Assembly (NCBI RefSeq): GCF_002261265.1
Contig: NZ_NEVK01000003.1
Span: forward strand, 186,001 to 250,000
Direction: 5' to 3'
Source: Bordetella genomosp. 7
GTDB lineage: Bacteria > Pseudomonadota > Gammaproteobacteria > Burkholderiales > Burkholderiaceae_B
DNA: 64,000 bases
In this document: in pieces, positions 1 to 64,000 of the stretch
Layout of the letters: each line of letters opens with the position of its first letter
How positions within the stretch are numbered: the first letter of the stretch is position 1
Made by a program: the position numbers and the translations under genes
The notes under the pieces: model-generated
What the model was told of the DNA's origin: nothing
Databases searched by the model: none
The model's input: the letters and a program-made list of their open reading frames with translations, nothing else

Positions 1-2
1 TA

Positions 3-131
3 CGCGCCAAGTTCCACGACAACGCGCGCCGCCAGGTGTCCGCCGAGCGCGCCGCCGCGATCGAGGCGTGCGTGCTGGGGCTGGAGCAGGGGTCGGCGCG
101 CGCGCTGGCCCAGGGCCTGGCGCAGGCATGA
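3..131 (+). CDS. MmgE/PrpD-like protein, C-terminal fragment (5' end outside window)
   Basis: An open frame runs in from the left edge and stops with TGA at 129-131, giving the last 42 residues of a protein. The tail (KFHDNARR, then SAERAAAIEACVLGLE) resembles the C-terminus of MmgE/PrpD proteins, the 2-methylcitrate dehydratase / cis-aconitate decarboxylase superfamily. It ends 25 bases before the acyl-CoA dehydrogenase start on the same strand, so it is probably an upstream gene of the same operon. The family call rests on a short tail and is tentative; the frame and stop are clear. Confidence 0.5.
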   Translation, partial: RAKFHDNARRQVSAERAAAIEACVLGLEQGSARALAQGLAQA

Positions 132-156
132 GCGAGATATTCACATGGAGACCGGC

Positions 157-1311
157 ATGAACTCACATGACGAAAGCCAGGAACGCCTGATCCTGGATAT
201 GGTGGGCCGCTTCCTCGAACAGGAAGTCCGCCCGCACGTCTGGCAATTCGAGCACGACGATGTATACCCCGTGGAAATCGTCGAAAAAATGAAGGAAATG
301 GGCCTGTTCGGCTGCCTGATCGCGCCCGAGTACGGCGGCCTGGGCCTGTCCACGGTGACCTACGCCCGGATCATCGAGCGCATCTCCGAGGAATGGATGT
401 CGCTGTCGGGCATCCTGAATTCGCACCTGATCATGGCCATGTGCGTACAGCGCAATGGCACCGAAGCGCAGAAGCAGGCCTTCCTGCCGCGCTTTGCCAC
501 CGGCGAGCTGCGCGGCGGCATCGGCCTGACCGAACCCGATTGCGGCACCGACCTGCAGGCGATCCGCACGGTGGCGCGCCGCGAGGGCGATGACTACGTG
601 GTCAACGGCAGCAAGATGTGGATCACCAATGGCTATCACGGCAACTGCTTCGCGCTGCTGGTCAAGACCGACCCGCAGGCCGAGCCGCGCCACAAGGGCA
701 TGAGCCTGTTCATCGCCGAAAAAGGCCCGGGGTTCACGGTCAGCCGCCAGCTGGAAAAGCTGGGCTACAAGGGCATTGATTCCACCGAACTGGTGTTCGA
801 AAACTACCGCATTCCGGCCGACCGCCTGATCGGCGGCGCCGAAGGCCGCGGACTGCAGATGGTGCTCAACGGCCTGGAGCTTGGCCGCATCAACGTGGCC
901 GCGCGGGGCGTGGGCGTGGCGCAGGCCGCGCTGCGCGAAGCGGTGAAGTACGCCCAGCAGCGCAAGACATTCGGCAAGCCGATCTGCGAACACCAGGCCA
1001 TCCAGACCAAGCTGGGCGACATGGCCACGCGCACCGATGCCTCGCGCCTGCTGACGTTGCGCGCGGCCGAAGCCTACGACCGCGGCGAACGTTGCGACAT
1101 GGAAGCCGGCATGGCCAAGCTGTTCGCCACCGAAACCGCTGTCGAGAACAGCCTGGAAGCCATGCGCATTCACGGCGGCTATGGATACTCCAAAGAATAT
1201 CTTGTCGAGCGCTTCTATCGCGACGCGCCGCTCCTGGTAATAGGGGAAGGCACCAACGAAATGCAGCGCATCATCATCGCCCGGCAACTGGTGCAAAGGA
1301 ACCCCATATGA
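157..1311 (+). CDS. acyl-CoA dehydrogenase family protein
   Basis: Flavoprotein predicted to oxidise an acyl-CoA at the alpha-beta bond and pass electrons to electron-transfer flavoprotein. The 384 residues match the family length. Visible signatures are GLTEPDCGTD in the central beta domain, RKTFGKPICEHQAIQ in the C-terminal helical domain, and GGYGYSKEY followed by IGEGTNEMQR near the end. Glu364 in that last motif sits at the catalytic-base position of the short/medium-chain enzymes. ATG 157 is preferred over ATG 145 because GGAG at 147-150 lies six bases upstream of it. The stop overlaps the next start (ATGA). Substrate unknown; the CoA-transferase and CitE-like neighbours suggest a CoA ester of a small organic acid. 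Confidence 0.9.
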   Translation: MNSHDESQERLILDMVGRFLEQEVRPHVWQFEHDDVYPVEIVEKMKEMGLFGCLIAPEYGGLGLSTVTYARIIERISEEWMSLSGILNSHLIMAMCVQRNGTEAQKQAFLPRFATGELRGGIGLTEPDCGTDLQAIRTVARREGDDYVVNGSKMWITNGYHGNCFALLVKTDPQAEPRHKGMSLFIAEKGPGFTVSRQLEKLGYKGIDSTELVFENYRIPADRLIGGAEGRGLQMVLNGLELGRINVAARGVGVAQAALREAVKYAQQRKTFGKPICEHQAIQTKLGDMATRTDASRLLTLRAAEAYDRGERCDMEAGMAKLFATETAVENSLEAMRIHGGYGYSKEYLVERFYRDAPLLVIGEGTNEMQRIIIARQLVQRNPI

Positions 1312-2498
1312 CCCTGCCGTTGAACGGATTGCGCATCGTCTCGGTAGAGCAGTACGGCGCCGGGCCCTTCGGCACGCAGCACCTCGCCGACCTGGGCGCC
1401 GAAGTCATCAAGATCGAAAACCCGCGCGATGGCGGCGATGTGGGCCGCGCCGTTGGCCCGCATTACTTCGGCCCGGGCGACAGCCACTTCTACCAGGCTT
1501 TCAATCGCAACAAGAAGAGCGTCACGCTGGACCTGAAACACCCCGAAGGCCGGCAGGTGCTGCACGACCTGTGCAGGCACGCCGATGCGGTGTTCAACAA
1601 CCTGCGCGGCGACTTGCCGGGCAAGCTGGGGCTGACCTACGACACCCTGCGCGAGGTGCGGCGCGACATCGTGTGCGTGCACCTGTCGGCCTACGGACGC
1701 GACGGCGAGCGCGCGGGCTGGCCGGGCTACGACTATCTGATGCAGGCCGAGGCCGGCTATCTGTCGCTGACAGGCGAGCCCGACGGGCCGCCCGCCCGTT
1801 TCGGCCTGTCCATCATCGACTTGATGACGGGCACCACCGCCGCGCTGGGGCTGGTGTCGGCCGTGCTGGGCGCGCGCCAGAGCGGCGTGGGGCGCGACGT
1901 GGACGTCAGCCTGTTCGACGTGGCCCTGCACAACCTCTGCTACGTGGCCACCTGGTACCTGAATGGCGGCCACCAGACCGGCCGCGCGCCACGGTCGGGG
2001 CACCCGTCGCTGGTGCCCAGCCAGCTGTACCGCACGGCCGACAGCTGGATCTTCGTGATGTGCAACAAGGAAAAATTCTGGCCGTTGCTGGCAACGGCCA
2101 TGGACCATCCCGAATGGGCCGAAAACCCCGACTACCGCACGTTTGCCGACCGCCTGCGCAACCGCGAGCGTTTCAACGAGGAGCTCGAGGCGGTGTTCAC
2201 GACCCGATCCACCGCCGACTGGATGGAGCGATTCGCCGGGAAGGTGCCCGCCGCGCCGGTTTATGATGTGGCCCAGGCGTTGGACAACCCCTTCGTGCAT
2301 GCGCGCGGTTGCCTGCTTGATGCGTACGATGCCCAGGGCCAGGCCGTGACAAGCGTGGCCCCGCCCATTCGCTGTCCCGGCGAAGCGCCACTGGCGCGCG
2401 CCGCGCCGGCCATGGGCGCCGATACCGATGAATTGCTGGCGCAGGCGGGCTACGATGCCGGCCAGATCGCCCGACTGAGGAAAAGCGCAGTTCTATGA
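1308..2498 (+). CDS. family III CoA-transferase (CaiB/BaiF type)
   Basis: Predicted to transfer CoA between carboxylic acids, activating a substrate for the neighbouring acyl-CoA enzymes. The 396-residue protein opens with LNGLRIVSVEQYGAGPFGTQ and continues with DLGAEVIKIENP, both typical of the CaiB/BaiF N-terminal domain. FNRNKKSVTLDLK is the conserved CoA-site segment. Asp171, in IIDLMTGTTA, occupies the position of the catalytic aspartate that forms the acyl anhydride in this family. The ATG overlaps the stop of the acyl-CoA dehydrogenase gene by four bases, and the stop overlaps the regulator start the same way, so the three genes are translationally coupled. Substrate cannot be read from sequence. 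Confidence 0.92.
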   Translation: MTLPLNGLRIVSVEQYGAGPFGTQHLADLGAEVIKIENPRDGGDVGRAVGPHYFGPGDSHFYQAFNRNKKSVTLDLKHPEGRQVLHDLCRHADAVFNNLRGDLPGKLGLTYDTLREVRRDIVCVHLSAYGRDGERAGWPGYDYLMQAEAGYLSLTGEPDGPPARFGLSIIDLMTGTTAALGLVSAVLGARQSGVGRDVDVSLFDVALHNLCYVATWYLNGGHQTGRAPRSGHPSLVPSQLYRTADSWIFVMCNKEKFWPLLATAMDHPEWAENPDYRTFADRLRNRERFNEELEAVFTTRSTADWMERFAGKVPAAPVYDVAQALDNPFVHARGCLLDAYDAQGQAVTSVAPPIRCPGEAPLARAAPAMGADTDELLAQAGYDAGQIARLRKSAVL

Positions 2499-3253
2499 CT
2501 GTAAAGATCGAAGCGCCCGGCGGCCGGCCTCGCTATCTTCAGCTGGCCACCACGCTGGTCCACGAGATACGGACGGGCCGGTACCCAGTGGGCGGCCTGC
2601 TGCCCACCGAGTTCGAATTGTGCGACCAGTTCGGAGTGTCGCGCTTTACCGTGCGCGAAGCGGTCAAGCAACTGGTGCAGATGGGCATGGTGACCCGCCA
2701 GCCGGGCGTGGGAAGCCGTGTGCTGGCGGCGGCGCCCGTTACCCAATATACGCAGACCATGTCGGGCATCACCGACCTGCGGCAGTATGCCTACGAGACC
2801 TCGCTGGAAATCGAAGGCCAGGCGCTGCTGGAAGTGCAGGGCGAACTGGCCGATACCCTGGATGCCTCGCCCGGAGAAACCTGGCTGCACGTCTGGGGCT
2901 TGCGCTATACCGAAGCGCACGACGCGCCCATCTGCATGACCGACGCGTACGTCGCGCCGGCATTCCGCTCCGTATCCGGGCTGAGCGGGCGCATGACGCG
3001 CGCGCTGTATGCCGTGCTCGAAGAGCAATTCGACCTGCAGATCAAGACCGTGCACCAGGACATCCGTGCCGTGGTGCTGGACAAGGCCGCCGCGCGGCGC
3101 CTGGATGCCAAGCCGGGCTCGGCGGGCCTGCGGCTGGAACGCCGCTACCTGGATGCGCGCGACGAGCTGGTCGAGCTGGCGATCAGCGTGCACCCCGCCG
3201 ATCGCTTCACGTATCGCGAGTCCTTCCGGCGCGACTGGCAGGTGTCGATGTGA
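2495..3253 (+). CDS. GntR-family regulator, HutC/UTRA subfamily
   Basis: Predicted transcription factor for the surrounding catabolic operon. It has 252 residues. A winged helix lies at about residues 12-75, with the GntR pattern LLPTEFELCDQFGVSRFTVR followed by EAVKQLVQMGMVTRQPGVGS. A C-terminal UTRA ligand-binding domain spans roughly 95-240, with the family-like run AGLRLERRYLDARDEL. Sitting inside the operon, with ATGA overlaps on both sides, is unusual for a regulator and implies co-expression with its presumed targets. The ligand is probably an intermediate or CoA ester of the pathway (inference). Confidence 0.9.
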   Translation: MTVKIEAPGGRPRYLQLATTLVHEIRTGRYPVGGLLPTEFELCDQFGVSRFTVREAVKQLVQMGMVTRQPGVGSRVLAAAPVTQYTQTMSGITDLRQYAYETSLEIEGQALLEVQGELADTLDASPGETWLHVWGLRYTEAHDAPICMTDAYVAPAFRSVSGLSGRMTRALYAVLEEQFDLQIKTVHQDIRAVVLDKAAARRLDAKPGSAGLRLERRYLDARDELVELAISVHPADRFTYRESFRRDWQVSM

Positions 3254-4470
3254 AGCTGGGTGGGGCGGGTGTCCTGGTCATTACCCTGGCCATCCAGTCG
3301 CTGGTGGCGGCGGCCGCGCTGGTGGTGCCGGTGCTGGCGCCGGTGCTCAGCGAGGCAGCCGGCGTGGGCGCCGAGCTGGTGGGCGTGTATGTGGCGCTGG
3401 TCTACATGGGCGCCATGGCGGGCAGCCTGAGCGCCGGCAGCTGGGTGGCGCGGCTGGGCGCGATGCGCGCCAGCCAATGGGGGCTGGGTCTGTGCGCCGC
3501 CGGCCTGCTGTGCAGCCTGTCGGGCCAGGTGTGGCTGCTGGCCGTGGGCGCCGTCTTGCTGGGCCTGGGCTATGGGCCCATTACGCCGGCCAGCTCGCAT
3601 TTGCTCATCCGCACGACGCCATCGCACCGCATGTCGTTTGTGTTTTCCATCAAGCAGACCGGCGTGCCGCTGGGCGGCGTGCTGGCAGGGCTGCTTGCGC
3701 CCAAGATGGAAATCGCCATGGGGTGGCGCGGCACGCTGCTGGCCACGGCGCTGGCGTGCCTGGCGTGCGCCGCGCTGGCGCAGCTGGTGCGGGCCGGGCT
3801 GGACGCAGACAGGCGTCCGGGCCGCAGCGCCGGGCTGGGCGACCTGGCCGCGCCGCTGGCGCTGATTTTCTCGCGGCGTCCGCTGGCGCTGCTGGCCGGC
3901 GTGTCCCTGTGCTTTTCTGCCGTGCAGTGGTCGTACAGCGCGTATGTGGTCACCTACCTGCACGACAGCCTGGCCTACACCCTGGTGGCAGCCGGGATGA
4001 TGCTGTCTGTGGGCCAGGTGGCCGGCGTGGCCGGGCGCCTGCTATGGGGCTGGTGCGCCGATCGTTACCTGGGCCCCGTCATGATGCTTGCGGCGCTGGC
4101 CCTGATGATGGCGTTCGGCATATTGGCGCTGGTCTTGCTGCCCGCGGGCGCGCCCGTGCCCGTGGTTGCGCTGGCGCTGGTGGTGCTGGGCGCGGCGGCG
4201 GTGGGCTGGAACGGCGTATACCTGGCCGAAGTCGCGCGGCAGGCGCCGCCCGGCAAGGCCAGCCTGGCCACTGGCGGCGCGCTTACCTGCACCTTCCTGG
4301 GCGTGGTGCTGGGGCCGCCGCTGTTCGGCGCCATCGCCGCGCTGCTGGGCGGCTATCGCCCGGCCTTTGTGCTGATCGTGATTCCGGCGCTGGTGTTCGG
4401 CCTGTTGCTGGCCACGCAGCGCCGCCATTTTGCCGCACCGGAGCCCGCCGATCATGCATCGTCTGCGTAG
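3250..4470 (+). CDS. MFS transporter
   Basis: Integral inner-membrane carrier of about 406 residues with roughly twelve hydrophobic segments, starting with a run after residue 8. GSWVARLGAMRASQWG after the second segment resembles the MFS loop 2-3 motif. SIKQTGVPLGGVLAGLLAP matches the fifth helix of many organic-acid and cyanate-type MFS carriers. The likely start is GTG 3250, which overlaps the regulator stop (GTGA) and has GGCAGG at 3237-3242 upstream. Its position in a CoA-ester catabolic operon suggests it imports the operon's substrate. Substrate and direction are inferred only from context. Confidence 0.85.
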   Translation: MKLGGAGVLVITLAIQSLVAAAALVVPVLAPVLSEAAGVGAELVGVYVALVYMGAMAGSLSAGSWVARLGAMRASQWGLGLCAAGLLCSLSGQVWLLAVGAVLLGLGYGPITPASSHLLIRTTPSHRMSFVFSIKQTGVPLGGVLAGLLAPKMEIAMGWRGTLLATALACLACAALAQLVRAGLDADRRPGRSAGLGDLAAPLALIFSRRPLALLAGVSLCFSAVQWSYSAYVVTYLHDSLAYTLVAAGMMLSVGQVAGVAGRLLWGWCADRYLGPVMMLAALALMMAFGILALVLLPAGAPVPVVALALVVLGAAAVGWNGVYLAEVARQAPPGKASLATGGALTCTFLGVVLGPPLFGAIAALLGGYRPAFVLIVIPALVFGLLLATQRRHFAAPEPADHASSA

Positions 4471-5254
4471 CCTGCTGTTCGTTCCCGGCGATCGCGCCGA
4501 TCGCTATGCCAAGGCTGCCTCAACGGGCGCCGACGCCATCATCCTGGACCTGGAAGACGCCGTGCTGCCAGATGCCAAGCCGGCCGCGCGCGACGCCGTG
4601 GCCGGCTGGATCCACCAGACGCGCCACTCCGCCATCGTCCGCGTCAACAGCGCCGCAACGCCCTGGTTTGAAGACGATCTGCGCGCGCTGGCGCGGGCGG
4701 GCTGCCGGGCTGTCATGGTGCCCAAGGCCGAGTCCCCTGATGTGCTGCGCCGCGCGCGTACCATCGTCGGCCACGACGCGGCGCTGTTTCCCCTGATCGA
4801 AACCGCCCAGGGCGCGGAATGCGCGCGCGAGCTTGCGCGCCAGCCCGGCGTGGCGCGTTTGGTGTTCGGCAGCGTGGACTATGCACGCGACACAGGCATC
4901 CAGGACGAGCAGGGCTGGCTGCCCGCGCGCATCGGCCTGGTGTTGGCCTCGCGCCTGGCGGGGCTGGCCGCGCCCATCGACGGCACGACGCTGCAGTGGC
5001 ACGACGAGCCGGCCGTCCGGGCAGCGGCGGCGGCGTCGCGCCGCCTGGGGTTCGGCGGGCAGCTGTGCATCCATCCGCGCCAGGTCGAGCCCGTGAACCA
5101 GGGGTTCATGCCAACGGACGATGAACTGGCTTGGGCGCGCCGCGTGGTGCAGGCGGTGGCCACGGGCACGCATGGCGCCATCACCGTCGATGGCAAGCTG
5201 GTCGACAAGCCTCTGCACGATATTGCGCTGGCCTGGTTGCGGCAGGCGGGCTAG
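4454..5254 (+). CDS. CitE-like HpcH/HpaI aldolase/lyase family protein
   Basis: Predicted Mg2+-dependent C-C lyase acting on a hydroxyacyl-CoA, for example a citramalyl-CoA, malyl-CoA or related substrate. The 266 residues are about the usual length for stand-alone CitE-like enzymes. Visible motifs are LRSLLFVPGDRADR at the N-terminus, DAIILDLEDAV (metal and CoA region), IVRVNSA with its conserved arginine, MVPKAES, LIETAQGA and FGSVDYARDTG. ATG 4454 has GGAG at 4440-4443; an in-frame ATG at 4430 would only add a poorly conserved tail. The gene overlaps the end of the MFS gene by 17 bases and closes the operon. The precise substrate is unknown. Confidence 0.88.
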   Translation: MHRLRSLLFVPGDRADRYAKAASTGADAIILDLEDAVLPDAKPAARDAVAGWIHQTRHSAIVRVNSAATPWFEDDLRALARAGCRAVMVPKAESPDVLRRARTIVGHDAALFPLIETAQGAECARELARQPGVARLVFGSVDYARDTGIQDEQGWLPARIGLVLASRLAGLAAPIDGTTLQWHDEPAVRAAAAASRRLGFGGQLCIHPRQVEPVNQGFMPTDDELAWARRVVQAVATGTHGAITVDGKLVDKPLHDIALAWLRQAG

Positions 5255-5699
5255 GCCGCGGTTGTTGTCAGTCCGATAGTCGTCCACTACACTGCCTGCA
5301 CAGATCGTGAATCGCGACGCGCGCTTCTGAAGCGCCTGGCGCGTCGCATCGGCACGTGACCGCGGGAGGGCTGATTGAGCAAGTCGGCAACCGATAGGTA
5401 CCTGGCCGCAGGCCCGATGATCATGGCCGGCGACGCGCCGCCGTGTGCCTGCCGCACGGCCCCCACGCGGCGTATCCCCCACGAATTTCCCGTCGATATC
5501 CCCTTTGTCGCCCCGGCCGCGCAGGCCGGCGGCGTGTCGTTGCAACTGTCGTCGCACACCCGGCCTGCCGGCAGGCGCAGGCCCTCGCCGTGCCTGCGCA
5601 GTGCCCCGCGCTCCAGCCTTTTGTTCACGTCAACCGTTCGACGTCCGCGCCGCGCATGGCCGGCGCCGTCCCACTTGCCGCCTGACCTGAGGATAGATA
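5255..5699. other. gene-free interval upstream of narG
   Basis: This 445-base stretch separates the catabolic operon from narG. Open frames on both strands are short and compositionally biased, without recognisable motifs. It should contain the nar promoter. I looked for the FNR/Anr dyad TTGAT-N4-ATCAA and saw no good match. The only clear control element is GAGG at 5689-5692, the narG ribosome-binding site. Confidence 0.6.
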
Positions 5700-8600
5700 A
5701 TGAGCCACTTCCTAGACCGCCTGACGTACTTTCGCAGATCGCGGGACAAGTTCGCCGACGGGCATGGCATTACCACGGACGAGTCGCGCGATTGGGAAGA
5801 CGCCTATCGCAAGCGGTGGTCGGCCGACAAGATCGTGCGCTCTACCCATGGCGTGAACTGCACCGGTTCCTGTTCCTGGAAAATCTACGTCAAGGGCGGG
5901 ATCGTGACGTGGGAAACGCAGCAGACCGATTATCCCCGCACCCGTCCTGACCTTCCCAACCATGAGCCGCGCGGCTGCCCGCGCGGCGCCAGCTACAGCT
6001 GGTATCTGTATTCGGGCACGCGGGTCAAGTATCCGCTGGTGCGCGCCCGGCTCATCAGGCATTGGCGCGAAGCCCGCAAGACCCTGTCGCCGGTCGCGGC
6101 CTGGAAGTCCATCGTGCAGGACAGCGGCAAGCGCCATGACTGGGTGTCCCGGCGCGGGCGCGGCGGCTTCGTGCGAGTGGGGTGGGACGAGGTCACCGAA
6201 CTCATCGCGGCGGCCAACGCCTACACCATCAAAGAATACGGCCCCGACCGCATCGCCGGGTTTTCGCCGATTCCGGCGATGTCGATGATCTCTTACGCCG
6301 CGGGCAGCCGCTACCTGTCGCTGATAGGCGGCAACCTGCTGAGCTTCTACGACTGGTATTGCGACCTGCCGCCCTCGTCGCCGCAGACCTGGGGCGAGCA
6401 GACCGACGTTCCCGAGAGCGCCGATTGGTACAACGCCGCGTTCCTGCTGGTGTGGGGCTCGAACATCCCCATGACGCGCGCGCCCGATGCGCACTTTTAT
6501 TCGGAAGTGCGCTATCGCGGCGCCAAGAGCGTGGTGATTGCCCCCGATTTCAACGAGGCGGCCAAGTTCTCGGACCTGTGGCTGCATCCCAAGCAGGGCA
6601 CGGACGCCGCCCTGGCGCTTGCGCTGGGCCACGTGGTGCTGCGCGAGTTCCACATCGATCGCCAGGTCGATTACTTCGACGACTACACGCGCCGCTATAC
6701 CGACTTTCCGTTGCTGGTGACCCTTGCCGAGCGCGATGGCCGCCTGGTTCCCGACCGCCTGCTGCGCGCCGCCGACCTGCCCGGCGCGCTGGGCGAAACC
6801 AATAATCCCGACTGGAAGACGGTTGCCTGCGACGAATTGTCGGGCGAACTGGTGGCGCCCCTGGGCTCGGCGGGTTTCCGCTGGGGCGAGCAGGGCAAGT
6901 GGAACCTCGAAAACAAGGACGGCGCGGGCCGCGAGGTGCGGCTGCGCAAATCGCTCGCCGGCCATGAAGATGCGATCGAGCCGGTGGCGTTTCCGTATTT
7001 TGGCGGCACGGCCCCGCATGATTTCGTGGCCACGGGGCATGGCGACGTGCTGATGCGCAACGTGCCGGTAAAGAAAGTGGCCACCGTCGATGGCGGCAGC
7101 GTCATGGTGGCTACGGTGTTCGATCTGTTCTGCGCCAATTACGGGCTGGACCGCGGTTTCGGCGGCGGGAATGTCGCAACCGGCTACGACGAAGACGTGC
7201 CGTTCACGCCCGCCTGGGCCGAGAAGGTGACCGGCGTGCCGCGGCAGGCCATTATCCAGGTGGCGCGCGAATTCGCCTCTACGGCCGAGAAGACGCGCGG
7301 CCGCTCGATGGTGATCCTGGGGGCCGGCCTGAACCACTGGTACCACATGGACATGAGCTACCGCGGCATTATTTCGCTGCTGGTCATGTGCGGCTGCGTC
7401 GGCCAGTCGGGCGGGGGGTGGTCGCATTACGTCGGCCAGGAGAAACTGCGTCCGCAGACCGGCTGGCTGCCGCTGGCGTTTGCGCTGGACTGGTCGCGGC
7501 CCCCGCGCCACATGAACGGCACCAGCTTTTTCTACGCGCACACCGACCAGTGGCGCTACGAGACGCTGAAGTTGTCGGAAATTCTGTCGCCGCTGGCGGA
7601 TGCAGCCGATTGGCCGGGCACCATGATCGACTACAACGCCAAGGCCGAGCGCATGGGATGGCTGCCATCCGCGCCGCAATTGCAGGCCAACCCGCTGGAC
7701 CTGGGGCGCCGCATCAAGGAAAGCGGCGCGGACCCGGCCGCCGTGGTGGCCGAAGGCATGCGCAACGGCGATATCAAACCCGCCAGCCTGGATCCGGACC
7801 ATCCCGTCAACTGGCCGCGCAATATGTTCTTCTGGCGATCCAACGTGCTGGGCGCGAGCGGCAAGGGGCACGAGTATTTTCTGAAGCACCTGGTGGGTTC
7901 GCTGCATGGCGTGGTGGGATCGGACAACGACCGCGAACGCATCAGCAAGCCGCAGGACGTGGCGTGGCGGGACGAGGCGCCCGTGGGCAAGCTGGACCTG
8001 ATGGTGAACATCGACTTCCGCATGTCGACCACCAGCATTTATTCCGATGTGGTGCTGCCTACGGCAACCTGGTACGAAAAGCACGATCTCAATACATCGG
8101 ACATGCACCCTTTCATCCACCCGCTGTCCGCCGCGGTAGACCCGGCCTGGGAGGCGCAGAGCGACTGGAATATCTTCCGCGCCATCGCCAGGCAGTTTTC
8201 CAGCGTGGCGCCGGAAGTGCTGGGCGTCGAGCACGATGTGGTGCTTACCCCCATCCAGCACGACACCCCGGGCGAACTGGCCCAGCCTTATGAACCCAAA
8301 GACTGGCTGAAGGGCGAATGCGAACCCGTGGCGGGCAAAACCATGCCCTCGGTGACTCTGGTGGAACGCAATTATCCCGAGACCTACGCGCGCTTTACCT
8401 CGATGGGGCCCCTGCTGGAAAAGCTGGGCAACGGCGGCAAGGGCATAGGCTGGGACACGCGGCATGAAGTCGAGCTCCTGGCGGACCTGAACGGCCGGGT
8501 GGCCGAGGGCCCGACGGCGGGCCGGCCCAGGATCGACACCGACATCGACGCCTGCGAGACCATCCTGATGCTGGCGCCCGAAACCAATGGAGAAGTGGCG

Positions 8601-9479
8601 CTGAAGGCCTGGGCCGCGCTGGGCAAGGTTACGGGACGCGACCACGGGCACCTGGCCGAAGGCAAGGAAGAAGAAAAAATCCGCTTTCGCGACATTGTTT
8701 CCCAGCCGCGCAAGATCATCTCGTCGCCTACCTGGTCAGGAATCGAGAGCGAAAAGGTCTGCTACAACGCCGGCTACACCAACGTGCACGAGCTCATTCC
8801 GTGGCGCACGCTGACCGGCCGCCAGTCGTTATATCAGGACCATCACTGGATGCGGGCGTTCGGCGAGGCGTTCGCGACCTGGCGCCCGCCCATCGACACC
8901 CGGACGGTGCAGCAGGTGGTCGGCAAGCTGCCCAACGGCAATCCGGAAATCCTGCTCAACATCCTGACGCCGCACCAGAAGTGGGGCATCCACTCCACGT
9001 ATACCGAGAACCTGATCATGCTCAGCCTGAACCGCGGCGGGCCCACAGTGTGGATCAGTGAAGACGACGCGCGCGCCGCGGGCATCAGCGACAACGACTG
9101 GATAGAGGTGTTCAACGTCAACGGGGCCTTGACCGCCCGCGCGATCGTGTCGCAACGCATCATGCCGGGTTCGGCCATCATGTACCACGCCCAGGAAAAG
9201 CTGGTGAACACCGTGGGCTCGGAAATCACGGGGCAGCGCGGCGGCGTGCACAACTCGGTGACCCGCATCAACATGAAGCCCACGCACATGATAGGAGGCT
9301 ATGCGCACCTGGCCTACGGCTTCAATTACTACGGCACGGTGGGGGCCAACCGCGACGAGTTCGTGGTGGTGCGCAAGATGAGCAAGGTGAACTGGTTCGA
9401 CAAGCGCGCCGACGACGCGGCGGATGTCGAAGCCGGTACTGCCGATCGGGGCGTGGGAATCAAGGAGGCGGCAAAATGA
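5700..9479 (+). CDS. narG: respiratory nitrate reductase, alpha (molybdenum) subunit
   Basis: Catalytic subunit of membrane-bound nitrate reductase. It reduces nitrate to nitrite at a molybdenum bis-MGD cofactor on the cytoplasmic face of the inner membrane. The 1259 residues match the NarG length. His50, Cys54, Cys58 and Cys93 form the H-x3-C-x3-C-x34-C binding site of the FS0 4Fe-4S cluster. Asp222, in WYCDLPPSSPQTWGEQTD, is at the same position as the molybdenum-ligating Asp222 of E. coli NarG. GAGG at 5689-5692 supports the start. The stop overlaps narH (ATGA), so the subunits are coupled. No narK or narXL lies next to it in this window. Confidence 0.98.
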   Translation: MSHFLDRLTYFRRSRDKFADGHGITTDESRDWEDAYRKRWSADKIVRSTHGVNCTGSCSWKIYVKGGIVTWETQQTDYPRTRPDLPNHEPRGCPRGASYSWYLYSGTRVKYPLVRARLIRHWREARKTLSPVAAWKSIVQDSGKRHDWVSRRGRGGFVRVGWDEVTELIAAANAYTIKEYGPDRIAGFSPIPAMSMISYAAGSRYLSLIGGNLLSFYDWYCDLPPSSPQTWGEQTDVPESADWYNAAFLLVWGSNIPMTRAPDAHFYSEVRYRGAKSVVIAPDFNEAAKFSDLWLHPKQGTDAALALALGHVVLREFHIDRQVDYFDDYTRRYTDFPLLVTLAERDGRLVPDRLLRAADLPGALGETNNPDWKTVACDELSGELVAPLGSAGFRWGEQGKWNLENKDGAGREVRLRKSLAGHEDAIEPVAFPYFGGTAPHDFVATGHGDVLMRNVPVKKVATVDGGSVMVATVFDLFCANYGLDRGFGGGNVATGYDEDVPFTPAWAEKVTGVPRQAIIQVAREFASTAEKTRGRSMVILGAGLNHWYHMDMSYRGIISLLVMCGCVGQSGGGWSHYVGQEKLRPQTGWLPLAFALDWSRPPRHMNGTSFFYAHTDQWRYETLKLSEILSPLADAADWPGTMIDYNAKAERMGWLPSAPQLQANPLDLGRRIKESGADPAAVVAEGMRNGDIKPASLDPDHPVNWPRNMFFWRSNVLGASGKGHEYFLKHLVGSLHGVVGSDNDRERISKPQDVAWRDEAPVGKLDLMVNIDFRMSTTSIYSDVVLPTATWYEKHDLNTSDMHPFIHPLSAAVDPAWEAQSDWNIFRAIARQFSSVAPEVLGVEHDVVLTPIQHDTPGELAQPYEPKDWLKGECEPVAGKTMPSVTLVERNYPETYARFTSMGPLLEKLGNGGKGIGWDTRHEVELLADLNGRVAEGPTAGRPRIDTDIDACETILMLAPETNGEVALKAWAALGKVTGRDHGHLAEGKEEEKIRFRDIVSQPRKIISSPTWSGIESEKVCYNAGYTNVHELIPWRTLTGRQSLYQDHHWMRAFGEAFATWRPPIDTRTVQQVVGKLPNGNPEILLNILTPHQKWGIHSTYTENLIMLSLNRGGPTVWISEDDARAAGISDNDWIEVFNVNGALTARAIVSQRIMPGSAIMYHAQEKLVNTVGSEITGQRGGVHNSVTRINMKPTHMIGGYAHLAYGFNYYGTVGANRDEFVVVRKMSKVNWFDKRADDAADVEAGTADRGVGIKEAAK

Positions 9480-11002
9480 AAGTGCGCGCGCAGATTGCAA
9501 TGGTGCTGAACCTGGACAAGTGCATCGGCTGCCATACCTGTTCGATCACCTGTAAAAACGTCTGGACCAACCGCGAAGGCATGGAATATGTCTGGTTCAA
9601 CAACGTTGAAACCAAGCCGGGCATCGGCTACCCCAAAGACTGGGAAAACCAGGACCGCTGGAAGGGCGGCTGGGTGCGCCGCAAGAACGGCAAGATCGTG
9701 CCCAGGCAGGGGGCCAAGTGGCGCATCCTGTCGAAAATCTTCGCGAATCCGCACCTGCCGGAAATCGACGACTTCTACGAACCCTACACCTTTGAATACG
9801 AATGGCTGCAGGCCGCGCCCGAACTGCAGGCGCAGCCCACCGCGCGGCCGCGCTCGCTGGTCACGGGCGAGCTGCTCAGCAAGATCGAATGGAGCGGAAA
9901 CTGGGAAGACATGCTGGGTGGCGAGTTCGAAAAGCGCAGCCACGACTACAACTTCGAGGGCATCGAAAAAGAAATCTACGGGCAGTTCGAAAAGACCTTC
10001 ATGATGTACCTGCCCAGGCTGTGCGAGCATTGCCTCAACCCGGCCTGCCTGGCGTCGTGTCCATCGGGGGCCATCTACAAGCGGGCCGAAGACGGCATCG
10101 TGCTCATCGACCAGGAAAAATGCCGCGGCTGGCGCATGTGCGTGTCCGGGTGCCCGTACAAGAAAATCTACTACAACTGGTCCAGCGGAAAATCCGAGAA
10201 GTGCATCTTCTGTTATCCGCGTATCGAAACCGGCCAGCCCACCGTCTGTTCCGAAACCTGCGTGGGCCGCATCCGCTACCTGGGGGTCGTGCTGTATGAC
10301 GCCGACCGCATCGAACAGGCCGCGTCCGTCGAGAATCCGCACGATCTGTATCCGGCGCAGCTGGGCGTGTTCCTGGATCCCAACGATGTGCAGGTACAAG
10401 AGCAGGCGCGGCGCGACGGCGTGCCCGAACAATGGCTGGAGGCCGCGACGCGCTCGCCCGTGTACAAGATGGCCGTTGAATGGAAGGTGGCGTTTCCGCT
10501 GCACCCCGAATACCGGACGCTGCCCATGGTGTGGTACGTGCCGCCGCTTTCGCCGATACAGTCCGCCGCCGAGGCCGGCAAGATCTCGGCCCGCGACGGC
10601 ATGCCCGATGTGCGCTCGTTGCGCATACCGCTGCGCTACCTGGCCAACCTGCTGACCGCCGGCGACGAGGCGCCCATCGCCCAGGCGCTGGAGCGCATGC
10701 TGGCCATGCGCGCCTACATGCGCGCCAAGAGCGTCGATGGCCGCATCGACGATTCGATTCCGCAGCGGGTCGGCCTGGACCGCGCACGCATCGAAGAGAT
10801 GTACCGCATCATGGCGCTGGCCGCTTACGAAGACCGCTACGTCATCCCCACGGCGCACCGCGAGTTCGAAGAAGACGCCTATGCGCTGCGCGGTTCAACC
10901 GGCTTCGGTTTCCAGGAGGCCACCAGCGGCAAGACCAAGGTCAACTTGTTCGGCGGGGCCAAGCGCGCGCCGCGCAACCCCATGATGGACGTGCCGACAT
11001 GA
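9476..11002 (+). CDS. narH: respiratory nitrate reductase, beta (iron-sulfur) subunit
   Basis: Electron-transfer subunit linking the NarI haems to NarG. The 508-residue protein has four cysteine groups. The first, CIGCHTCSITC, uses Cys16, 19, 22 and 26 exactly as in E. coli. The group CRGWRMCVSGCPYKK has Trp in place of one Cys, which marks the 3Fe-4S cluster site. CEHCLNPACLASCPSGA and CIFCYPRIETGQPTVCSETC supply the remaining ligands. It overlaps narG and narJ by ATGA junctions. Cytoplasmic, attached to the membrane through NarI. Confidence 0.98.
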   Translation: MKVRAQIAMVLNLDKCIGCHTCSITCKNVWTNREGMEYVWFNNVETKPGIGYPKDWENQDRWKGGWVRRKNGKIVPRQGAKWRILSKIFANPHLPEIDDFYEPYTFEYEWLQAAPELQAQPTARPRSLVTGELLSKIEWSGNWEDMLGGEFEKRSHDYNFEGIEKEIYGQFEKTFMMYLPRLCEHCLNPACLASCPSGAIYKRAEDGIVLIDQEKCRGWRMCVSGCPYKKIYYNWSSGKSEKCIFCYPRIETGQPTVCSETCVGRIRYLGVVLYDADRIEQAASVENPHDLYPAQLGVFLDPNDVQVQEQARRDGVPEQWLEAATRSPVYKMAVEWKVAFPLHPEYRTLPMVWYVPPLSPIQSAAEAGKISARDGMPDVRSLRIPLRYLANLLTAGDEAPIAQALERMLAMRAYMRAKSVDGRIDDSIPQRVGLDRARIEEMYRIMALAAYEDRYVIPTAHREFEEDAYALRGSTGFGFQEATSGKTKVNLFGGAKRAPRNPMMDVPT

Positions 11003-11712
11003 AGCATCCTTCCATGCAACTCACCCTGCGGGCATGCGCGGCCTTGCTCGCCTACCCGTCGGCGGAACTGCAGGCGCATGTCGGCGACATCCGCGCCGCG
11101 CTTGCCGGCGAAGGCGCGCTGCCGCGGCGCGCCCAGGCGGGCCTGCAAGGCTTGCTGGACAGGCTGCAGACCGCCGACCTGCTTGATCTGCAGGCCGGCT
11201 ACAGCGACCTGTTCGACCGTTCGCGCTCGCTGTCGCTGCATCTGTTCGAGCATGTGCACGGCGACAACCGCGAGCGCGGGCAGGCCATGATAGACCTGGG
11301 CGAGCAATACGTCGCTTCCGGGTTCTACCTGCAAGGCAACGAACTGCCCGACTTTCTGCCTGTGTTCCTGGAATACGTGTCATGCCTGGAGCCGGCCGAG
11401 TCGCGCGAAACGCTGGCGCAGCCGGCGCACGTTTATGCCGCCATTGCAGACCGGCTTGACAAGCGGCAATCGCCCTACGCCGGCATCTTCCATGCGCTGG
11501 TGGCGCTTGCCGACGGCAAGTACGACGCCGAGGCGCTGCGCGAGCTGCAGGCGCGCGAGCCCGACGACGATCCGGCCCGCGTGGATGATGAGTGGGAAGA
11601 GGCGCCGGTCACATTCAACGTCGCCGCTACCGGAGGCATCGGCGCCGCCGCCGGCGTGGCCGTGCCGATCAAGGTGGTGCGCCGCACATCAAGCAAGGAG
11701 CCGAGGCCATGA
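10999..11712 (+). CDS. narJ: nitrate reductase assembly chaperone (delta subunit)
   Basis: System-specific chaperone that holds apo-NarGH until molybdenum cofactor and haem insertion; it is not part of the final enzyme. The 237 residues are typical. LLAYPSAELQAHV near the N-terminus and GNELPDFLPVFLEYVS in the middle match the NarJ/TorD fold, as does the acidic segment REPDDDPARVDDEWEE near the C-terminus. The true ATG overlaps the narH stop; the open frame extends upstream but that part is a shadow of narH. The stop overlaps narI. Cytoplasmic. Confidence 0.95.
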   Translation: MKHPSMQLTLRACAALLAYPSAELQAHVGDIRAALAGEGALPRRAQAGLQGLLDRLQTADLLDLQAGYSDLFDRSRSLSLHLFEHVHGDNRERGQAMIDLGEQYVASGFYLQGNELPDFLPVFLEYVSCLEPAESRETLAQPAHVYAAIADRLDKRQSPYAGIFHALVALADGKYDAEALRELQAREPDDDPARVDDEWEEAPVTFNVAATGGIGAAAGVAVPIKVVRRTSSKEPRP

Positions 11713-12500
11713 GCGACTTCATCAATCAACTCGCATTCGGCTGGTATCCCTACCTGGCCGTGACCGTGCTGGTGGTGGGCAGCATCCTGCGTTTCGACGC
11801 CAGCCAGTACAGCTGGCGTGCGCAGTCCAGCCAGTTCCTGCGGCGCCGGCAGATGGTGCTGGGGTCGAACCTGTTCCACATGGGCGTGCTGGTGTTGCTG
11901 GTGGGGCACTTCGTCGGCCTGTTGACGCCGGTGACGGTGATCGACCACCTGGGCATCGGGCACGGTTTCAAGCAGGCCGCGGCGCTGGTCGTGGGCGGCA
12001 TCGCGGGCGTGATGGCCTTTATCGGATGCTCGCTGCTGCTGCACCGCCGCCTGTTCGACCCGCGCATCCGGCGCAGCTCATCGTGGGGCGACATTCTGGT
12101 GCTGGTGCTGATCTGGCTGCAGCTGGTGCTGGGCATCGCCACGACGTTCTGGACCATGCAGCATATGGATGGCAGCGAAATGCTCCGATTCATGAGCTGG
12201 GCACAGGGCGTGCTGACCCTGGATCCGTCGGCGCCGGCAAATATCCGTGACGTGGCGCTGGTCTACAAACTGCATATCATCCTGGGGCTGACCTTGTTCC
12301 TGATCACGCCGTTCACGCGCCTCGTGCATATCTGGAGCGCGCCCATCTGGTATCTGCTGCGGCCGGGCTTCCAGATCGTGCGCGCGCGCGCGGCGCGGCA
12401 GCCTGTGTCGCCCACGCGCGGGCCGGCCGGCGTGGCGCCCAGCTATGGCGGCACTACCGTGTTGCGCCAGAAAGCCGAAAGCGGGCAGGAGGGCGCGTAA
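11709..12500 (+). CDS. narI: respiratory nitrate reductase, gamma (cytochrome b) subunit
   Basis: Membrane anchor that oxidises quinol and passes electrons through two b haems to NarH. The protein has 263 residues and about five transmembrane segments. The four haem-ligand histidines are visible: His57 and His67 in one helix (NLFHMGVL...VGHFVG), and His189 (YKLHIILG) and His207 (RLVHIWSAP) in later helices. The E. coli equivalents are 56, 66, 187 and 205. The C-terminal tail after YLLRPGFQIVRAR is longer and basic. The stop overlaps the next gene by one base. Confidence 0.97.
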   Translation: MSDFINQLAFGWYPYLAVTVLVVGSILRFDASQYSWRAQSSQFLRRRQMVLGSNLFHMGVLVLLVGHFVGLLTPVTVIDHLGIGHGFKQAAALVVGGIAGVMAFIGCSLLLHRRLFDPRIRRSSSWGDILVLVLIWLQLVLGIATTFWTMQHMDGSEMLRFMSWAQGVLTLDPSAPANIRDVALVYKLHIILGLTLFLITPFTRLVHIWSAPIWYLLRPGFQIVRARAARQPVSPTRGPAGVAPSYGGTTVLRQKAESGQEGA

Positions 12501-13399
12501 TGGAATCGGTCGAAGTCATCCGTTTTTATGGCTCCCGGCCGCACGCGGATGCGGCCATGCCGCAGGCTTGCGCAAGCGGCGGCTGCGGCGGCCCCGAACC
12601 GCTGCTGCCCGCGCCGCCCACGTTCGGCGAGGTCAGCATCAACGGCGTGGAAATTAGCCCCGAAGCCATCGCGCGCGAAATCCAGCACCATCCGGCGCCC
12701 GATGCCGAAACTGCCTGGACGGACGCGGCGCGCGCGCTGGCCGTGCGCGAGCTGCTGCTGCAAGAGGCGCGCCGGCTGGGCCTGGAACCCGACCCCGAAA
12801 CCGATGAAGCCGGCCGCATCGAGCCCGACGATGACGCGCTGGTGCGCAAGCTGCTCGAGCAGCAAGTCCATGCCGAGCAGCCGGGGCAACCCGAATGCCG
12901 CCGGTATTACGAGCTGAATCGGGAGCGGTTCCGCACGCCTGATCTGTTCGAGGCCGCGCACATCCTTATCGAGCCCGAGGCCGATGACGAATCTGCCTGG
13001 CTGGCGGCGCGGCAGCGGGCCGATTCCATCGCCGCCCGCGTGGCCGACGACCCGGCCGCGTTTGCCGCCGCGGCCCGCGCGTGCTCGGCCTGCCCGTCGG
13101 CACAACAAGACGGCTCGCTGGGACAGGTGCGGCGCGGCGAACTGGTGCCGGCCGTGCAGCAAGCGCTGGAGCGGCTGCCCGAGGGCACGACCGGCCGCGA
13201 GCCGGTGCGGTCGCGTTTTGGCTGGCACGTCCTGCGGTTGCAGAGGCGCATCCCGGGGCAGATACTGCCGTTTGACGCCGTTGCGCCCAGGATCGCCGAC
13301 ATGCTCGAGGCGCGCAGCTGGTCGGTGGCGGCGGGGCGCTACGTCGCCGGCCTGGCCGAGCGCGCCGACGTGGCCGGCATACGCATACAGGAGGCATGA
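12500..13399 (+). CDS. parvulin-type peptidyl-prolyl isomerase of the nar operon
   Basis: Predicted PpiC/parvulin-family prolyl isomerase of 299 residues. The parvulin domain is about 145-245: FEAAHILIEPEADDE, then DGSLGQVRRGELVPAVQQAL and RFGWHVLRLQRR. A SurA/NifM-like helical region precedes it. No signal peptide is visible, so it probably works in the cytoplasm, plausibly in folding or maturation of NarGHI. A parvulin gene after narI is also known from Pseudomonas (from memory). The N-terminal stretch CASGGCGG is Cys/Gly-rich and unusual for the family. It starts at TAATG overlapping the narI stop and overlaps the next gene by ATGA. The client is an inference from position. Confidence 0.88.
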   Translation: MESVEVIRFYGSRPHADAAMPQACASGGCGGPEPLLPAPPTFGEVSINGVEISPEAIAREIQHHPAPDAETAWTDAARALAVRELLLQEARRLGLEPDPETDEAGRIEPDDDALVRKLLEQQVHAEQPGQPECRRYYELNRERFRTPDLFEAAHILIEPEADDESAWLAARQRADSIAARVADDPAAFAAAARACSACPSAQQDGSLGQVRRGELVPAVQQALERLPEGTTGREPVRSRFGWHVLRLQRRIPGQILPFDAVAPRIADMLEARSWSVAAGRYVAGLAERADVAGIRIQEA

Positions 13400-13725
13400 C
13401 CGCGATGCCGATGCTGGGCGATATCCTGGCCAGCGCGCGCGACGGCGCGCCGCGCTTCGAGGCGTGGCTGCGCCAGTCCGATGCCGCGCTGGCGGCGCGG
13501 GTCGCGTCCGCCGCGTCCGCCGACGGCCTGACGCCGGCCGCCTTTGTGCGCGTTGCGGTGGCCGATTTTTCGCGTCATGCCAATGAAGAAGACTGGGCTA
13601 CGCTGACATCGGCGATCCGCAACGATGCCGATCCGGGAACTACCTGCCTGTTGGCCATGGTTCACTGGCGCCTGAGCCTGCCGGCCTGCACACACCGGTC
13701 GCCAAGCCGGGACACGACGCCCTGA
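13396..13725 (+). CDS. small hypothetical protein of the nar operon
   Basis: A 109-residue protein coupled to the isomerase gene by an ATGA overlap. I do not recognise a named domain. It looks soluble, with an alanine-rich helical core (DAALAARVASAASADGL, TPAAFVRVAVADFSRHA). Near the C-terminus there are two cysteines in TTCLLAMVHWRLSLPAC. No signal peptide or membrane segment is seen. Tight coupling and conserved operon direction argue it is real and works with nitrate reductase, but its role is unknown. A later in-frame ATG at 13405 is possible. Confidence 0.7.
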   Translation: MTAMPMLGDILASARDGAPRFEAWLRQSDAALAARVASAASADGLTPAAFVRVAVADFSRHANEEDWATLTSAIRNDADPGTTCLLAMVHWRLSLPACTHRSPSRDTTP

Positions 13726-13735
13726 GGAATCCACG

Positions 13736-13948
13736 ATGAACCAAGACCCGCAAACCGGCGCATCCGAGCCCGCGCCGCTGAACCCCGCCCTGAAGCGCCG
13801 CACCGACACCACGTTCGAGACCGAGCGCGTCACTCCGGCGCCCATCGACACCGCTTCGTCGCGCGAAGGCGAGGGCGAGGGCTGGCCCTGGATCTGGCTG
13901 CTGGTTACGGCCGCCTGCGTGGCGGTGACGATATATCTGCTGGTATGA
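13736..13948 (+). CDS. small single-pass membrane protein, last gene of the nar cluster
   Basis: A 70-residue protein with a hydrophilic, proline- and threonine-rich N-terminus and one C-terminal membrane segment (WPWIWLLVTAACVAVTIYLL) ending at the last residues, so it is tail-anchored. GAGGAA at 13724-13729, six bases before the ATG, is a strong ribosome-binding site. It follows the previous stop by 10 bases. No family is recognised. It may interact with the membrane-bound nitrate reductase (inference from position). The next gene, purU, is convergent 36 bases away. Confidence 0.7.
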   Translation: MNQDPQTGASEPAPLNPALKRRTDTTFETERVTPAPIDTASSREGEGEGWPWIWLLVTAACVAVTIYLLV

Positions 13949-13984
13949 GCGGCGCGGCGCGGCACGCCCTGTCATGCCGCGGGC

Positions 13985-14839
13985 CTAGCGGAACACCACC
14001 GTCTTGTTGCGGTTCAGCAGAATGCGGTGCTCGACATGGCTGCGCACGGCGCGCGCCAGCACCAGCGACTCTACGTCGCTGCCGACTTGCGTCAGGTCTT
14101 GCGCCGTCATCGTGTGATCCACACGCTCGATGTCCTGCTCGATGATGGGGCCTTCGTCCAGGTCGGACGTCACGTAGTGCGCCGTGGCGCCGATGATCTT
14201 CACGCCCCGCGCATGCGCCTGATGATAGGGACGCGCGCCCTTGAAGCTGGGCAGGAAGCTGTGGTGGATGTTGATGGCGCGGCCGGCCAGGGCCAGGCAC
14301 ATTTCCGGCGACAGGATCTGCATGTAGCGCGCCAGCACCACCAGGTCGATCTGCTGGCTTTCCACCAGTTCCAGCACTTGTTTTTCCTGTTCGGCCTTGG
14401 TGTCGGGCGTAACTGGCAGGTAATGGAAAGGGATCCCGTACGACGCCGCCAGCCCCGCGTAGTCGTTGTGGTTGGAGACGATGGCGGCGATCTCGGCGCG
14501 CAGCTGGCCGCTCTGCACGCGGAACAGCAGGTCGTTCAGGCAATGGCCTTGCTTGCTGACCATGATCAGCAGGCGCGCCTTGCGCCGCGCGTCGTGAATC
14601 TGCCAGTCCATGCCGTGGGCGCCGGCAAGCTCGGCGAATTGCGCGCGCAAGTCGCTTTCGGCGGCCGAGCCGGGCAGGTTGAAGTGCACGCGCAGGAAGA
14701 ACCGGCCGGTTTCGTCGTCGCCGAACTGCTGCGAATCGAGAATGTTGCAGCCCAGCTCGAAGAGCAGGCCGCTCACGCGGTACACGATACCGGTACGGTC
14801 GGGGCAGGATAGGGTCAGGATGTAGTCGTTTTGCTGCAT
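13985..14839 (-). CDS. purU: formyltetrahydrofolate deformylase
   Basis: Hydrolyses 10-formyl-tetrahydrofolate to formate and tetrahydrofolate, balancing one-carbon pools and feeding formate to purine synthesis. The 284 residues match PurU. An N-terminal ACT domain covers about 5-85 (LTLSCPDRTGIVYRVSGLLF). The hydrolase domain carries IAAIVSNHNDY, LARYMQILSP, INIHHSFLPSF, GATAHYVTSDLDEGPIIEQD and HVEHRILLNRNKTVVF, all characteristic of PurU and the related GART fold. The start at 14839 (MQQNDYILTL) agrees with the family; longer N-termini are possible but lack similarity. Cytoplasmic. Confidence 0.96.
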   Translation of the reverse strand: MQQNDYILTLSCPDRTGIVYRVSGLLFELGCNILDSQQFGDDETGRFFLRVHFNLPGSAAESDLRAQFAELAGAHGMDWQIHDARRKARLLIMVSKQGHCLNDLLFRVQSGQLRAEIAAIVSNHNDYAGLAASYGIPFHYLPVTPDTKAEQEKQVLELVESQQIDLVVLARYMQILSPEMCLALAGRAINIHHSFLPSFKGARPYHQAHARGVKIIGATAHYVTSDLDEGPIIEQDIERVDHTMTAQDLTQVGSDVESLVLARAVRSHVEHRILLNRNKTVVFR

Positions 14840-14873
14840 GATGGGCAAAATAGTGGGCCGCCGGCCAGGCGCG

Positions 14874-15983
14874 TCAGGACGCCAGGCGCGCCAGGGTGGT
14901 TTCGGCAATGGCCAGGCTGGCCGTCAGCCCGGGCGATTCGATTCCGAACAGGTTCACCAGGCCCGGCACGCCATGCGCGGCGGGGCCCGCAATGACGAAG
15001 TCGGCGGCAGGTTCGCCCGGACCGGAGATCTTGGGGCGGATGCCCGTGTAGCCGGGCGCCAGCGCGCCGTCGGGCAGGCCGGGCCAGTATGTACGCACGG
15101 CATCATAAAACACCTCGGCCCGCGTCGGGTCCAGCGTGTAGTCTTCGGTCCGGACCCATTCGGTGTCGGGCCCGAACTTGGCCTGTCCGCCCATGTCCAG
15201 CGTCAGGTGCACGCCCAGGCCGGCGTGTTGCGGCACGGGATAGATCAGGTGCGAGAACGGCGCCCGGCCGGCCAGCGTGAAGTAGCTGCCCTTGCACAGG
15301 TATTCGCCGGGAATGCTGTCGCCAGGCAGGCCTTCGATGCTGCGCGCCAGTGTCGGCGCATGGATGCCGGATGCGTTGATCAACACATTGCACGACAGGT
15401 TCATGGCTTCGTCGCCGCCGAAGCGCACGTCAAAGCCGCCCTGGGGGCGCACCCGGGCCGCGAGCATGGGCGTGTGAAATACGCATTGCGCGCCGGCGTT
15501 TTCGGCGTCGCCCTGGTAGGCCAGCATCAGCGCATGGCTGTCGACGATGCCCGTCGAAGGCGACAGCAGCGCGGCGGTGCATTGCAGGGCCGGCTCCAGC
15601 TCGCGGGCCTGTTCGCCTGTCAGGCGACGCAGGTCATCGACGCCATTGGCACGGGCGCGCGCCGCGATGTCGTCGAGCATCAGCGCTTCGTCCGGGCTGG
15701 CGGCCACGATCAGCTTGCCCAGCCGCCGGTGCGCAATGCCGCGGGCCGCGCAGTAGTCGTACAGCAAGTGCTTGCCGCGCACGCAAAGCTCTGCCTTGAG
15801 GCTGCCGGCCGGGTAGTAGATGCCGGCGTGTATGACTTCGGAATTGCGCGAACTGGTGCCGGTGCCTATGGCTTCGGTGGCTTCGGCCACCAGGACTTCG
15901 CGGCCGGACAGGGCCAGGGCGCGCGCCACGGCCAGGCCGACGACGCCGGCCCCGACGACGATGCAGTCGATGTCAGTGCTCAT
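14874..15983 (-). CDS. FAD-dependent oxidoreductase, L-2-hydroxyglutarate dehydrogenase (LhgO)-like
   Basis: Predicted flavoprotein of the DAO superfamily that oxidises a 2-hydroxy acid. The 369 residues start with a dinucleotide-binding fold, [35 protein letters not shown] is the hallmark of the LhgO/L2HGDH group, followed by [13 protein letters not shown]. The C-terminal part has [13 protein letters not shown] and [16 protein letters not shown], also typical. The natural electron acceptor (quinone or oxygen) cannot be told. It ends 34 bases from purU on the same strand and lies just downstream of the flavin reductase gene. Confidence 0.87.
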
Positions 15984-15996
15984 GTTTCAGGGGTGT

Positions 15997-16509
15997 TCAT
16001 TCGGTTGGCTTGTGGGCGGGCGTCAGGTCGAAGCCGCCGGCGTGGAACACCAGCGGGGCCGCGGCGCTGTGGCCGCAACGCTCTACCTGGCCCACCATGA
16101 TGACGTGGTCGCCTTCGACATAGCGGCTGCGATTGCGGCATTCGAACCACGCGGCGCACGGGGCGTCCAGCATGGGCGTGCCGCCGGGCGCGTAGGCGCG
16201 CGGCAGGCCGTCGAAGCGTTCGCGGGTGTGCCCCAGCGCAAAGCGCCGCGCCAGCCCTGCCTGGCCCGCCGACAGCACATTGACCACGTAACGCTCGCAA
16301 TGTTCGAAGATCTCGAGCGAGGCCGACTTGAGCGACAGGCTCCACAACACCAGCGGAGGCTCGAGCGATACCGAATTGAACGAGCTGACGGTCAGGCCGA
16401 CAGGAGCGCCGTCAGGCGCGGCCGTGGTCACCACCGTGACACCGGTGGCGAAACGTCCGAGCGCGGTACGGAAATAACGCGAGTCGAATTCAGGCGGGAA
16501 GTCGGACAT
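15997..16509 (-). CDS. flavin reductase family (FMN-binding split-barrel) protein
   Basis: A 170-residue protein of the flavin-reductase-like domain family, which reduce FMN or FAD with NAD(P)H and supply reduced flavin to a partner oxygenase. Seen motifs are FATGVTVVTTAAPDGAPVGL and TVSSFNSVSLEPPLVLWSLS near the N-terminus, then FVVNVLS-like (YVVNVLSAGQ) and GDHVIMVGQVER. No oxygenase partner lies next to it, so the physiological role is open. It lies between pdxH and the LhgO-like gene on the same strand with 13-21 base gaps, so co-transcription is likely. Confidence 0.88.
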   Translation of the reverse strand: MSDFPPEFDSRYFRTALGRFATGVTVVTTAAPDGAPVGLTVSSFNSVSLEPPLVLWSLSLKSASLEIFEHCERYVVNVLSAGQAGLARRFALGHTRERFDGLPRAYAPGGTPMLDAPCAAWFECRNRSRYVEGDHVIMVGQVERCGHSAAAPLVFHAGGFDLTPAHKPTE

Positions 16510-16530
16510 GCAGGCGGCGGCGATCGCGCG

Positions 16531-17163
16531 TCAGGGTGACAGGCGGTCGATGATCCAGCCGCCGTCGTCGCCGCGCCGGTAACGCAGGCGATCATGCAGT
16601 CGCGACGGGCGCCCCTGCCAGAATTCGAATACGGTGGGCGCCAGGCGGTAACCGCCCCAGTACGGCGGCCGCGGCGGCTGGTCGCCGTAGCGATCGCGCG
16701 CGGCCTGCTCGCGGGCTTCGAGTTCGGTGCGGGTGATGGGCTGGCTTTGTTGCGACGCCCATGCGCCCAGGCGCGAGCCGAGCGGCCGGCTTTGATAATA
16801 GGCGTCGGATTCTTCGGGCGCCACGCGCTCGACGCGGCCTTCGATGCGTACCTGCCGTTCCAGCGGCTGCCAGAAAAACAGCAGCGCGGCGCGCGGATTG
16901 GCCAGCAGGTCGGCGCCCTTGCGCGATTCGTAGTTGGTAAAGAAGGCAAAGCCGCGCTCGTCGTAGCCCTTGACCAGCACGATGCGCGCCGACGGCTGGC
17001 CGGCGGCGTCCACCGTGGCCAGCGTCATGGCGTTGGGCTCGGGCACCTTGGCGTCCAGCGCTTCGGCGAACCACAGGTTGAATTGCTCGAACGGCGAGGG
17101 CGCGGCCGCCTCTTCGAGCAGAACGCTTCTTGCGTAGTCTTGGCGCAAATCGGAAACAGACAT
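16531..17163 (-). CDS. pdxH: pyridoxamine/pyridoxine 5'-phosphate oxidase
   Basis: Oxidises pyridoxamine 5'-phosphate and pyridoxine 5'-phosphate to pyridoxal 5'-phosphate using FMN and oxygen (last step and salvage of vitamin B6). The 210 residues are the usual length. FMN- and substrate-site segments are easily read: [67 protein letters not shown] and the C-terminal [19 protein letters not shown] followed by LHDRLRY. The start ([13 protein letters not shown]) agrees with the family; an in-frame upstream extension is a shadow. Cytoplasmic. Confidence 0.97.
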
Positions 17164-17249
17164 GAGAGCGCAGATTGTGTAAGCGAAGGGAATCTGACAG
17201 TTTACCGCCATCGCCCGCGGGCCCGCGCGCCGGCGCGGCGGCTGTGCAT

Positions 17250-17891
17250 TCAGCTTTCGGGCAGTGTGTCCGGGTCGGCTTCGAGCAGGCTGGCAATGCG
17301 CTCGAGGCGGGCGTCGCGGATGCCGGCCGCGCGCAGCGCCTGCGCGGTCTGCACAACGTATTCGGTACAGCGTCCGTAGCGACCCGAGGCGCGCCGCACA
17401 ATGGCCAGCAGTTCGGGCTCGGGCAGGGCGCGGATATAGGCCGGGTTGTCGCGATTCATCACGAATACCAGGGCGCGCACCGGCCCGTGAGTGGTGTCGC
17501 AATTGATCCAGCGCGGCAGATATGCGCCCGTGGACATTTCGCGGTCCCATAGCGACGGGAAGTAATCGGGCACCGATCGGCCCGCCAGACGGTACGCCAC
17601 GCCGCGGCACGAGCCGCCCCGGTCCAGGCCGAACACCAGGCCGGGGCATTCCGGCGTGCCGCGGTTGACGCGCGACCACAGGCACAGCGCGCGGTGGTGG
17701 CCGCGCAGGGTGGCCAGGCGACGCTCTTCGAAGGCGAAATCCGGCCGCCAGACCAGCGAGCCGTAGCCGTACACCCATACGTCTTCGCCTTCGCGCCAAT
17801 GCCTGAGCGCGTCGTCAAGCGATGCGCGCCGTTCTTCGGGCGTCCAGAGCCGGAAGGGCAAGGCGGATGGGGCGGGATACTGCGGGTTCAC
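17250..17891 (-). CDS. ChaC-like gamma-glutamylcyclotransferase
   Basis: Predicted to cleave gamma-glutamyl peptides, most likely glutathione, to 5-oxoproline and a dipeptide or amino acid. The 213-residue protein has the nucleotide-loop-like motif [11 protein letters not shown] of the ChaC family. [12 protein letters not shown] contains the expected catalytic glutamate, and CRGVAYRL and [14 protein letters not shown] are also family-like. It begins with GTG (17891) overlapping the stop of the MFS gene by four bases (GTGA), so the two are translationally coupled. Cytoplasmic. The link between the MFS carrier and glutathione metabolism is only inferred. Confidence 0.88.
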
Positions 17892-19120
17892 GGCGGGGCG
17901 GCCTCGGCGTCTTGGGGAGGATGGCGATTGGCCCAGCCGCCGGCGCTGAGCGCCAGGGCATAGGCCCAGAACAACGGCGCGATGCCAATGACCGCGCCCA
18001 GCGCGCCAAAGGCCAGCGGCAGCGAAACCTGCGAGGCGTTGATGAACGCCATGCGCAGGCCCACCGCTTCGGCGGCGCGGCCGGGCGGCGTGTATTGGTG
18101 CAGCAGCGACAACATACTCGGCTGGCTGCTGCCCAGCGCCAGCCCCAGTATAAAAGATAGCGTTACCAGGATGGCTACATCGGCGAAAAGCGGGTAAATG
18201 CAGAAATTTACCGCCGTCACCGCCATGCCCCCGCGCACCAGCGACCAGGCCCGCACGCGGTGCTGGATAAAGGGCAGAAGCAGGCGGATAACGAAAGTTC
18301 CCACCGCAAACGATGCCAGAATGGCGCCGATAGTGGTGGCCGACAGGCCGACGGCCACGCCGTACAGCGGCACCACAAACAAATGGGTATCCCAGGCGCC
18401 GGAAAATATGGTGTTGACCACCATGATGCGCCGCAGGGGCGGCACCTTGAGCAACTCAATGACCGGCCGGCGCTGCACCGGGCGCGCAGGAGGCGCCATG
18501 GTCTGGTCCATGGCGCGCAGGGCGGGCAAGAGCCGCCGCACGCCGGCCAGGGCAATCAGCGGAGCCAGGGCAAGCAAGCCGAACGCCGGGCGCGAGCCCA
18601 GGTGGTCGATGGCCAGGCCGGCCAGCAAGGGGCCGCTGAAGCCGGAGCAGGCCAGCGCCAGCGACAACCATGAGAAATTGCGCAGCCGACGCTGCGGTTC
18701 GGCATGACCCAGCAGATCCTGGGTGGCTACCTGGTGCAGCATGAAGCCCACGCCAATGCCGCATGCCGCCAGCATCAACGCCCATTGCGTATGAAATGCA
18801 AACGGCAGCGCGGTGCCTGTCACCACCAGGGCATTGCCGAGCACCACGGGCCGGCGCACGCCCACCTGGTCGATCCACTGGCCGGCGCGCACCGACATCA
18901 GCATCGGAATGAAGGCAAACACCGCGACCAGCGCGCCCACCATGAAGGTCGACAGGCCCAATTGCAGCGCAGTAAGGGACACCGTGATCCGCCCGCCGGT
19001 CAGCGCGATGTGGTTCAGCATCGCGACCACGCACAACATGCCCGCGGCGGGGAATTCCGTCGCGGAAGAGGGGGGCGAGGGGGAAGACGAGGTAGCGGAC
19101 ACGGCGTTAACTACAGCCAT
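17888..19120 (-). CDS. MFS transporter
   Basis: Twelve-helix-type carrier of about 410 residues. The N-terminal half carries GQWIDQVGVRRPVVLGNALV, matching the MFS loop 2-3 signature region, and GIGVGFMLHQVATQDLLG in a later helix. Further hydrophobic segments end at SAGGWANRHPP. The proposed start at 19120 (MAVVNAVSAT) is followed by a serine/proline-rich cytoplasmic tail before the first helix; upstream in-frame codons encode non-membrane, unconserved sequence. It is translationally coupled to the downstream ChaC-like gene. The 238-base region to tcdA is divergent and must hold both promoters. Substrate unknown. Confidence 0.83.
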   Translation of the reverse strand: MAVVNAVSATSSSPSPPSSATEFPAAGMLCVVAMLNHIALTGGRITVSLTALQLGLSTFMVGALVAVFAFIPMLMSVRAGQWIDQVGVRRPVVLGNALVVTGTALPFAFHTQWALMLAACGIGVGFMLHQVATQDLLGHAEPQRRLRNFSWLSLALACSGFSGPLLAGLAIDHLGSRPAFGLLALAPLIALAGVRRLLPALRAMDQTMAPPARPVQRRPVIELLKVPPLRRIMVVNTIFSGAWDTHLFVVPLYGVAVGLSATTIGAILASFAVGTFVIRLLLPFIQHRVRAWSLVRGGMAVTAVNFCIYPLFADVAILVTLSFILGLALGSSQPSMLSLLHQYTPPGRAAEAVGLRMAFINASQVSLPLAFGALGAVIGIAPLFWAYALALSAGGWANRHPPQDAEAAPP

Positions 19121-19358
19121 TCTGTGCCTAACTTGCAGCAGTGTCGAGCCGCCCGTCTTTGCGGCGCGCAGCTGTCCTGGCCGGGTCCGGATTGCCGATT
19201 GGAGGCGATTTATACGCAAGTGCGCGAACTTGCGGGCCAGAATGCGTATGTTGCGCGAAAGATCAGGCATAAAACATGTTGCATCAATAATTGACATGTC
19301 GCCTTTCCGCAACGAGGCCGGCGCCAGCTTGCGCCGCGCGCGTGGGAAAATACCGGGC

Positions 19359-20237
19359 ATGACTGCCCACGCGCCGCCCGCTACCTCGTTTACCGCCTCC
19401 GACTCTGCATGCGAGGTCGACGCCGATCGCCGCTTTGGGGGGCTGGCCCGGCTTTATGGCCCGGACGCCCCGGCGCGCCTGCGCGACGCGCATGTGGCGG
19501 TGGCAGGGCTGGGTGGCGTGGGTTCCTGGGCCGCCGAGGCTTTGGCACGGTGCGGCGTGGGCGCCCTGACGCTGGTCGACCTGGACCATATCGCCGAATC
19601 GAACGTCAACCGGCAGGTACACGCGCTGACGTCCACCCTCGGGCAGTCCAAAGTCGAAGCCATGGCGCAGCGCATCCATGCCATCAACCCCGATTGTGTG
19701 CTGACCTGTGTCGACGATTTCGTCGAGCCGGCCAATATCGAGCAGGTGCTGCCGGGCTATTACACCGCGCTTGCCGATTGCACCGACCAGGCGGCTGCCA
19801 AGATCGCCATGGTGCTGCATGCCCGCCGCCGCGGCGTACCGCTGTTGCTGTGCGGGGGCGCGGGCGGCAAGACCGATCCGCTGGCGTTGCGCGCGGGAGA
19901 TTTATCGCAGGCGGTAAACGACGCGTTGCTGGCCAAGCTGCGCAATATGCTACGCCGCCAGCATGGGTTCCCGAAAGCCAGCGACGCGCGCGGCAAACCG
20001 CTGAAGCGGGTGCCCCGCATGGGTGTGCGCGCGCTGTGGTTCGACCAGCCCGCCATTCTGCCCGCCGCGTGGGCGCGCCCGGACGAGGCGGGCGATGACC
20101 TGGGTCCGGTGGCGCAGCCGGCCGCGCCGCAGGGGCTGTCTTGCGCCGGGTATGGGTCGGTGGTCATGGTGACGGCGGCCATGGGCCTGGCCGTGGCCAA
20201 CGAGGCCGTGCGGCTGGCGCTGGCCCGGCCCGCCTGA
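19359..20237 (+). CDS. tcdA: tRNA threonylcarbamoyladenosine dehydratase
   Basis: E1-like ATP-dependent enzyme that cyclises t6A37 of ANN-decoding tRNAs to ct6A. The 292 residues include the adenylation P-loop AVAGLGGVGSWAAEALARCG, then LTLVDLDHIAESNVNRQVHA and KVEAMAQRIHAINPDC. TALADCTDQAAAKIAM and LLCGGAGGKTDPL follow, and the C-terminus has the TcdA-type GYGSVVMVTAAMGLAVANEA. The open frame extends far upstream, but ATG 19359 gives the family-sized protein. Cytoplasmic; no obvious operon partner. Convergent with the acyl-CoA ligase gene 52 bases away. Confidence 0.92.
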   Translation: MTAHAPPATSFTASDSACEVDADRRFGGLARLYGPDAPARLRDAHVAVAGLGGVGSWAAEALARCGVGALTLVDLDHIAESNVNRQVHALTSTLGQSKVEAMAQRIHAINPDCVLTCVDDFVEPANIEQVLPGYYTALADCTDQAAAKIAMVLHARRRGVPLLLCGGAGGKTDPLALRAGDLSQAVNDALLAKLRNMLRRQHGFPKASDARGKPLKRVPRMGVRALWFDQPAILPAAWARPDEAGDDLGPVAQPAAPQGLSCAGYGSVVMVTAAMGLAVANEAVRLALARPA

Positions 20238-20289
20238 TCGGCGCGAGCGCCCGACCGGGGCGCGCGCCGAGGCCGGGCAGGGGGCACGG

Positions 20290-21915
20290 TCAGCCGGCAG
20301 GGTCCGCCTCGGCAAGCAACCGTGATGCCATCTCGCGCAGTTTGTTTTTCTGTATCTTGGCCGAGTTGGCGCTTTCCACTACCGGAAACGCGGGCAGCAC
20401 ATGAAAGCCGGCCGGCACCTTGAAGCCCGCCAGCGCGCGGCGGCAGGCGGCCTGCCAGGCGGGCACATCGGCTTGCGCGCCGTCGCGCAACAATACGAAT
20501 GCGTACGGCACAGTCTTGCCGTGTTGCGTCACGCCCACCACCTGGCAGGCTTGCACGCCGGCCTGGCCCTCGACGACCTGTTCGATTTCCGCCGGGTTCA
20601 CCAGGAAGCCCGCCAGCCGCAGCGAATCGCCCAGGCGGGCCTGGAACACAAACTGCCGCGGGCTCAGCGTGTATCCCAGGTCGCCCGTCTTGAAGTAGCC
20701 GTCGTCGGTCAGTGCCGCCGCCGTGGCCTGGGGGTCGTCCAGATAGCCGCGCATGAGGCCGGGCGAGCGGATCTGTAGTTCGCCAGACACGCCATGGGGC
20801 AGCGGCTCGCTGCTGCCCGGGTGGCAGGCGCGCACGCGCGCGTCGGAATAGGCCAGCGTGCCGCCGGGCAGATGGCGTACGGACATATCGCCCTGCGACG
20901 CGTCCAGGGGCTGCGCGGCTGCCAGCGCGTTGAGTTCACTGGACCCGTACAGGCCTGTGATCGGCACGCCGTATTCTTCGGCCAGCTGCAGCAGGTTGGC
21001 GGCCTGCGGCGCGAAACTGGCGAAACCTACCTGCCGCAGCGTGGCAAAGTCGCCCGGCCCGCCTGCGAGGAACAGCTGTACCAGCGCCTCGTTGTTGGCG
21101 TACACGTGGGTAATGCGATGCTCACGTATGGCGCGCACGGTGCGTGCGGTGTCGTATACCGGGTCGCACACCACGGGCACGCCCCGCGCCAGCGCCGCCA
21201 CGAACATGGCGAAGCCGAATGCGCCGCAAAAGGGCGCTGCGGCCAGCACGCATGCGCTGTCGTCGTAGCCGTGGGCGAGGGCAACGGCGTCGCCATGGCG
21301 CAGCAATGTGCGCTGGTCATGCAGCACGAACTTGGGAAGAGAGGTCGTGCCCGATGTGGTGAAGCACAGCACGCCGGCGTCGTCATCGACGGCCGGCGGC
21401 GGGGCGGCCGCGGTATGCGCAAGCTCGTTCCAGCGCAGTGCCGGCCGTCCGCGCACGGCGTGCGGCAATATGGCGCCTTCGTCGAGCGCCACGACGCCTT
21501 GCAGCGCGTGCAGGGCCTCGGCAGGCACGTCATCGAGTATGGCATTGAAGTCAATGCCCTTGAATCCGGGCCAGTACACCAGCCACTGCGCACGGCCGCG
21601 CCCCAGAATGTCGCCCACCTCGGTTGCGCGAAACCGTGTGTTCACGGCCAGCACCAGCGCACCCAGCCGCGCGCACGCCAGGAATGCCACCACCCATTCG
21701 GCGCAATTGGGCAGCCACAAGGCGACGCGGCTGCCGGGCCGCACGCCTGCCAGCGCCAGGCCTGCGGCCATCCGATCCACGGCGGCCGACAGCGCGGCGA
21801 AGCGCAGCGGGCGGTCCCGGTCGTACAACGCCACAGCGTCGGGGCTGCGCCGCGCCAGCCCGGCCAGGCGAGCGGCAAACCCGTGCGCGGGGGCAGGTAT
21901 TGTGGATGCGGACAT
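20290..21915 (-). CDS. acyl-CoA synthetase / AMP-dependent ligase
   Basis: Adenylate-forming enzyme predicted to activate a carboxylic acid to its acyl-CoA. The 541 residues carry the core motifs in order: phosphate-binding loop FTTSGTTSLPKFVLH, adenine-site region GLYGSSELNAL, hinge region GYFKTGDLGYT, and the C-terminal lysine region FKVPAGFHVLP. FLVNPAEIEQVVEGQAGVQA is the usual C-terminal domain segment. The start at 21915 (MSASTIPAP) is chosen because sequence upstream is not conserved-looking. It is divergent from an SDR gene with 155 bases between, and the pair may form one pathway. Substrate not predictable. Confidence 0.9.
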   Translation of the reverse strand: MSASTIPAPAHGFAARLAGLARRSPDAVALYDRDRPLRFAALSAAVDRMAAGLALAGVRPGSRVALWLPNCAEWVVAFLACARLGALVLAVNTRFRATEVGDILGRGRAQWLVYWPGFKGIDFNAILDDVPAEALHALQGVVALDEGAILPHAVRGRPALRWNELAHTAAAPPPAVDDDAGVLCFTTSGTTSLPKFVLHDQRTLLRHGDAVALAHGYDDSACVLAAAPFCGAFGFAMFVAALARGVPVVCDPVYDTARTVRAIREHRITHVYANNEALVQLFLAGGPGDFATLRQVGFASFAPQAANLLQLAEEYGVPITGLYGSSELNALAAAQPLDASQGDMSVRHLPGGTLAYSDARVRACHPGSSEPLPHGVSGELQIRSPGLMRGYLDDPQATAAALTDDGYFKTGDLGYTLSPRQFVFQARLGDSLRLAGFLVNPAEIEQVVEGQAGVQACQVVGVTQHGKTVPYAFVLLRDGAQADVPAWQAACRRALAGFKVPAGFHVLPAFPVVESANSAKIQKNKLREMASRLLAEADPAG

Positions 21916-21935
21916 TGTTGTGGTTATATGGCCAA

Positions 21936-21953
21936 AGTACGTATTCAGGTACT
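21936..21953. promoter_or_regulatory. possible operator dyad between divergent genes
   Basis: AGTAC-N8-GTACT forms an inverted repeat in the AT-richer divergent region between the acyl-CoA ligase and SDR genes, about 20 bases upstream of the ligase start. The placement suits a regulator of both genes. The arms are only five bases, so chance occurrence is quite possible. Confidence 0.25.
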
Positions 21954-22070
21954 GTATGAAAAACCTATGGCCAAGACAACGGCAACGCCAAGCGTCCACT
22001 CGCTGCCCATGACCCGCGCAGGCGCGGGCACATGGCGCGGCTCGATCAGGCAGGGGAGCATCGTTACCCG

Positions 22071-22790
22071 ATGAGCGACGCAACTGTACTGATAACCGGC
22101 GCCAGCCGCGGCATCGGCCGGGCAATCGCCGCGCGCATGCTCGAAGACGGCTACCAGGTGGTGAATTTCAGCCGGGGCGCGCCAGCCGAGCTGCTGCCGG
22201 GCGAAACCTTCGTCTCGGTGGATCTATCCGATTCCGCGCAGACCAGCCGGGCCGTGGCCGACCTGGCCGCCGAACGGCAGGTGCTGCACTTGGTGAACAA
22301 CGCCGGCATGATCCAGGTGGCCGACATCGAACAAGTGTCCGAACAGGCCATGCGCGATACGCTGGCGGTCAACCTGATGGCGCCCTTGCTGTTGCTGCAG
22401 GGCTTGCTGCCGGCCATGCGCAGCAAGGGATACGGACGCGTGGTCAATGTGGGCAGCCGGGCCGCGCTGGGCAAGCCCGGCCGCACGGCCTATGGGGCGA
22501 GCAAGGCGGGCCTGGTCGGCATGACTCGCACCTGGGCGCTGGAACTGGCGGCCTCGAGCATTACGGTCAATGCCGTAGCGCCGGGGCCGGTGGCCACCGA
22601 ATTATTCAACCAGTCCAACCCCCCGGATCATCCGCGCACGCGCGAACTGGCGGCGTCGATACCGGCCGGCCGCATCGGCCACCCCGCCGACGTCGCCCAT
22701 GCCGTGGCCATGCTGCTCGACGCACGCGCCGGTTTCATCACCGGCCAGACGCTTTACGTATGCGGCGGCCTGACGGTCGGCGCCGCGTAG
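22071..22790 (+). CDS. SDR-family oxidoreductase (FabG-like)
   Basis: NAD(P)-dependent short-chain dehydrogenase of 239 residues. The cofactor loop is TVLITGASRGIGRAIAARML. LVNNAGM is the structural motif, NVGSRAALGKPGRTAYGASK contains the catalytic Ser, Tyr and Lys, and SSITVNAVAPGPVATELF is the cofactor-loop region. ATG 22071 fits family alignment; AGGGGAG at 22052-22058 is twelve bases away, and an in-frame ATG at 22032 is possible. It probably works with the divergent acyl-CoA ligase, for instance reducing a 3-oxoacyl or oxidising a hydroxyacyl product (inference). It ends just before the first repeat cluster. Confidence 0.88.
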   Translation: MSDATVLITGASRGIGRAIAARMLEDGYQVVNFSRGAPAELLPGETFVSVDLSDSAQTSRAVADLAAERQVLHLVNNAGMIQVADIEQVSEQAMRDTLAVNLMAPLLLLQGLLPAMRSKGYGRVVNVGSRAALGKPGRTAYGASKAGLVGMTRTWALELAASSITVNAVAPGPVATELFNQSNPPDHPRTRELAASIPAGRIGHPADVAHAVAMLLDARAGFITGQTLYVCGGLTVGAA

Positions 22791-22860
22791 CCTGACGCAG
22801 GGTCAGGGATACATCGCGGGCGCATCGGGTATCAGACACCCACCGCGCATTACCGCATCT

Positions 22861-23070
22861 GGTGTCTGACTCCCGAAGGGTGTCAGACACCTGTGGCGGC
22901 GACGGGGCCGACGCATCCCTACCGCTACGCGCCCGCTCGCTATCGCATCTGGGTCAGACACCCTCCGGGAGTCAGACACCTGTGGCGGCGACGGGGCCGA
23001 CGCATCCCTACCGTTACGTGCCCGCTCGTTATCGCATCAGGTGTCTGACTCCCGAAGGGTGTCAGACACC
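22861..23070. repeat. cluster of three 31-bp hairpin elements, 90-bp period (array 1)
   Basis: Elements lie at 22861-22891, 22951-22980 and 23040-23070. Outer copies have arms GGTGTCTGAC and GTCAGACACC around CCC-GAA-GGG with a T-T mismatch. The middle copy is in the opposite orientation, with a TCC loop and a damaged left arm (GGGTCAGAC). The two 59-base spacers (22892-22950 and 22981-23039) are nearly identical, differing at four places, so unit plus spacer was duplicated. CAGACACCCACCGCG at 22834-22848 matches sequence at the right end and is probably a remnant of another unit. The cluster fills the space between the convergent SDR and pabC-like genes. Confidence 0.9.
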
Positions 23071-23082
23071 CACCGCGAAGCG

Positions 23083-23715
23083 TCAGGCGCTGTGCAGGCT
23101 GACGTCGAACCAGCCGCGCAGGGCGTTGGACAGGCGCATGCCCTGCGCGGCGTGCAGGTCTTCCAGCGTGAGCACGCGTTCGCGCACGTCTGCGGTTTCC
23201 AGCAAACGGGCGCGCTGTACGCCGGGCAGGCAGCCGCTGGAAACCGGCGGCGTGTACCAGGCGCCGTCCAGCAGCAGGTACACATTGGTGCGGCTGCCTT
23301 CGCAGAGTTCGCCGCGCTGGTTCAGGAACAACAGGTCGAATACGGCGGGATGCCGGGCCAGCCAGGCGGCGGCATCGGCGTACCACGGGCGGTGCGTCGT
23401 TTTGTAGCGCAGCAGCGGTTCGTCGGCGTCCAGCACCTGATCGGACAGCATGACAAGCTGACCGGCAGGCAGCACCGGCAACGGGGCGGTCTGGATGTGG
23501 CGATGGCCGTGGCGGTCCAGCAGCAGGCGCAGCCGGTGCGGGCCCGGCGTGGCCAGCGACACGGCGGCGATGCGCAGGTCGCGCTCGATGGCCTGCGCAT
23601 CGTACGGATAGCCGAGAGCCTCGCAGCTGGCTCCCAGGCGCTGCAAGTGGCCTGCCAGCAAAGCGATCTCGCCATTGGCGTCGGCCAGCACGGTTTCAAT
23701 AAGTTCGGGCGTCAT
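23083..23715 (-). CDS. pabC: class IV aminotransferase, aminodeoxychorismate lyase-like
   Basis: PLP-dependent fold-type IV enzyme predicted to convert aminodeoxychorismate to 4-aminobenzoate and pyruvate for folate synthesis. It has 210 residues. ELIETVLADANGEIALLAGH at the start is typical of PabC and of PabB-PabC fusions. Lys105 in LLRYKTTHRPWY is the expected PLP lysine, and LCEGSRTNVYLL and PPVSSGCLPGVQRARLLE follow. The ATG at 23715 lies 28 bases after the pabB stop; the frame remains open into pabB but the family alignment begins here. At 210 residues it is shorter than free-standing PabC (about 270), resembling the PabC half of fusions. Substrate assignment relies on the pabB neighbour. 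Confidence 0.82.
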   Translation of the reverse strand: MTPELIETVLADANGEIALLAGHLQRLGASCEALGYPYDAQAIERDLRIAAVSLATPGPHRLRLLLDRHGHRHIQTAPLPVLPAGQLVMLSDQVLDADEPLLRYKTTHRPWYADAAAWLARHPAVFDLLFLNQRGELCEGSRTNVYLLLDGAWYTPPVSSGCLPGVQRARLLETADVRERVLTLEDLHAAQGMRLSNALRGWFDVSLHSA

Positions 23716-23743
23716 GGGCGCGGTCGCGAAGATCAGTCCGGGG

Positions 23744-24895
23744 TCAGTGCTGCCGTTGCATGGCGTGCTGCAGGATGCGGGCCTTCCACAGGCATTCCTG
23801 CCATTCCTGTCCTGGGTCGGAGTCGTGCACGATGCCTCCGCCCACACTGTAGATCCCGTGGCCGCGTTTATCCAGCACCAGCGTACGTATCGCCACGTTC
23901 AACGAAAAATCGCCATCCGGCGCCAGCCACCCGATTGCGCCGCAATACAGCCCGCGCGGGGCGATTTCCAGTTGCCGGATGCGGCGCATGGCGGCGACCT
24001 TGGGCGCCCCGGTAACCGACCCGCACGGAAACAGGGCCTGCGCCACGTCCGCCAGCGTGGCGCGCGGCGCCAGGGCGGTCACCGTAGAGGTCATGGTCCA
24101 TACGGTGGGGTAGCGTTCCAGCGAGAACAGCGACGGCACCTGCACGGACCCGGGCTCGGCCAGGCGGCCCAGGTCATTGCGCAACAGGTCCACGATCATC
24201 AGATTTTCTGCGCGATTCTTTGCGCTGGCCAGCAGCTCGTTGCCCAGACGCAGGTCTTCTGCCGGGTCGGGATGACGCGGCGCGGTGCCCTTCATGGGCC
24301 GCGTCGTCAGGCGCGCGCCGTCGCGCCGCACGAAGAGTTCGGGAGAAAATGACAGCACCGTGCGGTGCGCGTCTTCGATGTAGGCCGCATGCGCCACGGG
24401 CTGCGCGGTCGCAATGCGCTCGTACAGCAGGCGCGGGCTTCCCTGCACACGCACGTCCAGCGGCTGCGTGTAGTTCATCTGGTACAGCTCGCCGGCCTCG
24501 ATCAGCGTGCGGATATGTTCGATGTGCCGCAGATAGTCAGCTTGCGCCAGGCGATGGCTCACCGATTCGATCCCGGCCGCGTGCATGGCGTCCGAGCCGC
24601 TCCATGGCCGCTCGATGCACATGCGGCGGAACACCAGCGCGGCCAGTCGCGGCGCGTCGGCCCGCCGGTCGGCGGGAATGGGGCCGTCGGGCGGAGCCAG
24701 GGTGGTTTCCGGGGCCAGCCACTCGCCCAATTCGTAATCCAGCAGCAGGGCCACCCAGTGCCCGGCGCGGCGCGCGGCCTCGATGGCTTCCCAGGCCTGC
24801 GGCAGCTGGCTGGCTTGGGCGGCCTCGATGCGCTGCACCGGGTCGTACAGGCCCAGCGCGCGTCCGGCCAGCCGGTCTTCAAAACGGCATTGCAT
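23744..24895 (-). CDS. pabB: aminodeoxychorismate synthase component I
   Basis: Adds ammonia to chorismate to give 4-amino-4-deoxychorismate (folate branch). The 383-residue chorismate-binding enzyme has IRTLIEAGELYQMNYTQPL, SFSPELFVRRDG, RPMKGTAPRHPDPAED with the PabB-type PMKGT lysine, and NLMIVDLLRNDLGR. ERYPTVWTMTSTV, FPCGSVTGAPKVAAM and VGGGIVHDSDPGQEW complete the family signature. It precedes the pabC-like gene by 28 bases on the same strand. It follows the double-uvrA gene with a 67-base gap. A glutamine amidotransferase partner (pabA) is not in this window. Confidence 0.93.
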   Translation of the reverse strand: MQCRFEDRLAGRALGLYDPVQRIEAAQASQLPQAWEAIEAARRAGHWVALLLDYELGEWLAPETTLAPPDGPIPADRRADAPRLAALVFRRMCIERPWSGSDAMHAAGIESVSHRLAQADYLRHIEHIRTLIEAGELYQMNYTQPLDVRVQGSPRLLYERIATAQPVAHAAYIEDAHRTVLSFSPELFVRRDGARLTTRPMKGTAPRHPDPAEDLRLGNELLASAKNRAENLMIVDLLRNDLGRLAEPGSVQVPSLFSLERYPTVWTMTSTVTALAPRATLADVAQALFPCGSVTGAPKVAAMRRIRQLEIAPRGLYCGAIGWLAPDGDFSLNVAIRTLVLDKRGHGIYSVGGGIVHDSDPGQEWQECLWKARILQHAMQRQH

Positions 24896-24962
24896 GGATA
24901 TCAGTCGTGGTGATGAAGAAGCTCTCGCCGCGCCGGCTTGCCCGGCGCAACGCGAGCTTACC

Positions 24963-30749
<5,787 letters not shown>

Positions 30750-30894
30750 GACAGAGGGCGTTGCGTGGGGCGGGCAGATGGAGGTTCCCGAAGGCGACAG
30801 AATATCGCCGACCATATCTGTATATTTAACCAGTATCCGAAGATCTTAGAAAGTCACCGCCCTGGCTCGACAGTGTATGGCTGGGCAGGGATAA

Positions 30895-30931
30895 TGTCTG
30901 CATTATGAATTGAATGTCCGCATTATGGACA
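30895..30931 (+). promoter_or_regulatory. candidate IclR-type operator: paired TGTCnGCATTATG repeats
   Basis: TGTCTGCATTATG (30895-30907) and TGTCCGCATTATG (30915-30927) are direct repeats exactly 20 bases apart, two helical turns. The second copy is also a dyad, TGTCC-GCATTAT-GGACA (30915-30931), and overlaps the proposed regulator start codon at 30925. The position, period and dyad suit autoregulation by the IclR protein encoded just downstream. Confidence 0.5.
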
Positions 30932-31755
30932 AACCACTTTTATCTTCTTTCGCAATGCCCGTGCCCGGCGCGCCCGCCGTTGCCGGCACTGCGGCGTTCG
31001 GCAAGTTCATGCGCGTGCTGCAGCAGGTGGCCGACGCTGCGCAGCCGCCCGGCGTGGCCGAGCTGTCGGCGCATTGCGGGTATCCGCGCCCCACCGTGTA
31101 TCGCATCGTGGCCGGTCTGGCGGAACATGGCCTGGTCGCGGCGCGGCCCGACGGTACCTATGTGCTGGGTGCGCGGCTGTTCAGCCTGGCCAGCCGCAGC
31201 TGGTCGCGCTTCGATCTGCGCGAGGCGCTGGCGCCCGATCTCCAGGCCCTGCGCGACATCACCGGCCAGACTGTGCACTTGGCGGTGCCGTTGGGCGACG
31301 CGATGGTTTATGTCGAAAAGCTGGATGGCCCCGGCGCGGTGCGCATGGCGTCTCGCATAGGCGGGCAGTTGCCGCTGCACAGCAGCGCAGTCGGCAAGGC
31401 TTGCCTGGCCACGCTCGAACCGCCCGCGCTGGACGAGCGGCTGGCGCGCCTGCCGCTGCCCCGGCTGACGCCGGCCACCCTGGTGACCGCGCAGGCGTTG
31501 CAAACGGAACTGGCCCAGGTGCGCCGGCAGGGCTATGCGATCGATAATGAAGAAAACGAACCCGGCATTGTCTGCTACGGGGTGGCGCTATGCGATGCGG
31601 CCGGCCGCGCCGTGGCTGGCGTCAGCGTCAGCACCATGCCGTTTCTTGCACCCGCCGAGCCGGCGTCCTATATCGAACCCCTGCTGCGGCTGCGCGCCGC
31701 GGCGGCCGAGCGGCTGGCGGGCCTGCCGCCGCCTTTTGCCCATTCCTTTTCCTGA
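30925..31755 (+). CDS. IclR-family transcriptional regulator
   Basis: Predicted regulator of the downstream 2-keto-3-deoxygluconate genes. The 276-residue protein has an N-terminal winged helix at about 28-85 (FMRVLQQVADA, SAHCGYPRPTVYRIVAGLAE) and a C-terminal effector domain. Family motifs include RIGGQLPLHSSAVGKACLA, GYAIDNEENEPGIVCYGVA and AGVSVSTMPF. No good Shine-Dalgarno precedes ATG 30925; TTG 30910 or ATG 30955 are alternatives, or the transcript may be leaderless. The next gene, eda, begins 16 bases after the stop. The upstream double-uvrA gene is divergent. Confidence 0.88.
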   Translation: MDKPLLSSFAMPVPGAPAVAGTAAFGKFMRVLQQVADAAQPPGVAELSAHCGYPRPTVYRIVAGLAEHGLVAARPDGTYVLGARLFSLASRSWSRFDLREALAPDLQALRDITGQTVHLAVPLGDAMVYVEKLDGPGAVRMASRIGGQLPLHSSAVGKACLATLEPPALDERLARLPLPRLTPATLVTAQALQTELAQVRRQGYAIDNEENEPGIVCYGVALCDAAGRAVAGVSVSTMPFLAPAEPASYIEPLLRLRAAAAERLAGLPPPFAHSFS

Positions 31756-31771
31756 TCCTGGTGCGATACCC

Positions 31772-32416
31772 ATGAAACCTACCCCTGCCACCACCTCGCT
31801 GGAGCGCCTGACGACCGATCGCGTGGTGCCCGTTTTGCGCTATGCCGATGCGGCCACCGCAGGCTATGCGGCCGAGATCGCGGTGCAGGCCGGCTGCCGC
31901 ACCATTGAACTGACCTGGACCATACCCGCCGTCGCCGATCTGGTGCGCGCGTTGCGCGACGAACATGGCGACACGATAACGCTGGGCGTGGGCACCGTGC
32001 TCAATGAAAGGCAGGCTCGCGAAGCCCTGGTGGCGGGGGCCGACTTCCTGGTGGCGCCGGCGCTCGTCGCCGGCATCGCCGATATGGCGCATGCCGCGGG
32101 CGCGTTGTGCCTGCTGGGCGCCTTCACGCCCAGCGAAGTGCTCGCGGCACGCCAGGCCGGCGCCGACATCGTAAAAATCTTTCCTGCGGAAACCGGCGGG
32201 CCGCGCCACCTGGCTGCATTGAAATCGGTGTTTCCGGACACGGTGTTCTGCCCCACCGGCGGCGTCACGCAGCAGAACATGCATGAATATTTTGCCGCGG
32301 GCGCCGCTCTGGTCGGCATCGGCAGCAATCTTTACGACAAGGCCGCATTTGCCGCCCGCGACACCGCCGCGCTGGTGCAGCAGGTCCGGCAAACGCGGGA
32401 GGCCGCCCATGGCTGA
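31772..32416 (+). CDS. eda: 2-dehydro-3-deoxy-6-phosphogluconate (KDPG) aldolase
   Basis: Class I aldolase that splits KDPG into pyruvate and glyceraldehyde 3-phosphate. The 214 residues match Eda. VVPVLRYADAATAGY begins the barrel, CRTIELTWTIP contains the catalytic glutamate, and LGVGTVLNERQAREALVAGA and VAPALV follow. Lys135 in DIVKIFPAE is the Schiff-base lysine, and FCPTGGVTQQNMHEYFAAGA is the phosphate-site region. It overlaps the KDG kinase start by eight bases. Together with the kinase it converts 2-keto-3-deoxygluconate to central metabolites, probably from hexuronate or related sugar acids. Confidence 0.94.
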   Translation: MKPTPATTSLERLTTDRVVPVLRYADAATAGYAAEIAVQAGCRTIELTWTIPAVADLVRALRDEHGDTITLGVGTVLNERQAREALVAGADFLVAPALVAGIADMAHAAGALCLLGAFTPSEVLAARQAGADIVKIFPAETGGPRHLAALKSVFPDTVFCPTGGVTQQNMHEYFAAGAALVGIGSNLYDKAAFAARDTAALVQQVRQTREAAHG

Positions 32417-33368
32417 CTTCGACGTGGTGGGGCTGGGCGAGCCCCTGATCGAGTTCAACCAGACCCGGGCGGGCGACCCGCAATACCTGCAGGGGTTCGG
32501 CGGCGATACTTCCAATGCCGTCATCGCCGCCGCGCGGCAGGGCGCGCGCTGCGCCTATCTGACACGCGTGGGCGACGACGCATTCGGCGCGCAATTGCTG
32601 CAATTGCTGCGCAGCGAGCATGTCGACACATCGGGGGTGCGCGTCGATGCCGAGGCGCACACGGGCGTTTATTTCGTTCAGCACGGGCCCGATGGCCACG
32701 TGTTCAGCTATTTGCGCCGCGATTCGGCCGCCAGCCGCATGCAGCCGTCCGATCTGGACGGCGGCCCGCTGGAGCGGGCGCGCTATCTGCATGTGTCCGG
32801 CATCAGCATGGCGATCAGCGCAAGCGCATGCGATACGGTGTTCGCCGCCATGGAACGCATGCGCGCAGCCGGCGGGCAGGTCAGCCTGGATTCCAATCTG
32901 CGGCTGCGCCTGTGGCCCGTGGCCCGTGCGCGCGCCGTCCTGCGCGAGGCGCTGGCCCAGGCGGACTTGTTCCTGCCCAGCCTGGATGACATGCGCCATC
33001 TGACGGGCCACGAAGATCCACAGCGCACACTCGACTGGATCCGCGCCGCGGGCGCGCCGGGCGTGGTGGTGCTCAAGCTCGGCAAAGAGGGGGCGCTGGT
33101 CGACGACGGCCAGGCACGCACGATGGTGCCGGGCCTGACGGTGCGCGCCGTGGATGCCACGGGCGCTGGCGATTGCTTCGCCGGCAATCTGCTGGCACGG
33201 CGCTGCGCCGGCGAAGGCTGGCTGGATTCCGTGCGTTACGCGAATGCGGCGGCGGCCTTGTCCACGACCGGGTATGGCGCCGTGGGTCCGTTGCCCGACG
33301 CCGACGCGGTAGGGGCGTTTATAGCCGCCCAGGTCGGCGGTTTGGCCGGGGGCGCGGTTTCGGGCTAA
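32409..33368 (+). CDS. kdgK: 2-keto-3-deoxygluconate kinase (PfkB family)
   Basis: Phosphorylates 2-keto-3-deoxygluconate to KDPG, the substrate of the aldolase encoded just upstream. The 319-residue PfkB/ribokinase-family protein starts VVGLGEPLIEFNQTR, has GGDTSNAVIAAARQGARCAY in the substrate region, and carries the C-terminal signature VDATGAGDCFAGNLLARR with the catalytic Asp. GGGAGG at 32396-32401 is a strong ribosome-binding site and the start overlaps eda, indicating coupling. Assignment to KDG rather than another sugar rests on the eda neighbour. Confidence 0.88.
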   Translation: MADFDVVGLGEPLIEFNQTRAGDPQYLQGFGGDTSNAVIAAARQGARCAYLTRVGDDAFGAQLLQLLRSEHVDTSGVRVDAEAHTGVYFVQHGPDGHVFSYLRRDSAASRMQPSDLDGGPLERARYLHVSGISMAISASACDTVFAAMERMRAAGGQVSLDSNLRLRLWPVARARAVLREALAQADLFLPSLDDMRHLTGHEDPQRTLDWIRAAGAPGVVVLKLGKEGALVDDGQARTMVPGLTVRAVDATGAGDCFAGNLLARRCAGEGWLDSVRYANAAAALSTTGYGAVGPLPDADAVGAFIAAQVGGLAGGAVSG

Positions 33369-33371
33369 AAT
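33342..33371 (+). promoter_or_regulatory. candidate sigma-70 promoter for the 42-codon gene
   Basis: TTGGCC (33342-33347) and TAAAAT (33366-33371) are separated by 18 bases and lie over the end of kdgK. Transcription would begin near 33378 and run to the terminator at 33642, giving a small mRNA of about 265 bases around the 42-codon gene. Confidence 0.4.
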
Positions 33372-33467
33372 GCCGAGTTATCCCAGTTTTGCCGCCAGCC
33401 TTGCGCCCCGATTGTTGCCGGGCCAACGGGGCGGGCTGGCACCATAGAACCTTACCGGAGAACCATC

Positions 33468-33596
33468 ATGGCAGAGCGCAAACGCGTGCGTCGCAATACC
33501 CTGGAACGCCGTTGCCTGGGCAAGGCTTTCAAGCGCTTGTTCGTCAACTCGCCCAAGGGCGTGTTCAAGATGCTTGAAAAAATCAAGCGCGTGTAA
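33468..33596 (+). CDS. 42-residue highly basic small protein
   Basis: Short gene with unusually good signals: GGAG (33457-33460) seven bases before the ATG, a clear stop at 33594-33596, and a strong intrinsic terminator 17 bases further on. The product starts MAERKRVRRNTLERR and ends VFKMLEKIKRV. It has 15 Lys/Arg and four Glu, one Cys, and no membrane segment or signal peptide, so it looks like a cytoplasmic nucleic-acid- or ribosome-binding peptide. I do not recognise the family. With a candidate promoter at 33342-33371 it appears to be an independent transcription unit. Confidence 0.75.
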   Translation: MAERKRVRRNTLERRCLGKAFKRLFVNSPKGVFKMLEKIKRV

Positions 33597-33613
33597 TTAG
33601 CGCTGGATGCAAG

Positions 33614-33642
33614 AACCGCCGGTCTACCGGCGGTTTTTTTTT
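33614..33642 (+). terminator. strong rho-independent terminator
   Basis: Perfect nine-base stem AACCGCCGG (33614-33622) and CCGGCGGTT (33627-33635) around a TCTA loop, followed by a T run to 33642 (nine T from 33634). It terminates the small-gene transcript. A second short hairpin, GGGCA/TGCCC (33643-33658), follows directly. Confidence 0.93.
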
Positions 33643-33880
33643 GGGCATTTTTGTGCCCGTTTCCGTGCCTTGCATATGTCAAGAGCGGCCTCGTCCGCAT
33701 CTGAGGCAAACTTGCTGCAAGTCCAAATAGTATAGATCTGGCAAGAGCTGACAAATTTGTTTGCAAAATGGGCACGCACAAAGCGAACCACTTTACGTAT
33801 ATCTCATAAACTGAAGCCCAGCTTTTTACCCGTAAACAATTAGACCCGTCGCAAACGTCCATTGCGAATTGGCCCGTCGC

Positions 33881-34816
33881 ATGAGCGAACCGCATTACAA
33901 GTTCACGGTTCTGACGCCCACGTACAATCGCGCGGCGACGCTTTACCGTGTTTATGAATCCCTACGGAAGCAGACCTGCCGGGACTTCGAATGGCTGGTC
34001 GTCGATGACGGCTCGACCGACCGCACGCATGAAGCCGTGCTGGCCTGGCAGGCCCAGGGCGCGTTCCCGATCCGGTACGTCTGGCAGAAGAACCAGCACA
34101 AGAAAACGGCTTTCAATCGCGGCGTGCGCGAGGCGCGCGGCGAATTCATCATCACGCTCGACAGTGACGATGAAATTCCGCCGCAAGCGCTGCAAATACT
34201 GAAAGACGCATGGGAAGCCATAGCGCCGGCGCAGCGCGAAGCGTACGTGGGCGTGACCGGCTTGTGCGCCCGCCCCGACGGCGCCATCGTGGGCGACCGT
34301 TTCCCGCGCGATGTCTTCGATGCCAGCGCCGTAGAGCTTTATTTCCGGCACCGCATCAAGGGCGAGAAGTTCGGCAGCATGCGCACCGATGTGTTGCGCC
34401 GCTTTCCGTTTCCCGAAGACGTCGCGGGTTTCGTGCCCGAAAGCCTGATCTGGTGGGCCATGGCGCGCGCCGGCTACCAGAGCCGCTGCATCAACCAGGT
34501 GGTGCGCATCTACCATACCAGTGCCGACGGCCTGACGCGCGGCGCCGTGTCGGTGCGCAACAATGCGCAGGGGCTTTATCTGCTGGCATGGAATATCCTG
34601 CAGCACCACATGGACTGGTTCCGTTTCCGGCCCAAGGAATTCTGTATGGCCGCCGCGCGCTACACGCGGTTTCGCCTCGACCTGGAGTATTCGGGCCTGC
34701 CCACCGCCGTACAGGCCTACCGGCTGACCGATCCATTTGCGCGAGCGCTGGTGCTGCTGATGTGGCCGCTGGGATACCTGATGCACCGCCGCGACCGCCG
34801 CCGCGGCCTGGCTTGA
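33881..34816 (+). CDS. family 2 glycosyltransferase
   Basis: Predicted inverting GT-A glycosyltransferase of 311 residues acting on a nucleotide sugar, probably for a surface polysaccharide. It begins FTVLTPTYNRAATLYRVYES, has LVVDDGSTDRT (first acidic motif) and FIITLDSDDEIP (metal-binding DxD-type motif), and contains FVPESLIWWAMARAGYQSRC. The C-terminal region is amphipathic (ALVLLMWPLGYLM) and may touch the membrane. ATG 33881 is preferred to an in-frame TTG at 33869. It stands alone with AT-rich DNA upstream and a repeat array downstream, so it may have been acquired or moved. Confidence 0.88.
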   Translation: MSEPHYKFTVLTPTYNRAATLYRVYESLRKQTCRDFEWLVVDDGSTDRTHEAVLAWQAQGAFPIRYVWQKNQHKKTAFNRGVREARGEFIITLDSDDEIPPQALQILKDAWEAIAPAQREAYVGVTGLCARPDGAIVGDRFPRDVFDASAVELYFRHRIKGEKFGSMRTDVLRRFPFPEDVAGFVPESLIWWAMARAGYQSRCINQVVRIYHTSADGLTRGAVSVRNNAQGLYLLAWNILQHHMDWFRFRPKEFCMAAARYTRFRLDLEYSGLPTAVQAYRLTDPFARALVLLMWPLGYLMHRRDRRRGLA

Positions 34817-34860
34817 TCTTATAGGTAGCAGCTACTTGGCCAGCTATCGGTGTCTCGGTA

Positions 34861-35181
34861 GGTGTCTGACACCCTGCGGGAGTCAGACACCTCGACGCCT
34901 ATTGGTGTCTGCGCGGTAGGTGTCTGACACCCTGCGGGAGTCAGACACCTTGACGTCTATGGATGTCTGCGTGGTAGGTGTCTGACACCCTGCGGGAGTC
35001 AGACACCTTGACGCCTATGGGCGTCTGCGCGATAGGCGTCTGACACCCTGCGGGAGTCAGACACCTTGACGGCTATGGGTGTCCGCGCGATTGGTGTCTG
35101 ACACCCTGCGGGAGTCAGACACCTTGACGTCTATGGATGTCTGCGTGGTAGGTGTCTGACTCCCGTAGGGTGTCAGACACC
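34861..35181. repeat. tandem array of six 31-bp hairpin elements, 58-bp period (array 2)
   Basis: Elements lie at 34861-34891, 34919-34949, 34977-35007, 35035-35065, 35093-35123 and 35151-35181, exactly 58 bases apart. Arms are GGTGTCTGAC and GTCAGACACC (the fourth copy starts GGCGTCTGAC) around CCC-TGC-GGG with an A-A mismatch. The sixth copy is inverted, with loop GTA and a T-T mismatch. The 27-base spacers are close variants of TTGACGnCTATGGnTGTCTG plus seven bases. The array lies between the convergent glycosyltransferase and acidic-protein genes. Flanking stretches 34817-34860 and 35182-35237 hold no gene. Confidence 0.95.
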
Positions 35182-35237
35182 GACACGATGAGCACCGGTG
35201 TCAGGCTGGCCGCGCCGGTCAGCGCTCGCCATGCCTA

Positions 35238-35741
35238 TCAACGGGGCGTAGGTTCGCCCGGCTCGGCGTCGTCTTCATCATCTTCATCGTCCTCGTCATC
35301 GTCCTCGTCATCTATCCCGGTCAAGGGCTCGTCCGTCAGGGCGAAGGGCAGGACATCGGCAAGGTCGTCGGACCAGGCGGCTTCGTCGCCGGCCTGGTCG
35401 ACTTTGACGAATCGCTCGCCCTCGTTCGACGTGATCTGTACCGACCACAGGTACAGGCAATCATAGGTGTCGTCGTCGGCGGGATCCAGGCCGCCGCGTC
35501 CGCCCAGCAGGCGCGTCTGGGGGCCGCCCAACTGTACATGCGGCTGGTCGTCGTCGGGGGCGCCCTGGGCCACGGGCACGCCGAACGTGACCCACTCCGT
35601 GCCTTCGTCGCCCTGCATGACCTCGGCCAGCACCGGCTTGCCCAGGTAGGCGCTCAGGGCGTCGGCCGTCCTGGCCAGCATGTCGAGTTCTTGGGTGCTG
35701 AAACGGGCGGGCGAGGCCGGCGGTTGGGCAGAGGCGGACAT
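35238..35741 (-). CDS. hypothetical protein with Asp/Glu-rich tail
   Basis: A 167-residue protein I do not recognise. The N-terminal two thirds look like a compact domain (STQELDMLARTADALSAYLG, then EWVTFGVPVAQG, YDCLYLWSVQI and GERFVKVDQAGDEAAW). The C-terminus is a low-complexity acidic run (DDEDDDEDDEDDEDDAEPGE). No signal peptide or membrane segment is visible from the proposed start (MSASAQPPASP); an in-frame extension to 35885 is Arg-rich and not favoured. AGGAA lies about ten bases upstream of the start. The acidic tail suggests interaction with basic proteins or cations. The coding tail comes within 57 bases of repeat array 2. Confidence 0.72.
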   Translation of the reverse strand: MSASAQPPASPARFSTQELDMLARTADALSAYLGKPVLAEVMQGDEGTEWVTFGVPVAQGAPDDDQPHVQLGGPQTRLLGGRGGLDPADDDTYDCLYLWSVQITSNEGERFVKVDQAGDEAAWSDDLADVLPFALTDEPLTGIDDEDDDEDDEDDEDDAEPGEPTPR

Positions 35742-36019
35742 GGCAAAGCGTTCCTGGTAAAGCGCGGCGGCGGCGCGAAAGACGGGGCCAATGCGCATTG
35801 TCGCGCGTTTTCGAAATAAGCGCGCCATGTGTCGGCGGGCACGGTGTAGCGCACTGAGCGCCCTGGACAAGGTTCGACGGGCCATGCGCTCTGGACACGA
35901 TCCGGCAAGCCATGCGCCCCGGTCAGGGTTCGACCCGCGACGCGCGCCGAGCCGGGCGCGGCCGGCTGCGCCCCTTCCAAGGCGCTAATATCCCTTCTTC
36001 TTTGTCAGCACCGTATTCC

Positions 36020-36928
36020 ATGCCTTCCCCCGCGCCCACGCCTTCCGCCCGCCACATGCTGTTTCCCCTGTCGGCGGTGCTGATATGGGCCGTGAACATG
36101 GTGGTCACCAAGCTGGCCGCCAGCGTGATCGAGCCGGCCGTCATCGGCTTCTATCGCTGGGTGCTGGCGGCGCTGGTGCTTACGCCGTTTATCCTGCCAG
36201 GTGTGTGGCAGGCCCGGCGCACCATTGCCCCCAACCTGGGCAAACTGGCCGTGCTGGGGGCGCTGGGCACAGCCATGTACCAGGGGCTGATGTATGTCGC
36301 GGCCACCACGACCACCGCAACCAATATGGGCATCATCACGGCCATGGTGCCGCTCATCACCATTATCCTGGGCTCGATGGTGCTGCGCGAGCGGCCGGCG
36401 CCGACGGCCGTGCTGGGCGGCGCATTGTCTCTGCTGGGGCTCAGCGTGCTGCTGGGCGAAGGCGACCCCGCGCGCCTGCTGGCCCTGGGCGGCAATGTCG
36501 GCGACGCCCTGATGGGGCTGGCCGCGCTGTCGTACGCGCTGTACGGCGTGCTGCTGCGCCGCTGGCCCATGGCGGTGGGCGTATGGCAGTCGCTGTACAT
36601 CCAGATTCTGTTCGGCATCGCGCTGCAGCTGCCGTCGTACCTGCTGGCGCCCAGTTCGCCGCTGAACGCGGCCAACCTGCCCCTGGTGCTGTACGCCGCC
36701 GTATTCCCGTCGTTGTTCGCGCCATACCTGTGGATGCAGGGGGTGCGCTACCTGGGCCCGAATCGCGCCAGCGTCTTCCTGAACGTCATGCCCGTGGGCA
36801 CCGTGGCGATCGCCGCGGCCACGCTGGGCGAAGTGCCGCATGTCTACCATGTCACGGGCGGCCTGATGGCGCTGGCCGGCGTCAGTCTCGCGCAGTGGCG
36901 CCCGCGCGGCGCGGCGCGGGCCGGCTGA
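36020..36928 (+). CDS. EamA/DMT-family transporter
   Basis: Integral membrane protein of 302 residues with about ten hydrophobic helices in two repeated halves, typical of the drug/metabolite transporter (EamA) family. The first helix is LFPLSAVLIWAVNMVVTKLA. The first half ends with ATTTTATNMGIITAMVPLIT and GSMVLRERPAPTAVLGGALS, the classic end-of-repeat pattern. The second half ends GPNRASVFLNVMPVGTVAIA. Such proteins usually export amino acids or metabolites; the substrate here is unknown. Start uncertain among ATG 36020 and a later ATG at 36056. ettA follows 55 bases downstream on the same strand. Confidence 0.88.
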   Translation: MPSPAPTPSARHMLFPLSAVLIWAVNMVVTKLAASVIEPAVIGFYRWVLAALVLTPFILPGVWQARRTIAPNLGKLAVLGALGTAMYQGLMYVAATTTTATNMGIITAMVPLITIILGSMVLRERPAPTAVLGGALSLLGLSVLLGEGDPARLLALGGNVGDALMGLAALSYALYGVLLRRWPMAVGVWQSLYIQILFGIALQLPSYLLAPSSPLNAANLPLVLYAAVFPSLFAPYLWMQGVRYLGPNRASVFLNVMPVGTVAIAAATLGEVPHVYHVTGGLMALAGVSLAQWRPRGAARAG

Positions 36929-36983
36929 CGCGTTCCGGCCTACAATCATTGCTTCCCCTTGATTTGTCTTTGCATACGAGCAC

Positions 36984-38657
36984 ATGGCCCAATACGTCTA
37001 CACCATGAACCGAGTCGGCAAGATCGTGCCGCCCAAGCGGCAGATTCTGCGCGACATTTCCCTTTCGTTTTTTCCCGGCGCCAAGATCGGCGTGCTGGGC
37101 CTGAACGGCTCGGGCAAGTCCACGCTGCTCAAGATCATGGCCGGGGTCGACAAAGACATCGAAGGCGATGCCGTTCCGATGCCGGGGCTGAACATCGGCT
37201 ATCTGCCGCAAGAGCCCCAGCTCAATCCCGAACACACCGTGCGCGAGGCCGTTGAAGAAGGCCTGGGCGCTGTCGTGCAGGCCAAGAAACGCCTGGACGA
37301 GGTATACGCCGCGTACGCCGAACCGGACGCCGATTTCGATGCCCTGGCCGCCGAGCAGGCTGAGCTCGAGGCCATCATCGCCGCGGCGGCTTCCAGCGGC
37401 GCCGACGATATCGAACACCAGATGGAAATCGCCGCCGACGCGCTGCGCCTGCCGCCCTGGGACGCCCGGGTAGAGCACTTGTCCGGCGGTGAAAAGCGCC
37501 GCGTGGCGCTGTGCCGCCTGCTGTTGTCCAAGCCCGATATGCTGCTGCTCGACGAACCCACCAACCACCTCGACGCCGAAAGCGTGGAATGGCTTGAGCA
37601 GTTCCTGCAGAAGTTTCCCGGCACCGTGGTGGGCGTCACGCACGACCGCTACTTCCTTGATAACGCGGCCGAATGGATACTGGAACTCGACCGGGGCCAC
37701 GGCATCCCCTGGAAGGGCAACTACAGCTCGTGGCTCGAGCAAAAGGAAGCGCGCCTGAAGCAGGAAGAAGCCTCGGAATCCGCCCGCCAGAAAACCATCA
37801 AGAAAGAACTGGAATGGGTGCGCCAGAACCCCAAGGGCCGCCAGGCCAAGGCCAAGGCGCGCCTGGCGCGGTTCGAAGAACTGTCGTCGCACGAGTATCA
37901 AAAGCGCAACGAAACCCAGGAAATCTTCATTCCTGTGGGCGAGCGCCTGGGCAACGAAGTCATCGAGTTCACCAACGTCAGCAAGGCCTATGGCGACCGC
38001 CTGCTCATCGACAACCTGAGCTTCAAGGTGCCGCCCGGCGCCATCGTCGGCATCATCGGCGCCAACGGCGCCGGTAAGTCCACGCTGTTTCGCATGATCG
38101 CCGGCCGCGAACAGCCCGATTCGGGCACGATTTCCATCGGGCAGACCGTGAAGCTGGCCTTTGTCGACCAGTCGCGCGACGCGCTGCAAGACAACAAAAC
38201 CGTCTTCGATGCCGTGTCCGACGGCGCCGATGTGCTCACGGTGGGCAAGTTCGAGATGTCGTCGCGCGCCTATCTGGGCCGCTTCAACTTCAAGGGCGCC
38301 GACCAGAACAAGATCGTCGGCCAGCTTTCCGGTGGTGAACGCGGCCGCCTGCACCTTGCCAAGACGCTGATCGCCGGCGGCAACGTGCTGCTGCTGGACG
38401 AGCCGTCCAACGATCTGGACGTGGAAACCTTGCGCGCCCTGGAAGACGGCCTGCTCGAATTTCCGGGCAGCGTCATGGTCATCAGCCACGACCGCTGGTT
38501 TCTCGACCGCATCGCCACGCACATCCTTGCCTTCGAGGGGGATTCGCAAGTGGTTTTCTTCGACGGCAACTACCAGGAATACGAAGCGGACAAGAAGCGC
38601 CGCCTGGGCGAAGAGGGTGCCAAGCCGCGCCGCCTGCGCTACAAGGCGTTGAAGTAA
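36984..38657 (+). CDS. ettA: energy-dependent translational throttle protein (ABC-F ATPase)
   Basis: Ribosome-associated ABC-F protein that gates the first elongation step according to ATP/ADP level. The 557 residues contain two ATPase domains without membrane segments. Domain 1 has [29 protein letters not shown] and [17 protein letters not shown]. Domain 2 has [28 protein letters not shown] and [16 protein letters not shown]. The linker (P-site tRNA interaction motif) includes [18 protein letters not shown] and [30 protein letters not shown] is the characteristic EttA N-terminus. A GC hairpin at 38695-38722 may end its transcript. Confidence 0.97.
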
Positions 38658-38694
38658 GGGCACGCCCTGGGCGCATGAGCGCCGGGGCTGCATC

Positions 38695-38722
38695 GCGGCG
38701 ACGCGCCGGCGTCGCCGCTTGT
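38695..38722 (+). terminator. candidate terminator after ettA
   Basis: Perfect ten-base stem GCGGCGACGC (38695-38704) and GCGTCGCCGC (38709-38718) with a GCCG loop, followed by TTGTTGT. The T tract is interrupted, so efficiency is uncertain. Confidence 0.45.
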
Positions 38723-38753
38723 TGTCAAAGCCGTCTCAAGTGCGAGGTCTTTC

Positions 38754-39287
38754 ATGTTGCTGCAAGCCGCTGATTCGACATTGCTCGTGGTTGACATGCA
38801 AGAACGGCTGTTGCCGGCCATCGCGCACGGCGATGAAACGGCCCATGCCGTTGGCAAGCTCGCCAGGGGCGCCCGCCTGCTCGACGTGCCGGTCGTGGCC
38901 ACTGAACAGAATGCCGAAGGCCTGGGCGCCACCCTGGCATCGCTGCGCGAGCTCGTGCAGGCCGTGTTCCACAAACGCCATTTTTCAGCCGTGCGCGAGC
39001 CGGGGTTCGAGGCATGGCTGCCGCCGGCCCGCCGCACCATACTCGTGGTCGGATGGGAGGCGCATGTGTGCGTCCTGCAGACCGTTATCGGGTTGTGCGA
39101 GCTCGGTTATCACGCGGTGCTGGTGTCCGACGCGGTAGGGTCGCGCCGCGTTTCGGACCAGCATGCCGGCATGCGGCGCATGCGCGCGGCGGGCGCCACG
39201 GTAGTCACTTCCGAGATGGCGCTGTTCGAATGGATGCAGTCTTGCGACCATCCTCGCTTTCGCGACGTGTTACGTTTGGTGAAATAA
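38754..39287 (+). CDS. isochorismatase-like hydrolase
   Basis: Cysteine hydrolase of the isochorismatase superfamily with 177 residues. The catalytic triad can be placed at Asp14 (LLVVDMQERLLP), Lys74 (VFHKRHFSA) and Cys106 (GWEAHVCVLQT). The cis-peptide region precedes Cys106 as usual. GAGG at 38744-38747 supports ATG 38754. Members hydrolyse small amides or ethers such as nicotinamide or isochorismate; the short form here resembles the YcaC-like or hypothetical subgroup and the substrate is unknown. Cytoplasmic; no clear operon partner. Confidence 0.88.
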   Translation: MLLQAADSTLLVVDMQERLLPAIAHGDETAHAVGKLARGARLLDVPVVATEQNAEGLGATLASLRELVQAVFHKRHFSAVREPGFEAWLPPARRTILVVGWEAHVCVLQTVIGLCELGYHAVLVSDAVGSRRVSDQHAGMRRMRAAGATVVTSEMALFEWMQSCDHPRFRDVLRLVK

Positions 39288-39491
39288 GCCTGCGCCAGGG
39301 CAACATGTGCCGGCGCGGCGGGGCGCCGGGCCTACCCATGGATACAATTTATGGGCATCCCTAACAGCTCGTTTGCGCGCTTTTTGCCATCCTGAAGCTG
39401 CGTAATTTTGTGGGGGACGCCGCAGTGCCTGATATTCCGGCCTCGCCTGACTCCGGTGCGCTGTCCCAGGCACAACTATAGGAGCCTCATC

Positions 39492-39716
39492 ATGATCAAC
39501 ATCGGAACCTTCTCGAAAATCAGCATGGCTGTTCTGCTTTCGTTCACCATGGCAGGGTGTTCGTCGTGGGACAGCATGAGCCGCCGCCAGAAAAGCACCG
39601 TCGGGGGCGCCGCCGTGGGCGGTGTGGCCGGCGCAGTCATCAGTAATGGCGGCATCCTGGGCACCGTGGGTGGCGCCGCGCTGGGCGGCATCATCGGCGA
39701 CCAGGTCGGCAAGTAA
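39492..39716 (+). CDS. small glycine-zipper lipoprotein (OsmB-like)
   Basis: A 74-residue predicted outer-membrane lipoprotein. The signal peptide (ISMAVLLSFTMAGC) ends in a lipobox with the lipidated Cys, followed by SSWDSMSRRQKSTV. A glycine-zipper hairpin follows: GGAAVGGVAGAVISNGG, then GTVGGAALGGIIGDQVGK. This layout matches OsmB and related 17-kDa/SlyB-type small lipoproteins, usually linked to envelope or osmotic stress. AGGAG at 39480-39484 is well placed. A strong terminator follows the stop. Confidence 0.88.
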   Translation: MINIGTFSKISMAVLLSFTMAGCSSWDSMSRRQKSTVGGAAVGGVAGAVISNGGILGTVGGAALGGIIGDQVGK

Positions 39717-39735
39717 ACCTCTGCCATTACACACA

Positions 39736-39774
39736 AAGGCCCTGGCAAGCAGCACGCTTGCCAGGGCCTTTTTT
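39736..39774. terminator. strong hairpin terminator between convergent genes
   Basis: Perfect 15-base stem AAGGCCCTGGCAAGC (39736-39750) and GCTTGCCAGGGCCTT (39756-39770), loop AGCAC, followed by TTTT. The complementary A tract at 39735-39737 gives a short T tract for the other strand, so it may also stop minE transcription. Confidence 0.92.
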
Positions 39775-39817
39775 GCGGGGTGACGCAGCCGGGGCCAGGT
39801 CGCGGCCCGCGCGGCAA

Positions 39818-40078
39818 TCAAGCCTCTTTTTGCGGCATCTCGATCTTGACTTCAAGGACTTCGAGCGTGTCCTGACGCTCCAGGTGCACCTTGATGTCGT
39901 CCGGATCGATGTTCACGTATTTGGAAATGACGGCGACCAGCTCCTGCTGCAATTGCGGCAGGTAATCGGGCGACGAGCCGCGGCCCGTTCGTTCATGGGC
40001 AAGAATGATTTGCAGGCGTTCCTTGGCGACCACCGCCGAGGTTTTCTTCTGGCCTAACAGAAACGACAGGAAGGACAT
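39818..40078 (-). CDS. minE: cell division topological specificity factor
   Basis: Small regulator that stimulates MinD ATPase and drives Min oscillation, restricting the MinCD inhibitor to the poles. The 86 residues include the N-terminal membrane-targeting helix ([10 protein letters not shown]), the MinD-interacting stretch [13 protein letters not shown], and the topological domain with [17 protein letters not shown] and IKVHLERQ. It follows minD after three bases, so the two are probably co-translated. Confidence 0.97.
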
Positions 40079-40081
40079 TGC

Positions 40082-40897
40082 TTACTTCCCTCCGAAAAGG
40101 CGCTTGAACAGGCCGGGTTTTTCATAGTCGACGAATCGCAGCGGCTTGTCTTCGCCCAGGTAGCGGGCCACCACGTCTTTATAGGCCTCGGATACGTCCG
40201 TGTCGCGCAGGTGGATCGCGGGCAGGCCCTGGTTCGACGCCTGCAGCACGGCTTCCGACTCGGGGATGACGCCGATCAGCTTGATGCGCAGGATATCTTC
40301 GATGTCGCTCAGCGAGAGCATCTCGCCATCATTGACGCGCTTGGGGTTATAGCGCGTCAGAAGCAGGTATTCCTTGACGGGTTCTTCGCCGTCGACCGCG
40401 CGGCGCGACTTGGCCGACAGGATGCCCAGGATGCGGTCGGAATCGCGCACGGACGAGACTTCGGGGTTGGTGACCACCAGCGCGTCGTCGGCGAAGTAGG
40501 CGGCCATCAGCGCGCCGGTTTCGATGCCGGCGGGCGAGTCGCAGACGATGTACTCGAAACCCATTTCTTTCAGGTCATCGAGCACCTTGCCCACGCCTTC
40601 CTGGGTCAGCGCGTCTTTGTCGCGAGTTTGCGAGGCGGGCAGGATGAACAGGTTCTCGAGCTGCTTGTCTTTGATCAGCGCTTGGTTCAGCGAGGCTTCG
40701 CCCTGGATGACGTTGACGAAGTCATACACGACACGGCGTTCGCAACCCATGATCAGATCCAGGTTGCGCAGGCCGACGTCGAAGTCGATGACGGCCGTTT
40801 TGTGGCCACGCATGGCCAATCCGGCGGAAAAGCTGGCGCTGCTGGTGGTCTTTCCGACCCCACCCTTGCCGGAAGTCACCACAACAATACGTGTCAT
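40082..40897 (-). CDS. minD: septum-site determining ATPase
   Basis: Membrane-cycling P-loop ATPase that recruits MinC and is displaced by MinE. The 271 residues start with the deviant Walker A loop TSGKGGVGKTT (Lys11 and Lys16). IDFDVGLRNLDLIMG (switch I), CDSPAGIETGALMA and the C-terminal amphipathic helix GLFKRLFGGK that binds membrane are all present. AAGGGTT lies upstream of the start as a ribosome-binding site. A 129-base gap separates it from minC, larger than the other gaps in the cluster. Confidence 0.98.
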   Translation of the reverse strand: MTRIVVVTSGKGGVGKTTSSASFSAGLAMRGHKTAVIDFDVGLRNLDLIMGCERRVVYDFVNVIQGEASLNQALIKDKQLENLFILPASQTRDKDALTQEGVGKVLDDLKEMGFEYIVCDSPAGIETGALMAAYFADDALVVTNPEVSSVRDSDRILGILSAKSRRAVDGEEPVKEYLLLTRYNPKRVNDGEMLSLSDIEDILRIKLIGVIPESEAVLQASNQGLPAIHLRDTDVSEAYKDVVARYLGEDKPLRFVDYEKPGLFKRLFGGK

Positions 40898-40942
40898 GAC
40901 CGTTTAACCCTTATGTTCGAATAAATCGCGTTATCGTAAAGC

Positions 40943-40962
40943 AAAAAGCCCGTGTAAGGCTT
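40943..40962 (-). terminator. weak attenuator-like hairpin between minC and minD
   Basis: On the minus strand AAGCC-TTACACG-GGCTT is followed by TTT, in the 129-base minC-minD gap. The stem is only five to six pairs, so it might modulate rather than end minCDE transcription. Confidence 0.3.
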
Positions 40963-41026
40963 CTTACAAGATGTAGGCGTGCCCCGGTATCCCGCGGCAA
41001 CGCCCATTGATGCTATTCATGCCCGG

Positions 41027-41857
41027 CTACTTGCGCAGCGCCTCGATGTGCAGCGTTTCGCCATCCAGGTACACCAGCGCCGGCTGATTGTGCAGACTGC
41101 GGTCGAGCTTGGCTTCCACCACCCGGTAAACGCCGGCCACGGCCAGCAGCTCGGCGTCGAGCTGTGTGGTGAAGATGCGGGCCGACGTGTCGCCGCGCGC
41201 GCCCGCCATCGCCTTGCCGCGCAGCGGGCCATAGACGTGCACGTTGCCGTCGGCGATCACTTCGGCGCCCTGGCTGACCATGCCGATGACCACCAGGTCG
41301 GTATGGCGCGCGTACACGCGCTGCCCCGAACGCAGCGGCTTGGTGATGACCAATGCGGAAGCCGGCGCGGACGCGGGCAAGGGGGATTCTTCAGGCGCGG
41401 GCTGCGCAGGGGCGGCCGGCGCAGCGGCCGCACCGCTGGCCGGGTCGGCGCCGGGGGCCGTCGCGGTTTCCAGGGCCGCCGCGGGCACGGCCGGCACCGG
41501 CGTGGCGATGTCGCTGGGCGCGGCGGTTTCTACGGCGGGCGCGGGGCGTGGCGTGGACAGTTCCACGGCGGCCAGGCCGGCTTCCTGGGCGGCCTGCAGG
41601 TTGGCGCCCTGGGCCACCACGCCTATGGGCGGCAGGTTGTGCCGGCGCAGCGCCTGCAGCAGCGCCGGCCAGTCGATCGGGCTGTCGACGCGGCTGGCAT
41701 CGATGACCACGGGTTCATTCTCGAAGAAGCTGCCGGCGTCCGCCATGCGGCGATCCAGCGCCGCCGTCAGGAGAGACAGGTCGGCGCTGTGCAGCACCAC
41801 GCGTACGGCATACAGCGTGGCGCTTTTGAAATCCAGGGCGAGGGTGTCAGTAGTCAT
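41027..41857 (-). CDS. minC: septum-site determining protein, FtsZ inhibitor
   Basis: Inhibits FtsZ assembly away from mid-cell. The 276 residues comprise an N-terminal domain at about 1-105 ([19 protein letters not shown]), a long Ala/Pro-rich linker at about 105-165, and the C-terminal beta-helix that binds MinD. The latter shows [39 protein letters not shown] and [19 protein letters not shown]. The linker is longer than in E. coli MinC (231 residues). The start lies 12 bases after the glnS stop, suggesting a glnS-minCDE transcript. Confidence 0.97.
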
Positions 41858-41869
41858 GTGGGAACGAAA

Positions 41870-43633
41870 TCAGGCCGTGGCCCATGAGTCGCGCAGCGTG
41901 ACGATGCGGTTGAGCACCGGCGCCTCGGGCGTCGAGTCTTTGCTGTCTACCGTGAAGTAGCCCAACCGCTCGAACTGCCATGTGGCGCCCGGCGCGATCC
42001 GGGTGCCCGGTTCCAGCCAGGCGTCGACGGTGCGGCGCGAGTCCGGGTTCAGGCAGGTCAGGAAATCCTTGTCGCCGGCGTCCGGATAGGGGTCGGAGAA
42101 CAGGCGATCGTACAGATGCACGCGCGCCGGCACCGCGTGAGCCGCGCTGACCCAGGTGATATTGCCCTTGACCTTGACGCTGTCCGAGCCTGGCGTGCCG
42201 CTCTTGGTATCGGGCAGGTATTCGGCCTGCACTTCGGTTACGCGGCCGGATTCGTCTTTGGTGAAGCCCGTGCAGCGCACCACGTAGCCGTATTTCAGGC
42301 GCACGGTGTTGCCGGGGTACAGGCGGAAATACTTCTTGGGCGGCTCTTCGCGGAAATCGTCGCGCTCGATCCAGAGCTCGCGCGAGAACGGGAACTCGCG
42401 CGCCCCGGCGGCCGGATCATGCGGGTTGCGCGGGGCGGTGCAGGCTTCGTGCTGGCCTTCGGGGTAATTGGTGATGACCAGTTTGAGCGGGTCGAGCACC
42501 GCCACGGAGCGCGCCGCGGTGGGGTCCAGGTCGTCGCGCACGGCCTGCTCGAGCAGGCCGTAGTCGATGCGCGAATCGGACTTGGACACGGCCGTGCGGT
42601 CGCAGAACAGGCGGATGGACGACGGTGTGTAGCCGCGCCGGCGCAGACCGAACAGGGTGGGCATGCGCGGGTCGTCCCAGCCATCGACGTAGCCTTCGCG
42701 CACCAGTTGCAGCAGCTTGCGCTTGCTGGTGACGACGTACGTCAGGTTCAGGCGGGCGAATTCGTACTGGCGCGGCAGCGGCCGGGCCAGTTTGCCCAGT
42801 TCGGCCAGGCGCGCCAGGATCCAGTCATAGAAGGGGCGCTGATCTTCGAACTCGAGCGTGCAGATGCTGTGCGTGATGCCTTCCAGCGCGTCTTCGACCG
42901 GATGCGCCCAGCTGTACATGGGGTAGATGCACCAGGTGTTGCCGGTGCGGTGGTGCGTGGCGTGGCGCACGCGGTACATCACGGGGTCGCGCAGGTTGAT
43001 GTTGGGCGACGCCATGTCGATCTTGGCGCGCAGCACCAGGCTGCCGTCGGGATGCTTGCCGTCGCGCATTTCGGCCAGCAGCGCCAGCGATTCGTCGGCG
43101 GGGCGGTCGCGCCAGGGCGAAGGCACGCCCGGTTCCGTCAGGGTGCCGCGGTTGGCGCGGATCTGCTCGGGCGTCTGTTCGTCGACGTAGGCGTGGCCGG
43201 CCTGTACCAGGGCCTGGGCGAACTCGTACATGAAGCCGAAGTAATCGCTGGCGAAGTACAGGTGCTCGGTGCCGTTGGCGTTCCAGTCGAAGCCCAGCCA
43301 CCGCACCGCCTCGATGATGGCGTCGACGTATTCCTGGTCTTCTTTCTCGGGGTTCGTGTCGTCAAAGCGCAGGTGGCACACGCCGCCGTATTCGCGGGCC
43401 AGCCCGAAGTTCACGCAAATGCTCTTGGCGTGCCCGATGTGCAGATAGCCGTTGGGCTCGGGCGGGAACCGCGTGCGGATGCGGGCCGGGTCGGGCGCGC
43501 CCCGGGACTGGACCGAGGCCGGGCCAGGCTCGCCGGCCCAGCGCTTGCCCTGGAATCGGTCGGCCTGCAGATCGTCGTCGATGATGTTGCGCAGGAAATT
43601 GGTGGCGGCAGTCGGCGTGGGGGCGGTGGTCAT
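41870..43633 (-). CDS. glnS: glutaminyl-tRNA synthetase
   Basis: Class I synthetase charging tRNA-Gln. It has 587 residues. RTRFPPEPNGYLHIGHAKS contains the HIGH motif (65-68), and FCDRTAVSKSDSRIDY contains the KMSKS-like loop. LRFDDTNPEKEDQEYVDAI and ASDYFGFMYEFAQALVQAGH are GlnRS-type, and the anticodon-binding beta-barrels follow (YPGNTVRLKYGYVVRCTG). A short N-terminal extension precedes NFLRNIIDDDL. The start at 43633 (MTTAPTPT) is the most likely; no purine-rich Shine-Dalgarno is evident. Confidence 0.97.
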   Translation of the reverse strand: MTTAPTPTAATNFLRNIIDDDLQADRFQGKRWAGEPGPASVQSRGAPDPARIRTRFPPEPNGYLHIGHAKSICVNFGLAREYGGVCHLRFDDTNPEKEDQEYVDAIIEAVRWLGFDWNANGTEHLYFASDYFGFMYEFAQALVQAGHAYVDEQTPEQIRANRGTLTEPGVPSPWRDRPADESLALLAEMRDGKHPDGSLVLRAKIDMASPNINLRDPVMYRVRHATHHRTGNTWCIYPMYSWAHPVEDALEGITHSICTLEFEDQRPFYDWILARLAELGKLARPLPRQYEFARLNLTYVVTSKRKLLQLVREGYVDGWDDPRMPTLFGLRRRGYTPSSIRLFCDRTAVSKSDSRIDYGLLEQAVRDDLDPTAARSVAVLDPLKLVITNYPEGQHEACTAPRNPHDPAAGAREFPFSRELWIERDDFREEPPKKYFRLYPGNTVRLKYGYVVRCTGFTKDESGRVTEVQAEYLPDTKSGTPGSDSVKVKGNITWVSAAHAVPARVHLYDRLFSDPYPDAGDKDFLTCLNPDSRRTVDAWLEPGTRIAPGATWQFERLGYFTVDSKDSTPEAPVLNRIVTLRDSWATA

Positions 43634-43746
43634 GCTCGAGAAAGGAGAAAACAGCGGCAAAGCGTCAATTTTGCCACGTCCGCACTCCGAAACCGTTGTA
43701 AACCTGTCCCCATCTTCCGGAAACAGGCTCTACACTACCGGCCATC

Positions 43747-45090
43747 ATGGATATCGTCCCTTTATTGCTGGCCCGCATCCAGTTCACGGCAAGCCTGAGC
43801 TTCCTGGCGTTGTTCATGGCGCTTTCGCTGGCGCTGTCCTGGATGCTGCTGTTTTTCAAGCTGTGCGCGCACCGCACGGGACGGCCCGGGTGGACGGCCG
43901 CCTACCGGTTCTGGGTGCGCTTTTTTGCCCTGTCGTTCGTGCTGGCCCTGGCCGCCGCGCTGCCGGTGCTGATACAGCTGGGCAGCCTGTGGCCCGGCCT
44001 GATGGACAAAATCGGCAATGTGGCCGGGCCGCTCATCGGTTTCGGGGTGCTGTCGGTGTTCATCCTGAAATCGTGCTTCCTGGGGGTGATGCTGTTCGGG
44101 CAGCGCCGCGTATCCGCGGGCGCGCATACGCTGGCGGTGTTCATGGTGGCGCTGGGGCAGGCGGCAACCCTGTTCTGGGTGCTGGCGCTGCAATCGTGGG
44201 TGCAGACGCCCGCCGGCGCCACCCTCATCGATGCGCGCTACCAGGTCTATGACTGGCGGGCGGTCATCTTCAATCCGTCGTTCGGCTGGAACCTGGGCCT
44301 GATGGCATTGTGGTCCGCCCTGGCGGCGGCCTTCCTGATATTGGGCGTTACCGCGCTGCAGGCGTTGCGCCGCCGGCTCGACGAGGGGGAACGCTGTGCG
44401 TTCAAGGCGGCGCTGGTCGCGGCGGCGGCCGCCTCGCTGCTGCAGGGGCCGGTGCTCGACGGCGCGGGCCGCGTCATGGCCGAGCACCAGCCCGCCAAGG
44501 CCGCGGCCGCGGCGGGCTATTGGAAAAGCGGCGCCGAGCCGGCCTGGGCCCTGTTCGGCTGGCCCGACGCCAGGGCGCAGGCCACGCGCGCCGAGCTGGC
44601 GTTGCCCGGCGTGGGCGAGGCATGGCTGGGACGCGATGCGCAAGGCCTCTACCAGGGGCTGGACAAGTTTTCCGGTATGCAGCCGCCGGTGGCTGCCACG
44701 TTCTGGACGTTGCGTGCGGTGATGTTGCTGGGCCTGGCCATGCTGGCGGTGTCGCTGCTGACGCTGGCGTTCACCGCCCGCCGCGGGCTGGATCCGTCGC
44801 TGCTGCCGCGCTGGTGGCTGCGGATGGTTGTCGCCATGCTGTATGCCGGCGGACTTGCCGTGCTGGCCGGGGGCGTGTTTTCGGTGGCCGGCATGCAGCC
44901 GTATGCGGTCAACGCCACCATCACGCAAAGCGAAGTGCTGGGCACGGCCAGCGTGCCAGTGCTGGCGGCCAGCCTGGCGGGCTACCTGGCGCTGTATGCG
45001 GCGCTGCTGGCGGCCTTCAATGGCATGTTGTTCCATGCCGCGCGCTACGGCGTGGTGCCGGTGCGCAAACCCGGAGGCCTGTCCCCATGA
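43747..45090 (+). CDS. cytochrome bd oxidase subunit I-like protein lacking the usual haem ligands
   Basis: A 447-residue membrane protein that aligns with CydA over most of its length: RIQFTASLSFLALF at the start, FWVRFFALSFVLALA, VFILKSCFLGVMLFG, AGAHTLAVFMVALGQ, and a short Q-loop region with MAEHQPAKAAAAAGYWKS. However, the E. coli ligands and proton-path residues are replaced. His19 is Leu20, His186 is Leu (NLGLMALWS), and Met393 is Val in LRAVMLLG. Glu99 and Glu107 become Gly or Phe and Lys (LIGFGVLSVFILKS), and Glu445 and GRQPW become Val and GMQPY. It is coupled (ATGA) to a CydB-like gene. It is therefore a divergent bd-family protein that probably does not hold three haems in the standard way; function unknown. 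Confidence 0.8.
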   Translation: MDIVPLLLARIQFTASLSFLALFMALSLALSWMLLFFKLCAHRTGRPGWTAAYRFWVRFFALSFVLALAAALPVLIQLGSLWPGLMDKIGNVAGPLIGFGVLSVFILKSCFLGVMLFGQRRVSAGAHTLAVFMVALGQAATLFWVLALQSWVQTPAGATLIDARYQVYDWRAVIFNPSFGWNLGLMALWSALAAAFLILGVTALQALRRRLDEGERCAFKAALVAAAAASLLQGPVLDGAGRVMAEHQPAKAAAAAGYWKSGAEPAWALFGWPDARAQATRAELALPGVGEAWLGRDAQGLYQGLDKFSGMQPPVAATFWTLRAVMLLGLAMLAVSLLTLAFTARRGLDPSLLPRWWLRMVVAMLYAGGLAVLAGGVFSVAGMQPYAVNATITQSEVLGTASVPVLAASLAGYLALYAALLAAFNGMLFHAARYGVVPVRKPGGLSP

Positions 45091-46118
45091 TCGACATGCT
45101 GGCCGCTTCGCTGGGGGTGAATTCCAGCGATCCGACCTTCTGGATGCCGCTGGTGTTCATGGGGTTGTTGTTCCTGTTGATCGCGGGCGGCGTCGTCCTG
45201 GACGGCTTCGACCTGGGCGTGGGCATGTTGCTGCCGCTGGCGCCGGCCGAAGAGCGCGGCCGCATGATGAGCCTGCTCAGCCCGTGGCGCGATGCCAATG
45301 AATTCTGGCCTTTGCTGGGCATAGGCCTGTTTGCGTCGGCATTTCCCATGGCGTGGGGCGCCGTATTCGGCAAGCTGTACGGGCCCCTGGCCCTGATGGC
45401 GCTCGGACTGGCGCTGCGCAGTGTCTCTTTCGAGTTCCGCATCCGCGCGCGCAGCGAGCTCAAGCCGCGCTGGGTGCTGGGGTTCTGGCTGGGCTCGGTG
45501 GCCACGGCGTTTGCGCAAGGGCTTATCCTGGGGCGTTTTGCCACGGGGTACCAGACCGCCGCGGGGTACGGGTGGTTTGCCGTCCTGATGGGCTTTTGCG
45601 CCGTGGCCGCGTACGCGCTGCTGGGGGCGGCGTGGCTGGTCATGCGCGTCGACGGCGAGCTGCAGCGCCGCGCCGCGCGCTGGGGCCGGGCGGCCATCCG
45701 CTGGACCGCCGTGGGCATGGTCGCCACGTCGGCGATGCTGGGGCTGGCCAATGCCGGCATTTTCTATAAATGGAGCAACCCTTCCGGGCTGGTAGTGGCG
45801 GCGGTGGTATGGGGGCTGATGCTGCTGTGCTTTTCCAACGTGGAAATGCGCCTGTCGCGCATACCGGGTCGGGCCGAGCAGCACAGCTGGCTGCCGTTTG
45901 TGCTGTGCGTGGTGCTGTACTGGCTGATGCTCGCGGGCCTGGCCTACAGCCTGTTTCCCTACTTGATCCTCGACGACATGACGCTCTGGGACGGCACGGC
46001 CTCGATCGGATCGATGCGCCTGGTGCTGGCCGGGGCCGTGATCGGCGCGCCGGTGGTCGTGGTGTTCAACCTGCTGGCCTACCGGTCGGTATTCGGCAAA
46101 GAGCGCCGCGCGGGCTGA
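45087..46118 (+). CDS. cytochrome bd oxidase subunit II-like protein
   Basis: A 343-residue CydB/CioB-family membrane protein with about eight to nine helices. Conserved CydB segments are readable: GVVLDGFDLGVGMLLPLAP, SPWRDANEFWPLLGIGLFAS, GKLYGPLALMALGLALRSV, SFEFRIRARSELK, FAQGLILGRF and YSLFPYLILDDMTLWDGTAS. Unlike its partner it looks ordinary. The ATG overlaps the subunit I-like stop, with GGAGG at 45072-45076, so the two are translated together and most likely form a heterodimer in the inner membrane. Because subunit I lacks normal haem ligands, oxidase activity should not be assumed. Confidence 0.87.
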   Translation: MIDMLAASLGVNSSDPTFWMPLVFMGLLFLLIAGGVVLDGFDLGVGMLLPLAPAEERGRMMSLLSPWRDANEFWPLLGIGLFASAFPMAWGAVFGKLYGPLALMALGLALRSVSFEFRIRARSELKPRWVLGFWLGSVATAFAQGLILGRFATGYQTAAGYGWFAVLMGFCAVAAYALLGAAWLVMRVDGELQRRAARWGRAAIRWTAVGMVATSAMLGLANAGIFYKWSNPSGLVVAAVVWGLMLLCFSNVEMRLSRIPGRAEQHSWLPFVLCVVLYWLMLAGLAYSLFPYLILDDMTLWDGTASIGSMRLVLAGAVIGAPVVVVFNLLAYRSVFGKERRAG

Positions 46119-46160
46119 GCGCGGCGCGTTGCCGCCGGGGCGGCCGGGGCTGTCGGGGTA

Positions 46161-47630
46161 TCAAGACGCCGCGTCTTCGGCCCGGTCGGCGGCCAGGGGC
46201 AGGGTGATGCGCACCAGCAGCCCGCCTTCGCGGGCCTGGTCGAGTTTCAGCGCGCCGCCGTGCGCGCGCGCGATGGCTTCGGCCAGCGCCAGCCCCAGCC
46301 CGACATTGCCGGTGCGCGTGCGGGCGTCGTCCAGCCTGGCGAACGGCCGCAGCGCTTCGGCGCGGCGTTCGGGAGCGATGCCCGGGCCGTGATCGGCCAC
46401 TTCCAGCACGGCGTGCGCGCCCGCGCGCCGCAGGCGGATATCCACGGGCGGCTTGCCGTGATGCAGCGCGTTGCCGATCAGGTTGTCCAGCAGCCGGCCC
46501 AGGGCTACCGCATCGCCCTGCAGCACCATGTTGTCGTCCGACATATCCAGGGTGACCTCGGTGCCCGTGCTCTGCCAGCCCGCCACCCGGTCGGCCAGCC
46601 ATTCCGGAAACGCCATCTCGACATAGCGATAGCCGGCGGGATCGGTGCCGCGCACAAAACCGATGAACTGGTCGACCATGTGCTGCATGTCCTGCAGATC
46701 TTTGCGCAGGCCGTCTTTCAGGACCGGGTCGTCGGCCATTTCAATGCGCAGCCACATGCGCGACAAGGGCCCCTTCAGATCATGAGGCAGGCCCGACAGC
46801 AGCGTGCGCCGCACGGATTCGGATTCAGCCAGGGCATCCAGCATGGCGTTGAAGCGTTCGCCCAGCGCACGGGTTTCGCTCGGGCCGGACGGCTGCACGC
46901 GCTGGGGTTGCCCGGCGGCCAGGCGGTCGGCGGCTTCGGCCAGCCGCGTCAGCGGCCGTGTAATGTGCCAGGAAAACCCGCCGGCCAGCAGCAGCACCAG
47001 CCCCATGCCGCCCAGCCACGCGGCGATCATGGGCGTGGCCACCGGGGGATCGAGCCGTTCGAGCGGGATCACCAGCCATTCGCGCAGGCGAGGCGCTTCT
47101 TCGGTATCGGTGTTGCGCGCCAGCGAGATGAAAATCTCGGGATCCCGCCCGTGCGACAGCGCCACGCGCGTGCCATCGTTGAGGCGGTCATTGAGCTTGC
47201 GGATCAGCGAACGCAGGTCGTCCCGGATATCGTCGGTCTGCGCGTCATGGTGCGAACGGTGCCGAATCCGGTCGACATCCCGGTGCGGCGTGCCGCTGGC
47301 GTCCTGCCGCGCCCCGGGCGACGGCGTGCGCGAAAACCGTTGCAGGCGCGCCTCGGCCGGCAGGGTGCGCGACCACAGCCGCCATTGGTTCTGCGAGGCG
47401 TTGCGCACGAATTCGGCGCGGTCGTCCGCAGGGATTTCCGACACCGCCGCGCGCAGGGTGCGTATGGTGGTGGCGATATAGCCTATCGCCACGTCTTCCA
47501 GGAACTTCTGGCGGTAATACGACACGGTCGCCAGCGTGGCGGCCTGCGCCAGCAGCACCGCGCCCAATACAAGCAGGATCAGGCGCGTCCGCAGCGAGCG
47601 CGGCAACAGGGAACTGAGCAGGCGGTTCAT
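46161..47630 (-). CDS. sensor histidine kinase (EnvZ-like)
   Basis: Inner-membrane sensor of 489 residues. The first helix is at about 13-35 (LILLVLGAVLLAQAATLATV), then a periplasmic domain of about 190 residues, and a second helix near 225-245 (MIAAWLGGMGLVLLLAGGF). A HAMP region follows (RPLTRLAEAADRLAAGQ). His283 in SGLPHDLKGPLSRM is the phospho-accepting residue, LLDNLIGNALHHGK the N box, VADHGPGIAPERR and GNVGLGLALAEAIARAHGG the G boxes. It begins 19 bases after the response regulator stop. The start MNRLLSS is chosen because the upstream extension lacks similarity. Signal unknown. Confidence 0.92.
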   Translation of the reverse strand: MNRLLSSLLPRSLRTRLILLVLGAVLLAQAATLATVSYYRQKFLEDVAIGYIATTIRTLRAAVSEIPADDRAEFVRNASQNQWRLWSRTLPAEARLQRFSRTPSPGARQDASGTPHRDVDRIRHRSHHDAQTDDIRDDLRSLIRKLNDRLNDGTRVALSHGRDPEIFISLARNTDTEEAPRLREWLVIPLERLDPPVATPMIAAWLGGMGLVLLLAGGFSWHITRPLTRLAEAADRLAAGQPQRVQPSGPSETRALGERFNAMLDALAESESVRRTLLSGLPHDLKGPLSRMWLRIEMADDPVLKDGLRKDLQDMQHMVDQFIGFVRGTDPAGYRYVEMAFPEWLADRVAGWQSTGTEVTLDMSDDNMVLQGDAVALGRLLDNLIGNALHHGKPPVDIRLRRAGAHAVLEVADHGPGIAPERRAEALRPFARLDDARTRTGNVGLGLALAEAIARAHGGALKLDQAREGGLLVRITLPLAADRAEDAAS

Positions 47631-47649
47631 GCAAGGTGGCGGCGGGCAA

Positions 47650-48360
47650 TCAAGGCGAGAACCGGTAGCCGATGCCCCATACCGTCTGTATCCAGCGCGG
47701 CTGTTTCGGGTCGTCTTCGATGGCGCGTCGCAGGCGCAGGATGGCGATGTCGATGGCGCGGTCGTTGCGTTCACCGCCGTCGTCGTCGCGCGCCAGCGCC
47801 AGCAGGCGTTCGCGCGACAGCGGCTTGCCGGCGTTGCGTACCAGGGCTTCCAGCAGGTTGATTTCGCCGCCGGTCAGCTTGACCGGCTCGCCGTCGCGCA
47901 ACAGCTGCCTCAGGGCCGGGTCGAATACAAAGGGCCCGAAGCTGACCGGCACGTCCTTGGTCAGTGCCGAAGGGCCGCGCTTGCGCCGCAATACCGCTTC
48001 GATGCGCGCCAGCAATTCGCGGGGATCGAACGGCTTGCCCAGATAGTCGTCGGCGCCGGCCTCCAGGCCTATGATGCGGTCCACCGCCTCGTCGCGCGCC
48101 GTCAGCAGGATGACGGGGATATCTTCGCCCTGTTCGCGCAGCCGGCGGCAGGCATCGGCGCCGTCGCCACCGGGCAGCATGCGGTCGAGCACCAGCAGGT
48201 CGGGGGTGTAGCGGGCGATGCGCGCGGTCAGGTCGCTGGCGTCGGGGGCCAGCAGCGTGTCGTAGCCATGCCGGTTGAGATAGTCGGCCAGCAGCTGGCG
48301 CAGGGCGGGGTCGTCGTCGACGACCAGCAGCTTGGTATGCGGATTGTCCATGGACGCCAT
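47650..48360 (-). CDS. OmpR-family response regulator
   Basis: Transcription factor of 236 residues, partner of the adjacent kinase. The receiver domain has the acidic pocket in KLLVVDDDPALRQLLADYL, phospho-acceptor Asp59 in DLLVLDRMLPGGDGAD, and LLTARDE and GKPFDPRELLARI. The C-terminal winged helix shows LTGGEINLLEALVRNAGKPL, RAIDIAILRLRRAIED and IQTVWGIGYRF. ATG 48360 or ATG 48351 could be the start; neither has a strong ribosome-binding site. The divergent neighbour encodes an outer-membrane barrel and is a natural candidate target. Confidence 0.93.
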   Translation of the reverse strand: MASMDNPHTKLLVVDDDPALRQLLADYLNRHGYDTLLAPDASDLTARIARYTPDLLVLDRMLPGGDGADACRRLREQGEDIPVILLTARDEAVDRIIGLEAGADDYLGKPFDPRELLARIEAVLRRKRGPSALTKDVPVSFGPFVFDPALRQLLRDGEPVKLTGGEINLLEALVRNAGKPLSRERLLALARDDDGGERNDRAIDIAILRLRRAIEDDPKQPRWIQTVWGIGYRFSP

Positions 48361-48507
48361 AGTGTCCGGGGATGGGAGCGCCGGCAAGGGGCGGGAAATA
48401 GATTGAAATATAACGCGGCCTGGGCCGCGCCAGCCGGGGCAACCTAAAATAGCGACTTCGCCTTACGCGTTTGCGCGGTCGTTTTCTTTCGCCCAGAAGT
48501 TTTCCTG

Positions 48508-49956
48508 ATGCGCCGTTCTCGGGTCCGTACACTGTCGAGCGTCATGGCCATGTATCGTGGCTGGCGCGGGGCGGCCGTGCGTCCCATGCTGGCCGGCCTG
48601 TCGGCCTGCAGCCTGGCTCTGGGCGCCTGCGCCGCGCCCGATTCCCTGCCGTCTGCCCCCTTCGCCGTGACGTCACCGCACGACCCGGCCCCGCGGGGCC
48701 AGGCGCCGCGCCCGGATGCCGGGCAGCCGGCGCGCGACGATACCGAGCGGGCTGCGCGATTCGGCATCGCGGTGCTGGCGCCCGCCATGCCGTTGCCGGT
48801 GGCGCCCGCCACGCTGGCCGAATCGCGGCCCCTCGAGCTGGACCCGATGCCCTGCCAGCTGTCTCCGCTCGAGGGCCTGGTCGACGCCTCGCTGCAGCAG
48901 CGGGACGCCCACCCCGATGCCGCCAGAGCGGCGGGCCCGGACGGCACCGGCACGGTCGACATGTCCGCCGCCGCCCAGGCGGCCCCGCTGCCGGTGGAAT
49001 GCGCGAACCTGTTCCCCGATGTGCCGCCCGTGCCCCCGCAGCAATACGACTTTGGCCTGGAAACGCGCGACCCGGTGCCGTCGGGCTCCGTGATGGTGGT
49101 CACCGGCGTGGCCCAACCCGCCAGCCCCTGGTTTTCCACTCTGAGCAGCCAGCAGGGGTTTGCCTTTTCGGGCGGGCGCTGGGTGTATCGCGACACCGCG
49201 GGGCCCAGCCTGGCCGTGGGCCACCTGACGGCCAACGCGCCGCTGTGGGGCAGTGCGGTGCCCATCGGCGGCCTGCAGATTGCGGACTGGGCGGGCGGGG
49301 CGCAGGTGGTGCCGCCCGGCAAGGTCGCCTATTCGTCTACCGTCGGCCGGCTCAACTACACCAACCTGGCCGCGCAGTCGGGCGCTATCGATTACGGGGT
49401 CACCGCGGGCAGCGGAACGCTGCGCTATGGCCTGACTCCCGCGCTGACGCTCGAAAGCCAGATGCAGACCGCGCCCGATCTGGCCACCCGCGGGCTGGGC
49501 ACGACCTATTCGGCCGGGGATCTGGGCACCTTTCAGGTCGGCGTGACGCAAAGCACGTTCGACAATGTCAACGCGTGGCGCTACCGCTTCGGCTACAACG
49601 TCAATCTGCTCGAATCGGTGAGCCTGGCGGTCACCAATGAGCAGGTCGACGCCGGTTTCGGCGACCTGTCCCAATACCGCGACGGGTCGTTCACCTCGCC
49701 CCGCATGCGCAATACGTTTGCCGCCGGCGTGCCCATCTCGGGCTGGGGCACGCTGACGGGCACCTATACCGGGCTGCGCGAATCCGGCGTGGCCATCGAA
49801 CAACGCTTCGGGCTGCAGCACAGCATGCTGGTGGCGCCCAGCGTGCGCCTCGCCGTGGGCGCCGATCGCGATGTGGTCACGGGCGATTACGAAATGCGCG
49901 CGGGGCTTACCATGCCGGTCGATGCGTTCATGCGCGGCCTGTGGCTGTCGTGGTAG
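48508..49956 (+). CDS. outer-membrane beta-barrel protein, fimbrial-usher-like
   Basis: A 482-residue exported protein. The N-terminus is basic and hydrophobic (MLAGLSACSLALGACAAP) with a near-lipobox at LGAC, followed by a low-complexity Pro/Ala region with several Cys to about residue 170. The rest reads as alternating beta strands rich in Gly, Tyr and Thr: GTLRYGLTPALTLESQM, LGTTYSAGDLGTFQVGVT, WRYRFGYNVNLLESVSLA and GTLTGTYTGLRE. These resemble the barrel of chaperone-usher ushers, though the protein is much shorter than a full usher. It ends in aromatic Trp, as outer-membrane proteins do. TAAAAT at 48445-48450 may be its -10 box. It is divergent from the two-component genes. Function uncertain. 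Confidence 0.6.
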   Translation: MRRSRVRTLSSVMAMYRGWRGAAVRPMLAGLSACSLALGACAAPDSLPSAPFAVTSPHDPAPRGQAPRPDAGQPARDDTERAARFGIAVLAPAMPLPVAPATLAESRPLELDPMPCQLSPLEGLVDASLQQRDAHPDAARAAGPDGTGTVDMSAAAQAAPLPVECANLFPDVPPVPPQQYDFGLETRDPVPSGSVMVVTGVAQPASPWFSTLSSQQGFAFSGGRWVYRDTAGPSLAVGHLTANAPLWGSAVPIGGLQIADWAGGAQVVPPGKVAYSSTVGRLNYTNLAAQSGAIDYGVTAGSGTLRYGLTPALTLESQMQTAPDLATRGLGTTYSAGDLGTFQVGVTQSTFDNVNAWRYRFGYNVNLLESVSLAVTNEQVDAGFGDLSQYRDGSFTSPRMRNTFAAGVPISGWGTLTGTYTGLRESGVAIEQRFGLQHSMLVAPSVRLAVGADRDVVTGDYEMRAGLTMPVDAFMRGLWLSW

Positions 49957-50035
49957 GACGGTTTGCGGCCCCGCGCCTCGCCCGGCCCCTGAATGGGGCT
50001 TAAAATCGCCGCCATGACGCCTTACGCTACTTCTC

Positions 50036-51850
50036 ATGTCTGACCCCCGCGCCCAGGACGTCCTGCAGCGCGTTTTTGGCTACGAATCCTTCCGCGGCGA
50101 CCAGCAGGCCATCGTCGATCACGTGATCGGCGGGGGCGACGCGCTGGTGCTGATGCCCACAGGCGGCGGCAAATCACTGTGCTACCAGGTTCCGGCGCTG
50201 GTGCGAGAGGGCACCGGCGTGGTGGTGTCGCCCCTTATCGCGCTGATGCAAGACCAGGTCGACGCCCTGACCGAGCTCGGCGTGCGCGCGGCCTATCTGA
50301 ATTCCACGCAAGACTGGCGCGTGGCGCGCGAGGTCGAACAGGCGTTCCTGGCGGGCGAGCTCGACTTGCTGTATGTGGCCCCCGAACGTCTGCTGACCGA
50401 CCGCTGCCTGCAATTGCTCGAACGCGGCCGCATTGCCTTGTTCGCCATCGACGAAGCGCATTGCGTATCGCAATGGGGCCACGATTTCCGGCCCGAGTAC
50501 CTGGGCTTGTCGATGCTGCACGAGCGTTGGCCCGATGTGCCCCGCATCGCGCTCACCGCCACCGCCACGGCGGCCACGCGCGTCGAAATCGCCCAGCGGC
50601 TGGCGCTGGACGAGGCTCGCCATTTCGTGGCCAGTTTCGACCGGCCCAACATCCGCTATCGCATCGTCGAGAAAAACGAAGTGCGGCGCCAATTGCTGGA
50701 CCTGATCCGTGGCGAGCACGATGGCGATTCGGGCGTGGTGTATTGTCTGTCGCGCGCCCGGGTCGAGGAAACCGCCGACTTCCTGTGCCAGAACGGCGTC
50801 AATGCCTTGCCGTACCACGCCGGCCTGAGCGCCGCGGTGCGCGCGGGCAACCAGTCCCGGTTCCTGCGCGAAGATGGCATCGTCATGGTTGCCACCATTG
50901 CATTCGGCATGGGCATCGACAAGCCCGACGTGCGCTTCGTGGCGCACATCGATCTGCCCAAGTCGGTCGAGGGCTACTACCAGGAAACCGGCCGCGCGGG
51001 CCGCGACGGCCTGCCCGCGACGGCGTGGCTGGCCTACGGACTGCAGGATGTCGTACAGCAGCGCCGCATGATCGACGAATCCCCGGGCGACGAGCTCTAC
51101 CGCCGCCGCCTGGGCCAGCAGCTCGACGCCATGCTGGGCCTGTGCGAAACCGTCGAATGCCGCCGCGTGCGCCTGCTGGCCTACTTCGGGCAGGCAATCA
51201 CCGCTTGCGGCAACTGCGACGTATGTCTTGATCCACCCCAGTCCTGGGATGGCACGGTGGCCGCGCAGAAAGTGCTGTCGGCGGTGTACCGGTTGTGGAA
51301 AGAGCGCGGGCAGCGCTATGGCGCGGGCCATATCATCGATATTCTGCGCGGCAAAGATACCGACCGCATCCGGCAGAACGATCACCAGACGCTGAGCGTG
51401 TTCGGTGTGGGCGCCGATCTGTCCGAAAATGCCTGGCGCGGTGTGTTGCGCCAGTTGCTGGCCCAGGGCCTGCTGGCCGTCGATACCGACGGTTATGGCA
51501 CGCTGGCCCTTACCGAGGGCAGCCGGACCGTGCTCAAGGGCGAACGCCAGCTGATGCTGCGGCGCGAATCAGAGAAAAAGGCGCGGAACAGCAAGTCCGG
51601 CGGCCGCAGCCGCGCCGCGGTCATCGATCTGCCGCCCGAAGCGCAGCCCGTTTTCGAGGCCTTGCGCAACTGGCGCGGCGAGGTCGCCAAGAACCATGGC
51701 GTGCCGGCCTATGTGATCTTTCACGATGCCACGCTGCGTGAAATCGCCCTGGCGCGGCCCGCGTCCATGCACGAACTGGCGCATATCAATGGCGTGGGCA
51801 CGCGCAAACTCGAAGCGTACGGCGACGACATCCTGAGGCTGGTGGCGTAA
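50036..51850 (+). CDS. recQ: ATP-dependent DNA helicase RecQ
   Basis: 3'-5' helicase acting in recombination and fork repair. The 604 residues contain Walker [13 protein letters not shown], the DEAH box and aromatic loop [17 protein letters not shown], and motif [21 protein letters not shown] and [13 protein letters not shown]. The zinc-binding region ([16 protein letters not shown], then CGNCDVC) is followed by the winged helix. A C-terminal HRDC domain begins near [24 protein letters not shown] at 50001-50006 is a possible -10 box. The stop lies 29 bases before repeat array 3. Confidence 0.97.
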
Positions 51851-51879
51851 TCAACATCCGCCGCCGCGCTTGCGCGGTC

Positions 51880-52338
51880 GGTGTCTGACACCCTTCGGGA
51901 GTCAGACACCGCATCAGAACAGTTTCCCGCCAGGTGTCTGACTCCCGAAGGGTGTCAGACACCACATCAGAACCATCTGGCCGGCCATGCCCTTCGGGAG
52001 TCCGCCAGGTGTCTGACTCCCGAAGGGTGTCAGACACCACACCAGCAGCATCTGGCCGGCCATGCCCGAAGGGAGTCCGCCAGGTGTCTGACTCCCGAAG
52101 GGTGTCAGACACCACATCAGCAGCATCTGGCCGGCCATGCTCGAAGGGAGTCCGCCAGGTGTCTGACTCCCGAAGGGTGTCAGACACCACACCAGAAGCA
52201 TCTGGCCGGCCATGCTCGAAGGGAGTCCGCCAGGTGTCTGACTCCCGAAGGGTGTCAGACACCACACCAGAAGCGTCTGGCCGGCCATGCTCGAAGGGAG
52301 TCCGCCAGGTGTCTGACTCCCGAAGGGTGTCAGACACC
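51880..52338. repeat. tandem array of seven 31-bp hairpin elements, 75-bp period (array 3)
   Basis: Elements lie at 51880-51910, 51933-51963, 52008-52038, 52083-52113, 52158-52188, 52233-52263 and 52308-52338. The last six are exactly 75 bases apart and identical in the element. The first is inverted and 53 bases from the second. Arms are GGTGTCTGAC and GTCAGACACC around CCC-GAA-GGG (loop TTC in the inverted copy). The 44-base spacers are near-identical and each contains a truncated half-element (CCCTTCGGGAGTC or CTCGAAGGGAGTC). The array fills the 561-base gap between convergent recQ and ruvB; 52339-52411 holds no gene. Confidence 0.96.
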
Positions 52339-52411
52339 ACATCAGAACCATCTGGCCGCCCGTGCTGGCCCCTCGGGTCGCACCCCGGCAGCCCACGCTC
52401 CCCGGGTGCGC

Positions 52412-53470
52412 CTACTTGAACAGTTCGCCGCTGCCTGTGGGCGGGGCCAGGCCCAGGTGCCGCCACGTCGTCTGGGTGGCCATGCGGCCTCGGGGCGTGC
52501 GTTGCAGATAGCCGTGCTGGATCAGGTAAGGCTCGATCACGTCTTCGATGGTGTCGCGCTCTTCGCCGATGGCGGCGGCCAGGCTGTCCACGCCCACCGG
52601 CCCGCCGTCGAACTTGTGCACGATCGCTTCCAGCAGCTTCCGGTCCATCAAGTCCAGCCCTTGCGGGTCCACTTCGAGCATGGCCAGCGCCTTGCCCGCC
52701 GACTCGGCGTCGATCGTGCCGTGTGACTTGACCTGCGCGTAGTCGCGCACCCGGCGCAGCAGCCTGTTGGCAATACGCGGCGTGCCGCGAGACCGGCGTG
52801 CCACTTCCGCCGCGCCGTCGGGCGTAATCGCGACGTTGAGCAAACCCGCGCTGCGCGTGACGATGCGCCCCAGGTCATCGGCGTTGTAGAACTCCAGGCG
52901 CGAAACGATGCCGAAACGGTCACGCAACGGGTTGGTCAGCATCCCGGCCCGCGTGGTGGCCCCCACCAGCGTAAACGGCTGCAAGTCCAGCTTGACGCTG
53001 CGCGCCGCGGGGCCTTCGCCGATCAGGATGTCGATCTGGAAATCTTCCAGCGCCGGGTACAGGATTTCTTCCACCACAGGCGACAGCCGATGGATCTCGT
53101 CGATGAACAACACATCGTTCTTTTCAAGATTCGTCAGCAGCGCGGCCAGGTCGCCGGGGCGCTCCAGCACCGGCCCCGATGTCTGCCGCAACTGCACGCC
53201 CATTTCGTGCGCGATGATGTGCGCGAGCGTCGTCTTGCCCAGCCCAGGCGGGCCGAACAGCAGCACATGATCGAGCGCCTCGCCGCGCTTGCGCGCTGCG
53301 GCAATGAAAATCTCGAGCTGCTCGCGCGCGCGCTGCTGGCCCACGTATTCTTGCAGCGCCTTGGGGCGCAGGGCGCGCTCGATGGACTCTTCGTTGGGCG
53401 ACACCGGTTGCGGCGTCACCAGGCGGGGCGCGTCGGGCAGGGAAGAAAGCGAATCAGACTGGATGGCCAT
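52412..53470 (-). CDS. ruvB: Holliday junction branch-migration ATPase RuvB
   Basis: AAA+ motor that drives branch migration with RuvA. The 352 residues contain [20 protein letters not shown], Walker [15 protein letters not shown], Walker [20 protein letters not shown], sensor 1 [20 protein letters not shown], and the arginine-finger region [19 protein letters not shown]. The winged-helix end has [20 protein letters not shown]. The start at 53470 ([10 protein letters not shown]) fits the family. Unlike the usual ruvAB arrangement, ruvB is separated from ruvA by two genes on the opposite strand. Confidence 0.97.
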
Positions 53471-53594
53471 AATAAAAAGCAAGACTGGCATCACAGCAAC
53501 AGCCGGGCCAGCGCAAGCATCGTACACCACCCATCCCGTCAACAGGCGATATCATCCAACCACCGCACTCCCACCCAAGCCAAAGAAAGACCTC

Positions 53595-54557
53595 ATGTCC
53601 ACGCTACCCACCTACGATGATGTCGTACGCGCCGCCCAGACCCTGGCCGGCGTCGCCCACCGCACCCCCGTACTGCGCTCGGCCACCGCCGACGCGCGCA
53701 CCGGCGCGCAGATTTTCTTCAAGTGCGAAAACTTCCAGCGCATGGGCGCCTTCAAGTTCCGTGGCGGCTACAACGCCATTGCGCGGCTGACGCCGGCGCA
53801 GCGGGATGCCGGGGTCGTTACGTTTTCGTCCGGCAATCATGCCCAGGCCATCGCCCTGGCCGCGCGCCTGCTGGGCGTGCGAGCCACCATCATCATGCCG
53901 CACGATGCACCGGTGGCCAAGCGCGCCGCCACCGAAGGCTATGGGGGGCACGTCGTCACCTATGACCGCTACACCGACGACCGCGAGGCGGTGGCGCGCC
54001 GCATCCAGGCCGAGACCGGCGCCACGCTGATCCCGCCCTATGACCATGCGGACGTCATCGCGGGGCAGGGCACCGCCGCCAAAGAACTGTTCGAAGAAGT
54101 CGGCTCGCTGGACGCCCTGGTCGTCTGCCTGGGCGGCGGCGGCTTGCTGGCCGGATCGGCGCTGGCGGCCAGCGCCCTCAGCCCGGCCTGTGCCGTCTAT
54201 GGGGTCGAGCCGGAAGCCGGCAACGACGGCCAGCAGTCGCTGCGCAAGGGTGAAATCGTGCGCATCCCCACGCCCAAGTCATTGGCCGACGGCGCCGTCA
54301 CGACGCATCTGGGGCAGTTGACGTTCCCGCTCATCCGGCAGCACGTCAAAGACATCGTCACCGTCACCGACGACCAGCTGGTCGAGACCATGAAATTCTT
54401 TGCCGAACGCATGAAAATGGTGGTCGAGCCCACCGGCTGTCTGTCCACCGCGGCGGTGCTGCACCAGGCCCTGGCCATGCCGGGCAAGCGGGTGGGCGTC
54501 ATCATCAGCGGCGGCAACGTCGATCTGGGCAATTACGCGCGGCTGCTGGCGGGTTGA
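53595..54557 (+). CDS. PLP-dependent threonine/serine dehydratase family protein
   Basis: Fold-type II PLP enzyme of 320 residues. Lys54 in RMGAFKFRGGYNA is the Schiff-base lysine. TFSSGNHAQAIALAARLLGV and the glycine-rich phosphate loop CLGGGGLLAGSALAA are characteristic. The protein lacks the C-terminal regulatory domain of biosynthetic IlvA, and its length matches catabolic threonine dehydratase, serine racemase and threo-3-hydroxyaspartate ammonia-lyase. Which of these it is cannot be decided by eye. ATG 53595 with AAAGA upstream; divergent from ruvB with 124 bases between. Confidence 0.88.
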   Translation: MSTLPTYDDVVRAAQTLAGVAHRTPVLRSATADARTGAQIFFKCENFQRMGAFKFRGGYNAIARLTPAQRDAGVVTFSSGNHAQAIALAARLLGVRATIIMPHDAPVAKRAATEGYGGHVVTYDRYTDDREAVARRIQAETGATLIPPYDHADVIAGQGTAAKELFEEVGSLDALVVCLGGGGLLAGSALAASALSPACAVYGVEPEAGNDGQQSLRKGEIVRIPTPKSLADGAVTTHLGQLTFPLIRQHVKDIVTVTDDQLVETMKFFAERMKMVVEPTGCLSTAAVLHQALAMPGKRVGVIISGGNVDLGNYARLLAG

Positions 54558-54630
54558 TCCACTCGCTTGCGGCGCCTGGCGGCGCGGGGCAGAATGGGCG
54601 GAACCGTTATCCGAATAAGAGGCTGCAACC

Positions 54631-55548
54631 ATGCGTATCCTGCTTGTTGGCGGCACCGGTTTCCTGGGCAGGCACGTGGCGGCACGGCTGGCCCGCGACG
54701 GGCACATCCTGCTCGTTCCCACGCGCCAGTATGCGCGCGGCCGCGATCTGCAATTGTTGCCGGGGCTTACGTTACTTGAAGCCGATGTCCACGACGACAC
54801 GGCGCTCGACCGCATGCTGCAAGAAAGCGACGCGGTCATCAACCTGGCCGGCATCCTGCATGGCGGGCATGGCCGGCCGTACGGCGCCGGCTTTGCCCGG
54901 GTGCACGTAGAGCTGCCGCGCCGGCTTGCGCAAGCGTGCCGGCGCCACGACGTGCGGCGCCTGCTGCACGTCAGCGCCTTGTGCGCCGATTCCTCCGGCC
55001 CCAGCATGTACCTGCGGTCCAAGGGCGACGGCGAAGCCGCCCTGCGCCAGGTCTATGCCGCCTGGCCCGACGGCGCCTGCACGATATTCCGGCCGTCGGT
55101 CGTATTCGGCCCCGACGACCGCTTCACGACCCTGTTCGCGCGGCTGGCGCGCTGGCTGCCCGCCATCCCGTTGGCGGGCGCCGACGCACGCATGCAGCCG
55201 GTCAGCGTGGCCGACGTGGCCAGTGCAATCGCCACGGCCCTGGTCAACCCCGTAACGGCCGGCCGTACCTACGAACTGGCCGGGCCGCAGGTATATACGC
55301 TGCGTGAAATCGTGCGCCTGTGCGCCATCTGGAGCGGCCATCCCAGGCCGGTGTGCGCGCTGCCCGCGGGCGTGGCCCGCCTGCAGGCGCGCTGCTTCGA
55401 ATGCCTGCCCGGCGACCCGCTCATCTCGCGCGACAACCTTGCGTCGCTTACCGTCGACAACATCGGGTCCGCAGCCATGGCGCCCGAGCTGGGCGTGGTG
55501 CCCGCCAGCATGGAAGCGGTCGTGCCGGGCTACCTGAAGCCCGCTTGA
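54631..55548 (+). CDS. NAD(P)-binding epimerase-like protein, NDUFA9-type
   Basis: Atypical short-chain (extended) Rossmann protein of 305 residues. The cofactor loop ILLVGGTGFLGRHVAARLA is at the N-terminus. AVINLAGILHGG, LLHVSALCADSS, MYLRSKGDGEAAL, TIFRPSVVFGPDDRF and QPVSVADVASAIATAL match the complex I NDUFA9/YbjT-like group. In many betaproteobacteria such a gene is a stand-alone housekeeping gene of unknown role. It lies 73 bases after the dehydratase gene on the same strand and is convergent with ruvA 22 bases away. Confidence 0.88.
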   Translation: MRILLVGGTGFLGRHVAARLARDGHILLVPTRQYARGRDLQLLPGLTLLEADVHDDTALDRMLQESDAVINLAGILHGGHGRPYGAGFARVHVELPRRLAQACRRHDVRRLLHVSALCADSSGPSMYLRSKGDGEAALRQVYAAWPDGACTIFRPSVVFGPDDRFTTLFARLARWLPAIPLAGADARMQPVSVADVASAIATALVNPVTAGRTYELAGPQVYTLREIVRLCAIWSGHPRPVCALPAGVARLQARCFECLPGDPLISRDNLASLTVDNIGSAAMAPELGVVPASMEAVVPGYLKPA

Positions 55549-55570
55549 CCCTACACCCCCCCGCCGCTGC

Positions 55571-56143
55571 TTATCGCACCAGCGCCTTCAGGGCCAGGCG
55601 TATGCCGTCCGACACCTCGGTGCCTTCGGGCAGTGTCTTGAGCGCGGCCTGCGACTCTTTTTCGGAATACCCCAGAGCGAGCAGCGCGTTCAGGATGTCG
55701 GCCTGGCTGTCGGGCACGGGGTGTGCGCTGGCGCCGATGTCGGCGCCCAGTTTGCCGCGCATTTCCAGCAACAGGCGCTCGGCGGTTTTCTTGCCGATGC
55801 CGGGCACGCGCGTAAGCCGCCCGGATTCCTGCAGCGTGATGGCCTGCGCCAGCTCGCCTACCGAAAGGCCCGACAACACCGCCAGCGCCGTGCGCGCGCC
55901 GATGCCGCTGACCTTGATCAGTTCGCGGAACGCGCCGCGTTCGGCCGGCGTGGCGAACCCGTAGAGGATGTGCGCGTCCTCGCGCACGGTCAGGTGGGTA
56001 TACAGCGCAACGCGTGCGCCGGTTTCCGGCAGGGCGTACAGGGTGCTCATGGGCACTTCGATGTCATAGCCCAGGCCATTGACGTCCACGCAAATGGTGG
56101 GCGGCAGTTTCTCGATCAGGGTTCCGGTAATGCGTCCGATCAT
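55571..56143 (-). CDS. ruvA: Holliday junction DNA-binding protein RuvA
   Basis: Tetrameric protein that binds four-way junctions and loads RuvB. The 190 residues begin [20 protein letters not shown] (OB fold). Two helix-hairpin-helix motifs follow ([18 protein letters not shown] and [19 protein letters not shown]), and the RuvB-contacting domain ends the protein ([20 protein letters not shown]). It follows ruvC after 81 bases on the same strand. Confidence 0.97.
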
Positions 56144-56224
56144 GGTGCAGGCGCCAGCAAGTGAAGGAATGGCGCGCCGCGCGCGCCCTGCCGGCATTCT
56201 AAACGGTGTGCCGCGCGGGGCGGG

Positions 56225-56773
56225 TCAGCCCACCACGCGGCCGCCACGCACGCGCGCACGGCTGCCACGGCCTGCGCCGCCCGACAGCAGGCCCAGGCGG
56301 CTTTGCAGCGGCCCGACGTGTGCATGGCAAATTGCGCAGGCCAGCGCATCGGCCGAATCGGGAGCGGGCGTGCCGTCCAGCGACAGCAGGCGCTGAACCA
56401 TCATCTGCACTTGCTCTTTGGCGGCCCGCCCGGTGCCGACCACAGCCTTCTTGATCTGCAGCGCGGTGTATTCGTGAACCTCGAGCCGGCTGTCGGCCAG
56501 CGCGCACAGCGCCGCGCCGCGCGCCTGCCCCAGCAGCAGGGTGGAGGCGGGGTTGGTGTTGAGGAAGACGATTTCCAGCGCCGCGACATCGGGGCGCGTG
56601 TCGCGGGCGACCTCGCGCAGGTTGTCCAGGATGACTTTCAGGCGCTCGGGCAGCGCTAGCGCAGGCGGCACCACGATGGTGCCGCTGGCCACATAGCGCA
56701 GGCTCGCGCCCTTGACATCGATCACACCGAAACCGGTGCGGCGCAGGCCGGGGTCGATGCCGAGGACGCGCAT
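56225..56773 (-). CDS. ruvC: Holliday junction resolvase RuvC
   Basis: Endonuclease that cuts Holliday junctions. The 182 residues start [19 protein letters not shown] with catalytic Asp7. [20 protein letters not shown] contains the catalytic Glu, [20 protein letters not shown] the DNA-binding stretch, and [14 protein letters not shown] the final acidic residues. The ATG shares one base with the purH stop (TGATG), so it is coupled to purH. The C-terminus beyond the family core is short and Arg/Gly-rich. Confidence 0.97.
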
Positions 56774-58362
56774 CAGTGACGGAAGTGGCGGGTGCCGGTG
56801 AAGACCATGGCGATGCCATGCTCGTCGGCGGCCGCGATCACTTCGTCGTCGCGCACACTGCCGCCGGGCTGGATCACGCAGGTCGCCCCGGCTGCCACCA
56901 CCACGTCCAGGCCATCACGGAACGGGAAGAACGCATCGGACGCCACCGCCGAACCCTGCAGCGTCAGCCCCGCGTTCTCGGCCTTGATGGAGGCAATGCG
57001 GGCGGAATCGATGCGGCTCATCTGGCCGGCGCCGACGCCCAGGGTCATGCCGCCGGCGGCGAACACGATGGCATTGGACTTGACGTACTTGGCGACCTTC
57101 CAGGCAAAGGCCAGGTCGTTCATTTCCTGTTCGGTGGGCTGGCGGCGGGTAACCGCCCGGAGCGCATCGCGCGGCACGTTATACGAGTCGGGCGTCTGCA
57201 CCAGCCAGCCACCGCCCACGCGCTTGATGTCGAAATCGTTGTGTCCGGCGCCGGCGGGAACTTCCAGCACGCGCACGTTCTTCTTGGCCGCCAGCACGGC
57301 CAGCGCCGCGCCATCGTAGCCCGGCGCCAGCAGCACTTCCACGAACTGGCCGCTGACAGCTTCGGCCGTGGCCGCGTCAATGGGGCGGTTGAAGGCGATG
57401 ATTCCGCCGAAGGCCGATGTCGGGTCGGTTTTGAAGGCTTGCTGATAGGCGTGCAGCGTATCGCCCGCCACCGCCACGCCGCAGGGGTTGGCGTGCTTGA
57501 CGATCACGCAGGCGGGCGTGTCGAAGCTGCGCACGCATTCCCACGCCGCGTCGGCGTCGGCGATGTTGTTGTACGACAGTTCCTTGCCTTGCAGTTGCCG
57601 GTAATTGCCCAGCAGGCCGGCGGCGCGGTGGCTGTCGACATAGAACGCGGCCTGCTGGTGGGGGTTTTCGCCGTAGCGCAAGGCCTGCGCCTTGTTGACC
57701 TGCAGTGTCAGCGTGCCCGGCCAGTCGTGGCGCGATGGGGCGGCGTCCTGCGCGGGCGCGGGCTCCGCCAGGCTGGTCAGGTAGCCGGCGATCGCCCCAT
57801 CGTAGGCGGCCGTATGGGCGTAAGTCTTGGCGGCCAGCTCCAGGCGCAGCGCATACGATGTGGAGCCGGTCTTGTCCATTTCTGCCAGCACGCGCGAATA
57901 GTCGGCCGGGTCGATCACGACCGTGACGCCGCCGGCCTCGGTGCCGTGGTTCTTGGCGGCCGCCCGCAGCATCGCCGGCCCGCCGATGTCGATGTTTTCT
58001 ACCGCGTCGGCAAACGTGCAGCCCGGCCGCGCGATGGTTTCGCGGAACGGATACAGGTTCACCACCAGCATGTCGATGCGGTCGATGCCATGCTCGGCAA
58101 TGGTGTCCAGGTGTTCGGCGCTGTCGCGGCGGGCCAGCAGGCCCCCGTGGATCTTGGGGTGCAGCGTCTTGACCCGGCCGTCGAGGATTTCCGGCGATCC
58201 GGTATGCGCGGCGACTTCGGTGACGGCCAGGCCGGACTCGGCCAGCAGCCGGGCGGTGCCGCCCGTGGACAGCAGGCGCACGCCGCGCGCGGCCAGCGCG
58301 CGGGCGAATTCAACGATGCCGGTCTTGTCGGACACCGAGAGCAGGGCAGTTTCGATTTTCAT
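56773..58362 (-). CDS. purH: bifunctional AICAR formyltransferase / IMP cyclohydrolase
   Basis: Catalyses the last two steps of IMP synthesis. The 529 residues consist of an N-terminal MGS-like cyclohydrolase domain ([53 protein letters not shown]) and a C-terminal formyltransferase domain. The latter shows [45 protein letters not shown] with its catalytic Lys-His, and [18 protein letters not shown]. It follows fis by 48 bases and is coupled to ruvC. Confidence 0.98.
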
Positions 58363-58410
58363 GGAGAGGGCGGCTGAAAGAAAGAAAACGGTCGCGAGCG
58401 CGGCGGGCGC

Positions 58411-58650
58411 TCAGGGCTGGATGTTGTGGGCCTGCAGCTTCTTGCGCAGCGTATTGCGCGTGATGCCGAGCATTTCAGACGCCCGCGACTGGTTGCCGCC
58501 GGAACGCTCCAGGGCGACTTCGAGAACCGGGCGTTCCACGCAGCGCATCACCATGTCCCACATGTCGTGGGGCTGGGATTCGCCCAGGTCTTCGAAATAG
58601 CGCTCCAGGCTGGCGCGCACGCAGTCTTCCAGGACATCTTTCTTGCTCAT
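58411..58650 (-). CDS. fis: Fis-family nucleoid/DNA-binding protein
   Basis: Small DNA-bending protein of 79 residues. The C-terminal helix-turn-helix reads LERSGGNQSRASEMLGITRN then TLRKKLQAHNIQP, typical of Fis and NtrC C-termini. The N-terminal arm (MSKKDVLEDCVRASLERYFE) differs in detail from enterobacterial Fis, as in other betaproteobacteria. The start at 58650 is preferred over an ATG nine bases upstream. It follows dusB by 39 bases, the conserved dusB-fis operon arrangement. Confidence 0.94.
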   Translation of the reverse strand: MSKKDVLEDCVRASLERYFEDLGESQPHDMWDMVMRCVERPVLEVALERSGGNQSRASEMLGITRNTLRKKLQAHNIQP

Positions 58651-58689
58651 TGTGTACAAATTTTATAGTTGGAGGTGGGTGGTGGCGGA

Positions 58690-59715
58690 TCATGCCGCCA
58701 GCAGGGATTGCGCGTCGGCGGCCGCAATGGCCGGGCCGGCGCGCAAAAGTTCGTCGAACCAGTCGGACACGGCGCGCCATTGGTCGCGGGTGTTGTCGAT
58801 GCGGTTCATGCGGTCGCGGAACGCGTCTGCGCCGGGCAGGCCGTCTATGTACCAGCCGATATGCTTGCGCGCCGAGCGCACGCCGGTGTGCTCGCCGTAG
58901 AAGCGGTAATGATCGTCCAGGTGCTCGAGCAGCAGGTCGCGCATTTCTTCGGTGGAAGGCGGCGCCAGCGTTTCGCCTGTGCGCAGGTAGTGGTCGATTT
59001 CGCGGAAGATCCAGGGCCGGCCCTGGGCCGCCCGGCCGATCATGACCGCGTCGGCGCCAGTGTAATCGAGCACCTGGCGCGCCTTGCGCGGGCTGTCGAT
59101 ATCGCCGTTGGCAATGACCGGAATAGCGATCTCGGCCTTGACCGCGCGTATGGTGTCGTATTCGGCCTGGCCAGTGTACAGGTCGGCGCGGGTACGTCCG
59201 TGCAGCGCCAGGGCGGCGATGCCGGCGTCCTGGGCGCGGCGCGCCACCCGCAACGCGTTGCGGTTATCGCGGTCCCAGCCGGTACGGGTCTTCAGCGTTA
59301 CCGGCACGCCCAGCGGCTGGCAGGCCGCCACGACCGCGTCGAGTATGCGGGCCACCAGGTCTTCGTCGCGCAGTAGGGCCGAACCGGACGCCAGGTTGCA
59401 TACTTTCTTGACGGGGCAACCCATATTGATGTCGATGATGCGCGCGCCGCGCGCCGCGTTGAACGCGGCGGCCTCGGCCATCATGGCCGGGTCGGCGCCG
59501 GCGATCTGTACGGCCACCGGAGCGATCTCGCCGTCGTGGTTGAGGCGCCGCGAGGTCTTGACGCTTTCCCATAGCCGCGGGTTGCTGGCCGCCATTTCCG
59601 ACACGGCATGCCCGGCCCCCAGCCGCTTGCACAGCTGTCGGAAAGGCCGGTCGGTCACTCCCGCCATGGGAGCGACCAGCACGTTGTTGGGAAGGGTCCA
59701 GGGGCCGATGCGCAT
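58690..59715 (-). CDS. dusB: tRNA-dihydrouridine synthase B
   Basis: FMN enzyme that reduces a uridine of the tRNA D-loop. The 341 residues begin MRIGPWTLPNNVLVAPMAGV, the DusB signature. Cys100 in INMGCPVKKVCN is the catalytic cysteine and has the same number as in E. coli. LKTRTGWDRDNRNAL, ALHGRTRADLYTG and VIANGDIDSPRKA follow, then GRAAQGRPWIF for FMN binding. The fis gene follows. The start at 59715 fits the family; an ATG 24 bases upstream is possible. Confidence 0.97.
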   Translation of the reverse strand: MRIGPWTLPNNVLVAPMAGVTDRPFRQLCKRLGAGHAVSEMAASNPRLWESVKTSRRLNHDGEIAPVAVQIAGADPAMMAEAAAFNAARGARIIDINMGCPVKKVCNLASGSALLRDEDLVARILDAVVAACQPLGVPVTLKTRTGWDRDNRNALRVARRAQDAGIAALALHGRTRADLYTGQAEYDTIRAVKAEIAIPVIANGDIDSPRKARQVLDYTGADAVMIGRAAQGRPWIFREIDHYLRTGETLAPPSTEEMRDLLLEHLDDHYRFYGEHTGVRSARKHIGWYIDGLPGADAFRDRMNRIDNTRDQWRAVSDWFDELLRAGPAIAAADAQSLLAA

Positions 59716-59769
59716 GGGCGGGATTTTACCCGCCTTCAATACGGCACCTATTTGATCGGGCTGCCGCCT

Positions 59770-60933
59770 TCAGACACGCAGCCCCTGAAGCAGGTGGCGC
59801 GCCAGCGGTGCGCGCAGGGGCGCGGCCAGGTCCAGCGCCAGCAAGCCCAGCCCGCAGGCGTGCTCGACCGGGGCCAGGCCGGTGGCGAAAGCGCGGGGCA
59901 TCAGGTCGGTAAGGCCGGCCGTGATCCAGCGGTCGGCGCGGCGCGCCCGTCCGAATTCCGCCAGTGCGGGTTGCGGGTCGGTTGCGGGGGCGACGAGCCA
60001 GTCGGCCAATCCCTGTGCCAGGCGTGCCGCATCGCGCAACCCAAGGTTCAGTCCCTGGCCCGCCACCGGGTGCAGGGTCTGCGCTGCGTTGCCGATGGCC
60101 GCCAGCCGCCCCTGCACCAGCGTGCGGCGCGCGTTCAGCGCCAGCGGAAAAATGTGCCGCGGGGCCTGGCTGTACAGGCGTCCGAGGCGGGTGCCGAACG
60201 CCTGGTTCAGGGCCGCCGAAAAAGCGGCGTTGTCCATTTGCGCCAGCTCGGCGGCGCGGCCGGGGCTGCTGCACCACACCACCGAATACGCGCCCGCCAG
60301 CTGCGGGTGCGGCAGCAGCGCCAGCGGCCCTTCGCGGGTAAAGCGTTCCCATGCCCAACCGGCCCGGGGCAGGGCGGCCGAGGCGCTGGTGATGACCGCA
60401 TGCTGGCCGTATTCGCGGCGTATGTCATCGCCGCCGCTGCCGTCCGACTGCACCGCCACTGCGCACCGCAAGTCCGAATCGCCCTGGCGCACGACGACAG
60501 CCTGACCGTCCTGGCCAGCCACTTGGGCGGGCGGCCCGTGCAGGACGGTTACACCGCTTTCCTGCACACGTTCCAGCAACGTGGCATGCAGCTCGGCGTA
60601 CGATACCGTGCTGCCCAGCCGCTCTACCTGGAAGTCGCTGCTTTGAATCAGCGTGCTGCCCAGCCGGCCGCGTTGCGAAACATGCACCGTGCGAATGTCG
60701 GCGGCGCGTCCCGGCCAGGCCCGCAGCGATTCCAGCAGCACCCGGCTGCCGTGGTTCAGCGCCAGCACGCGCGGGTCGGCGGCGGGGGGCTGGACGGCCT
60801 TGCCGGCCGGCGCCGCGCCCGCCAGCAAGGCGATGCGCTCGGGCCGCGCGCTATGGCGGGCGAGCAGCAGCGCCAGGGTGCGGCCGACCGGGCCGGCGCC
60901 CAGGATGGCAATGTCATAGGCAGACTGGGTCAT
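59770..60933 (-). CDS. FAD-dependent monooxygenase, UbiH/UbiF/COQ6 family
   Basis: Predicted hydroxylase of ubiquinone biosynthesis, adding a ring hydroxyl using oxygen and FAD. It has 387 residues. The N-terminal FAD fold is DIAILGAGPVGRTLALLLAR, DPRVLALNHGSRVLLESL is the UbiH-type segment, and GRLAAIGNAAQTLHPVAGQG followed by LNLGLRDAARLAQGLADW is the family signature. Which ring position it hydroxylates cannot be told. The gene lies between dusB and pepP on the same strand, with the TM2 gene on the other strand inserted before pepP. Confidence 0.9.
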   Translation of the reverse strand: MTQSAYDIAILGAGPVGRTLALLLARHSARPERIALLAGAAPAGKAVQPPAADPRVLALNHGSRVLLESLRAWPGRAADIRTVHVSQRGRLGSTLIQSSDFQVERLGSTVSYAELHATLLERVQESGVTVLHGPPAQVAGQDGQAVVVRQGDSDLRCAVAVQSDGSGGDDIRREYGQHAVITSASAALPRAGWAWERFTREGPLALLPHPQLAGAYSVVWCSSPGRAAELAQMDNAAFSAALNQAFGTRLGRLYSQAPRHIFPLALNARRTLVQGRLAAIGNAAQTLHPVAGQGLNLGLRDAARLAQGLADWLVAPATDPQPALAEFGRARRADRWITAGLTDLMPRAFATGLAPVEHACGLGLLALDLAAPLRAPLARHLLQGLRV

Positions 60934-61021
60934 GCTCGAATTCTACCGTCCACTACAATCGCGGGCATTCCGATCGATAACCGCCCGGCGGCGGGCGTCA
61001 CGCCGTTCCGATATGCAATTG

Positions 61022-61465
61022 ATGTCGTCCTCGAAATCCGTTTCCCTCCGCCCGCCGCGGCGCAAGCTGGTGGTGGGACTGCTGGCGTGCCTGTTCGGCT
61101 GGCTGGGCGCGCATTGGTGGTACCTGGGGCGCCGCCATGCCTGGATGGTTACCGCCGCCGTGCTGGCCTGCCTGGCTGCGGCCACGCAATTTCCGGTCTG
61201 GTACGACAACCCGGCGTTCTTCCTGGTGTTTGTGCCCATGATCGACGGCTTTATCGAAGGCGTGGTTTTCAGCCTGATGCCGGACGAAAAATTCGACCGC
61301 CTCTACAACCCCGGCCACGGGCGCGTCACGCATACGGGCTGGGGGCCGGTGCTGGTGGCGATCATGGGCACCCTGGTAGGCGCCACGGCGGGCATTCTCG
61401 GCATCGCCATGGTGGTGGTGTACACCTGGACGGCGATGGGCTGGCTGGACGGCTACGTCTTCTGA
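61022..61465 (+). CDS. TM2-domain membrane protein
   Basis: A 147-residue membrane protein. After a short basic tail (RPPRRKLV) come paired helices joined by GWLGAHWWYLGRRHAWMVTA, which matches the TM2 pattern of two short helices with a G-x-H-x-x-YLG turn. Further hydrophobic stretches are FFLVFVPMIDGFIEGVVF and VGATAGILGIAMVVVYTW. Function of bacterial TM2 proteins is largely unknown. Starts at 61022 or 61013 are equally plausible; neither has a clear ribosome-binding site. It is convergent with pepP 32 bases away. Confidence 0.8.
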   Translation: MSSSKSVSLRPPRRKLVVGLLACLFGWLGAHWWYLGRRHAWMVTAAVLACLAAATQFPVWYDNPAFFLVFVPMIDGFIEGVVFSLMPDEKFDRLYNPGHGRVTHTGWGPVLVAIMGTLVGATAGILGIAMVVVYTWTAMGWLDGYVF

Positions 61466-61497
61466 AGGCCCGCCCGCAGCCGCCCGCGCGGTTGCAG

Positions 61498-62841
61498 TCA
61501 TTCGCGCATCAGCGCCTCGATCTCGCGTGCGTCAACGGGCACGCCGCGGGTGATCAATTCGCAGCCTTCCGCCGTGACCAGCGCATCGTCCTCAATGCGG
61601 ATGCCGATGTCCCAGAACTGCCGGGGCACATCGTCGCCGGCGCGAACATAGATGCCGGGCTCGATGGTCAGCAGCATGCCGGGCTCGAGCGTGCGCCAGG
61701 GGCGATCCTGGCCGGCTTCGGCCGCGCCGCTGCGGTAGTCGCCCGCATCGTGCACGTCAAGGCCCAGCCAGTGGCCGGTGCGATGCATGTAGTAGCGGGT
61801 ATACGCGCCCGATTCGATCACGCCGTCCAGCGACCCCTGCAGCAGACCGGCATCCAGCATGCCGCGCGCCAGCACGCGCACCGCCGCGTCGTGTGCATCG
61901 TTGAAGCTGCGCCCCGGCGCAGTGGCCTGCGCAGCCGCAAGCTGCGCCGCGGCCACCAGGTCGTACAGCTCGCATTGCGGGCCGCTGAAGCGGCCGTTGG
62001 CGGGGAACGTGCGGGTGATATCCGATGCGTAGCTGTCCACTTCGCAGCCGGCATCGATCAGCACCAGGTCGCCATCGCGCAGCTCGGTGTCGCCCGCCGC
62101 GTAGTGCAGTACGCACGCGTTGGCGCCCGCGGCCACGATGCAGGGATATGCCGGCGCCTGTGCGCCATGGCGCCGGAATTCATACAGCAGTTCGGCTTCC
62201 AGCTCATATTCGTGCTGGCCCACCCGTGCCGCGCGCATCGCGCGTGCGTGCGCGCCCGCCGAGATACGCGCCGCCCGGCGCATGGTGGCGATCTCGCCAG
62301 GCTCCTTGATCAGGCGCATCTCGGCCAGCACGGGCCGCAGATCTTGCGCGCGCGCCGGCGGCCGGCGCCGTCCGCGCCCCTGTTCCTCGGCCTGCGCCTG
62401 CCAGGCCCGCAGCATGCGCTGCGCCGGCCCGCGCGCGGCAAACGGCCAGAACAGCGTGGGCTGGTCCAGCAGCAGCTCGGGCATCAGCTTGTCGAGTTCG
62501 TCGATCGAGTAGGTTTCATCGAACCCGTAGCGCTCGCGCGCAGCCTCGGGCCCGCAGCGGTAGCCCTCCCATATTTCCTGCTCGGGGTGCCGGGGGCGGC
62601 AGAACAGGATCGCCCGGTCGACGGGCCCCGCCACCAATACCAGCCATGCTTGCGGCTCGGCGAAGCCGGTCAGGTAAAAAAAGTTGCTGTCGTGGCGGTA
62701 CGGGTATTCCGTGTCGCGATTGCGCACCGCGGCGGGCGCGGTGCCCACAACGGCCACGCCGCCGCCGGCGGCGCGCATATGGTCCAGCAAGCGGTGGCGG
62801 CGCCGCGCGTAGGGCGCAATGTCGGCAGGGGAAAGGCTCAT
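61498..62841 (-). CDS. pepP: Xaa-Pro aminopeptidase
   Basis: Dinuclear-metal (usually Mn2+) peptidase that removes N-terminal residues before proline. The 447 residues comprise an N-terminal domain (RDTEYPYRHDSNFFYLTGF) and a pita-bread catalytic domain. Metal ligands can be placed in LIDAGCEVDSYASDITRTFP (two Asp), the His in HRTGHWLGLDVHD, LLTIEPGIYV (Glu) and GIRIEDDALV (Glu). The start at 62841 (MSLSPADIAPYARRR) fits the family. It is divergent from the riboswitch-controlled exchanger gene, so a Mn-using enzyme and a manganese-sensing leader are neighbours. Confidence 0.94.
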   Translation of the reverse strand: MSLSPADIAPYARRRHRLLDHMRAAGGGVAVVGTAPAAVRNRDTEYPYRHDSNFFYLTGFAEPQAWLVLVAGPVDRAILFCRPRHPEQEIWEGYRCGPEAARERYGFDETYSIDELDKLMPELLLDQPTLFWPFAARGPAQRMLRAWQAQAEEQGRGRRRPPARAQDLRPVLAEMRLIKEPGEIATMRRAARISAGAHARAMRAARVGQHEYELEAELLYEFRRHGAQAPAYPCIVAAGANACVLHYAAGDTELRDGDLVLIDAGCEVDSYASDITRTFPANGRFSGPQCELYDLVAAAQLAAAQATAPGRSFNDAHDAAVRVLARGMLDAGLLQGSLDGVIESGAYTRYYMHRTGHWLGLDVHDAGDYRSGAAEAGQDRPWRTLEPGMLLTIEPGIYVRAGDDVPRQFWDIGIRIEDDALVTAEGCELITRGVPVDAREIEALMRE

Positions 62842-62930
62842 CGTTGGTGGCAGCCATAAGAGTCGCCCCGCCAGCCGGGGCATGGGCTACTTTACCGCGC
62901 CATGCGCCGGCGGGGCGAGCGGGCGGCTGC

Positions 62931-62936
62931 TATAAT
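62931..62936 (+). promoter_or_regulatory. -10 box for the riboswitch transcript
   Basis: Perfect TATAAT with initiation expected near 62943, a few bases before the conserved riboswitch sequence. No TTGACA-like -35 is visible at 16-18 bases, where the sequence is GC-rich. Confidence 0.55.
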
Positions 62937-62948
62937 CCGCGCCACTGT

Positions 62949-63075
62949 CATTGGGGAGTAGCCATCCTTTGAATCCCCAAAGGAGTCAGCGTCAACAGAC
63001 TTGGCGGTTTCGTACCCCATGGCGCTGACGGCACCCGCGTCGCCGCACCGGGAAGCCAGGCGAGACCTTTGGCCG
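62949..63075 (+). promoter_or_regulatory. yybP-ykoY (manganese) riboswitch
   Basis: The leader contains the conserved elements in order: TTGGGGAGTAGCC (62951-62963), GCGTCAACA (62989-62997), a variable GC-rich arm, and GCCAGGCGAGACCTTTGG (63055-63072). These match the yybP-ykoY class, which binds Mn2+ and turns on Mn exporters. CCAAAGG (62977-62983) is complementary to CCTTTGG (63066-63072), and TTGGGGA (62951-62957) to TCCCCAA (62974-62980), so mutually exclusive pairings exist that could form the switch. It lies 70 bases before the exchanger gene. Confidence 0.9.
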
Positions 63076-63145
63076 CGATGCGTACATGCCTGCCGGGCGA
63101 GCCGCATCGTCGCGCCATTGGTGTCTGCTCGTCCGGCTATGCATC

Positions 63146-64000
63146 ATGCTGCTCACCCTGTTTCTCTTTTTTCTGTCCGCGCTGGTCATTTACTTTGCCT
63201 GTGAGTATTTCGTCAACGGCATCGAATGGCTCGGCCACCGGATGAAATTGGGCGCCACCGCCACCGGCACCGTGCTGGCGGCGTTCGGCACCGCACTGCC
63301 CGAAAGCGCGGTCACCTTCATGGCCGTGGTCTTCGGCACGACTCCCGAGCAGAAAGATATCGGCGTGGGCGCCGCCATGGGCGGGCCCCTGGTGCTCGCC
63401 ACGCTTGCCTATGCCGTGGTGGGCTGGGCGCTGTGGCGGGGCGGCCGCAGCGCGGCCCGCATCAATGCCGACCAGCAGCGCCTGGCGCGCGACCAGGCCT
63501 GGTTCATGGGCGTGTTCGTGGTCAAGGTGGCATTGGGCTTGGTGGTGTTCGCCTGGAAACCCTGGCTGGGCCTGCTGTTCCTGGCGGTTTACGGCCTGTA
63601 CGTCAAGCGCGAGCTCGCCAATGACGAGGCCTGCCTGGACTGTGACGACATCGAACCCCTGAAACTGCGGCCGCGCGATCCGACGCCAACCACGGCCTGG
63701 GCGGCCGCCCAGACGGTGCTGGCGCTGGTGGTGATCGCGGGCGCCTCGCACGTGTTCGTGCGCCAGATCGAACTGCTGGGTATCGCCATGGGCGCCTCGC
63801 CGCACGTCGCCGCGTTGCTGCTCGCTCCGGTGGCTACCGAGCTGCCCGAAATCATGAACGCGCTGATCTGGGTGCGGCAGGGCAAGGAACGCCTGGCGCT
63901 GGCCAATATTTCGGGCGCCATGATGATCCAGGCCACGATCCCCAGCGCCCTGGGCATATTCCTGACCCCGTGGCTGCTCGATGGCCCGCTCGTGGCCGCA
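63146..64000 (+). CDS. CaCA-family cation exchanger (3' end outside window)
   Basis: Membrane protein of at least 285 residues, open to the right edge. Two inverted alpha-repeats of the sodium/calcium exchanger family are visible: AAFGTALPESAVTFMAVVFG early and APVATELPEIMNALIWV late, each with the conserved acidic residue after Pro. Hydrophobic helices begin at residue 3 (LTLFLFFLSALVIYFACEYF). ATG 63146 is the first good in-frame start after the riboswitch; no strong Shine-Dalgarno is seen, so occlusion by the leader is possible. Given the manganese riboswitch it probably exports Mn2+ (inference) rather than Ca2+. Confidence 0.82.
   Translation, partial: MLLTLFLFFLSALVIYFACEYFVNGIEWLGHRMKLGATATGTVLAAFGTALPESAVTFMAVVFGTTPEQKDIGVGAAMGGPLVLATLAYAVVGWALWRGGRSAARINADQQRLARDQAWFMGVFVVKVALGLVVFAWKPWLGLLFLAVYGLYVKRELANDEACLDCDDIEPLKLRPRDPTPTTAWAAAQTVLALVVIAGASHVFVRQIELLGIAMGASPHVAALLLAPVATELPEIMNALIWVRQGKERLALANISGAMMIQATIPSALGIFLTPWLLDGPLVAA

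Follow-up and report, generated by a model that had tools for sequence, protein, structure and literature searches.

Among the described systems, the closest to the locus studied here is CioAB (CIO), the bd oxidase with a short Q-loop. A divergent CydA paralogue in a two-subunit complex is also known from archaea: in the CydAA' of Murali et al. 2021, CydA' reportedly has CydA as its partner, no CydB is present, and the complex is said to reduce oxygen. Assembly of bd oxidases requires CydDC.

The residue types of the bd haem ligands have been stated (PMC8951039). In the E. coli enzyme, Glu107 of CydA is the proposed terminal proton donor, 7.8 Å from the haem d iron, and the proposed proton path comprises Lys53A, Lys57A, Asp105B, Asp58B, Glu107A and Glu74A (PMC13189123). 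CydB is a haem-less relative of the CydA fold, and in E. coli bd a quinone occupies in CydB the position where CydA has haems (PMC8951039).

In Bordetella, the locus cydAB3 (BB4012-BB4011; BP3225-BP3224) has been described as a predicted high-affinity bd oxidase, in passages that make no mention of ligand loss. A homopolymer table lists BP3224 against BB4011 (PMC1891110), BP3223 is RisK (PMC5020355), and BP3224-3225 is the next bd-like operon (PMC12914433). In B. bronchiseptica, a cydAB3 deletion of 2373 bp, which began 41 nt ahead of cydA3 and reached nucleotide 994 of cydB3, was by itself neutral for growth, and the transcript level of cyd3 matched that of an unexpressed gene; 18323 and six others out of 14 B. 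pertussis strains had a broken cydB3 (PMC11257404). A strain with cyd3 only was unobtainable (PMC11257404), which is weak evidence because four further strains with a single locus each (cco, cio, ctaD2, cyo2) failed likewise and cyd3 transcripts are low. We found no earlier description of a ligand-less CydA in the open-licence literature, a scope outside which the superfamily paper of Murali et al. 2021 falls.

Results

A CydA-like protein with replaced haem-ligand positions

The window analysed here is a stretch of 64,000 nucleotides of Bordetella genomosp. 7 (contig NZ_NEVK01000003.1 of assembly GCF_002261265.1, positions 186,001 to 250,000). Its forward strand encodes a CydA-like protein of 447 aa (43747..45090; ATG start, no stop inside) followed by a CydB-like partner of 343 aa (45087..46118, +), whose start overlaps the CydA-like stop by 4 bp. 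The first protein matches PF01654 with 338 bits over the whole profile and the second PF02322 with 205 bits (Pfam), which places both in the cytochrome bd families by sequence. With 447 aa compared with 522 aa for E. coli CydA, the CydA-like protein has no long Q-loop insert. The CydA fold is predicted to be retained, as judged from a single-chain AlphaFold model (pLDDT 89.7). The first-pass annotation, made from the sequence alone, had described an intact frame, a preserved overall topology and a coupled CydB-like gene, and these features were all recovered.

It had also proposed that the standard haem ligands were lost. Alignment with MAFFT to E. coli CydA taken from NC_000913.3 confirmed this for the window gene, where six positions that serve as haem ligand or proton donor carry another residue (H19L, E99G, E107K, H186L, M393V and E445V). 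The codons concerned, all on the forward strand, are those of Leu20 at the haem ligand His19 (43804..43806), Gly100 at Glu99 (44044..44046), Lys108 at Glu107 (44068..44070), Leu185 at the haem b558 ligand His186 (44299..44301), Val325 at the haem b558 ligand Met393 (44719..44721) and Val380 at the haem ligand Glu445 (44884..44886); the assignment of each numbered residue to a given haem is one that we take to hold. In phmmer alignments to 7ose, 6rko and 9r2g, the same window residues fall at H19, E99 and E107. The haem-ligand set of functional bd oxidases, His19/His186/Met393/Glu445 plus Glu99, thus reads L, L, V, V and G, and the proton donor at the end of the H-channel is a Lys. The quinol-site set Lys252/Glu257/Arg391 is incomplete as well, with Lys and Arg retained and Glu257 replaced by Ala. 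Further replacements affect W441, R448, S140 and F390 (F390L), and the altered pocket residues include I144 besides W441, R448 and S140; apart from K252 and R391, R9, W260 and H126 are retained. Across 80 aligned canonical sequences, 48 positions are invariant. The window gene alters 17 of them, including all six named positions (hypergeometric P 0.001, only a rough guide because the sequences are related).

The replacements define a clade in Alcaligenaceae

A protein search and a profile search of the same 200 family (Alcaligenaceae) genomes set apart a high-scoring group, present in 122 of them, the window's own included, and in 32 of 43 genus codes. Of these genomes, 112 were assigned by a score above 470 bits, with the canonical rows of two genomes (G156 and G000, the window's own) falling just under this threshold, and 10 lower-scoring ones by reading the residues; residues were checked in 104 of the 122, the other 18 being assigned by score alone. 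We aligned 131 distinct clade sequences from family genomes and further records, leaving out 43 duplicate CydA rows; one row (L237) stems from a gene truncated by the end of its contig and has gaps at several positions.

Position 107 is Lys in 128 and Arg in 3 of the 131 sequences, so that Lys/Arg is a signature of the clade. Glu at 99 and His at 186 occur in none. His19 is retained in 10 and Met393 in 11, and position 445 is Glu or Asp in 11; 119 sequences lack both His19 and an acidic residue at 445. R391 (130/131) and W260 (127/131) are conserved, position 252 is Lys in 97 and Arg in 23, and Asp239 remains in just 17. The retention of His19 and Glu445 in some lineages and the Lys/Arg signature at Glu107 had both escaped the first-pass annotation. 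Five members (L042, L074, L208, L209 and L234) keep His19 and Glu445, yet not E99, E107 or H186; these are possible haem-binding intermediates without haem b558.

That the ligands might simply sit at shifted positions in a proper alignment had been named as one finding that would speak against ligand loss. We therefore looked for conserved His, Met, Cys, Glu, Asp and Lys in the 131 members. Leaving the start Met aside, K108, C110, M115, H127, D306, E396 and H430 are conserved in at least 85% of them; H127 and M115 are conserved in canonical CydA too, and the position of H430 is variable there (Y/H/L). None substitutes for the lost ligands and, among the 131 members, no new conserved His or Met was found at the old ligand sites. 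A new haem ligand set is thus without sequence support.

Beyond the family, we fetched 52 homologue loci (L102-L153) from an order sample of 300 genomes and a class sample of 274 genomes. All retain six of six positions, and no ligand-less member from outside Alcaligenaceae was found among them. The best matches beyond the family in these samples reached 425 bits, a score seen in the order sample, and stayed below the 452 bits of the canonical gene of the window's own genome. Matches in plasmid records numbered 652, every one with less than 60% identity. Four clade members (L206-L209) come from metagenome-assembled genomes (MAGs) titled just beta- or gammaproteobacterium. Another member, which keeps His19, lies on a MAG contig titled Bordetella parapertussis (L204); since it is just 48% identical to the window protein, this label is doubtful.

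The clade is nested in CIO-type CydA

A tree was built without the ligand columns from 42 of the 131 clade rows and 17 canonical rows. The 42 sampled members form one group (bootstrap/SH-aLRT 100/100) on a long stem of 0.68, nested in CIO-type CydA and sister to the canonical genes L003 and L085. This placement and the absent long Q-loop insert assign the pair to the CIO-type (short Q-loop) lineage. Of the four PF01654 genes in the window's genome, the three others (L001, L002 and L003) retain all six positions. The pair would thus have arisen in Alcaligenaceae from a short-Q-loop (CIO-type) bd oxidase, its sister being the ordinary gene of the CIO type that the window's own genome has kept.

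The fewest changes that the tree needs are one each for E99, E107, H186 and E257, which therefore were altered on the way to the whole clade; the corresponding numbers are three for H19, three for E445 (Asp allowed), four for R448 and six for M393. On the branch to the clade, His186 (haem b558), Glu99, the quinol-site Glu257 and the proton donor Glu107 would have been lost, the last in favour of Lys or Arg, and His19 and Glu445 would have been lost additionally in most lineages. Both residues survive in some lineages, among them L042, L074, L208 and L234. The first split of the clade is three-way, and the branch with the lineages that keep H19/E445 has a support of 83/87; because of this split and this weak support, these lineages are not shown to be basal.

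Both genes are under purifying selection

The test of selection that had been proposed at the outset was carried out on 20 pairs. Pairwise dN/dS was 0.07-0.25 for the CydA-like and 0.03-0.15 for the CydB-like gene, compared with 0.105 for one canonical CioA pair, and no listed clade row contains an internal stop. The CydB-like gene is adjacent in 112 of 112 clade rows checked, and the 4-bp overlap is common to 106 of 112 relatives. In the partner, DGxDxG, D39, D42, D69, E116, R111 and R118 are conserved in at least 111 of 113 rows. At Arg68-Asp69 (45288..45293, +), the canonical Trp57 has become Arg (112/113) and the proton-channel Asp58 is retained (111/113). The pair has, moreover, family-specific near-invariant residues that are new compared with canonical sequences. 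In one member (L013, genome G092), CydB is split between two frames near codon 91; since this member was counted among the 113 rows, some of the single exceptions in the CydB table are artefacts.

A promoter-like box precedes the CydA-like gene

The sequence TACACTA, a promoter-like -10 box, ends 9 nt before the ATG (43731..43737, +). After leaving out 6 of 128 upstream sequences that were identical to others, TA[AC]ACTA was found ahead of the start codon in 108 of 122 unique clade upstreams compared with none of 77 canonical CydA genes, and the columns of the box, -16 to -10, align without gaps. The motif occurs once in the window compared with 0.03 expected, and a fuller pattern has one match in the whole genome. 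From its distance to the ATG, we infer that transcription starts within a few bases of the start codon, which would make the mRNA leaderless or nearly so. An FNR/ANR-type box was not found above shuffles in 110 upstreams of the CydA-like gene. A second conserved stretch, ATTTTGCCA(CGT), at 43668-43679 of the window, is present in 54 of 56 upstreams. As it does not lie at a constant distance from the CydA-like start, it may be an element of glnS.

The locus is fixed and probably corresponds to cydAB3

Upstream of the pair lies glnS (41870-43660, -; Pfam tRNA-synt_1c), and a histidine kinase and an OmpR-type regulator (46161-47774 and 47650-48387, both -) are convergent to it. We examined 61 neighbourhood segments, four of which are canonical controls located elsewhere in their genomes. 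glnS adjoins the pair in 56 of 57 clade segments, and the single exception is a contig end. With the four controls included, the kinase cluster was present in 45 and the regulator cluster in 42 of the 61 segments; the kinase cluster is absent beside the pair in at least 11 clade segments (L046, L048, L052, L066, L071, L082, L083, L087, L088, L091 and L094). The kinase and the regulator of the window appear to be in synteny with RisK (BP3223) and BP3222 from B. pertussis, and the pair is often their convergent neighbour. Farther on, an ORF of 482 aa (48508-49956) has no Pfam match at E 0.001; it belongs to a cluster (12) found in 15 of the 61 segments. No conserved iron-sulphur partner was found among the neighbour clusters of the 61 segments.

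The pair is probably Bordetella cydAB3. The locus numbers stand next to RisK/BP3222 as in the window, and the reported 2373-bp deletion (PMC11257404) fits the gene sizes and their overlap within a base or two; the identification is made from these features. The broken cydB of B. pertussis also has a counterpart in the clade, the split CydB of L013.

Four genomes have the pair as sole CydA

In four genomes that are 97-99% complete (G006, G042, G128 and G193), the CydA-like gene of the pair is the sole PF01654 match. The gene of G193 (L234) is of the kind that keeps H19/E445, and those of the other three (L089, L066 and L064) are not. Neither CydD nor CydC was over its curated cut-off in these four genomes, whereas the window's own genome has both. 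CydD was over cut-off in G000, G053, G008 and G072, all with canonical CydA by score; CydC, for which the comparison genomes were G000 and G174 only, was over cut-off in the former and not in the latter. The cydD of the window's genome (L259, G000:C2:231392-233602) carries about 4.8 copies of a 111-bp tandem repeat inserted in frame; the repeat contains the palindrome GGTGTCAGACACC, and the open frame has 794 codons.

Discussion

The pair belongs to the bd superfamily by descent and fold, and by the catalytic residues tested it is not a bd oxidase. It shares with CioAB the sequence family, the operon, the topology, the short Q-loop and a direct sister relationship in the tree, but differs by the absence of the haem ligands, E107, E257 and R448 in the window gene, by the change of CydB Trp57 to Arg and by its occurrence in genomes without CydD/CydC over cut-off. 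It resembles archaeal CydAA' in combining a divergent CydA paralogue with a second subunit, yet its partner, adjacent in every clade row checked, is CydB-like, so that it is not of the CydAA' type. NrfD-like quinone-binding subunits (PsrC, 2vpw_C; ActC/ActF of alternative complex III) differ by an identity of just 6-12%.

We consider it likely, from the sequence evidence, that the pair is a neofunctionalised, haem-free, non-oxidase membrane complex with the fold of cytochrome bd, and we hold with still greater assurance that it is not an oxidase. Since axial ligands are missing and Glu257, Asp239 and Phe390 are mostly gone, it is very improbable that members like that of the window oxidise quinol or reduce oxygen. 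The first-pass annotation had left the changed function open between quinol binding, a different cofactor and a non-oxidase membrane complex. The last option appears to fit best; canonical quinol oxidation is unlikely (E257A, F390L, H186L, Asp239 in few members) and a new haem ligand set found no backing in the sequences.

Part of the old proton path has been conserved. Its outer positions are Arg in 130 of 131 and Arg in 131 of 131 clade rows on the CydA side, and Glu in 113 of 113 and Asp in 111 of 113 on the CydB side. The position of Glu74 is Leu in 120 of 131 clade rows, a change that is not telling because canonical relatives already have Ser in 72 of 80. The cytoplasmic mouth (Arg, Arg, CydB Glu116 and CydB Asp69) is thus fixed, but the inner end is now Lys108, probably paired with acidic residues of CydB; by analogy with the channel described in E. 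coli, a Lys108-Asp69 pair may form at the old channel end. The CydA-like subunit would itself have become CydB-like, a four-helix bundle in which side chains, lipid or a quinone take up the room of the haems. The haem-less CydB of E. coli, with its quinone in the haem position (PMC8951039), is a parallel, but in ordinary bd oxidases the CydA side has haem sites, whereas here it is without them. Such a subunit would act as a sensor or as a structural or regulatory module, not as an electron-transfer enzyme. That the complex is specifically a haem-free structural or sensing module is a tentative suggestion. Speculative, too, is a fuller version, a haem-free membrane device converted from a terminal oxidase, with the cytoplasmic half of the proton path retained and a new centre of Lys108 and CydB Asp/Glu, serving across Alcaligenaceae from a leaderless promoter as a quinone- or voltage-responsive sensor or as a proton/ion conduit.

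We considered the possibility that haem is still bound through other or remaining residues and that the pair remains an oxidoreductase. Lys can ligate haem iron in other proteins, the fold is predicted to be retained, and K252 and R391 persist. With W260 kept as well, quinol might still bind, and because H19/E445 are retained in some rows, including that of G193 with its sole CydA, haem could persist in some members. Yet the old sites have gained no conserved His or Met, the pocket residues W441, R448, S140 and I144 are altered in the window, and four genomes keep the pair with neither CydD nor CydC over cut-off; we regard this alternative as unlikely. The proposal that the pair is a decaying copy of a CIO-type oxidase, turning into a pseudogene, finds some backing in the split CydB of L013, in the broken cydB3 of 18323 and six further B. 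pertussis strains and in the low transcript level in B. bronchiseptica (PMC11257404), and decay can apply to individual lineages, for example B. pertussis. Taken as a general explanation, it is contradicted by dN/dS far under 1, by the absence of stops in the listed clade rows, by conservation, including new near-invariant residues and presence in 122 of 200 family genomes, and by the fixed promoter-like box, and we give it hardly any credence. The earlier reading of the gene as a retained paralogue with changed function, rather than decay, is supported by these data, as by the single clade, the fixed locus and the four sole-CydA genomes without CydD or CydC over cut-off.

A role as regulatory subunit or decoy, in partnership with genuine bd oxidases present in the cell, would be in keeping with the dimers formed by E. 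coli bd-I (PMC13189123), with the three canonical CydA genes in the window's genome and with the further CydA matches in most clade genomes. The four near-complete genomes without another CydA homologue rule out an obligate partner of a canonical bd oxidase and make a role of this kind very improbable. Nor do we think it at all likely that the pair is a sensor of quinone or membrane state that feeds the adjacent histidine kinase, syntenic with RisK of B. pertussis. The frequency of the kinase and regulator clusters beside it and the order of BP3223 (RisK; PMC5020355) and the bd-like operon BP3224-3225 (PMC12914433) speak for this, but the kinase is convergent to the pair, at least 11 clade segments lack it there, and adjacency may be mere synteny because the glnS-min block is conserved too.

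It counts against a haem-free non-oxidase complex, our preferred reading, that any benefit from the pair is conditional, since its deletion has no phenotype in B. bronchiseptica and cydB is broken in several B. pertussis strains (PMC11257404). In Bordetella, a widely kept pair has been treated as a bd-type terminal oxidase in annotations, in oxidase counts and in deletion work despite missing the residues that hold haem, and if it is a true non-oxidase, the oxidase inventories of these bacteria are one too long. The clade also offers a graded natural series from oxidase to pseudo-oxidase, in which the sister genes keep six positions, some lineages H19/E445 only and others none; this allows testing what the bd scaffold can do without haem.
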